NCBI GenBank assembly: GCA_029247025.1
Contig: JAQWLZ010000006.1
Span: 1 to 38,560, forward strand
Length of the DNA: 38,560 nt
Source of the DNA: Alphaproteobacteria bacterium
GTDB taxonomy: Bacteria > Pseudomonadota > Alphaproteobacteria > TMED109
Direction of reading: 5' to 3'
How positions within the stretch are numbered: position 1 is the stretch's first letter; every line of letters starts with the position of its first letter. The notes beneath the pieces are model-generated. The model did no database searches. It was not told the origin of the DNA and saw only the letters and a list, made by a program, of their open reading frames with translations. The position numbers and the translations under genes are program-made. Shown one piece after another: positions 1 to 38,560 of the stretch.

Positions 1-172
1 GAATATAAATCTTAAAGAGATTTCAGATTTAGATAAAAGAGAGTTGGTAATATTTATACCTATTATAATAGGCGTATTTTGGTTAGGTATTTATCCTGAA
101 AGCTTTTCTATAGAATTTAGAGAGTCGGTACTAAGCTTAATTAATGCTTTTAACAATAGAATTATTAATTAG
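1..172 (+). CDS. nuoM: NADH-quinone oxidoreductase subunit M, C-terminal fragment
   Basis: The window opens inside this gene. Codons read from base 2 to a TAG at 170-172 and give about 56 residues, ending in a hydrophobic helix followed by a short amphipathic tail. The segment LDKRELVIFIPIII and the following GIYPESF match the last transmembrane helix of NuoM, an antiporter-like membrane subunit of respiratory complex I. Its position immediately before nuoN, the usual end of the nuo operon, supports the call. The start and the catalytic lysines of the antiporter fold lie outside the window, so only the extreme C-terminus can be judged. Confidence 0.85.
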   Translation, partial: NINLKEISDLDKRELVIFIPIIIGVFWLGIYPESFSIEFRESVLSLINAFNNRIIN

Positions 173-190
173 TTATTTGTGGAGGAATAA

Positions 191-1651
191 TTGAATTCAA
201 TATCAAATATTTTAGATATAAGTATTGCTTTTCCAGAAATATTTCTTTCACTTTGGCTTCTTATTTTAATACCTTTAGGAGTTTACTCAGGTGGAAGTAA
301 ATTAAATAGACAATCATATTTTTCTATCTTTTCAATATTTGGACTTTTAGGAACATTATTAATATTATTAATGGGAGATCATAGAGCATCATTAGGTTTT
401 TATGATTTAGTTGTTACAGATAGATTAGTTGTTTATTTAAAATCTCTAATTTTATTTTCAGCTATTATAGTACTCATAATTTCTGAAAAATATAGAAGTA
501 TTGAAAACTTATATATATTTGAATACCCTTTATTAATTCTATTTTCTATTCTTGGTATGTTAGTTATGCTTTCATCTAATGACTTTATTACCCTCTACCT
601 AGGTTTAGAGTTGCAATCTCTATCATTATATGTCTTAGCCTCAGCTAAAAAAGACTCTTTAAAATCATCTGAGGCAGGTCTTAAATATTTTATACTTGGA
701 GCTTTAGCATCTGGTTTCTTTTTATTTGGTGTATCTTTATTATTTGGAATAACCGGAACAACTTCTTTTACATTACTTAGTTTTAATTATTTAAACCCTA
801 ATGAAATAAGTCTTTTATTAATATTCTCTGTCGTATTAATTATTTCTTCTATGGCATTTAAGTTATCTATTGCTCCATTTCATATGTGGACACCAGATGT
901 ATATGAAGGAGCTCCTACATCAATAACTGCCTTTTTTGCAATAGTTCCCAAAATAGCTGCTATTGGGGTTTTAATGAGAATTCTTTATATTGCTTTAGGT
1001 GATGTTCATACTATTTGGTTTCAATTAGTATTTGCTTTAGGATTATTATCTATATTTGTAGGAGCATTTGGTGCTCTTTTTCAAAAAAATATAAAAAGAT
1101 TAATGGCTTATAGTGCTATTAGTAATGTAGGATATATATTTTTAGCTTTAAGTTTGGGAAGCCAACTTGGATTAGAAGCATCTTTAATTTATATTACAGT
1201 ATATTCTATATCTGCAATAGGTGTTTTTATATTTATATTATCTATGGAAAAAGATAAAATAATGTTGGATAATATTTCCAGTTTTGCTGGATTATCAAAA
1301 TCTAATCCTTTTTATTCTGTATGTTTGGCAATTTTACTTTTATCAATGGCTGGTTTACCCCCATTAGCTGGCTTCATTGCTAAATTTTATGTTTTTAAAG
1401 CTGTAGTTGTTTCAGGTTATATTTGGGTGGCTGTTATTGGAATCATTGGGAGTGTAATTTCTGCATATTATTATTTAAATATAATTAAAGTTATGTATTT
1501 AGAGGAACTAGAAGAATCTTTTGTGATAGAATCTAAAGCTAGTATGAAAATTATATTATTTTTAAGTACACTATTTATTTTAACTTTTATAATTTTTGCA
1601 GATAGTTTTATAAATTTTATGACTTATATCAGTAGAGCAATTATTTTGTGA
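191..1651 (+). CDS. nuoN: NADH-quinone oxidoreductase subunit N
   Basis: NuoN is an antiporter-like proton-pumping membrane subunit of complex I. The 486-residue product is almost wholly hydrophobic, with about 14 predicted membrane helices, the normal NuoN size. Family segments are visible: LGLELQSLSLYVL near residue 136, with the conserved glutamate, then LSIAPFHMWTPDVYEGAP near 228, KRLMAYSAISNVGYI near 305 and LSMAGLPPLAGFIAKF near 387. The start is TTG at 191, supported by a perfect GGAGG at 181-185 five bases upstream. The gene lies 18 bases after nuoM, and its TGA overlaps the GTG start of birA by four bases, so the distal nuo genes and birA are probably translationally coupled. Confidence 0.97.
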   Translation: MNSISNILDISIAFPEIFLSLWLLILIPLGVYSGGSKLNRQSYFSIFSIFGLLGTLLILLMGDHRASLGFYDLVVTDRLVVYLKSLILFSAIIVLIISEKYRSIENLYIFEYPLLILFSILGMLVMLSSNDFITLYLGLELQSLSLYVLASAKKDSLKSSEAGLKYFILGALASGFFLFGVSLLFGITGTTSFTLLSFNYLNPNEISLLLIFSVVLIISSMAFKLSIAPFHMWTPDVYEGAPTSITAFFAIVPKIAAIGVLMRILYIALGDVHTIWFQLVFALGLLSIFVGAFGALFQKNIKRLMAYSAISNVGYIFLALSLGSQLGLEASLIYITVYSISAIGVFIFILSMEKDKIMLDNISSFAGLSKSNPFYSVCLAILLLSMAGLPPLAGFIAKFYVFKAVVVSGYIWVAVIGIIGSVISAYYYLNIIKVMYLEELEESFVIESKASMKIILFLSTLFILTFIIFADSFINFMTYISRAIIL

Positions 1652-2400
1652 GTGATATTTCGAAATTAAGTTCTGGATATGAAATACTAGAGTTTGAAGA
1701 GTTAGACTCTACTATGCTTACTTTAAAAGATTTAGCTTTATCTGATTGTAATATTAAAACTGTTGTTATAGCAAAAAGACAAAAAAAAGGGAGGGGTAGG
1801 CATGGAAGAGTTTGGGAATCTCCTGAGGGAAACTTATATTTTTCATTTTTAAGAGAAGCAGAAAAAAATTTAAATAATAATATGTTTGCACCTGTATTTA
1901 TAGTGGCTTTAAGTTTAGCTCATAGTATTATTGATGCTTCAGAAAAAAAAATAATACCAAAAATAAAATGGCCTAATGACATTTTAGTTAATAAATCTAA
2001 AATTGCGGGTATATTAATAGAGTACATAAATATAAAAAATAAGAAAGATCTACTTAATATTGGAATAGGTGTAAATATAATTTCTAATCCTAAAAAATCA
2101 ATTTATCCTGCTACAAATTTACAAAAAGAAAATGTTAATATTAGTCCAAAAATGTTATTAAATATTTTTTTAAATCAATTTGATAAAATAAATAAAATTT
2201 ATAAGGTTGATGGAATAGAGAAGATATTTGATATGTGGTATGATTTAGGTCATAAAATAGGAGAGTCAGTAAGTGTTAAAGTTAAAGATAAAAAAATAAT
2301 TGGAACCTTTAATGGATTAAGTAAAGAAGGGAGCTTATTAATTATTAATGAAAATGGTATAGAAGAAGTTATATTAGCAGGAGATGTTTTTATAATATGA
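1648..2400 (+). CDS. birA: Biotin--[acetyl-CoA-carboxylase] ligase, catalytic-only form
   Basis: The enzyme adenylates biotin and transfers it to the carrier lysine of biotin-dependent carboxylases. The 250 residues contain the biotinyl-AMP loop GRGRHGR (48-54), KWPNDI (107-112) and the lysine in KIAGIL (118-123), followed by the C-terminal SH3-like domain. It is about 70 residues shorter than E. coli BirA and starts directly with the catalytic fold, so the DNA-binding winged helix is absent. It is therefore a ligase without the repressor function, as is common in alphaproteobacteria. The GTG start at 1648 overlaps the nuoN stop (GTGA), and the gene ends in an ATGA overlap with coaX. Confidence 0.95.
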   Translation: MSDISKLSSGYEILEFEELDSTMLTLKDLALSDCNIKTVVIAKRQKKGRGRHGRVWESPEGNLYFSFLREAEKNLNNNMFAPVFIVALSLAHSIIDASEKKIIPKIKWPNDILVNKSKIAGILIEYINIKNKKDLLNIGIGVNIISNPKKSIYPATNLQKENVNISPKMLLNIFLNQFDKINKIYKVDGIEKIFDMWYDLGHKIGESVSVKVKDKKIIGTFNGLSKEGSLLIINENGIEEVILAGDVFII

Positions 2401-3191
2401 ATAAAAAAATATTTAATAAAACTATTATGGTAATAGATGTAGGTAATACTAATACAGTTTTTGCTTTAGTGAATAGTAATGGTATTTTTCATAAGTGGAG
2501 AATGTCTACTATTGTTCATAGAACAGCTGATGAGTATGAAACACATTTAAATGCTTTTATTAGTAAAATTAATAATTTAGATATATCTGAGGTAATTATT
2601 TCTTCAGTAGTGCCAGCAGTAAACCATGAATTAAAGTCATTTATTTCTAGGTTTTTTAATATATCACCTAAAATAATTGGGGATAACATTACTCCAAAGT
2701 TAACTGTTTCACTTGATCGGCCAGATGAAGTCGGAGCAGATAGATTAGTAAACAGCTTAGCTGCAAATAAAATTTATGGTAGTTCAATAATTGTTGTAGA
2801 TTTTGGTACAGCCACAACTTTTGATATAGTAGATGAAAATGGTTCATATATTGGAGGTATTATTTCTCCAGGAGTACATTTATCTATGGATGCTTTAGAT
2901 AAGGCTACTGCAAGATTGCCACGAATAGCTATCAGTAAACCAGATAGAGTAATAGGAAATAATACTATATCAGCTATGCAGTCTGGAATATTTTGGGGTT
3001 ATTTAGGTCTATTAGAAGGTGTAATAGACAGAATTAAAAATGAAAATGATAAAGTGATTAAAGTTGTAGCTACTGGTGGATTATCAAAATTATTTAAGCC
3101 TTATACACAAGTAATAGATTTTATAGATGAGGATCTTACATTAAAAGGTATTGCTTTGACCTGGGATTTTGAGTTGGATATATTTTCATAA
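2397..3191 (+). CDS. coaX: Type III pantothenate kinase
   Basis: CoaX phosphorylates pantothenate in the first step of coenzyme A synthesis. It belongs to the ASKHA kinase fold, is feedback-resistant and depends on a monovalent cation. The phosphate loop DVGNTNTVFAL lies at residues 14-24, the DRPDEVGADRL motif near 108-118, and VDFGTATTFD near 136-145. GGIISPG and the later ATGGLS complete the nucleotide site. The length of 264 residues is normal. ATG at 2397 overlaps the birA stop. An internal ATG at 2427 would give a protein starting right at the family core (MVIDVGNTN), so the first ten residues may not be real. TAATG overlap couples the gene to rnj. Confidence 0.95.
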   Translation: MNKKIFNKTIMVIDVGNTNTVFALVNSNGIFHKWRMSTIVHRTADEYETHLNAFISKINNLDISEVIISSVVPAVNHELKSFISRFFNISPKIIGDNITPKLTVSLDRPDEVGADRLVNSLAANKIYGSSIIVVDFGTATTFDIVDENGSYIGGIISPGVHLSMDALDKATARLPRIAISKPDRVIGNNTISAMQSGIFWGYLGLLEGVIDRIKNENDKVIKVVATGGLSKLFKPYTQVIDFIDEDLTLKGIALTWDFELDIFS

Positions 3192-4861
3192 TGAATTTAC
3201 CTCGACCTAAGAATGATGAATTAATGTTTTTACCTTTAGGAGGGTCTGGCGAAATTGGTATGAATTTCAACTTATATGGTCATGCTGGTAAATGGTTAAT
3301 AGTTGATTGTGGTGTAACTTTTGGAGATCCATTATATGGCTCAGTAGATGTTGCTATGCCGGATATTATTTCTATAGAAGAACATGCCAACAGTATTTCA
3401 GGTCTTTTATTGACTCATGCACATGAAGATCATATAGGCGCTGTTCATCATTTATGGCCTTATTTAAGATGTCCTATTTATGCCACTGATTTTGCAGCGG
3501 AAGTTCTGATAAGAAAACTTAAGGATGTTGGCTTAGAAAAAGAGGTAGAAATTAATATAATAAAAATTGACTCTAAAATTAAAATCGGACCATTTGATAT
3601 TGAAATTATAAGTATGTCACATTCTATAATAGAACCTTCTTCGGCCTTGATATCAACAAAAGCAGGAACTGTATTTCATACTGGAGATTGGAAAATAGAT
3701 TATAATCCTCAATTAGGTGAAGGTATAGATCATAAGAGATTAAAAAAATTATCAAATGAAAATATTTTAGCAATGGTTTGTGATTCTACTAATGTATTAG
3801 TTGAGGGGACTTCAGGTTCAGAAGAAGATGTAATAAAGCCTCTGACAAATATTATTAAAGAAAGTAAAGGAAGAGTTTTTGTTTCAACATTTGCTTCTAA
3901 TGTTACTAGATTAAATACATTAGCAAAAATTGGATTATCATTAGGAAGAAAAGTTGCTTTAGTAGGGCAGTCTATGTGGAGGATGACAGAAATTGCAAAA
4001 GCTTGTGGATATTTATCCAATCTTCCTTCATTTGTTTCAGAGAGAGATATAAAAAATTTTGATAAAGATAAAATTTTAATTATTTGTACAGGTTCTCAAG
4101 GTGAGCCTAGAGGAGCATTAAATAGAATAGCTCATGGTACACATAGAGATGTAACAATTAGTAATGAAGATACAGTAATATTTTCATCTAGAGTTATTCC
4201 TGGAAATGAAGTAAGTATTTCAGAAATGCAAAATAGATTGTCTGAACTTGGAGCTAACATTATTGAATCTACGAATGATTGCTTAATTCATGTTAGCGGT
4301 CATCCAGCAAAAGAAGAATTGGCTCAAATGTATTCTTGGGTCAAACCTAAAACGTTAATAGCTGTACATGGTGAAACTAGACATATTAATGCTCATGTCA
4401 AGTATGCTCTAGGTCAGCAGATTAGTAATGCTATACCAGGAAGAAATGGATCACTTATTCAATTAGCGCCTGGAGAGCCAAGATTTATTGGAGAATTAGA
4501 GCATGGAAGATTAATTGTGGATGGAAATGATTTAATAACTAGAAATTCGGAAGTAATTAAACAAAGACATAAAATGATGTATAATGGCTCTGTACATGCA
4601 GTCTTATTAGTAGATAATGATTATAATTTACTTTCTGATCCAAGTGTAATGGCGGCTGGTTTAGCTGAAATAATTGAAGACGATAATCCCGAAAATTTCA
4701 TTAAAAATTTTATTAAAGATGATATAAAATCATATTATAAGTCTAAGAAGCTTGATAAAAATTATATTGAAGATAGCATGACGCTGGCTCTAAAAAGAAT
4801 TATTAAAGTCAAATATATGAAAAGGCCATTATTAAAGTTAGAAATTAATATTTTAAATTAA
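3191..4861 (+). CDS. rnj: Ribonuclease J
   Basis: RNase J is a metallo-beta-lactamase/beta-CASP nuclease with 5'-3' exonuclease and endonuclease activity in mRNA decay and rRNA maturation. The product is 556 residues, the expected size. The zinc motif THAHEDH lies near residues 75-81, a downstream metal ligand segment HTGDWKIDYNP near 158, and beta-CASP motifs CTGSQGEPRGAL near 300 and HVSGHPAKEEL near 368, with HGE in IAVHGETRH. A C-terminal domain follows. The ATG overlaps the coaX stop (TAATG). The coaX-rnj-mce order is typical of alphaproteobacteria. Whether RNase E is also present cannot be seen here. Confidence 0.95.
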   Translation: MNLPRPKNDELMFLPLGGSGEIGMNFNLYGHAGKWLIVDCGVTFGDPLYGSVDVAMPDIISIEEHANSISGLLLTHAHEDHIGAVHHLWPYLRCPIYATDFAAEVLIRKLKDVGLEKEVEINIIKIDSKIKIGPFDIEIISMSHSIIEPSSALISTKAGTVFHTGDWKIDYNPQLGEGIDHKRLKKLSNENILAMVCDSTNVLVEGTSGSEEDVIKPLTNIIKESKGRVFVSTFASNVTRLNTLAKIGLSLGRKVALVGQSMWRMTEIAKACGYLSNLPSFVSERDIKNFDKDKILIICTGSQGEPRGALNRIAHGTHRDVTISNEDTVIFSSRVIPGNEVSISEMQNRLSELGANIIESTNDCLIHVSGHPAKEELAQMYSWVKPKTLIAVHGETRHINAHVKYALGQQISNAIPGRNGSLIQLAPGEPRFIGELEHGRLIVDGNDLITRNSEVIKQRHKMMYNGSVHAVLLVDNDYNLLSDPSVMAAGLAEIIEDDNPENFIKNFIKDDIKSYYKSKKLDKNYIEDSMTLALKRIIKVKYMKRPLLKLEINILN

Positions 4862-4872
4862 GTAGGTGAAAG

Positions 4873-5277
4873 ATGATAGGTAAATTAAATCATGTTGCAA
4901 TAGTAGTTCCTTCAGTTTCTGATGCATCTAATCAATATAAAAATATTTTAGGGGCTAAAGTATCTAAACCTATAGATTTACCAGATCATGGCGTCAAAAC
5001 TGTATTTATTGAACTAGATAACACAAAGATTGAATTATTAGAACCAATTGGTGATAATTCTCCTATAGAAAAATTCCTAAAGAAAAACCCATCCGGTGGC
5101 ATGCATCATATTTGTTATGAAGTTCAGGATATTAAGGAAGCGTGTTCCAAAATGAAAGAGGTGGGTGCAACGATATTAGGCTCTGGTAAACCTTCTATAG
5201 GTGCTCATGGCAAACCTGTAATATTTGTTCATCCTAAAATTTTTAATGGAACTCTAATTGAATTGGAAGAAGTATAG
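4873..5277 (+). CDS. mce: Methylmalonyl-CoA epimerase
   Basis: This enzyme interconverts (R)- and (S)-methylmalonyl-CoA between propionyl-CoA carboxylase and methylmalonyl-CoA mutase. The protein is a 134-residue VOC-fold (glyoxalase superfamily) member with two beta-alpha-beta-beta-beta modules. H7 in LNHVAIVV, H78-H79 in GMHHICYEV and E130 in GTLIELEE sit where the family's metal ligands lie, and the HHICYEV segment is diagnostic of epimerases over glyoxalase I. The ATG is preceded by AGGTGAA. The stop TAG is immediately followed by the ATG of the next gene. A second, different VOC protein (gloA) lies at 26722. Confidence 0.92.
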   Translation: MIGKLNHVAIVVPSVSDASNQYKNILGAKVSKPIDLPDHGVKTVFIELDNTKIELLEPIGDNSPIEKFLKKNPSGGMHHICYEVQDIKEACSKMKEVGATILGSGKPSIGAHGKPVIFVHPKIFNGTLIELEEV

Positions 5278-5508
5278 ATGTCTTTATTTGAATATTTTAT
5301 AATTTATATTGTTATTTGGTGGATATTGTTTTTTATTTCATTACCAATGGGTGTCAAAAAGTCTAAAAATATTGCACCAGGTCATGATTCTGGAGCTCCA
5401 GAAAAAACTTATCTATGGAAAAAATTTATTATTGTAAGCATTATAACTCTAATATTTACTTATTTATCAGTTTTAATAATAGATAGTAATTTAATTACTA
5501 TTACTTAA
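5278..5508 (+). CDS. DUF1467 family small membrane protein
   Basis: This 76-residue protein has two predicted membrane helices, at about residues 5-24 and 49-70. They flank a short polar loop containing LPMGVKK and GHDSGAPEK. The pattern VIWWILFFISLPMGV resembles the DUF1467 family, found mostly in alphaproteobacteria beside mce and proS, exactly as here. Its function is unknown. The start codon directly abuts the mce stop, so the two are likely translationally coupled. There is no signal peptidase site, suggesting an inner-membrane hairpin protein. Confidence 0.8.
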   Translation: MSLFEYFIIYIVIWWILFFISLPMGVKKSKNIAPGHDSGAPEKTYLWKKFIIVSIITLIFTYLSVLIIDSNLITIT

Positions 5509-5541
5509 TTTTGTCGCATTAAAAATTTATAAGGATTTATC

Positions 5542-6864
5542 ATGAAAAGGAGCCAGCTATTTCTTCCAACTTTAAAAGAAAATCCTTCTGAGGCATCTAT
5601 AATATCGCATAGACTAATGCTAAGGTCTGGGATGATTAGGCAATCATCTTCTGGAATATATTCTTGGCTCCCATTAGGATATAAAGTTCTTAAAAATATA
5701 GAAAATATTATTAGATCTGAGCAAAATTTAATTTCACAAGAATTACTTATGCCCACGATACAAGACTCTGAAATATGGAAAAAATCAGGCAGGTTTAATG
5801 ATTATGGAAAAGAAATGCTTAAATTTAAAGATAGGCACGAACACGAATTACTTTATGGCCCAACTAATGAAGAATTGATTACGGATATTTTTTCTAAAAA
5901 TGTTGTGAGTTATAAAAGTTTACCAATGTGTCTATACCATATTCAATGGAAATTTAGAGATGAAATAAGACCTAGGTTTGGTGTAATGCGTGGAAGAGAA
6001 TTTTTAATGAAGGATGCTTATTCATTTGATGAAAATAAAGAAGATGCAATTAAATGTTATAATAGAATGTTTTTAAGTTATTTAAGAATATTTAAAAAAA
6101 TGGATCTTAAAGCAATTCCTGTAGCAGCTGACACAGGCCCTATTGGTGGAGATTTAAGTCATGAATTTATAATTTTGGCTGATACAGGTGAATCTGATAT
6201 ATACCTAGATAAAAATATATTAGGGGAAAATATACCTAATATTAAATATGACGAGCCTCTAGCCATTTCAGATTTAGTAGATAAACTAACTTCTTATTAT
6301 ACAGCAGCTGATGACAAGCATAATGAAGATATATACATAAAATCTGTAAAAGAAAATGACAGACTTAAAACTAGAGGAATTGAGGTAGGTCATTTATTTT
6401 ACTTTGGAAATAAATATTCTAAACCATTAGAAGCAAATATTACAAATACTGATGGTCAAAATATTCCTGTAGAAATGGGCTCTTACGGGATAGGTGTATC
6501 AAGATTAGTAGGTGCAATAATTGATGCGCATAATGATGATAAGGGAATTTATTGGCCAGAGAGTGTTGCTCCATATATGTTTGGTATAGTTAATTTAAGG
6601 CAGGATGATAATGCATGTAGAGAATTGTCTGATAGTATATATAATAATTTGAGAAAAAGTAATATTGAGGTTTTATATGACGATAGAAATGAAGGTGCTG
6701 GGATCAAGCTTGCAGAAATGGACCTTATTGGAATACCTTGGCAGATTCGAATAGGGCCTAGAGGAGTAAAAAATGGTTATTTTGAATTAATGAATAGAGA
6801 AACTGGTAAAACCGTTGAAGTTGACGTTAATGAAGCTAATAATATTGCTAAGAATAAATTTTAG
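5542..6864 (+). CDS. proS: Prolyl-tRNA synthetase (short alphaproteobacterial type)
   Basis: ProRS is a class II synthetase that charges tRNA-Pro. The product has 440 residues. The class II core is seen in RMLRSGMIRQSSSGIYSWLP (motif 1), the LYGPTNEELI segment, and the motif 2 region WKFRDEIRPRFGVMRGREF. Motif 3 is GSYGIGVSRL. An anticodon-binding domain forms the C-terminus (VLYDDRNEGAGIKLAEMD). The large cis-editing insertion between motifs 2 and 3 that gives E. coli ProRS about 570 residues is missing, as is usual in alphaproteobacteria. Mischarged Ala-tRNA-Pro would need a separate editing protein, not in this window. AAGGATTT ahead of ATG 5542 serves as the ribosome-binding site. Confidence 0.97.
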   Translation: MKRSQLFLPTLKENPSEASIISHRLMLRSGMIRQSSSGIYSWLPLGYKVLKNIENIIRSEQNLISQELLMPTIQDSEIWKKSGRFNDYGKEMLKFKDRHEHELLYGPTNEELITDIFSKNVVSYKSLPMCLYHIQWKFRDEIRPRFGVMRGREFLMKDAYSFDENKEDAIKCYNRMFLSYLRIFKKMDLKAIPVAADTGPIGGDLSHEFIILADTGESDIYLDKNILGENIPNIKYDEPLAISDLVDKLTSYYTAADDKHNEDIYIKSVKENDRLKTRGIEVGHLFYFGNKYSKPLEANITNTDGQNIPVEMGSYGIGVSRLVGAIIDAHNDDKGIYWPESVAPYMFGIVNLRQDDNACRELSDSIYNNLRKSNIEVLYDDRNEGAGIKLAEMDLIGIPWQIRIGPRGVKNGYFELMNRETGKTVEVDVNEANNIAKNKF

Positions 6865-6873
6865 GATAATGAT

Positions 6874-8133
6874 TTGATAACTTCTTATGAGTTATGGATA
6901 GCCTACAGATATCTTAAAGCAAGAAGACAAGATGGATTTATCTCTATAGTAAGTTGGTTTTCCTTAATAGGAATATCCTTAGGTGTCGCAACACTTATAA
7001 TAGTGATGTCAGTTATGAACGGTTTTCGTGATGAATTATTAACTAGAATTATAGGAATGAATGGTCATGCCGCATTATATATAAATGAGAATGCTAAAGT
7101 ACTTAATTCAAATAATATAGAGCCAATATTGATGGATTTTGAAGAGATTACTGATGTTATTCCAATAGTAGAATCTTCTGTAATGATTTCTTATAAAAAT
7201 AGGTCTAAAGGTATAGTTGCAAGGGGTATTTATATTAATGATTTTAAAGATAATAAATTATTAATAAATAATACTTCTAGTAATACTATGGAAAATTTTA
7301 TAAAAGACGATAGTGTAATAATAGGTAGTAAATTATTCCAATATTTTAATCTTTCAGTTGGTGAGAATATTACTCTTATTTCTCCTACAGGTTTAAATAC
7401 TCCTTTTGGAAGTGCTCCTTTAGCAAAAAATTTTATTGTTGCAGGAACTTTTGACTTAGGCATGTATGAATATGATTCCTCATTATTATTTATAAAAATT
7501 AATAATTTAAGGGATTTCATGGGATATGAAAGTGATTATCTTGATAATATTGAAATATTTTATAATAATCCTGAAGATTCTTATATAAACTCTTATAATT
7601 TAAGAAAAAAATTAGATAATATTGAACATGGTAATACCATTGTACCTTGGACAAGTAGGCATGCACAATTATTTTCTGCTTTAGAAGTTGAAAGAAATGT
7701 TATGTTTATAATATTAACATTAATTATAATTGTTGCTGCATTTAACATTATCTCCTCAATGATTATGTTGGTAAGAGATAAAGAAAATAGTATTTCTATA
7801 TTAAGAACAATTGGTGTTTCAGAAAAATCTATACTTAAAATATTTATTATAATAGGCTCTTCTATTGGTTTTATAGGAACAGCTGTAGGACTATTTATAG
7901 GTATGCTATTTTCTATAAATATAGATAAAATTCAGAAATTACTTGAAGATATGACTGGTAGTAATCTATTTTCTGCTGAGATTTATTTTTTATCTAAACT
8001 TCCTTCTAAGATTATTATTTCTGAAGTTATTGTTGTTGTTTTTATCGCTTTTGTTTTATCTTTATCTGCTACTATTTATCCAGCCTGGCGGGCCTCAAAA
8101 ATTGATCCTATAAAGGTATTAAGACATGCCTAA
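6874..8133 (+). CDS. lolC: Lipoprotein-releasing ABC transporter permease LolC/LolE type
   Basis: This is the inner-membrane permease that extracts outer-membrane lipoproteins. The 419 residues hold an N-terminal helix (about 22-46) preceded by YELWIAYRYLKARRQDGFIS, a motif typical of LolC/E. A large periplasmic MacB-like domain follows (about 50-270), then three C-terminal helices in the FtsX fold (about 275-300, 320-345, 380-405), ending in YPAWRASKIDPIKVLRHA. The start is TTG at 6874, with AGGA at 6863-6866 upstream. Only one permease gene precedes lolD, so the transporter is likely a homodimer rather than a LolC-LolE pair. Its 3' end overlaps lolD by eight bases. Confidence 0.93.
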   Translation: MITSYELWIAYRYLKARRQDGFISIVSWFSLIGISLGVATLIIVMSVMNGFRDELLTRIIGMNGHAALYINENAKVLNSNNIEPILMDFEEITDVIPIVESSVMISYKNRSKGIVARGIYINDFKDNKLLINNTSSNTMENFIKDDSVIIGSKLFQYFNLSVGENITLISPTGLNTPFGSAPLAKNFIVAGTFDLGMYEYDSSLLFIKINNLRDFMGYESDYLDNIEIFYNNPEDSYINSYNLRKKLDNIEHGNTIVPWTSRHAQLFSALEVERNVMFIILTLIIIVAAFNIISSMIMLVRDKENSISILRTIGVSEKSILKIFIIIGSSIGFIGTAVGLFIGMLFSINIDKIQKLLEDMTGSNLFSAEIYFLSKLPSKIIISEVIVVVFIAFVLSLSATIYPAWRASKIDPIKVLRHA

Positions 8134-8809
8134 TATAAATAAATACATATTAAACTTTCAAAAAGTTTCCCATAAATTTAAACAAGGTAAAAGTATAATT
8201 AATGTTTTAAATTCAGTAAATTTTAAACTAAAAAGTAATTGCATTGTTGCTTTAGTAGGGTCATCTGGATCGGGGAAATCTACTTTTTTACATTTAGCAG
8301 GGTTGTTAGAATCTCCAAATAAAGGTAAAATATACATAAACAATAAAATAGTAAGTAAGCTTGATAATTCTGCAAGGACAAAACTTAGAAGAAATTCTCT
8401 AGGTTTTGTATACCAAAAAATTTATTTACTACCTGAATTTACAGCTTTAGAAAATGTAATGGTCCCTCAGTTAATAATTGGGATTGATAAAATGCAAGCT
8501 ATTAATGAAGCAAAAAATATTTTATCATCTATGGGACTAAAAAATAGACTCAACCATAGACCTTCTTCTTTATCTGGAGGAGAGCAGCAAAGAGTTGCAA
8601 TTGCAAGAGCTATAATTAATAAACCTAGCCTCATATTAGCTGATGAGCCTACTGGTAATTTAGATAGTGCCTCCTCTAATTTAATATCTAAAATATTATT
8701 ACAAAGTATAAGAGAAACAAAGGCATCTGCTATTATTGCTACGCATAGTTTAGAATTAGCAAAAAAATGTGATTTAATTTATAAGATAGATAATGGTGAA
8801 ATATTTTAA
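8126..8809 (+). CDS. lolD: Lipoprotein-releasing ABC transporter ATPase LolD
   Basis: LolD powers lipoprotein release by the LolC/E permease. The 227-residue ATPase has Walker A GSSGSGKST near residue 45 and Q-loop VYQKIYLLPEFTALENV near 95. The signature LSGGEQQRVAIARA lies near 150, Walker B LILADEPTGNLD near 171, and the switch histidine in IIATHS near 209. The phrase LLPEFTALENV is typical of the LolD/MacB subgroup. The ATG lies inside the last codons of lolC, so translation is coupled. The next gene, dnaE, starts 43 bases after the stop. Confidence 0.95.
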   Translation: MPNINKYILNFQKVSHKFKQGKSIINVLNSVNFKLKSNCIVALVGSSGSGKSTFLHLAGLLESPNKGKIYINNKIVSKLDNSARTKLRRNSLGFVYQKIYLLPEFTALENVMVPQLIIGIDKMQAINEAKNILSSMGLKNRLNHRPSSLSGGEQQRVAIARAIINKPSLILADEPTGNLDSASSNLISKILLQSIRETKASAIIATHSLELAKKCDLIYKIDNGEIF

Positions 8810-8852
8810 ATTATAATTTCATATAATATTTTTTTAAGTATATTGTTTATCT

Positions 8853-11800
8853 ATGCAGTATAGTCAGAAATATATTCATCTCAGATGCAGGTCATCTTAT
8901 TCTTTAGCTCAGGGCGCTATAAAAATAGATGATTTAATTGAACTAGCTAAAGATTATAGTATGCCAGCATTGGCTTTAACAGATAATGGCAACTTATTTG
9001 GTGCTCTGGAATTTTCTATTAAAGCGGCAAAAAATGGTATTCAACCAATTATAGGTTCAATATTAGAAATAGAAATAAAAAGCAATGACAGTCAGTATGT
9101 TGATGCTAATAAATGTAAAATATTATTACTTGTAAAAAATACTAATGGATGGAAAAATTTATCATATTTAGTTAGTAAATCGTTTATTGATAACATAGAT
9201 GGATTACAGGCACCTATATTATTAGATGATTTATTTTCTCATTCTGATGGTCTTATTTGTTTATTAGGTGGTATTCACGGACCATTAATGAAATATATAA
9301 CTTCAGAAAAAAATTACCCAATAGATAAGATTATAAATTTATTTAAAAAGCATTTTCCAGATAGATTATTTATGGAAATTATGAGACATGGGTTAGAGCA
9401 AGAAAAGATATATGAAAATACATTCTTAAAGTTAGCACAAGAATATAGTATTCCTATATTAGCAACAAATAATATTTATTTTAATAGTTCAGATATGTAT
9501 GATGCTCATGATTGTCTTATGTGTATATCAGGTGGAACAACAATAAGTGATGCTAATCGGAGAAGAATTACAAAAGATCATTATTTTAAAAATCAAGAAG
9601 AAATGATCGATTTATTTTCAGATTTACCTAATGCTATCAGTAATTCACTTATAATAGCTAATAAATGTAGTTTCTTAATGGAGGAACAACCCCCCACTTT
9701 ACCTTCTTATCCAAAAAAATTAGATAAAACTGAATATCAGACGTTAATTAATGATTCTGAGGTTGGCTTAAAGCAAAGATTAAAAACTTTAGATATAGAT
9801 AAGAACAAAGAAAATATTTATTTTGAGCGCTTATCTTATGAGCTAGATGTAATTTCTTCTATGGGCTTTTCTGGATATTTTCTAATTGTAGCTGAATTTG
9901 TTAATTGGGCTAAAGAAAATAATATACCTGTAGGTCCTGGTCGCGGTTCTGGTGCTGGTTCCTTAGTTGCATGGTCATTAGGAATTACAGGCTTAGATCC
10001 TATAGAATATAATTTACTATTTGAGAGGTTTTTAAATCCTGAAAGAATTTCAATGCCAGATTTTGATATTGATTTCTGTCAATCCAAGCGTGATGAGGTA
10101 ATAAGACATGTTCAGAATATTTATGGAAACGATAGAGTAGCTCAGATAATTACTTTTGGTTCTTTGCAAGCGCGAGGTGCATTAAGAGATGTTGGTAGAG
10201 TTTTAGAAATACCTTATGGAAAAGTAGATGAGCTATGTAGATTAGTGCCTAATAATCCTGCTTCACCAACTACTCTTAAAGAGGCTTTAGATATTGAGCC
10301 TAAACTGTCACTAGCAATACAGTCTGGAGAAGAAATATCTCAGTTATTTGAAATTTCTCTAAAATTGGAAGGGTTATTAAAAAATGCAGCTACACATGCA
10401 GCAGGATTAGTTATTGGAGACAAACCGTTAGTAGAAATTATACCCTTGTATAAAGATCCAAAATCAAATATTCCTTCTACACAATATAATATGAAATACA
10501 CAGAACTGTCAGGTCTTGTTAAATTTGATTTTTTAGGATTAAAGACTTTATCAATATTAGATATGGCTTCATCTTTATTGTCTGAAACTGATAGTTCTTT
10601 CAAATTAGAAGATATTCCTTTAGATGATGTTAATACATATAAAGAAATTAGTACTGGCGAGACTACTGGGATTTTTCAGTTAGAGAGTAAAGGTATGAGA
10701 GATGTATTATCAAAATTAAAACCAGATAGATTCGAAGATATAATAGCTGTAGTTGCACTTTACAGACCAGGACCTATGGATAATATACCTTCATTTATAA
10801 ACAGAAAACATGGGCTTGAAAAAGTCGAAGTTTTACATCCATTACTTAATTCTATTTTAGAAGAAACTTATGGAATCATGATCTATCAAGAGCAAGTTAT
10901 GGAAGCAGCACAAAAATTGGCAAATTATACTCTTGGCCAGGCGGATATATTACGTAGAGCCATGGGTAAAAAAATAAAAACTGAAATGGATGCACAAAGA
11001 GAAAATTTCATCCAAGGTTCTTTAAAAAATAATATTAATAAAAATTTATCATCACAAATTTTTGATCTAATAGCACGTTTTGCAGGATACGGGTTTAACA
11101 AAAGTCATGCGGCTGCTTATGCATTAATTGCTTATCAAACTGCATGGTTTAAAACAAATCATCCAGAAATATTTTTATCTGCTTTAATGACTTTTGATTC
11201 TGATTTAGCAGATAAAATTAATATATATAGAAATGAACTTAATAGGTTAGATATAAATTTATTAGGCCCAGATATTAATTATTCAATAATAAACTATTCT
11301 TTAGAACATTCATCAGATGGAAAAATTGCTGTAAGAGCTGGTCTTTGTAGTATTAAGAATATTGGTAATAAAGCGTTATCAATAGTGGTTGAAGAAAGAA
11401 AAAGAAATGGTTTATTTAAATCGTTATTAGAATTTGCTAACAGAATAGATAGCAGTTTATTGGGTAAGTCACATTATGAAAATTTGTCTCTGGCTGGAGC
11501 ATTTAATTCAGTTAATATTAATAGAAGGCAAACTTTCATGTCTGCTCAAGTATTGGTTGACTTATCAATTGTCTCATCTGGAGATAAGTCTAATCAACAA
11601 GAGAACATATTTGGATCGGAAATTAATCTAGATGAAATATGGAAACTACCTGATGTCGATGATTGGAATTATAAAGAAAAGTTAGAAAGAGAGAGAACTT
11701 CTCTAGGTTTTTATTATTCTGGACACCCGTTAGATTACTCAAAAAAATTTTTAGATCAATTAGATATTATAGATATTTCATTAATTAATGAAAGTTCAGA

Positions 11801-12308
11801 GACAATTGTAAATACTGTTGGTGTAGTTATGCAGGTTATTGAAAGATCTTCTAAAAATGGAAGGTTTGCGAGGCTTATAATTTCAAGTACTTCTTCATTA
11901 CAAGAAGTAATAATATATTCAGATATTTACGTAGAAAAAAAATTCTTATTAAAACTAGGAACCGAACTCTACTTAAAAATAGCAGTTACTAAAGATAATA
12001 ATGGAACTAGTAGGCTTTTAGTTAGAGATTTATGGCCATTAGAAGCTAAACTTAATGAATTGACTTTATCTCTTGAAATAAACTTAAAAAATAATGTGAA
12101 TATTAATAGTTTTATAAGTGATTTAAAATCAATTATTATACAGGATAAAAAATACAAAAAATATCCTATACATATCATTTTTAATGATGGAGAAAGTAAT
12201 TTAGTTAAAATTGAAACTCATCAATATATAAAATCTGCTTTATTATTTAAAGAACGATTTGAGACATCTCAACAGGTATTATCAGTAAATCCTATACTTA
12301 AAATATAA
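8853..12308 (+). CDS. dnaE: DNA polymerase III subunit alpha
   Basis: This is the replicative polymerase subunit, with 1151 residues, normal for DnaE1. An N-terminal PHP domain (about 5-200, starting YIHLRCRSSYSLAQGAIK) is followed by the C-family palm. The catalytic aspartates lie in PDFDIDF (D403 and D405), and the third is expected in VKFDFLGLKTL near 555. Other core blocks are GPGRGSGAGSLVAW, ALYRPGPMDNIP and GYGFNKSHAAAYALIAYQTAW. The helix-hairpin-helix segment and an OB domain (about 980-1080) are recognisable. The first PHP histidine pair is degenerate (HLR), as in proteobacterial DnaE without proofreading. The 43-base gap upstream contains two TATAAT hexamers (8812-8817, 8822-8827) without a clear -35 box, so an own promoter is possible. 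Confidence 0.98.
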   Translation: MQYSQKYIHLRCRSSYSLAQGAIKIDDLIELAKDYSMPALALTDNGNLFGALEFSIKAAKNGIQPIIGSILEIEIKSNDSQYVDANKCKILLLVKNTNGWKNLSYLVSKSFIDNIDGLQAPILLDDLFSHSDGLICLLGGIHGPLMKYITSEKNYPIDKIINLFKKHFPDRLFMEIMRHGLEQEKIYENTFLKLAQEYSIPILATNNIYFNSSDMYDAHDCLMCISGGTTISDANRRRITKDHYFKNQEEMIDLFSDLPNAISNSLIIANKCSFLMEEQPPTLPSYPKKLDKTEYQTLINDSEVGLKQRLKTLDIDKNKENIYFERLSYELDVISSMGFSGYFLIVAEFVNWAKENNIPVGPGRGSGAGSLVAWSLGITGLDPIEYNLLFERFLNPERISMPDFDIDFCQSKRDEVIRHVQNIYGNDRVAQIITFGSLQARGALRDVGRVLEIPYGKVDELCRLVPNNPASPTTLKEALDIEPKLSLAIQSGEEISQLFEISLKLEGLLKNAATHAAGLVIGDKPLVEIIPLYKDPKSNIPSTQYNMKYTELSGLVKFDFLGLKTLSILDMASSLLSETDSSFKLEDIPLDDVNTYKEISTGETTGIFQLESKGMRDVLSKLKPDRFEDIIAVVALYRPGPMDNIPSFINRKHGLEKVEVLHPLLNSILEETYGIMIYQEQVMEAAQKLANYTLGQADILRRAMGKKIKTEMDAQRENFIQGSLKNNINKNLSSQIFDLIARFAGYGFNKSHAAAYALIAYQTAWFKTNHPEIFLSALMTFDSDLADKINIYRNELNRLDINLLGPDINYSIINYSLEHSSDGKIAVRAGLCSIKNIGNKALSIVVEERKRNGLFKSLLEFANRIDSSLLGKSHYENLSLAGAFNSVNINRRQTFMSAQVLVDLSIVSSGDKSNQQENIFGSEINLDEIWKLPDVDDWNYKEKLERERTSLGFYYSGHPLDYSKKFLDQLDIIDISLINESSETIVNTVGVVMQVIERSSKNGRFARLIISSTSSLQEVIIYSDIYVEKKFLLKLGTELYLKIAVTKDNNGTSRLLVRDLWPLEAKLNELTLSLEINLKNNVNINSFISDLKSIIIQDKKYKKYPIHIIFNDGESNLVKIETHQYIKSALLFKERFETSQQVLSVNPILKI

Positions 12309-12326
12309 AATTATTTATTTTATTTC

Positions 12327-12355
12327 TTGCGATAATTACTTTTGCAATGTAAAAC
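12327..12355 (+). promoter_or_regulatory. Putative promoter of the rpsB-tsf operon
   Basis: TTGCGA at 12327-12332 and TAAAAC at 12350-12355 are separated by 17 bases and each match the sigma-70 consensus at four of six positions. The pair lies between dnaE and rpsB, where ribosomal-protein operons normally start. Transcription from here would give a leader of about 100 nucleotides containing the structured element at 12371-12453. No other pair in the gap fits better, but AT-rich DNA produces such matches easily. Confidence 0.4.
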
Positions 12356-12370
12356 AAAAATCTATTTCGC

Positions 12371-12453
12371 ACATGAATATGGCTTTATGTATTATTGCCT
12401 TCCGGTGCTGTTTTTTCAGCTCAATTTTCATGGCGGTTTAACCGGATAAGGAG
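12371..12453 (+). promoter_or_regulatory. Structured rpsB 5' leader, candidate S2 autoregulatory element
   Basis: This stretch is visibly richer in G and C than anything near it. CCGGT (12402-12406) pairs with ACCGG (12441-12445) around an inner hairpin GCTG/CAGC (12407-12410 with 12417-12420, T6 loop). The 3' arm can instead fold locally, CGGT-TTA-ACCG (12434-12444), three bases before the AAGGAG at 12448-12453. GCC (12397-12399) can pair with GGC at 12432-12434, crossing the long stem as a pseudoknot, or with GGC at 12381-12383. ACAT/ATGT (12371-12374 with 12387-12390) could close an upstream hairpin. S2 represses its own mRNA in E. coli. A conserved structured leader before rpsB has been proposed in Pelagibacter and marine metagenomes; identity with that motif is not tested here. 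Confidence 0.65.
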
Positions 12454-12461
12454 AATAAATT

Positions 12462-13418
12462 ATGACTATGCCTAATTATACTATGAAGGAACTACTAGAA
12501 GCTGGAATTCACTTTGGACATCAATTAAATAGGTGGAACCCTAAAATGGAACCCTATTTATTTGGAGAAAGAAATGGGATTCATATTATTGATCTACAAC
12601 AAACTTTTCCATTAATAAATAGTGCTCTTAAAGTTATAAGAGATATAGCAGCTGGGGGAGGAAGAGTGTTGTTTGTAGGAACAAAAAGACAAGCACAAAA
12701 AATAATTTCTGAAACAGCAATTAATTCTGGCCAGTACTATATGAATCATAGGTGGCTTGGAGGAACCTTAACTAATTGGAAAACTATTTCTAAATCTATA
12801 GTAAGGCTTAAAAATTATGATGAAATTTTAAATAAAGAAGATACAGGGTTAACAAAAAAAGAATTAGTAGGTATTCAAAGACAAAGAAATAAATTAGAGG
12901 CTTCTCTAGGTGGGATAAAAGATATGGGAGGTTTACCAGATGCTTTATTTGTTATTGATACAAATAAAGAGCATATAGCTATAAAGGAAGCTAATGTATT
13001 AAAAATACCTGTTATAGCAGTTGTAGACTCTAATAGTAATCCTGATGGGGTAGATTTTCCTATTCCAGGTAATGATGATGCAACTAGAGCTATTGCTATG
13101 TATTGCAAATTAATATCAGAGTCCATATTAGATGGTCTTCAAGCTTCATTTAGTAGTTCAGGAAAAGATATAGGCGAATCTGATCAGCTGAAAGAGAAGA
13201 TTGATACTAAAAAAGATAATGTAGATATTAAAGAAAATAATAATTTAAAAGAAGATAAAATTAATACAGATAAAAAAGATGATAAGCCAATTGAAAAAAC
13301 TAAAGCAGATAAAAACGATAATAAGAAAATTGAAGAAGCTAAGGTAGATAAAAATGTTTCTGACTTAAATGAAAATATAGAAAAACTAGATAAGTCTGCT
13401 GAAAGTGAAGATAAATAA
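12462..13418 (+). CDS. rpsB: 30S ribosomal protein S2 with a charged C-terminal extension
   Basis: S2 is a primary component of the small subunit head-body junction. Residues 1-230 are a complete S2: FTMKELL-like start [58 protein letters not shown] and [14 protein letters not shown]. Residues about 231-318 form a tail made almost only of K, D, E and N, with no predicted fold. E. coli S2 is about 240 residues. Longer, charged S2 tails occur in other alphaproteobacteria, but this tail's sequence looks low-complexity. ATG 12462 is favoured over ATG 12468 because AAGGAG (12448-12453) is eight bases away. tsf follows after 24 bases. Confidence 0.97.
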
Positions 13419-13442
13419 AAATAATTATATAAGGAGCTTACT

Positions 13443-14372
13443 ATGTCAGAGGTAACAGCATCATTAGTGAAAGAATTAAGAGATAAAACTGGAGCTGGAA
13501 TGATGGATTGTAAAAATGCATTAGTTGAATCTAATGCTAATATTGAAGAGGCAATAGATTGGTTAAGAAAAAAAGGTATATCTGGAGCAGAAAAAAAGTC
13601 AGCTAGAGTTGCTGCAGATGGTGTTATCACTGTTTCAGTAAATAATGAGGTAGCTTCATTGGTAGAAATAAATTCAGAAACTGATTTTGTTTCTAGAAAT
13701 CCAGATTTTCAAAATTTTGCTAAAAATATTTCAGAGATAGCATTACTTAATGGAAATTCTTTAGAAGAGCTTAAAAAGGCAAAATATACAAATAGTGAAA
13801 AATCAGTAGAAGATACACTTACAGATTTAATAGGACTTATTGGTGAAAATATTGTTCTTAGAAGAACTCATTTATTAAAGAAGACAGAAAATTCTGTTTT
13901 TTCATCTTATATACATGGGCAAATTAGTGATGGTTTGGGAAAAATTGGAGTTATTATATCTATTGAAAGTAATGCTGAAAAAGATAAAATTAATGAATTT
14001 GGTAAACAATTAGCAATGCATATAGCTGCTTCTAAACCTATTGCTATTAGCTCTGATGACGTTGATCCTAGTGTAATAGAAAGAGAGAGAAGTATATTAA
14101 TAGAACAAGCAAAGGATTCTGGTAAACCAGATAATATAATTGAAAAAATGGTAGAAGGAAGAATATCCAAGTTTTTTTCAGAAATCACACTTTTAGACCA
14201 AACTTGGGTAATAGATGGTGAATCTAAGGTTTTAAAAATTCTTAATGATTTAGAAAAAAAATTATCTTGTAATATTCTCATAAAAGACTTTAAATATTTT
14301 ATATTAGGTGAAGGTATTGAAGTTGAGAAAAAAGATTTTGCAACAGAGGTGGCTGAACAAATAAATAACTAA
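13443..14372 (+). CDS. tsf: Elongation factor Ts
   Basis: EF-Ts is the nucleotide exchange factor that recycles EF-Tu from GDP to GTP form. The 309 residues begin with a UBA-like domain (VKELRDKTGAGMMDCKNAL, about 8-26). The two EF-Tu contact subdomains follow: VEINSETDFVSRN near 73 carries the TDFV motif that inserts into EF-Tu, and HIAASKPIAIS near 194 begins the second. The C-terminal module contains SCNILIKDFKYFILGEGIE. The length is typical. AAGGAG lies six bases upstream of the ATG. It is co-directional with rpsB at 24 bases, the universal rpsB-tsf pair. Confidence 0.98.
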   Translation: MSEVTASLVKELRDKTGAGMMDCKNALVESNANIEEAIDWLRKKGISGAEKKSARVAADGVITVSVNNEVASLVEINSETDFVSRNPDFQNFAKNISEIALLNGNSLEELKKAKYTNSEKSVEDTLTDLIGLIGENIVLRRTHLLKKTENSVFSSYIHGQISDGLGKIGVIISIESNAEKDKINEFGKQLAMHIAASKPIAISSDDVDPSVIERERSILIEQAKDSGKPDNIIEKMVEGRISKFFSEITLLDQTWVIDGESKVLKILNDLEKKLSCNILIKDFKYFILGEGIEVEKKDFATEVAEQINN

Positions 14373-14379
14373 ATTTATA

Positions 14380-15132
14380 GTGGATTTAATGAAAGCAATA
14401 GATAAAAATATAAGAAATAATAATAATATTTTTTCTCGTGTTATGATTAAATTATCTGGCGAGGCTCTTCTTGGTAATAAAGAATTTGGAATAGATTCTG
14501 AAATTGTTGATAAAATAACTTCTGATATAGTTAGCCTGTCTAAAACAAATACAGAAATTTGTATAGTAGTAGGGGGAGGCAATATATTTAGAGGGGTTGC
14601 TGGAGCTTCACAAGGAATAGAAAGAGGTACAGCTGACAGTATGGGTATGCTTGCTACTGTAATAAATGCTATGGCTATTCAAAATTCTATTGAGAGACAA
14701 AATGTTAATTCAAGAGTTTTATCAGCTGTTCCTATGCAAACAGTTTGTGAACCTTTTATTAGACGTAGAGCAATAAGACACTTAGAAAAAGGAAGAATAG
14801 TTATATTTGCAGGTGGAACAGGTAACCCTTATTTTACAACAGATACAGCAGCAGCTTTAAGGGCCGCTGAAATGAACTGCAGTGTTCTTATGAAAGGTAC
14901 TAAAGTAGACGGAGTCTATGACAGTGATCCAATAAAATATAAAAATGCAAAAAAATATGATAAAATTACTTATTCAAAAGTCCTGTCAGATAATTTAGAA
15001 ATTATGGATGCGTCAGCAATATCATTGGCAAGAGATAATAATATTCCCATAATAGTATTTTCAATAAATAGAAAAAATGCATTGTCATCTATTATAGATG
15101 GGAAAGGTATAAAAACATTAATATCTAGCTAA
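14380..15132 (+). CDS. pyrH: Uridylate kinase
   Basis: PyrH phosphorylates UMP to UDP in pyrimidine nucleotide synthesis. It belongs to the amino-acid kinase fold. The visible motifs are MIKLSGEALLG (phosphate site), VVGGGNIFRGVAG, GTADSMGMLATVINA, FAGGTGNPYFTTDTAAALRA and MKGTKVDGVYDSDP. The start may be GTG 14380 (eight bases after the tsf stop) or ATG 14389. Both precede a poorly conserved, asparagine-rich N-terminus, and neither has a strong ribosome-binding site. The 250-residue length is normal. Its place between tsf and frr is the standard bacterial order. Confidence 0.97.
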   Translation: MDLMKAIDKNIRNNNNIFSRVMIKLSGEALLGNKEFGIDSEIVDKITSDIVSLSKTNTEICIVVGGGNIFRGVAGASQGIERGTADSMGMLATVINAMAIQNSIERQNVNSRVLSAVPMQTVCEPFIRRRAIRHLEKGRIVIFAGGTGNPYFTTDTAAALRAAEMNCSVLMKGTKVDGVYDSDPIKYKNAKKYDKITYSKVLSDNLEIMDASAISLARDNNIPIIVFSINRKNALSSIIDGKGIKTLISS

Positions 15133-15148
15133 CTTTAAAGGAAAGAAA

Positions 15149-15707
15149 ATGGAAGAAATAGATTTAACTGATATTAAAAGAAGAATGGATAACTCTTTAG
15201 AAGTTCTAAAAACTGAATTTTCTGGTTTAAGAACTGGAAGAGCTAGTGCAAACATGTTTGAAACAATTAATGTTAATGCTTATGGGCAGGTAATGAAACT
15301 TAGAGATTTAGCTACTGTTTCTATACCAGAGGCGAAACTAGTTTCAATCCAAGTATGGGATGCGGGTAATGTTAGTTTAATAGAAAAAGGTATACATGAA
15401 TCTGGTTTAAATTTGAATCCTCAGACTGAAGGTTCAATTATTAGAATTATTATGCCTGAACTAAATGAAGAAAGAAGAATAGAATTAGCTAAAACTGCTT
15501 CAAAATATGCAGAAAAATTCAAAAATAGCTGTAAGAAATGTTAGACAAGATGCAATGAATCTTGTCAAAAGACTTCATCAAAATAATAATTATACAGATG
15601 ATGAACAAAGAGAAAAAGCAGATGAGATCCAAAATTTAACAAATGAAGTTATTAAATCAATTGAAACTTTATCTCTTAGTAAAGAAGAAGAAATTAAGAA
15701 AGTGTAA
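15149..15707 (+). CDS. frr: Ribosome recycling factor, interrupted by a one-base frameshift
   Basis: RRF with EF-G splits post-termination ribosomes. The upstream frame (from ATG 15149) encodes LKTEFSGLRTGRASANMFE, VWDAGNVSLIEKGIHESGL and IIMPELNEERRIELAKTASKYAEKFK. It then runs into the wrong frame and stops at 15542-15544 (131 residues). The other frame carries the missing C-terminus, IAVRNVRQDAMNLVKRL to KEEEIKKV, ending at 15707. The total of 559 bases is one more than 186 codons. Removing one base near 15513-15525, which has A5 at 15513-15517 and at 15521-15525, gives exactly 185 residues, the E. coli length. AAAGGAAAG precedes the ATG. The gene is essential, so a sequence error is likelier than a true pseudogene. 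Confidence 0.9.
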
Positions 15708-15731
15708 ATCTCTATATTAGGAGTATATTAG

Positions 15732-16436
15732 TTGTATCCAGATCATGTTGCTATTATTATGGACGGAAATGGCAGGTGGGCAAAAAATAAGGGTTTACCT
15801 AGACTAGCAGGTCATAAGGCTGGTGTAGAACGTTTAAAAGAAATTGTAGAATCTACGGTTAATTGCAATATAAGTTTCTTAACTTTATATGCTTTTTCTT
15901 CAGAAAATTGGAATAGACCAAAGTTAGAAATAAATGACTTAATGAATTTACTTGAAAATTTTTTAAATAAAGATGCAAAAAAATTTATTAAAGAAAATAT
16001 AAGATTAAGAGTTATTGGAAGAAGAGATAGATTAAATAAAAGAATTATTAATAAAATAGAAAAATTAGAAATTAATTCTAATAAAAATAACGGATTAAAT
16101 TTAATAATAGCTTTGGATTATGGAGGTAGAGAAGATATTAGAAGCGCAATAATAAATATATATAATGATTTTGTTAGAAATAATAAATCTATTGAGAGGT
16201 TAACATTAGAAGAAATAGAAAACAATTTAATGACAAATGGTATTCCTAATCCAGATCTAATAATTAGAACAAGTGGTGAATATAGAATAAGCAATTTTTT
16301 GTTATGGCAATCTGCTTATTCTGAGTATGAATTTGTTAGTTGTAATTGGCCTGATTTTAATACTTCTACATATATAGAAGTATTAAAAAATTTTGAAAAT
16401 AGAGACAGAAGGTACGGTCAGATAAATGAATGTTAA
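15732..16436 (+). CDS. uppS: Undecaprenyl diphosphate synthase (cis-isoprenyl transferase)
   Basis: UppS condenses eight isopentenyl diphosphates onto farnesyl diphosphate to make the C55 lipid carrier for peptidoglycan and O-antigen. The 234 residues start almost at the catalytic core: HVAIIMDGNGRWAKNKG with D11 binding Mg-pyrophosphate, then LTLYAFSSENWNRP near 50 and the C-terminal signature DLIIRTSGEYRISNFLLWQSAYSEYEF. The start is TTG 15732 with AGGAG at 15719-15723, eight bases away; no ATG lies upstream in frame near it. Its last codons overlap cdsA by 11 bases. Confidence 0.97.
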   Translation: MYPDHVAIIMDGNGRWAKNKGLPRLAGHKAGVERLKEIVESTVNCNISFLTLYAFSSENWNRPKLEINDLMNLLENFLNKDAKKFIKENIRLRVIGRRDRLNKRIINKIEKLEINSNKNNGLNLIIALDYGGREDIRSAIINIYNDFVRNNKSIERLTLEEIENNLMTNGIPNPDLIIRTSGEYRISNFLLWQSAYSEYEFVSCNWPDFNTSTYIEVLKNFENRDRRYGQINEC

Positions 16437-17214
16437 ATTTATAAATAATAATGTAATACATAGAATTTTATCATCTATAATTTTAATAATATTTGCTTTA
16501 TCTAGTATATATATAGGTGGTAATTTCTTAATATTCGTACTATCTACTCTAGTTTTTATAATGACTTATGAATGGGTAACTATTTCAGAAAATATAACTT
16601 CAATATTATTAAAGTGCACTAAGTCTTCATTCAATGTTATTGTTTTTTTACTTAGTTTATTAACTATACAGTTTAGTATTATTTTTTTTATAATTATCCT
16701 TATACTTAATATTAGTTCAAAGAATACGTCAAAAATAAATAAGTTATTTGTAATAATAGGACCAATTTACTTATGTTTACCATTTATCTTTCTTTATGAG
16801 ATAAGAAATTTAGATCAAGGATTTGATTTAATTTTATGGTTTTTATTTGTTGTATGGTCAACTGATATATTTTCTTATCTTTGTGGTAAATATTTCGGTG
16901 GTAAAAAACTTTGGGTATCTTTATCTCAAAATAAAACTTGGTCAGGTTTTATATTAGGAATATTTGCAGGAACGATAACTAGTTTAATATGCTTTTATAT
17001 TAGAGAATATAACATTTTAAATGCTTTGTCCTTTGGTTTTGTAATAGCAATTTTTACACAATTAGGCGACCTATTTGAAAGTTGGGTTAAAAGGAAACAT
17101 TCTATAAAAGATTCTGGAAAATTAATACCTGGCCATGGAGGAATCTTAGATAGATTAGATGGATTTATGATGAGTAGTCTTATTTTCTACATTGGTTATA
17201 ATCTATATGTCTAG
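16426..17214 (+). CDS. cdsA: Phosphatidate cytidylyltransferase
   Basis: CdsA makes CDP-diacylglycerol from phosphatidate and CTP, the branch point to all phospholipids. It is an integral inner-membrane enzyme; the 262 residues hold about eight predicted helices. The family signature near the C-terminus is complete: QLGDLFESWVKRKHSIKDSG followed by KLIPGHGGILDRLDG, with the metal-binding aspartates. VWSTDIFSYLCGKYFGGKKL near 144 is also typical. ATG 16426 lies inside the end of uppS, and the stop at 17212-17214 overlaps the dxr start, so the three genes are translationally coupled. Confidence 0.96.
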   Translation: MNVKFINNNVIHRILSSIILIIFALSSIYIGGNFLIFVLSTLVFIMTYEWVTISENITSILLKCTKSSFNVIVFLLSLLTIQFSIIFFIIILILNISSKNTSKINKLFVIIGPIYLCLPFIFLYEIRNLDQGFDLILWFLFVVWSTDIFSYLCGKYFGGKKLWVSLSQNKTWSGFILGIFAGTITSLICFYIREYNILNALSFGFVIAIFTQLGDLFESWVKRKHSIKDSGKLIPGHGGILDRLDGFMMSSLIFYIGYNLYV

Positions 17215-18379
17215 TGATAATAAAAAAATTATTTCAGTTTTTGGTGTTACTGGATCAGTTGGACAATCAACATTGGAGATACTCAAATTAAATGTTCAAA
17301 ATTTTATTGTTGATACTCTTGTTTCTAATAATAATGTTCAAGGCCTTGTGCAGGCAGCAAAATTATTAAAACCTAGTTTAGTTATAATAAATAATAATGA
17401 AAAATTTATAGAACTCAAGAATGCTCTTAAAGATTATGATATTACTATAGCCTCCGGCACTGAAGCCATTATAGATGCATCAAAAAGGAACGTAGATATA
17501 TTGGTTGCTGGTATATCTGGTTTTGCAGGGTTAAATTCAACTATTAATGCAATTGGAAGTGCTAATATAATAGCATTAGCTAATAAAGAATCTATAGTTT
17601 GTGCAGGACCAATTTTATTAAACAAGGCTAAAAAAAGTAATAGTAAAATAATACCTGTTGATTCTGAGCACAATACATTATTTCAAATTTTAAAAGACAC
17701 GGATATTGATGATGTTTCAAAATTAATTATAACTGGTTCTGGAGGACCATTTAGAGGTTTTTCATTAAAACAACTTGAAAGGGTAACTCTAGAAGATGCA
17801 ATAAATCACCCTATATGGAATATGGGTAAGAAAATTAGCATAGATTCGGCAACTTTAATGAATAAGGGTTTGGAATTAATTGAAGCATCCTATTTATTTG
17901 AAATAGATCAAAATAAGATTGAAATTATTATTCATCCTGAATCTATGATTCATGGCATTGTAGAGTATAAAGATGGCACAATGAATGCTGGTATAAGTAT
18001 GCCAGATATGAAATATCCAATTTCATATGCATTAAATTTTCCAAATAAAGCTAATTTAAATTTTAAAAGGCTTAACCTAGCATTGGTTGGAAGTTTAAAT
18101 TTTGAAGAAGTTAATAAATCAGTATTTAAATCTATTGCTATTAGCAGATATGCTCTTAAAGAAGGACATACTTTTGTGATAAGTCTTAATGCAATAAATG
18201 AAATAGCCGTGGAATATTTTATAAAAAGAAATATAAAGTTTACATCTATCATTAATATATTAGAGGAAGCTATGAGTAAAATTATTGCTAATAAAATCTT
18301 CACTTTAGAGGACATAGTTATGACTGATAAAGAGGCTAGAAGTATTACGCGTCAAATTATTAATATTGGAAATTTTTAA
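17207..18379 (+). CDS. dxr: 1-deoxy-D-xylulose 5-phosphate reductoisomerase
   Basis: Dxr makes 2-C-methyl-D-erythritol 4-phosphate with NADPH, the committed step of the MEP isoprenoid route that ultimately feeds UppS. The NADPH site is ISVFGVTGSVGQSTLEIL. LANKESIVCAG is the hinge, and PVDSEHNTLFQ with SGGPFRGF forms the active site. SIDSATLMNKGLELIEA and IIHPESMIHGIVEY complete the metal and substrate site. ATG 17207 is chosen: it gives 390 residues and overlaps the cdsA stop by eight bases, while an in-frame TTG at 17192 would add five hydrophobic residues with no ribosome-binding site. The TAA overlaps the rseP start (TAATG). Confidence 0.97.
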   Translation: MSSDNKKIISVFGVTGSVGQSTLEILKLNVQNFIVDTLVSNNNVQGLVQAAKLLKPSLVIINNNEKFIELKNALKDYDITIASGTEAIIDASKRNVDILVAGISGFAGLNSTINAIGSANIIALANKESIVCAGPILLNKAKKSNSKIIPVDSEHNTLFQILKDTDIDDVSKLIITGSGGPFRGFSLKQLERVTLEDAINHPIWNMGKKISIDSATLMNKGLELIEASYLFEIDQNKIEIIIHPESMIHGIVEYKDGTMNAGISMPDMKYPISYALNFPNKANLNFKRLNLALVGSLNFEEVNKSVFKSIAISRYALKEGHTFVISLNAINEIAVEYFIKRNIKFTSIINILEEAMSKIIANKIFTLEDIVMTDKEARSITRQIINIGNF

Positions 18380-19476
18380 TGATTATTTTATGGTTTTTAA
18401 TTCTTCTTACAGTAATAGTATTTGTTCATGAAATGGGACACTATTTAATTGCTAGATTAAATGGGGTAAAAGTTGAGGTTTTTTCAATAGGCTTTGGAAA
18501 GGAACTGTTTGGCATAAATGATAAATATGGTACTAGGTGGAAGATTTGTCTTATACCTCTTGGTGGGTATGTAAAATTTTACGGTGATGCAAATTTGTCT
18601 AGTAATTTACCAGATGATAAGTTTAAATCTTTATCAGAAAAAGAAATAAATGAAACATTTCATATAAAGTCATTAAAACAGAAGGCTGCAATTGTCTTTG
18701 CGGGACCATTAGCCAACTTTATATTTGCTTTTTTAATATTTTTATTACTTTTTCTAATAAAAGGAGCGCCATCTGATATTAAATATTACCCTGTTATCAA
18801 TAATATTTTAGCAGACTCAGCAGCCTCTAAAGCTGGTTTTAAAATTGATGATAAAGTTATTATGATTAATGGAATACAAGTAGACAACTTTTTAGATATA
18901 AGAGACATTGTAATTTCTAATCCATCTAAAGAAATTAACTTTAAAATAATTAGAAATGGAAATATCTATGATATTATAGCTATACCTAATCCAGTAGAAT
19001 TAATAGACGAAAATGGAAACAAATATATTAATGGAAGAATGGGCTTTTCTGCAAAATATGAAACCATATATGAAAAGTTAACTCTAAAACAAGCCTTTAT
19101 TAAATCTTTATCTGATACGTATACATATACAATAAAAACTTTTCAGGGTATTACAGATATCGTTATAGGAGAAAGGAGTGCTTCAGAACTTGGTGGACCA
19201 ATAATGATAGCTACAGTGGCATCAAAAGCTGCAAATAGAGGTATAGAATCTTATTTATTTATAATGGCAATAATATCAATAAATCTTGGTTTGATAAATC
19301 TCTTTCCTATTCCTCTGTTGGATGGAGGACATTTATTATTATATGGTATACAAAGTGTTACTAAAAAAGTTATAAATGAAGCTTTTTTAAAATATTATTA
19401 TGGAATGGGTATGTTTATAATTTTTGCACTAATGATTTTAGTCAATTATAATGATTTAATAAAACAATTAAATTAG
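18379..19476 (+). CDS. rseP: Site-2 intramembrane metalloprotease RseP
   Basis: RseP cleaves transmembrane substrates within the bilayer: anti-sigma factors in many proteobacteria, and signal-peptide remnants. The 365 residues have the zinc motif HEMGH (17-21) in the first helix. A second helix follows (about 108-128, FAGPLANFIFAFLIF, the GxxxN/P element). A single PDZ domain lies at about 150-205 (ADSAASKAGFKIDDKVIMIN). The third zinc ligand is in NLFPIPLLDGGHLL near 310. E. coli RseP has two PDZ domains and about 450 residues, so the one-PDZ form seen here is the shorter variant. It is coupled to dxr upstream; bamA begins 36 bases downstream. Confidence 0.95.
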   Translation: MIILWFLILLTVIVFVHEMGHYLIARLNGVKVEVFSIGFGKELFGINDKYGTRWKICLIPLGGYVKFYGDANLSSNLPDDKFKSLSEKEINETFHIKSLKQKAAIVFAGPLANFIFAFLIFLLLFLIKGAPSDIKYYPVINNILADSAASKAGFKIDDKVIMINGIQVDNFLDIRDIVISNPSKEINFKIIRNGNIYDIIAIPNPVELIDENGNKYINGRMGFSAKYETIYEKLTLKQAFIKSLSDTYTYTIKTFQGITDIVIGERSASELGGPIMIATVASKAANRGIESYLFIMAIISINLGLINLFPIPLLDGGHLLLYGIQSVTKKVINEAFLKYYYGMGMFIIFALMILVNYNDLIKQLN

Positions 19477-19512
19477 TATATAATAATTATAATATTATCA
19501 GAAAGCATTTAA

Positions 19513-21789
19513 ATGAAGTTATTTAATAAATTTAAAATTTTATCATTGTTATTTTGTATTTTAATGTTTTCTATAAATTTTGTTTATGCACAAAACTCAA
19601 ATGATATAATTTCTAATATAAAAATTGAGGGTAATCAAAGAGTAGAATTAGAAACAATATATTCTTATCTTAATGTATCAAAAGGAGAAAATTTTGATAT
19701 AGATAAATTAAATAACTCCCTTAAGAATTTATATTCTACTGGTTTTTTTTCAGACGTAAATATTTTGAGAGATAATTCTACTATAATCATTAAGGTGGTT
19801 GAAAATCCAATAATTAATAAAGTTGTATTTGAAGGTAACAATGAAATAGAGGATGACGTCTTAGCTTCAGAAGTTAGTGTTAAATCAAGAAACCTATTTA
19901 CTAGAACTAAAATACAAGAAGATGTTCAAAGAATATTATCTTTATATAGAAATGAAGGAAGCCTATCAACTAAAGTAAAGCCTAATATTATCAGTTTAGA
20001 CCAAAATAGAGTTGATATAGTTTTTGAAATAAATGAAGGTGAAAATACTATAATAAATTCTATAACATTTAATGGTAATAAAAATTTTTCAGATAGAAAG
20101 CTAAGAGATACAATTATTACAAGGCAAACTAGGTGGTATTCAATATTAAGTTCTAGTGATAAATATGATCCTCAGCAAATACAGGTGGATGAAAATTTAT
20201 TAAGAAAATTTTATAAGGATAATGGATATGCAGATGTATCAATAGAAGCAGCTGTTGCTCAATTAGATAGAGAAAAAGATGGTTTTAATATTATTTATAC
20301 AATTGATGAAGGAAAAAAATACGTATATGGAGATATAGAAATTTCAAGTAATATTTCAGAAATTGATATTGATATAATTAAAATTGGATTAAAAATTGAG
20401 GAGGGTGATGTCTATAGTGCAGGTAAGATAGAAAATACAATTAAAATTATAAATAAATTAGTAATTGAACAAGGTTTCCCATTTACAGAGACATTTCCAG
20501 AAGTTGATAGAGTAGAAAATACTAATAATTTATCCGTTTTATTTAGAATAAATCAAGCAGATAAAAAATATATAGACAGAATAATTATAAGGGGTAATGA
20601 GAGAACATTAGATAGGGTTATAAGACGGAATATAAGATTAGCCGAAGGAGATGCATATGTTGCAAGTTTATTGGCCAGATCAAAAACATTAATTACAAAT
20701 TTAGGCTTTTTTTCTAAAGTAGATTTAACTGAAAATACAACTGCTAAACAGGGTGCTTCTGATATTATTGTTGATGTACAGGAAACTTCTACAGGAGAAT
20801 TAAGCTTCGGAGGAGGATTTTCTAGTCAGGTTGGAGGGTTATTGAATTTAGGAATCTCAGAAAGAAACTTTATGGGTAAAGGTCAAAGGATTTCATTGGT
20901 ATCGAAATTTTCTGAGAGAGAAGCTGATTATACTTTTAGTTTCTCTGAACCATATTTTATGAATAGAGATTTATATGCAAGTACTAATTTATACAATAAC
21001 AAAATTGATTATAAAGAAAGTAGTTATGAGCTCGAGAGACAAGGTTTTAATTTATCAGGTAATTTTACGTTAGATGAATTTATTAGACAAGGTCTTAGAT
21101 ACAGTCTTGAAGCTAGAGAACTAACTCCTAGAACAGGAGCTTCTGCATCTATTATGTCTGAAAAAGGAGAAACAGTTTTATCTGAATTAAGTACCTCTAT
21201 AGATATTGATACTACAGACAATAGAAATTTGCCAACAGAAGGGTACTCACTAGCTTTAGCATCATCATTTGCAGGGTTAGGGGGTGACAAGGAATTCTTA
21301 AGAATTAATAATAATGCAGATTATTACAAATCCTTTAACGATGCGTCTATAATATTGAATGTAGGATACAATGCTGGAGTAATTATTGGTCTAGATCAAG
21401 ATATATTAATTTCAGATAGATATTTTTTAGGTGGAAATAGTTTTAGAGGGTTTGATCAATCTGGTCTTGGCCCTAGAGATTCAAATAGTTCTGATTCATT
21501 AGGCGGTAACTTATTTTATACAGGATCTATAAAAGCAAGTTTTGGAATAGGCTTGCCTCCTGAATTGGGTGTTAAAGGAAATTGGTTTGCTACTGCAGGG
21601 TCATTAACTGGAATAGATAAAACTACTGTGTCTTATAAAGATGATCCATCAATTAGATTATCTACTGGTGTAGGAATATCTTGGAATTCTCCATTTGGTC
21701 CAATAAGCGTTATATTTTCTGAAGCAATTCTTAAGGAAGATTATGACATAACTGAATCAGTATCTTTTGGCATTGGTCAAAAATTTTAA
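19513..21789 (+). CDS. bamA: Outer membrane protein assembly factor BamA
   Basis: BamA is the Omp85-family core of the complex that inserts beta-barrel proteins in the outer membrane. A signal peptide (about 1-26, cleavage after VYA) is followed by five POTRA repeats. The first opens with NIKIEGNQRVELETI, and later ones contain ITFNGNKNFSDRKLR and IIIRGNERTLDRVIRR. A C-terminal 16-strand barrel occupies about 410-758. FLGGNSFRGFDQSGLGPRD near 640 contains the RGF lid motif, and the chain ends in the aromatic residue F (SFGIGQKF), the usual outer-membrane insertion signal. Length 758 is normal. The 36-base gap upstream has TATAAT hexamers at 19479 and 19488 but no recognisable -35. Confidence 0.97.
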   Translation: MKLFNKFKILSLLFCILMFSINFVYAQNSNDIISNIKIEGNQRVELETIYSYLNVSKGENFDIDKLNNSLKNLYSTGFFSDVNILRDNSTIIIKVVENPIINKVVFEGNNEIEDDVLASEVSVKSRNLFTRTKIQEDVQRILSLYRNEGSLSTKVKPNIISLDQNRVDIVFEINEGENTIINSITFNGNKNFSDRKLRDTIITRQTRWYSILSSSDKYDPQQIQVDENLLRKFYKDNGYADVSIEAAVAQLDREKDGFNIIYTIDEGKKYVYGDIEISSNISEIDIDIIKIGLKIEEGDVYSAGKIENTIKIINKLVIEQGFPFTETFPEVDRVENTNNLSVLFRINQADKKYIDRIIIRGNERTLDRVIRRNIRLAEGDAYVASLLARSKTLITNLGFFSKVDLTENTTAKQGASDIIVDVQETSTGELSFGGGFSSQVGGLLNLGISERNFMGKGQRISLVSKFSEREADYTFSFSEPYFMNRDLYASTNLYNNKIDYKESSYELERQGFNLSGNFTLDEFIRQGLRYSLEARELTPRTGASASIMSEKGETVLSELSTSIDIDTTDNRNLPTEGYSLALASSFAGLGGDKEFLRINNNADYYKSFNDASIILNVGYNAGVIIGLDQDILISDRYFLGGNSFRGFDQSGLGPRDSNSSDSLGGNLFYTGSIKASFGIGLPPELGVKGNWFATAGSLTGIDKTTVSYKDDPSIRLSTGVGISWNSPFGPISVIFSEAILKEDYDITESVSFGIGQKF

Positions 21790-21812
21790 TTTAATAATGA
21801 TAGGAAAAAATA

Positions 21813-22418
21813 ATGATAATTTTTAGAGTAAATACATACTTAAATATTTTAAAGGTGTTTTTGGTTTCAATATTTTGTATAAATATTTCATTAGCGCAAG
21901 AAGAAAACTTAGATGAAAATAATAGCGATTTATCTAATCAAACATTTCCAATAGCAGTTGTTGATATGCAAAGAATAGTTGGACAATCTTTGGCGGCTGT
22001 TAAAGTTAGAGCATATATAGAGAATAAAAAAGAAGAGTTTGGTACAGAACTTAAGAATGAAGAGCAAGAATTAAAGGCCATACAAGAAGATTTAGCTAGT
22101 CAAAGATCTATTATGCCACCAGATGAATTTGCAGAACTAGAAGCCAGCTTTAGAAAGAGAGTAGAGGCTTTACAGCAAATGGTAGCAGAGCGGAATCAAT
22201 TACTTGAAGAAATGCTATCTAAAAGTGTTCAAATAATTCAACTTGAGGCTATTAAGATTATTACTGAAATAGGAAAGGAAAAGGGGTTAGCTCTTACTTT
22301 AGATACATCTACAGTAGTTATTGCAGCAAATTCTATTAATATTTCTAGTTCTGTAATTGAGTTATTGAATATTAATTTACCTGAAGTAGATATGGATGCT
22401 ATAATTAGTAAAGAGTAA
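21813..22418 (+). CDS. OmpH/Skp family periplasmic chaperone
   Basis: Skp-like proteins hold unfolded outer-membrane proteins in the periplasm on their way to BamA. The 201-residue product has a signal peptide (about 1-28, cleavage after LAQ or ALAQ-like ISLA). A short beta segment FPIAVVDMQRIVGQS, typical of OmpH, follows. Then comes a long charged helix pair (about 65-150, rich in E, K, Q), the coiled-coil tentacle. The C-terminal strand region is LALTLDTSTVVIAANSINIS. Its place between bamA and lpxD is the classic location. Skp or ompH are both used as names; the sequence identity to E. coli Skp is low, so no symbol is given. Confidence 0.88.
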   Translation: MIIFRVNTYLNILKVFLVSIFCINISLAQEENLDENNSDLSNQTFPIAVVDMQRIVGQSLAAVKVRAYIENKKEEFGTELKNEEQELKAIQEDLASQRSIMPPDEFAELEASFRKRVEALQQMVAERNQLLEEMLSKSVQIIQLEAIKIITEIGKEKGLALTLDTSTVVIAANSINISSSVIELLNINLPEVDMDAIISKE

Positions 22419-22428
22419 ATAATAATTA

Positions 22429-23466
22429 TTGAATAGTAATAGAATGGTTAATGAAATTTTTCATAGTGTATCAGGTCCTTTTTCTATAGTTGAAATTGCC
22501 AAATTAATTAATGCAAAAATCTATAATTTAAATAATAAAAATTTATCTATATCTGGTGCATCTGATGTTGATAATGCTATTCCTGGTGAAATTACATTTA
22601 TAACTTTTAATAATACTATTGGAAAGCTTAAAAATTCTCTTGCATCAGCATGCATTGTAAATGAATATGATGAAAATAGTATTCCTAAAAATATGGTTTG
22701 TCTAGAAGTTAGTAATGCTCATATCGCATATGCTAAAGTTGCTCAACAATTTTATCCTAAAGATAAATTTATACCAAAAATAAGTAAGCTATCAAACTTG
22801 CCTGACAATTATAAGAAGTCAACCACTATCAGAGTTGATGATTTTGTTGTAATTGAAGAAAATGTTATATTAGAAAATAATGTCTCTATTGGTGCAGGAT
22901 GTTTTATAGGAAAAGGCGTTAAAATTGGAGCTAATTCAAGTATAGGAAAAAATGTAACTATTGAGTGTGCTGAAATAGGAAGAAATGTATTAATTTATTC
23001 AGGTGTAAGAATAGGACAAAGTGGTTTTGGTTTTGCTCCTAGTTCTGAAGGACATATTAAAATTCCACAAGTTGGAAATGTAGTAATAGGAAACAATGTT
23101 GAAATTGGCTCTAATAGTTGTATAGATAGAGGAAGTAATGGTTCAACAATTATTGGTGATGGAACTTATATTGATAACTTGGTCCATATAGCTCATAATG
23201 TGAATATAGGAAAATTCTGCGCTATTGCAGGACAAGTAGGTATAGCTGGAAGCGCTATAATTGAAGATTATTGTATGTTTGGAGGACAAGTTGGTATAGG
23301 AGGGCATATAACTGTTGGTAAAGCTAGCCAAGCAGGAGGGCAAGCAGGCATAACAAAAAGTTTAAAAGCAGGCTCTAAAGTAAGTGGAACGCCAGCTATA
23401 CCATTAATACAATATCATAGACAAGCATTAAAACTAAAAAAAATAGTCAAGGGTAAAGGTAGTTAA
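22429..23466 (+). CDS. lpxD: UDP-3-O-(3-hydroxyacyl)glucosamine N-acyltransferase
   Basis: LpxD adds the second 3-hydroxyacyl chain, from acyl-ACP, in lipid A synthesis. An N-terminal uridine-binding domain (about 15-110, with [16 protein letters not shown]) is followed by a left-handed beta-helix of hexapeptide repeats (about 130-320). [25 protein letters not shown] marks the substrate loop, and [11 protein letters not shown] carries the catalytic histidine (near residue 253 or 256). A C-terminal helix closes the trimer. The start may be TTG 22429 or ATG 22444, the latter giving MVNEIFHSV; neither has a strong ribosome-binding site. Length about 340-345 is normal. Confidence 0.95.
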
Positions 23467-23468
23467 AT

Positions 23469-23936
23469 ATGAACGAAGATATTAGTAAAAAAACGGTAAA
23501 ACTAGTAAATATAGAAAAGATTATTAATATGATTCCGCATAGGTATCCTATGCTTTTAATTGATAAAGTAGAAGATTTAATTTTAGGACAATCTGCTGTT
23601 GGTATTAAAAATGTTACCGCTAACGAAAATTTTTTTACAGGTCATTTTCCATCTAAAATGGTTATGCCCGGAGTACTTATGATAGAAAGTATGGCTCAGA
23701 CATGTGCAGTATTAGTTATTGAAACCCTTGGAAAAAATGCTGAAGGAAGTCTAGTTTATTTTATGTCCGTTGATGGTGCTAAATTTCGTAAACCTGTTAC
23801 ACCTGGAGATCAAATAAAATTTAATGTAGATAAAATCAAGAATAGAGGAAAAGTATGGAAATTTCAGTGTAAGGGTTACGTTGAAAATGAACTTGTTTCT
23901 GAAGCAATTATATCTGCCATGATTATGGCTGAATAA
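23469..23936 (+). CDS. fabZ: 3-hydroxyacyl-[acyl-carrier-protein] dehydratase FabZ
   Basis: FabZ dehydrates 3-hydroxyacyl-ACP in type II fatty acid synthesis. It competes with LpxA and LpxD for the same 3-hydroxyacyl-ACP pool, which explains its conserved position between them. The hot-dog fold protein has 155 residues with MIPHRYPMLLIDKV near 21-34 and the catalytic stretch HFPSKMVMPGVLMIESMAQT containing H59 and E73. FRKPVTPGDQIKF near 104 is also typical. ATG at 23469 lies two bases after the lpxD stop, and lpxA starts one base after the fabZ TAA. Confidence 0.97.
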   Translation: MNEDISKKTVKLVNIEKIINMIPHRYPMLLIDKVEDLILGQSAVGIKNVTANENFFTGHFPSKMVMPGVLMIESMAQTCAVLVIETLGKNAEGSLVYFMSVDGAKFRKPVTPGDQIKFNVDKIKNRGKVWKFQCKGYVENELVSEAIISAMIMAE

Positions 23937-23937
23937 A

Positions 23938-24744
23938 ATGATTGATAATATACATAGCACATCGATTATAGATAGTAAGGCAGATATAGATAATTCTGTA
24001 ATTATTGGACCTTATTGCATTATTGGCCCTAACGTAAAAATTAAAAAAAATACTATTTTAAAATCTAATGTAATAGTAAATGGTCATACTGAAATTGGAT
24101 CGGATTGTACTTTATATCCATTTTCTGTACTTGGAAACCCACCGCAAGATTTAAAATTTAAAGGAGAGGTTTCTAAACTTGTTATAGGAAATAATAATGT
24201 TATCCGTGAACATGTAACAATGAATCCAGGTACTGAAGGAGGAGGCTTTTTAACTAAAATTGGAAATAATTGTTTAATAATGGTTGGTGCACATGTGGCT
24301 CATGATTGTTTATTGGGAAACAATATAATCTTAGCAAATAATGCATCTTTAGCGGGACATGTTCAAGTTGATGATTTTGCAATATTAGGTGGATTAAGTG
24401 GAGTGCATCAGTTTGTTAGAATAGGTTCTCATGCTATGGTAGGAGGTTTATCAGCTTTAGAAAGTGATGTTATTCCTTATGGCTCAGTAATGGGTAATAG
24501 AGCATATTTATCCGGATTAAATATAATAGGTTTAAAAAGAAGAGGTTTTAATAGGGAAGTAATTCATGATTTAAGAAAAGCTTACAGGTTATTATTTGCT
24601 CCAGAGGGAACTATACAGGAGAGAATTAAAGATGTTTCTGATGAATTTCAAAATAATGAACCTGTTATGGATATAATTAAATTTATAGAGGGAAGTGCAA
24701 GTCGTGCTATTTGCCAGCCAAAAAATGGAAATAAAAACACCTAA
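23938..24744 (+). CDS. lpxA: Acyl-[ACP]--UDP-N-acetylglucosamine O-acyltransferase
   Basis: LpxA performs the first step of lipid A synthesis, moving a 3-hydroxyacyl chain from ACP to the 3-OH of UDP-GlcNAc. The 268-residue protein is a left-handed beta-helix from about residue 8 to 185 (repeats such as SVIIGPYCIIGPNVKI). The catalytic base is H122 in VGAHVAHDCLLGN. NPPQDLKFKGE and NVIREHVTMNPGTEGGGFLT are family blocks. A helical C-terminal domain follows (GLNIIGLKRRGFNREVIHDL). The final 20 bases overlap the lpxI gene. Confidence 0.97.
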   Translation: MIDNIHSTSIIDSKADIDNSVIIGPYCIIGPNVKIKKNTILKSNVIVNGHTEIGSDCTLYPFSVLGNPPQDLKFKGEVSKLVIGNNNVIREHVTMNPGTEGGGFLTKIGNNCLIMVGAHVAHDCLLGNNIILANNASLAGHVQVDDFAILGGLSGVHQFVRIGSHAMVGGLSALESDVIPYGSVMGNRAYLSGLNIIGLKRRGFNREVIHDLRKAYRLLFAPEGTIQERIKDVSDEFQNNEPVMDIIKFIEGSASRAICQPKNGNKNT

Positions 24745-25543
24745 ATTAGCAATAATAGCCGGTAATGGAAATATACCTTTTTATTTATTAGAAGAGTGTG
24801 AAAGACAAGGCAAAGATTATTGTCTAATAATTATAGAAGGCCATGGACAGGAATTAGCTAATAAATATAAAGTAGATTTTACGGTATCCTTATCAAAAAT
24901 GGGAAAAGCAATTAAATTTGTTAAAGATCTTGAAATAAGAGATATATTGATGGTTGGAGGTATTAATAGACCATCAATAAAAAATATTATTCCTGATTTA
25001 TGGACAGCAAAGTTTCTTGCAAAGATAAGTACAAATATTAGCGGTGACAATAGTATATTATCTAGTCTAACTAAATCTTTAGAGAATGAAGGTTTTAAAA
25101 TTTTAGCGCCAGAAAATATTATACCCTCTCTATTATGTCCAACTGGTATTTTAGGAAACCATAAACCTAATACAGAAAATAAAAAAGATATCTTTGATGG
25201 TTTTAAAATTGCTAAAACATTAGGTTTAAATGATATTGGTCAGTCTTTAGTTATTGAAAATGGTCTTGTTTTGGCTGTAGAGGCGGCTGAGGGAACTGAT
25301 AGTATGATTATTAGGGCTGCATCACTAAAAAAAGAAGAAAAGGGTGGTGTTTTAATTAAAATTATTAAACCTCAACAGGATAAAAGGATAGATAGACCAG
25401 TAATAGGTATAAATACACTAAAAGCTATTAAAGATGCTGGCTTTGAAGGAGTAGCTATTGAGAGTAATGAGATTTTAATTATTAATTTTAATGAAGTAAT
25501 ATCTTATGCAAATGATGAAGGCTTATTTATTGAAGGAATATAA
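24725..25543 (+). CDS. lpxI: UDP-2,3-diacylglucosamine pyrophosphatase LpxI
   Basis: LpxI hydrolyses UDP-2,3-diacylglucosamine to lipid X and UMP by attack on the alpha phosphate. It is the alphaproteobacterial replacement for E. coli LpxH, which is unrelated. Family segments include KLAIIAGNGNIPFYLLEEC at the start, VGGINRP near 80, and the C-terminal domain (DUF1009) with AVEAAEGTDSMIIRAA, KIIKPQQDKRIDRPVIG and GFEGVAIESNEILI. ATG 24725 gives 272 residues beginning right before the Rossmann-like N-terminal fold. The reading frame is open further upstream to an ATG at 24695, which would add ten unlikely residues. It overlaps lpxA by 20 bases and extends into the start of lpxB. Confidence 0.93.
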   Translation: MEIKTPKLAIIAGNGNIPFYLLEECERQGKDYCLIIIEGHGQELANKYKVDFTVSLSKMGKAIKFVKDLEIRDILMVGGINRPSIKNIIPDLWTAKFLAKISTNISGDNSILSSLTKSLENEGFKILAPENIIPSLLCPTGILGNHKPNTENKKDIFDGFKIAKTLGLNDIGQSLVIENGLVLAVEAAEGTDSMIIRAASLKKEEKGGVLIKIIKPQQDKRIDRPVIGINTLKAIKDAGFEGVAIESNEILIINFNEVISYANDEGLFIEGI

Positions 25544-26690
25544 AAATAAAAAATTAAAAATTTTTATGATAGCCGGAGAATTATCAGGAGATAATCTAGG
25601 AGAAGGTCTATTGTATGAGTTAAAAAAATTAACTAGCAATAATATTGAAATATATGGTGTAGGTGGTGAAAAAATGATTTCACAGGGATTAAAGCCAATT
25701 TTTGATATAAAACATTTGGCTATAATGGGTATTCTCGAAGTTATTACAAAGATTCCTAAAATTTTTAAATTACTTAAGTTGGCTAAAAGAAAAATTATAG
25801 AAATAAGGCCAGATATTGTGATAACTATTGATGCTCCGGGATTTAATTTCAGATTACAAAAAAGTATAAAAAATTTAAATTTAAAAAGGATACACTATGT
25901 TGCACCATCAGTATGGGCCTGGAAAAGCTATAGAGCAAAAAAAATTTCTAAAATTTTAGACCATTTGTTGGTACTATACCCATTTGAAAAAGAGTATTTT
26001 ACAGTTCACGGTTTAAAAACAACTTTTACTGGTCATCCAATAGCTTTTGATAACAAATATACATCTAATGATTATTATTTTGAAAGTTCTTTAAAAAGTA
26101 AATCTATATTAAAAATTGGAATTTTGCCAGGAAGTAGAACAAGTGAAATTGAAAAATTATTACCTGTTCTTATAAAGACTGCATCTTTAATTAATAAGAA
26201 TTATGACAAAGTTAGATTTTATGTTGTTACTACTAAAAGTTATAAAAATAATATATCTAAACATTTTAGTGATGCATCACTAGACTATTATGTAACTGAC
26301 GATCAAAAAGAAAAATATAATATATTTTCTAATATTGATTTTGTGTTATGTGCTTCTGGTACAGTTACTATTGAATTAGCGAGATCATTAACTCCTATGT
26401 TAGTTTTATATAAGTTAAATTATATTACATGGTATATAGTAAAAAACTTAGCTAAAGTTAAAACAGCTACAATTTTAAATATAATTTTAAATGAAAATTT
26501 TATCCCAGAATTATTTCAAAAAGATGTACAAGAGGATAAAATTTATAAAATAACAAAGAGTTTTATTGATAACAATAAAATTAGGAATAAGCAAATTACA
26601 AAATTAAATGATAGTGTAAATATGTTGAAAAATATGAATGCTAAACCAAACTATATTGCAGCAACGGAAATATTAAGATATTTCAAATAA
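25530..26690 (+). CDS. lpxB: Lipid-A-disaccharide synthase
   Basis: LpxB (GT19 glycosyltransferase) joins lipid X and UDP-diacylglucosamine into the lipid A disaccharide. Motifs are KIFMIAGELSGDNLGE at the start, GVGGEKMISQGL near 42, HYVAPSVWAWKSYRAKKI near 130, TFTGHPIAFD near 170, ILPGSRTSEIEKLLPV near 200 and CASGTVTIELA near 275. The start is uncertain. TTG 25530 has GAAGG at 25517-25521 and gives a conventional short lead into the first strand; ATGs at 25506, 25512 and 25515 extend the protein by 5-8 residues. All overlap lpxI. It ends the lipid A block; a 31-base gap separates it from gloA. Confidence 0.94.
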   Translation: MKEYKNKKLKIFMIAGELSGDNLGEGLLYELKKLTSNNIEIYGVGGEKMISQGLKPIFDIKHLAIMGILEVITKIPKIFKLLKLAKRKIIEIRPDIVITIDAPGFNFRLQKSIKNLNLKRIHYVAPSVWAWKSYRAKKISKILDHLLVLYPFEKEYFTVHGLKTTFTGHPIAFDNKYTSNDYYFESSLKSKSILKIGILPGSRTSEIEKLLPVLIKTASLINKNYDKVRFYVVTTKSYKNNISKHFSDASLDYYVTDDQKEKYNIFSNIDFVLCASGTVTIELARSLTPMLVLYKLNYITWYIVKNLAKVKTATILNIILNENFIPELFQKDVQEDKIYKITKSFIDNNKIRNKQITKLNDSVNMLKNMNAKPNYIAATEILRYFK

Positions 26691-26721
26691 TAATTTAATT
26701 ATTAATTATAAAGGATTTAAT

Positions 26722-27120
26722 ATGTCATCAACTGATTTTAAATTACTTCATACTATGATGAGGGTCATGGATTTGGATAAATCTATAAATTTTTATACAA
26801 AGTTTTTTAATATGAATTTATTAAGAAAAGCTGATTATCCAGGAGGTAAGTTTACACTAGCTTTTCTAGGTTATGGATCTGAAGAAAATAATACTGTTTT
26901 AGAACTTACCCATAATTGGGAACAAAAAGATGATTATGATAAAGGTAATGCTTGGGGACATATAGCTATAGGAGTAAAAGATATATATAATTTATGTTTA
27001 TCACTTGAATCTGAAGGGGTAGAAATAATTAGAAAGCCTGGTCCAATGAAACACGGAAAAACTATTATTGCTTTTATTAAAGACCCAGATAATTATAGCA
27101 TTGAACTAATTCAAAAATAA
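26722..27120 (+). CDS. gloA: Lactoylglutathione lyase (glyoxalase I)
   Basis: GloA converts the hemithioacetal of methylglyoxal and glutathione into S-lactoylglutathione, detoxifying methylglyoxal. The 132-residue VOC protein keeps all four expected metal ligands: H10 (LLHTMMRV), E61 (TVLELTHNW), H80 (WGHIAIGV) and E128 (YSIELIQ). MMRVMDLDKSINFYTKFFNM and FIKDPDNYSIELI are hallmark glyoxalase I segments. Its length equals that of the short, Ni/Co-type E. coli enzyme. AAGGA lies upstream of the ATG. The stop codon faces the gltA stop with three bases between them, leaving no room for a conventional terminator. Confidence 0.93.
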   Translation: MSSTDFKLLHTMMRVMDLDKSINFYTKFFNMNLLRKADYPGGKFTLAFLGYGSEENNTVLELTHNWEQKDDYDKGNAWGHIAIGVKDIYNLCLSLESEGVEIIRKPGPMKHGKTIIAFIKDPDNYSIELIQK

Positions 27121-27123
27121 TTA

Positions 27124-28428
27124 TTAGATTCTATTTTGTATATTTATAAAATCTCTTTCGCTAGAGCCAGTATAAAGTTGCCTTGGTCTTCCTATTCTTT
27201 GTTCTGGGTCCTCAATCATTTCATTCCATTGAGCTACCCATCCAACAGTTCTTGCTACGGCAAATAGAACTGTAAATATACTAGAAGGGAAACCCATTGC
27301 TTGTAATATTACGCCTGAGTAAAAATCTACGTTTGGATATAGCTTTTTTGATATAAAATACTCATCTTCTAAAGCAATTTTTTCTAATTCTCTAGCTAGC
27401 TTAAACATTGGTTCATTTTCTTTGCCAACAGCTTTTAAAACTTCATCAGCTGTTTTTTTCATTACTGTTGCACGTGGGTCATAATTTTTGTAAACTCTAT
27501 GACCGAAACCCATTAATCTAAATGGATCATTCGGATCTTTTGCTTTTTTTACGTATTCATGCACGTTACCTGTCTTTTGAATATTGTTAAGCATATGAAT
27601 TACAGCTTCATTTGCACCACCATGAGATGGCCCCCAGAGTGATGCTATTCCCGCAGAGATACAAGCAAAAGGATTCGCCCCGGAAGACCCGGCAAGTCTT
27701 ACAGTAGAAGTAGACGCATTTTGCTCATGATCCGCATGTAATATTAAAATTTTATCCATAGCTTTAGCTAAAACTGGATCAATTTTATATTCTTCAGCCG
27801 GTACTGAGAACATCATATGTAAAAAATTTTCAGAATAGGTTAAGTCATTTCTAGGGTATATAAATGGTTGTCCTAGAGAAAATTTATATGCCATTGCAGC
27901 TATAGTAGGAACTTTTGCTACTAATCTATGGGATGCTACAAGTCTTTGACTAGGATCTGTTATATCAGTACTATCATGATAAAAAGCACTTAATGCTCCC
28001 ACAACTCCACACATTACAGCCATAGCATGGGCATCTCTTCTAAAACCTCTAAAAAACAAAGCTAATTGTTCATGCACCATTGTATGAGTAGTAATTTTAT
28101 TATCAAATGCTGATTTTTGAAGTTTATTAGGAAGTTCTCCGTTTAATAATAAATAGGCGACTTCTAAATAATCACAATTATCAGCTAAATCCTCTATTCT
28201 ATATCCTCTATGCAGTAATACACCTTTATCACCATCTATATATGTTATATCCGATTTACATGAGCCCGTACTTGTAAATCCTGGATCGTAAGTGAAATGA
28301 TCTGAGTCAGAATATAATTTTTTTATTTCTATTACATCTGGTCCTATAGTGCCTGAATGAATAGGTAATTCATAGGAATTTCCATTTGGTAAAGATAATT
28401 TAGCTATATTATTTTTATTTTCCGACAT
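27124..28428 (-). CDS. gltA: Citrate synthase (type II, hexameric)
   Basis: GltA condenses oxaloacetate with acetyl-CoA, the entry to the TCA cycle. The 434 residues include the N-terminal domain of the NADH-regulated type II class ([23 protein letters not shown]). [25 protein letters not shown] precedes the core. Active-site residues are in [42 protein letters not shown] and the aspartate of [29 protein letters not shown] is also conserved. ATG at 28428 has no strong ribosome-binding site but lies downstream of a perfect TATAAT. It is transcribed from gltX side and converges with gloA. Confidence 0.98.
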
Positions 28429-28469
28429 CTTATTTTTCCAAAAGTATACATATTTATATTAGAAATTGT

Positions 28470-28497
28470 ATTATAGTTATCTATTTTAACTATGCAA
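28470..28497 (-). promoter_or_regulatory. gltA promoter with an overlapping inverted repeat
   Basis: On the minus strand a perfect TATAAT (28470-28475) lies 16 bases after TTGCAT (28492-28497), which matches the -35 consensus only at its first three positions. A perfect inverted repeat, ATAGTTA-N7-TAACTAT (28473-28493), fills the space and overlaps the -10 box. This is consistent with an operator for a dimeric repressor. The site lies in the 81-base gap between gltX and gltA, so gltA is probably transcribed at least partly on its own. There is no run of T after the repeat on the minus strand, so it is not a good gltX terminator. Confidence 0.5.
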
Positions 28498-28509
28498 TAT
28501 ATGAAATAT

Positions 28510-29910
28510 TTAATTGTTAATATTCTTTATTCTTGCAAGTGTTTCATCTTTTCCTAAAACTTCTATCAATTCATATAGGCCAGGTGAAACTGATTTCCCT
28601 GTAACTGCGGCTCTTAAGGGTTGCGCTAGTTTTCCAAGGTTAATATCATTATTTTGACAATATATTTTTATATCTTCTTCAATTTCTTCTCTTCTCCAAA
28701 TATCTAATCTAGACAATTGTTCATAGTATAATCTAAGTAATGATATATTTTCATTATTTAAAACTTTTTTAGATTTCTTATCTAATGAAATAGGAGCTTT
28801 CTCAATATAAAAGCTACACATTTCAGCTAGTTCATTAATAGTTCTTGCACGAGATTTTAGACCATTCATTCCATTTTGTATTAGTAATAGATCATCACCT
28901 GAAATCTCTATATTTTTTTTATCTTTATAAAAATTTTTTATAAGCAAAGCTAATTCTTCATTATTTTTATTTTCTATATAATGTGCATTTAAACTTGTTA
29001 GTCTTTCTAAATCAAATTTTGCAGATGATTTTCCTATTGAGTCTAAATTAAATAAATTAATAGCTTCCTTCCGAGAAATTATTTCTTTATCTCCATGAGA
29101 CCAACCTAATCTTAACAGGTAATTAAGCATAGCTTCCTGCAAATATCCCATATCATCATAACTTTCTACTCCTAAGGCACCGTGCCTTTTAGAAAGTTTA
29201 CCTCCATCCATTCCATGGATTAATGGAATATGGGCATATATTGGTAAATCCCAATTAAGAGCATGATAAATTTGTTTCTGTCTAAATGTATTTGTAAAAT
29301 GATCATCACCTCTAATTACATGGGTAACACCCATATCGTAATCATCTACAACTACAGAAAGCATATATGTTGGTGTGCCATCTGATCTAAGTATAATAAA
29401 ATCATCTAACTCATTGTTTTTTATTGATATATCTCCTTGAACAACATCATTTATATTAGTTAGTCCAGATTGCGGACATTTAATTCTTATTACCGGCTCT
29501 ATTCCTTCTGGAGCTTCCTTCTCATCTTTATTTCTCCACATCCCATTATATCTAGGTGCTCTTTTTTCTTTACGAGCTCTTTCTCTCATTTCAGCTAATT
29601 CTTCTGGTGAACAATAACATTTATAAGCATGACCTGATTTTAATAGCTCGCTGCCTATTTCTTTATGTCTATTTATTCTTTCTGACTGATATATTTCATC
29701 TTCATCCCAATTAAGATCTAACCATTTAAGTCCATTTAAAATTGCTTCTTTTGCATCATTAGTTGACCTTTTAATATCAGTATCCTCTATTCTAAGCTTA
29801 AATGAGCCATTATTAGCTTTAGCAAACAACCAATTGAATAGGGCTGTTCTGACTCCACCTATATGAAGATAGCCTGTGGGAGAAGGTGCAAATCTAGTTA
29901 TAACTTTCAT
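28510..29910 (-). CDS. gltX: Glutamyl-tRNA synthetase
   Basis: GltX is a class I synthetase charging tRNA-Glu, and in organisms without GlnRS also tRNA-Gln for later amidation. The 466 residues show the HIGH-type motif RFAPSPTGYLHIGGVRTALFNW (HIGG at 16-19) and RIEDTDIKRS near 42. YKCYCSPEELAEMRERAR, TPTYMLSVVVDDYDMGVTHVIRGDDH and the KMSKS-type motif GGKLSKRHGAL near 245 follow. The all-helical anticodon domain follows, ending KSVSPGLYELIEVLGKDETLARI. The ATG has only a weak upstream purine stretch; lexA ends 40 bases upstream. The gene may be read from the lexA promoter. Confidence 0.97.
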   Translation of the reverse strand: MKVITRFAPSPTGYLHIGGVRTALFNWLFAKANNGSFKLRIEDTDIKRSTNDAKEAILNGLKWLDLNWDEDEIYQSERINRHKEIGSELLKSGHAYKCYCSPEELAEMRERARKEKRAPRYNGMWRNKDEKEAPEGIEPVIRIKCPQSGLTNINDVVQGDISIKNNELDDFIILRSDGTPTYMLSVVVDDYDMGVTHVIRGDDHFTNTFRQKQIYHALNWDLPIYAHIPLIHGMDGGKLSKRHGALGVESYDDMGYLQEAMLNYLLRLGWSHGDKEIISRKEAINLFNLDSIGKSSAKFDLERLTSLNAHYIENKNNEELALLIKNFYKDKKNIEISGDDLLLIQNGMNGLKSRARTINELAEMCSFYIEKAPISLDKKSKKVLNNENISLLRLYYEQLSRLDIWRREEIEEDIKIYCQNNDINLGKLAQPLRAAVTGKSVSPGLYELIEVLGKDETLARIKNINN

Positions 29911-29950
29911 AAAAAACCATTTAATAGATTAGAGTTAATTTTAATTAATA

Positions 29951-30577
29951 TTAATACTTCCTCATTAGACCTACTAAAATTCCTTGAATTTGAACTCTTG
30001 AAGGTTCGTATGATTGTGCCTGATATAAATCATTTGAAGGGAGAAGTACAATTTTTGAAGATGTTTTTTTCAATTTTTTTAAAGTTGCTTCAGTTTTATC
30101 CACTAATGCAACTACTATTTCACCATTAATAGCGGAAGAAGAGCGTTTAATAATTGCTATGTCTTTGTCATTAATGCCAGAACCAGTCATTGATTCACCA
30201 GATATTTCTAATGCATAATGTTCGCCTTTGTTTATCATATTATCTGGAGTTGATATAAAGCTTGATATATTTGAAATTGCTTCTATTGGAGTTCCTGCGG
30301 CAATTTTGCCATATAATGGTATTTCTACTACTTTAGTAATATTTTCATTTTTTGAAGTATAATTTTTTTCACTTGTTACTATTTTAATAGCTCTTGCTTT
30401 ATTTGCTAGTTTTTTTATAAAACCTCTCTCTTCTAAAGCTGAAATAATTCTGTGAATACCGGATTTAGATTTTAAACTTAGCTTATTTTTCATTTCCTCA
30501 TATGATGGAGAAATACCATGTTCTTTATTAACTATTTTTATATAATCTAATAATTCTTTTTGTTTTTTAGTAAGCAT
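29951..30577 (-). CDS. lexA: SOS response transcriptional repressor LexA
   Basis: LexA represses DNA-damage genes until RecA filaments trigger its self-cleavage. The 208 residues have a winged helix (1-65: MLTKKQKELLDYIK, PSYEEMKNKLSLKSKSGIHR, ALEERGFIKKL) of the alphaproteobacterial subtype. The cleavage site is Ala94-Gly95 in KIAAGTPIEA. The Ser-Lys dyad is S129 (GESMTGSGI) and K167 (ATLKKL), so autoproteolysis should be intact. AAGGAG precedes the ATG. It lies downstream of moeA with its own promoter and an SOS box; gltX follows after 40 bases. Confidence 0.96.
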   Translation of the reverse strand: MLTKKQKELLDYIKIVNKEHGISPSYEEMKNKLSLKSKSGIHRIISALEERGFIKKLANKARAIKIVTSEKNYTSKNENITKVVEIPLYGKIAAGTPIEAISNISSFISTPDNMINKGEHYALEISGESMTGSGINDKDIAIIKRSSSAINGEIVVALVDKTEATLKKLKKTSSKIVLLPSNDLYQAQSYEPSRVQIQGILVGLMRKY

Positions 30578-30594
30578 AATTTCTCCTTTAAAAA

Positions 30595-30639
30595 GAACAA
30601 AACATAAACATTTATTATAAATATCATTAAATTTGTCAA
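30595..30639 (-). promoter_or_regulatory. lexA promoter with an SOS box
   Basis: Reading the minus strand, a perfect -35 TTGACA (30634-30639) is followed by TATAAT (30614-30619, spacer 14) and the overlapping TAATAA (30612-30617, spacer 16). Next comes GTTTATGTTTTGTTC (30595-30609). The last fits the alphaproteobacterial LexA operator GTTC-N7-GTTC with one mismatch (GTTT in the first half). Its position over the expected transcription start is that of an autorepression site. It ends 17 bases before the lexA ATG. The gap between moeA and lexA is 72 bases and holds nothing else. Confidence 0.75.
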
Positions 30640-30649
30640 GAAGAATTAT

Positions 30650-31861
30650 TTATATGAGCGTATGCATATCTGAAAATAAGATAAAAAGTACTTTATTCCC
30701 CTTATTAAGAGCCCTAGCAAAAGGCTTTCTTATAATCAAACCATGTGCACTAGATAAAGAAGACGTCATAGAACTGTCTTGAGCAGAAACTGGAATTAAA
30801 AAGTATTTATTATCTTTTAGGTAAACTTCTGATCTAAGATATTCTTGTCTTTCATCATTTTTAATTAGTGGTTTATCAAGAATTCCAAACTTATATTCGT
30901 TATTATTTATAATTTTATTATATTTATTAATTAACGGTTTTAAGAATATTAAAGCACTAACATATGTAGAAACAGGGTTACCTGGAAAACCAAGAATAAG
31001 TGTTTTTTTAAGTTTACCAAATATTAAAGGTTTACCTGGTCTCATAGCTACTTTCCAAAATATTGTCTTCATTCCCAAATTTTCTAAAACCTTTTTTATT
31101 AAATCATGCTTTCCTACTGATGCACCGCCAGTAGTAATTAAGATATTATACTTTGTTATTTTTTCTAATTTACGCATAATTGAGTATGAATTATCTCTTG
31201 CTATCCCTAGGTCATAAGTCTCTCCACCAAAGGATTCTATAACTGATTTAAGTAATAAAGTATTAGATGAAATAATTCCATTTTTATATATACTTCCAGC
31301 TTTTCGTAATTCATTGCCACTAGCAAGAATTGCTACTTTTGGTTTTTTAAATACCTTAATATGAGTATGATCAGAGGAAATAATTAATCCTAATGCTCTT
31401 GCAGTAACTATATTATTTTTTTTTAATAAAAGGGAACCTTTTTTAAAGTTAGAACCTTTCTTTCTTATATATTGTGATTGTTTATAATTTTGGTCTGTAG
31501 ATACTATATATCCATTATTTAATTTTACTCTTTCTTGTAATAATATAATATCTAAACCTTTAGGTATTTCTGCACCAGTATAAATTTCTATGCATTCATT
31601 ATTTTTAACAGTTTTATTAAAAGGTTTTCCTGCTGCAGATTCTCCTATTATTTTTATTGGTAAACTATTTAGAGATTTTAAACTAGCTAAACTTAAAGCA
31701 TAACCATCCATAGAAGAGACATTTTTTGGTGGATTATTGATGTTAGCATAAATATTTATAGAAGTTATTCTTCCAAGGCATTTATCAATTGATATTTTTT
31801 CATCTTTTAATTGGTTTACTTCATTAGTTATAATATTTATGGCATTTTCAACACTAATCAT
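30650..31861 (-). CDS. moeA: Molybdopterin molybdenumtransferase
   Basis: MoeA inserts molybdate into adenylated molybdopterin to finish molybdenum cofactor. The visible motifs are NVSSMDGYALSL, ESAAGKPF, IYTGAEIPKG near 105, LASGNELRKAG near 190, TTGGASVGKHDLIKKVL near 245, MRPGKPLIFGKL and LGFPGNPVSTYV near 310. The C-terminal MoeA domain follows. ATG 31861 is chosen: it overlaps the moaC stop by eight bases (ATGATTAG) and gives 403 residues, while an in-frame GTG at 31888 would add nine residues inside moaC. It ends the ppiD-trp-mo operon; the lexA promoter follows. Confidence 0.95.
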   Translation of the reverse strand: MISVENAINIITNEVNQLKDEKISIDKCLGRITSINIYANINNPPKNVSSMDGYALSLASLKSLNSLPIKIIGESAAGKPFNKTVKNNECIEIYTGAEIPKGLDIILLQERVKLNNGYIVSTDQNYKQSQYIRKKGSNFKKGSLLLKKNNIVTARALGLIISSDHTHIKVFKKPKVAILASGNELRKAGSIYKNGIISSNTLLLKSVIESFGGETYDLGIARDNSYSIMRKLEKITKYNILITTGGASVGKHDLIKKVLENLGMKTIFWKVAMRPGKPLIFGKLKKTLILGFPGNPVSTYVSALIFLKPLINKYNKIINNNEYKFGILDKPLIKNDERQEYLRSEVYLKDNKYFLIPVSAQDSSMTSSLSSAHGLIIRKPFARALNKGNKVLFILFSDMHTLI

Positions 31862-32342
31862 TACGTTTAAATGTTCCAGATTTACCACCAGATTTAAATA
31901 ATAGCTGGGTTTTGTTTATAACCATTTCTCTATCAACGGCTTTACACATGTCATATATTGTCAATGCCGCTACTGATACTGCAGTTAAAGCTTCCATTTC
32001 TAAACCAGTTTTACCATTTAACTTACAATCACATATAATTTTAATAGTATTTATATTATCTTGTATCTCGAAGTTAATTGAGACAGAAGCTAAAGAAACA
32101 GGATGACACAACGGAATTAAATCTGATGTTTTTTTAGCTGCCATAATTCCTGCAATTCTCGATATTCCTAGAACATCTCCTTTTTTTGCAGACCCTTCTT
32201 TTATCATCTTTAATGTATCTGCCTTCATAGAAATAGAAGCGGAAGCAGAGGCCAATCTTTCTGTTTTCTCTTTTTCAGAAATATCTACCATTATTGCTTT
32301 ACCCTCAGTATCAAAATGGGAAAATGTTTTTTTGTTTTTCAT
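31854..32342 (-). CDS. moaC: Cyclic pyranopterin monophosphate synthase
   Basis: MoaC makes cyclic pyranopterin monophosphate from the MoaA product in molybdenum cofactor synthesis. The 162 residues begin SHFDTEGKAIMVDIS, then KKGDVLGISRIAGIMAAKKT, LIPLCHPVSLASVSINFE and CKLNGKTGLEMEALTAVSVAALTIYDMCKAVD, all catalytic family blocks. ATG 32342 is preferred over the upstream ATG at 32387 because GAGG lies five bases ahead of it and it starts after the trpC stop. The longer form would run through trpC codons and add 15 residues not found in the family. moeA overlaps the 3' end. The other moa genes are not in this window. Confidence 0.95.
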   Translation of the reverse strand: MKNKKTFSHFDTEGKAIMVDISEKEKTERLASASASISMKADTLKMIKEGSAKKGDVLGISRIAGIMAAKKTSDLIPLCHPVSLASVSINFEIQDNINTIKIICDCKLNGKTGLEMEALTAVSVAALTIYDMCKAVDREMVINKTQLLFKSGGKSGTFKRND

Positions 32343-32349
32343 AATTACC

Positions 32350-33141
32350 TCAATTTTTAGATAGAAGCTTTTTAGTTGCTTCTTCAATGTTATCTTTTTT
32401 CATTAACGATTCACCTACAAGGAACCGCATTATTCCATTTTTCTCCATTGTTTTTAAATCATTATTAGTATTTAAACCACTTTCACATACAATATCATAA
32501 TTTTTAGGAATTAATTTAGATAACTTAATTGTATTATATATATCAATTTCTAATGTTTTTAAATTTCTATTATTTATTCCAATAAGATCAGCTTTTAAAT
32601 TAATGGCTCTTTCAATTTCTTTTTCTGTATGTGCCTCAATTAATACGTCCATTCCTAGTTCCTTAGATAGTGCAGAAAGTTCATTAGCTAAGTTATCATT
32701 TATTGCTGCTAAGATTATTAATATACAATCAGCCCCTATACTTCTGCTCTCATAAATTTGCCAAGGGTCAATGATGAAATCTTTTCTAAGAATAGGTAAA
32801 GTTACATTTTTTCTAATATCGATTAAGTAATCAATACTTCCCTCAAACCATTTAATTTCAGTTAAGACACTTAAACAAGCTGCACCACCTTTATAATAAC
32901 TTGTAGCAATTTCTTTTGGATTAAAATTCTCCTTAATTATACCTCTAGAAGGGCTAGCTTTTTTTACTTCTGCAATTAAACCATATTGGTTATTTCTAAC
33001 TTTAGTAGTTAGAGCATTTTTAAAGCCCCTTGGTTTTTCTTGGAAATTAGATATATCAATTAAATCCTTTTCTGAGAATCTTTCTTTAAGTGATTTTATT
33101 TCTATTCGTTTATTTTCACAAATTTCTTTAAGTATCGACAT
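32350..33141 (-). CDS. trpC: Indole-3-glycerol phosphate synthase
   Basis: TrpC closes the indole ring: CdRP to indole-3-glycerol phosphate plus CO2. The 263-residue TIM barrel shows [21 protein letters not shown] near 54 with the catalytic lysine, [18 protein letters not shown] near 90 and [29 protein letters not shown]-like near 115. [29 protein letters not shown] and CESGLNT near 217 complete the barrel. It is the monofunctional form, not fused to TrpF. ATG 33141 lies one base after the trpD stop, and the moaC gene starts seven bases after the trpC stop. Confidence 0.97.
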   Translation of the reverse strand: [263 protein letters not shown]

Positions 33142-33142
33142 T

Positions 33143-34159
33143 TTATTTATTACTAACTTCTTTAAGTTTATTTAAAGTTTTTATTGCTTTACCACTATCA
33201 ATAATAGATTTAGATAATTCTAGTCCTTCTTCAAAACTCTCAACTTTGTCAGCTATACAGAAAGTAGCAGCTGAATTTAATAAAACTATATCTCTATATG
33301 AACTTTTTTCACCATTGAACATATTGACCATTTTTTTTGCATTTACAATTGGAGTTCCTCCTTGTAAAGACTTCTGATCACATAGTTTAAAATTATATTT
33401 CAATGGATCAATTTCAAATTCTTTTATTTTATTTTCAGATAACTCTGCAATTTTAGTTGTACCAGTTAGGGTTATTTCATCCATTCCATCCGAACCATTT
33501 ACTACCCAAGCTTTTTTACTTCCATGTGCTTGCAATGTTTCAGCAATAATTTTTATATATTTATCTGAAAATACTCCTAGTAATTGCCTAGTTGAACGAA
33601 CTGGATTTAATAAAGGCCCTAATAAGTTAAATATTGTTCGAAAACTTAGTTCTTTTCTTACTTTTGCTACATTTTTAAAAGCTTTATTAAAATTAGGTGC
33701 AAATAAAAAACAAATATTTGCTTCTTTAATGCATTTATTTAAAATAGCGTTATCAACATTTATGTTTATACCTAGTTCAGTAAGTACATCAGATGCGCCT
33801 GATTTTGATGAAACGGCTGTATTTCCATGCTTAGCAATATATAGATCAGCAGATGCTGCAATAAATGCTACTGCTGTAGATATATTATAAGTTTTTAACC
33901 CATCTCCTCCTGTTCCTACTACATCAATAGTGTCTATATCTAAAGCTAAAGGATTTAATACTAGAGGTTTTAATGCATTAACTGCGCCAATAAGTTCATT
34001 GGCGCAGGGACCTTTAATAGATAATGTCGCTAAAAAAGCTGCCATTTCAATTTCAGTTGCATTTCCTGAAATTATATATTGAAAAACCTGTTCAGATTCT
34101 TTAATGGTCAAATCTTTATTACTTAAAATTTGTGGCATGATTAAATTAAATGGATTCAT
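33143..34159 (-). CDS. trpD: Anthranilate phosphoribosyltransferase
   Basis: TrpD joins anthranilate to PRPP. The 338 residues have the N-terminal helical domain, then the PRPP and magnesium site DVVGTGGDGLKTYNIST near 81, AKHGNTAVSSKSGASDVL near 110, and the anthranilate site with FRTIFNLLGPLLNP near 175. Later blocks are VNGSDGMDEITLTG near 222. It is a stand-alone enzyme, not fused to TrpG. Its ATG at 34159 overlaps the trpG stop (TAATG), so both are translationally coupled. Confidence 0.97.
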   Translation of the reverse strand: MNPFNLIMPQILSNKDLTIKESEQVFQYIISGNATEIEMAAFLATLSIKGPCANELIGAVNALKPLVLNPLALDIDTIDVVGTGGDGLKTYNISTAVAFIAASADLYIAKHGNTAVSSKSGASDVLTELGININVDNAILNKCIKEANICFLFAPNFNKAFKNVAKVRKELSFRTIFNLLGPLLNPVRSTRQLLGVFSDKYIKIIAETLQAHGSKKAWVVNGSDGMDEITLTGTTKIAELSENKIKEFEIDPLKYNFKLCDQKSLQGGTPIVNAKKMVNMFNGEKSSYRDIVLLNSAATFCIADKVESFEEGLELSKSIIDSGKAIKTLNKLKEVSNK

Positions 34160-34731
34160 TATTTTTCACATATTTTTATAAAATTACTAATTATTCTCTG
34201 ACCTAACTCTGTGTCATAACTTTCTGGATGAAATTGTAGTCCATATGCTTTAGCCTTAGATATTTCAATACTCATAATATAACCTTCTGATGATTCCGAG
34301 CTAATAACTATATTTTTTGGCAATGACTCTTTTTCAACTATTAAGGAATGATATCTAGTAGCCTTAAAATTTTGTGGCATATTTTTAAATAATGATTTTT
34401 TGTTGTGATAAATATTACTAATTTTTCCATGCATTATATTTTTTGCTCTTATTATTTTACCACCATATGCTTGTGCTATAGATTGATGACCTAAGCAGAT
34501 ACCTAATATGGGTATTTTTTTTGATGCTAGTTTAATAAGTTCTATAGATATCCCGGCGTCATTTGGAGTTTTAGGGCCAGGAGAAATAATAATACCTGTC
34601 GGCTTTTTATTTATTACATCAATAGCTTTTAATTCATCGTTTCTGTAAACTTCTACATCAACTTTATTACTATTTAAATAATGTTTAATTATATGTGTAA
34701 AGCTATCGTAATTATCTATTAATATATACAT
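34159..34731 (-). CDS. trpG: Anthranilate synthase glutamine amidotransferase component
   Basis: TrpG releases ammonia from glutamine for TrpE. The 190-residue class I amidotransferase begins YILIDNYDSFTHIIKHYL and has the nucleophile Cys79 in GICLGHQSIAQAYGG. The triad is completed by H168 and E170 in LQFHPESYDTE. MHGKISNIYH and RYHSLIVEKESLP are also typical. In some bacteria the same subunit also serves folate synthesis (PabA); a second homologue elsewhere cannot be ruled out. It lies 20 bases after trpE and overlaps trpD. Confidence 0.96.
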   Translation of the reverse strand: MYILIDNYDSFTHIIKHYLNSNKVDVEVYRNDELKAIDVINKKPTGIIISPGPKTPNDAGISIELIKLASKKIPILGICLGHQSIAQAYGGKIIRAKNIMHGKISNIYHNKKSLFKNMPQNFKATRYHSLIVEKESLPKNIVISSESSEGYIMSIEISKAKAYGLQFHPESYDTELGQRIISNFIKICEK

Positions 34732-34751
34732 ACTCTCAGAATCTCATTAAT

Positions 34752-36260
34752 TTAGTTATTTTTAAACCTTAAAGCATCATTTGCTGCAGCAAATAAAGCT
34801 TTAGCTTTGTTAACTGTTTCATTATACTCATCTATTGCATTTGAGTCAGCAACAATTCCCCCGCCAGCTTGGACGTACATTTTATTATCTTTAATTATAG
34901 CCGTTCGAAGGGTAATACATGTATCCATAGTACCATTAGATGAAAAATATCCGACACAACCTCCATAAACTTCACGTTTATTTATTTCTAACTCATCAAT
35001 AATTTCCATGGCTCTAATTTTAGGTGCTCCACTAACTGTTCCCGCGGGAAAACCTGATAGAAGGGCATCTAAATAGTCTATTTTACTAAGTTTTTTTCCT
35101 TCTACATTAGATACTATATGCATAACATGACTATACTTTTCTATAATCATTTTATCAGTAACATTTAAGCTTCCTGTTTTAGTTACTTTAGCTACATCAT
35201 TTCTAGCCAGATCTAAAAGCATTCTATGTTCAGCAATTTCCTTTTCATCATTCAATAATTCATTAGACAGAATATTATCTTCATTTAAATCTTTACCTCT
35301 TGGTCTTGTACCAGCGATAGGTCTAATAGTAACTTTATTATCTCTAACTCTTACTAATATCTCTGGACTAGAACCAATAACAGAAAAATCGTTAAAATTT
35401 AAATAGTAAAGGAATGGAGAAGGGTTCAATCTTCTTAGAGATCTATATAGATTGAAGGGCGGAGAAGAGAAAGGTATTTCAAACCTTTGTGAAGGAACGA
35501 CCTGAAAAATATCTCCTGCTTTTATATATTCTTTTGCTTTGTTAATTATTTTTAAATAGTCAGATTGCTTAAGGTTAGATTTTATTTTAATATCTTTTTT
35601 TATATCACTGTTTTTTAAATCTTTATTTTCAATAGGCTGCTTTAATAAATTAACAACATCATTTATAATATTACACGATTTTTTATAGAGTTTTTCATAA
35701 CTATTTATTTTACCATTTTTTATATATATTGGCGTTATTATGGTCATAGTATCTTCTACAGCGTCAAATATAATCATTATTTTAGGTCTAATGAACATTC
35801 CATCTGGTAAATTTAATGTTGCTGGATTATTTGATGGTATATCTTCTACTAATTTAATAGTATCGAATCCCAGATAACCTACTAATCCAGATGCCATAGG
35901 TGGAAGATATTCTGGTAGGTTTATTTTTGAGCTCTTTAATAAAGATCTAATTGATTTTAGAGTGGGCTTACTATCTAAAGAAAATTCGCTTAGTGATTTT
36001 GATGGATTATAATTAATTTCTGCTTTATTTCCATAGCATCTCCAAATTAGATCTGGTTTTAAACCTATTATTGAGTATCTTCCCTTAGATTCGCCTCCTT
36101 CTACAGATTCTAATAGAAATGAATAGGGTTCATTTTCTCCAATTCTTAGCATAGCTGAGACTGGTGTATCAAGATCAGCTACAAGTGAAGCAGAAATTAC
36201 ATACGCTTTTTCTTTCTTAATTTTATTTTTAAATGTTTTAAAATTTGGTTGATATTCCAT
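34752..36260 (-). CDS. trpE: Anthranilate synthase component I
   Basis: TrpE converts chorismate to anthranilate, the first tryptophan-specific step. The 502 residues include the N-terminal regulatory domain with LLES at 49-52 in SFLLESVEGGESKGRYS. That serine motif is the tryptophan feedback site in studied TrpE proteins, so inhibition by tryptophan is probably retained. The chorismate-binding domain follows: GDIFQVVPSQRFE near 256, SPEILVRV, RPIAGTRPRGKD, LNDEKEIAEHRMLLDLARNDV, FPAGTVSGAPKIRAMEIID and GCVGYFSSNGTMDTCITLRT, then QAGGGIVADS. The ATG is five bases after the ppiD stop and has no clear ribosome-binding site, so it is probably read by coupling. No trp leader peptide fits. Confidence 0.97.
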   Translation of the reverse strand: MEYQPNFKTFKNKIKKEKAYVISASLVADLDTPVSAMLRIGENEPYSFLLESVEGGESKGRYSIIGLKPDLIWRCYGNKAEINYNPSKSLSEFSLDSKPTLKSIRSLLKSSKINLPEYLPPMASGLVGYLGFDTIKLVEDIPSNNPATLNLPDGMFIRPKIMIIFDAVEDTMTIITPIYIKNGKINSYEKLYKKSCNIINDVVNLLKQPIENKDLKNSDIKKDIKIKSNLKQSDYLKIINKAKEYIKAGDIFQVVPSQRFEIPFSSPPFNLYRSLRRLNPSPFLYYLNFNDFSVIGSSPEILVRVRDNKVTIRPIAGTRPRGKDLNEDNILSNELLNDEKEIAEHRMLLDLARNDVAKVTKTGSLNVTDKMIIEKYSHVMHIVSNVEGKKLSKIDYLDALLSGFPAGTVSGAPKIRAMEIIDELEINKREVYGGCVGYFSSNGTMDTCITLRTAIIKDNKMYVQAGGGIVADSNAIDEYNETVNKAKALFAAANDALRFKNN

Positions 36261-36265
36261 AGTAT

Positions 36266-38179
36266 TTAACTGTCATTTTGAAAAAGACTATTAAGTAAAT
36301 TCTCGTTTATTTTTATTTTTTGATTATTTGTTAAATTATTAATAAACAGTTGTTCAATATCTCTTGAAATAGATTGAGATATTTCTGAATTTATTCTAAT
36401 TAATTGATCATTATTCCTATCTATTACAGGCAAAATTTCTGTTACATTTATTATTAAATAGTTTTCATTTTTATATTTTTTAGGAGGAGAAGTTTCTCCT
36501 TTTTTAATATTAAATGCTTCTCGTAAAGATTCATCATCTAGAATGCCTTCTGCACCTGCTCCATCTCTAGAAACATTATTAGCTTCTAAAACAATTAAAT
36601 TATATTTTTCTGCAATGTTTTCAAAATTACCATTATTTAATTCTTTTGAAAAATTTGTAGCATTATTTAATGCTAACTCCATACTTTTTTCTAAGTTTAT
36701 ATCCTCTATAACTTTATTTCGAGCTTCTTCAAGTGTCATAATCCTCTTATCAAGTATATCATTAACTTGGATTGCATACATGGTATTGCCTATAGTATTA
36801 ATTAATTCTGAAGTTTCATTATTATTATATGAAAAAACTGTATCTAGTAATTCAGGGTATGGAGGTATATTATTTACAATATTTCCATTTTGATCAATAC
36901 CATTAACATCTATATATTTGAATTCTTCAACTTGAGCACCAATAGATAATGCTGCTTGTTCAATTTGACTGCCCGCAGCTATTTCATCATAAAAAGTATT
37001 TCCTAAATCGTACATTTTTTCTATCGCTATACTTACTTTTAGCTCTTTTTCAATATCTGTTTTTACATCTTGGAATGTTTTATTTACAGCGGGTTTAATA
37101 TTAGTGACTAAAAATATTCTCCAACCAAAGGCAGTTTTTTCAGGGCCAATTAATATATTAGCTTCCGTTTTGAAAATACTATCAGATACTTCAGAAGGAA
37201 AGTCATTATATTCAATTAAACCTAAATTCACTGAATTAGGATCTAATTCAGTATTTTCTTTTATTATTTCTATAAATATTTTAGAAATACTTGCATCTGT
37301 ATCTAGGTCTTGAATTTTGTTTGCAATGGATTGTGCTTCTTCTTTATCGTTAAAGTTGGCTAGTAAGACTTCTCTTTTTTCAGGTGTATTATACTTTTCA
37401 GGATAATTATCATATTCTTTTTTTAGTTCTTCATTAGTAATTTTTATATCTTCTATTAGATCATCTGGTTTAATAGAAATGAATGAAAAACTTCTAAACT
37501 CTGGTTTTTGGTAGAGTCCTGAGTCTTTATTTAACTTTTCTTTAATATCATTTTCTGAGGGTATACTGTCTACCTTATAAGAAGAAGCGTTAAAGTTTAC
37601 TACTTTTAAGTTTCTTTTTTCATATCTAATATCATAATATGTATTATTAAGTATTTTTGATAAATCTTTCTGAGAGGTGAATGGTGATTGAATTTGTTCT
37701 CTTAAAACAGCTTTTCTAATTTCATTAAAGTAAGTTGTTTCATCCATTCCTAATTGCCTGATTACATAATCAAACTGCTGTTTACTAAATGCTCCAAATT
37801 GATCTTGAAATACATCTGAAGAGTAAATAATTTTTCTAAGATAATCGTCCGGAAGATTTATATTTGCTTTATTTACTTCAATATCAATTAGTTTTTCATT
37901 AATAAGTTGACCTAGAGTTTGTCTCGGTACTCCTAGAGATTTAGCTATTTCTTCAGTGATTTGACCATTTGTATTATTATTTAAATCTGAAATAATTCTT
38001 TGATAGGTTTTAACAAAATCATCGGCTGTTACATCTAATTTTCCAACTGTTGCTACAGAAGAATTATTATTTGAAGAAAATATATCACCCACACCCCATA
38101 AGGCAAAACTTGCTGCCAATATTAATAAAAATATTTTTGAAAAAATTGAATTAATTTTATTTTTTATAGTTTCAAGCAT
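36266..38179 (-). CDS. ppiD: PpiD/SurA-type periplasmic peptidyl-prolyl isomerase
   Basis: This is a membrane-anchored periplasmic folding factor. MLETIKNKINSIFSKIFLLI opens the usual PpiD start, and one transmembrane helix (about 12-32, ILAASFALWGVGDIF) is followed by SurA_N-like helices (about 35-185). A parvulin-like domain lies at about 245-360, with GPEKTAFGWRIFLVTNI near its end. It looks degenerate, so chaperone function may outweigh isomerase activity, as seen for PpiD relatives. ATG 38179 gives 637 residues and the canonical start; an in-frame ATG at 38203 adds eight residues. The position between tpiA and trpE is the alphaproteobacterial arrangement. Confidence 0.88.
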   Translation of the reverse strand: MLETIKNKINSIFSKIFLLILAASFALWGVGDIFSSNNNSSVATVGKLDVTADDFVKTYQRIISDLNNNTNGQITEEIAKSLGVPRQTLGQLINEKLIDIEVNKANINLPDDYLRKIIYSSDVFQDQFGAFSKQQFDYVIRQLGMDETTYFNEIRKAVLREQIQSPFTSQKDLSKILNNTYYDIRYEKRNLKVVNFNASSYKVDSIPSENDIKEKLNKDSGLYQKPEFRSFSFISIKPDDLIEDIKITNEELKKEYDNYPEKYNTPEKREVLLANFNDKEEAQSIANKIQDLDTDASISKIFIEIIKENTELDPNSVNLGLIEYNDFPSEVSDSIFKTEANILIGPEKTAFGWRIFLVTNIKPAVNKTFQDVKTDIEKELKVSIAIEKMYDLGNTFYDEIAAGSQIEQAALSIGAQVEEFKYIDVNGIDQNGNIVNNIPPYPELLDTVFSYNNNETSELINTIGNTMYAIQVNDILDKRIMTLEEARNKVIEDINLEKSMELALNNATNFSKELNNGNFENIAEKYNLIVLEANNVSRDGAGAEGILDDESLREAFNIKKGETSPPKKYKNENYLIINVTEILPVIDRNNDQLIRINSEISQSISRDIEQLFINNLTNNQKIKINENLLNSLFQNDS

Positions 38180-38328
38180 AAATTTTCCATTACTAAATTT
38201 CATTAAAATTGTTTATTAATCTTATTTTTTATTATAAATAAAATATATATTAATATATTAATTCTTTTTGTAGTATATTTATTTATAAGTTTAAACTTTT
38301 TTTACATATCATTTTAAGGAGTTAAGTT
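38180..38328. promoter_or_regulatory. Divergent ppiD / tpiA intergenic region
   Basis: This 149-base gap separates the two divergent operons and must carry both promoters. For ppiD, TATAAT occurs on the minus strand at 38231-38236, without a good -35. For tpiA, TATAAG (38284-38289) lies 16 bases after TTCTTT (38262-38267). AAGGAG (38316-38321) is the tpiA ribosome-binding site. The rest is nearly pure A and T, in which -10-like hexamers are frequent. The exact elements are therefore uncertain; only the presence of two divergent starts is firm. An upstream ppiD ATG (38203) also lies in this stretch. Confidence 0.45.
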
Positions 38329-38560
38329 GTGTTAATAGCTGGTAATTGGAAGTTAAATTGCAATTTAAAGGAGTCTATTCAATTATCTTCATCAATTTTT
38401 GATATATTAAATAAGAAGAAAATATTATCTGAAGTAGCATTATTTCCCCCTGTAATTTATATAGATACTATAAAAAAAATGAATAAAAATAGCAATATTA
38501 GTATTGGTGCACAGGACTGTAGTAAGAATATATCAGGGGCATATACAGGTGATGTATCAG
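38329..38560 (+). CDS. tpiA: Triosephosphate isomerase, N-terminal fragment
   Basis: TpiA interconverts dihydroxyacetone phosphate and glyceraldehyde 3-phosphate. The gene runs off the window end after about 77 residues. The start GTG at 38329 gives VLIAGNWKLNCNLKES, read with initiator Met; it contains the substrate-binding asparagine and catalytic lysine (K8) of the family. The later NISIGAQDCSKNISGAYTGDVS matches the block that follows the second strand of the barrel. AAGGAG lies seven bases upstream. The remainder, including the catalytic His and Glu, lies outside the window, so intactness cannot be judged. Confidence 0.93.
   Translation, partial: MLIAGNWKLNCNLKESIQLSSSIFDILNKKKILSEVALFPPVIYIDTIKKMNKNSNISIGAQDCSKNISGAYTGDVS

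Follow-up and report, generated by a model that had tools for sequence, protein, structure and literature searches.

A one-base frame break in the ribosome recycling factor gene of a TMED109-group alphaproteobacterial assembly, most likely a consensus error

The window, that is, the whole 38,560-nucleotide stretch of DNA that was analysed, is contig C57 of a marine, metagenome-type assembly belonging to the TMED109 group of the Alphaproteobacteria (1.50 Mb, 73 contigs, 74.6% complete). An excerpt of PMC8879329 places the TMED109 order next to the Rickettsiales, with similarly low G+C. The nearest named relatives, as judged from the 5' piece of the ribosome recycling factor (RRF) gene, frr, are marine metagenome-assembled genomes, including Alphaproteobacteria bacterium TMED109 (NHFK01000016.1) and MarineAlpha9_Bin3 (PTKH01000004.1). 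Pfam matches around frr give the order rpsB, tsf, pyrH, frr, uppS, a cdsA-type CTP-transferase gene and dxr, which is an ordinary gene order, and both the pyrH upstream and the uppS downstream that are expected of frr are present. A match to the rpsB leader (Rfam RF01815, 43.9 bits, gathering score 40) is located at 12368-12462, just upstream of rpsB. The neighbours had been described as intact, and ORF and Pfam scanning found this for rpsB, tsf, pyrH, uppS, the cdsA-type gene, dxr, an M50 protease gene and bamA. The features of the locus are as follows:

14380-15132, + strand: pyrH-like gene (amino acid kinase family), intact, upstream of frr
15149-15544, + strand: frr 5' piece, 131 codons, which encode RRF up to about residue 122 and nine residues out of frame, ending in TAG
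15507-15707, + strand: frr 3' piece, in another frame, 66 codons that open at a chance ATG, comprising RRF residues about 123-185
15513-15517, + strand: first A-run (A5), where alignment to the frr of five same-genus genomes puts the extra base
15521-15525, + strand: second A-run (A5), produced by a substitution that is synonymous in the relatives' frame, the extra base lying elsewhere
15732-16436, + strand: uppS (undecaprenyl diphosphate synthase family), intact, downstream of frr

The frr gene occupies 15149-15707 on the forward strand, and its 559 bases amount to 186 codons plus one base. The ORF scan reads frame 1 from the ATG at 15149 to a stop at 15544 (131 codons), and the RRF-like residues end at about 122, followed by the nine out-of-frame residues KFKNSCKKC and TAG, while the C-terminal 60 or so residues run to 15707 in another frame. 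The window thus lacks an uninterrupted frr frame of some 185 codons, the gene being split at 15513-15517. Both pieces exceed the curated cut-off of the Pfam RRF family (PF01765, 29.7 bits), the 5' piece covering profile positions 1-110 with 128 bits and the 3' piece positions 106-163 with 43 bits. Solved RRF structures are mostly matched by the 5' piece up to their residue 122-128, and the 66-codon 3' piece aligns with residues 123-182 of Escherichia coli RRF (1ek8). This tail contains the positions that correspond to R129 and R132 of E. coli RRF, and a truncated product would be without both. R129 and R132 are important residues of the E. coli protein. The gene shares its neighbourhood and its Pfam matches with bacterial frr in general (PF01765, TIGR00496), and is about 95% identical in DNA over 661 bases to a whole same-genus copy; it differs from an ordinary bacterial frr in that its frame is split by one extra base. 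The original prediction of a one-base frameshift, with these 559 bases, the stop at 15544 and the C-terminus in a different frame, is therefore borne out, and its figure of about 124 RRF residues for the 5' frame is nearly right.

The genus group consists of seven genomes, including that of the window, and the frr region was detected in six of them. All five of the other same-genus frr genes are whole, each with one open frame of 185 codons, and have 81-95% DNA identity to the window's gene; no frr was found in the sixth other genome, G003, which is 61% complete. Comparison with close relatives, which had been proposed as a check, gave the same answer in five of five cases: one base fewer in the first A-run, so that the frame break is conserved in none of them. 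Alignment with these genes places the extra column in the first A-run, within the 15513-15525 interval that had been predicted, and the 185 residues expected after removal of one base are those that the relatives encode. Among 61 genomes searched, 51 yielded an frr-grade match, of which 50 are free of internal stops, the sole broken frr being that of the window; a further five had only a divergent RRF-like protein and five had no match at all.

No second frr or RRF-like gene was found in the host assembly (1.5 Mb, 74.6% complete), about a quarter of the host genome being possibly missing, and none of the seven genomes of the genus yielded a divergent RRF relative. Comparison with G004, the nearest relative (about 95% identical), shows codon differences that are mainly synonymous: 18 against 3 nonsynonymous over the 121 codons of the 5' part of frr, 5 against 2 over the 60 codons of the tail, and 23 against 5 for the whole gene. 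The tail contains no stop codon. Both halves thus retain a coding pattern, which gives no sign of old decay and means that any real loss would be very recent. An L-to-V change in the tail is private to the window, and a second change (K to E) sets it apart from the four readable relatives, the G004 base being ambiguous at that point; the two changes are 3' of the break, a pattern that would weakly fit relaxed constraint.

In sister genera, divergent RRF-like proteins of about 220-234 amino acids, starting MAGRGKEEEGYSVEAQENM, are encoded beside fliG (identified by Pfam scan in L043, and by FliG_N matches at those places in L045 and L046), and related genes occur in another alphaproteobacterial family (G035 and G266):

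L043:2828-3493, - strand: divergent RRF-like protein beside fliG, sister genus
L045:2826-3500, + strand: divergent RRF-like protein beside fliG, sister genus
L046:2900-3586, + strand: divergent RRF-like protein beside fliG, sister genus
L047:2968-3567, - strand: related RRF-like gene, other family
L147:1492-2091, + strand: related RRF-like gene, other family
L148:1468-2079, - strand: related RRF-like gene, other family

The sister-genus family scores 42.7 bits with Pfam RRF and 38.8 bits with NCBIfam frr, for which the cut-off is 149.1. The protein is present in 10 of the 28 genomes of the taxonomic family, a total of 28 that includes the window's own genome, and accompanies FliG_N in all eight genomes that have it; 18 of the 28 have neither, among them all seven genomes of the window's genus, and G019 and G022 (57-61% complete) have the RRF-like protein with no FliG_N found. 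It may be a branch of the ribosome recycling factor family with a link to the flagellum, and no literature evidently concerning such a protein was found. The G035 gene is near motA, motB and flhB, and G035 and G266 each have a second, more distant RRF-like match, that of G035 being near a DnaJ-like gene by eye. Only two of 289 genomes in a class-wide sample give a match at E 1e-12. Five incomplete sister-genus genomes (G013, G019, G020, G022 and G026) yielded the RRF-like protein only and no true frr, probably owing to missing contigs.

The window was aligned with G004 over 29 kb at 94.4% identity, with six gap openings, five of which were placed in ORFs. One of these is at the last bases of its ORF, three compensate for one another within one ORF and the fifth is that of frr, so that the aligned neighbours, as predicted, have no other uncompensated mid-gene frame change. 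When the comparison was extended to 205 kb and 193 G004 ORFs (175.8 kb coding), frr was the only clear uncompensated mid-gene break. Six further ORF flags (L097 6321-6671, L107, L125, L139, L140 and L144) are no more than about 55 bases from the end of an ORF; as a group they fit start-site or stop-site differences. Two other candidates were rejected as frame breaks: the L096/L109 gene, with many compensating gaps in a divergent stretch, and L098:8478-9155, in which the indel is in a 5' extension and an ATG with an upstream AGGA is visible by eye. Against G005, G006 and G002, at about 79% identity, blastn alignments were too noisy for frame accounting and were used for frr alone. A 20-mer next to the break site matched two loci in viral contigs, both unrelated and neither of them frr. 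The frr break is isolated in the assembly, and this neither proves nor excludes error, since an occasional consensus indel is expected and frr was picked because it looked broken.

The printed gene would thus be an ordinary alphaproteobacterial frr with a single base too many in a short A-run, and that base would be a sequencing or assembly (consensus) error, the living organism making a normal 185-residue RRF. We infer that the cells lack this base, and a one-base consensus error is very probably the explanation. RRF is essential in well-studied bacteria. The original prediction had left three explanations open, and sequence error is now the best supported, the base being private to this assembly and all five of the same-genus frr genes found being whole; against it, the assembly is not generally indel-ridden and an error-prone platform is not evident. 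The same cleanliness relative to G004, together with the two possible window-only amino-acid changes in the tail, speaks for an insertion that is real in the sampled DNA, as a recent private or minority mutation without compensating mechanism, and natural mutation commonly adds or removes a single base in A-runs. Such a change, carried by dead or dying cells or by a strain variant that entered the consensus, would be lethal or very recent, and is unlikely given an essential gene, no second copy found and a coding pattern in both halves. Decay tolerated through a second copy, also proposed, finds no support in the searches of an assembly that is 74.6% complete, or in the coding-like state of both halves.

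Rescue of a real break by slippage during transcription or by a +1 shift of the ribosome within A5-TTC-A5, the third proposal, is likewise unsupported and is very improbable. The A5TTCA5 arrangement occurs in no other examined ORF of the window, and a part of PMC5009743 describes slippage on long A-runs that rescues reading frames in AT-rich endosymbionts; like those genes, frr is in an AT-rich genome with its indel in an A-run, whereas here the run is only A5 and unconserved, the gene is essential, and the frame correction described there occurs at long poly(A) runs. None of the relatives shows this configuration, and A5 is an ordinary feature of intact genes, the 35 other ORFs counted in the window holding 157 A5 runs and 125 longer sense-strand runs (76 A6, 38 A7, 9 A8 and 2 A9). 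Neither a long slippery run nor a strong stimulatory structure is present, the RNA fold around the site being unremarkable (z -1.28, 22 of 200 shuffles as good), and a late shift at the stop would exchange conserved residues, among them the one that corresponds to E. coli R129. According to an excerpt of PMC6260861, slippage by E. coli RNA polymerase is undetectable on fewer than 7 Ts or 8 As, and the portion of PMC5574713 consulted reports that slippage climbs exponentially with run length and that E. coli transcription deletions fall mostly outside such runs. A genuine two-chain RRF, assembled from 131-residue and 66-residue products, is the least credible reading of all: the ATG at 15507 does open a 66-codon ORF overlapping the first, but no ribosome-binding sequence precedes it by eye, no relative has the split, and the cut at about residue 122 would be inside a predicted helix (107-144) rather than a loop, according to a model of a relative's complete RRF (three sequences; mean pLDDT 62.8, with 84-95 in the blocks that cover residues 121-180). 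A literature search for an RRF frameshift in metagenome-assembled genomes returned no match.

Consensus error thus ranks first and a private real mutation second, with recoding or a split protein remote, and the frr break is most likely not a new biological mechanism. It is very improbable that a free-living AT-rich alphaproteobacterium produces RRF from an frr that is really frameshifted, whether by slippage or a +1 shift on an unusually short A5 run or as two chains; if this were true, an essential translation factor could depend on slippage at a five-base run. As it stands, the break is of little significance: it is a probable error in one assembly, as a result of which annotation would call frr broken or missing.
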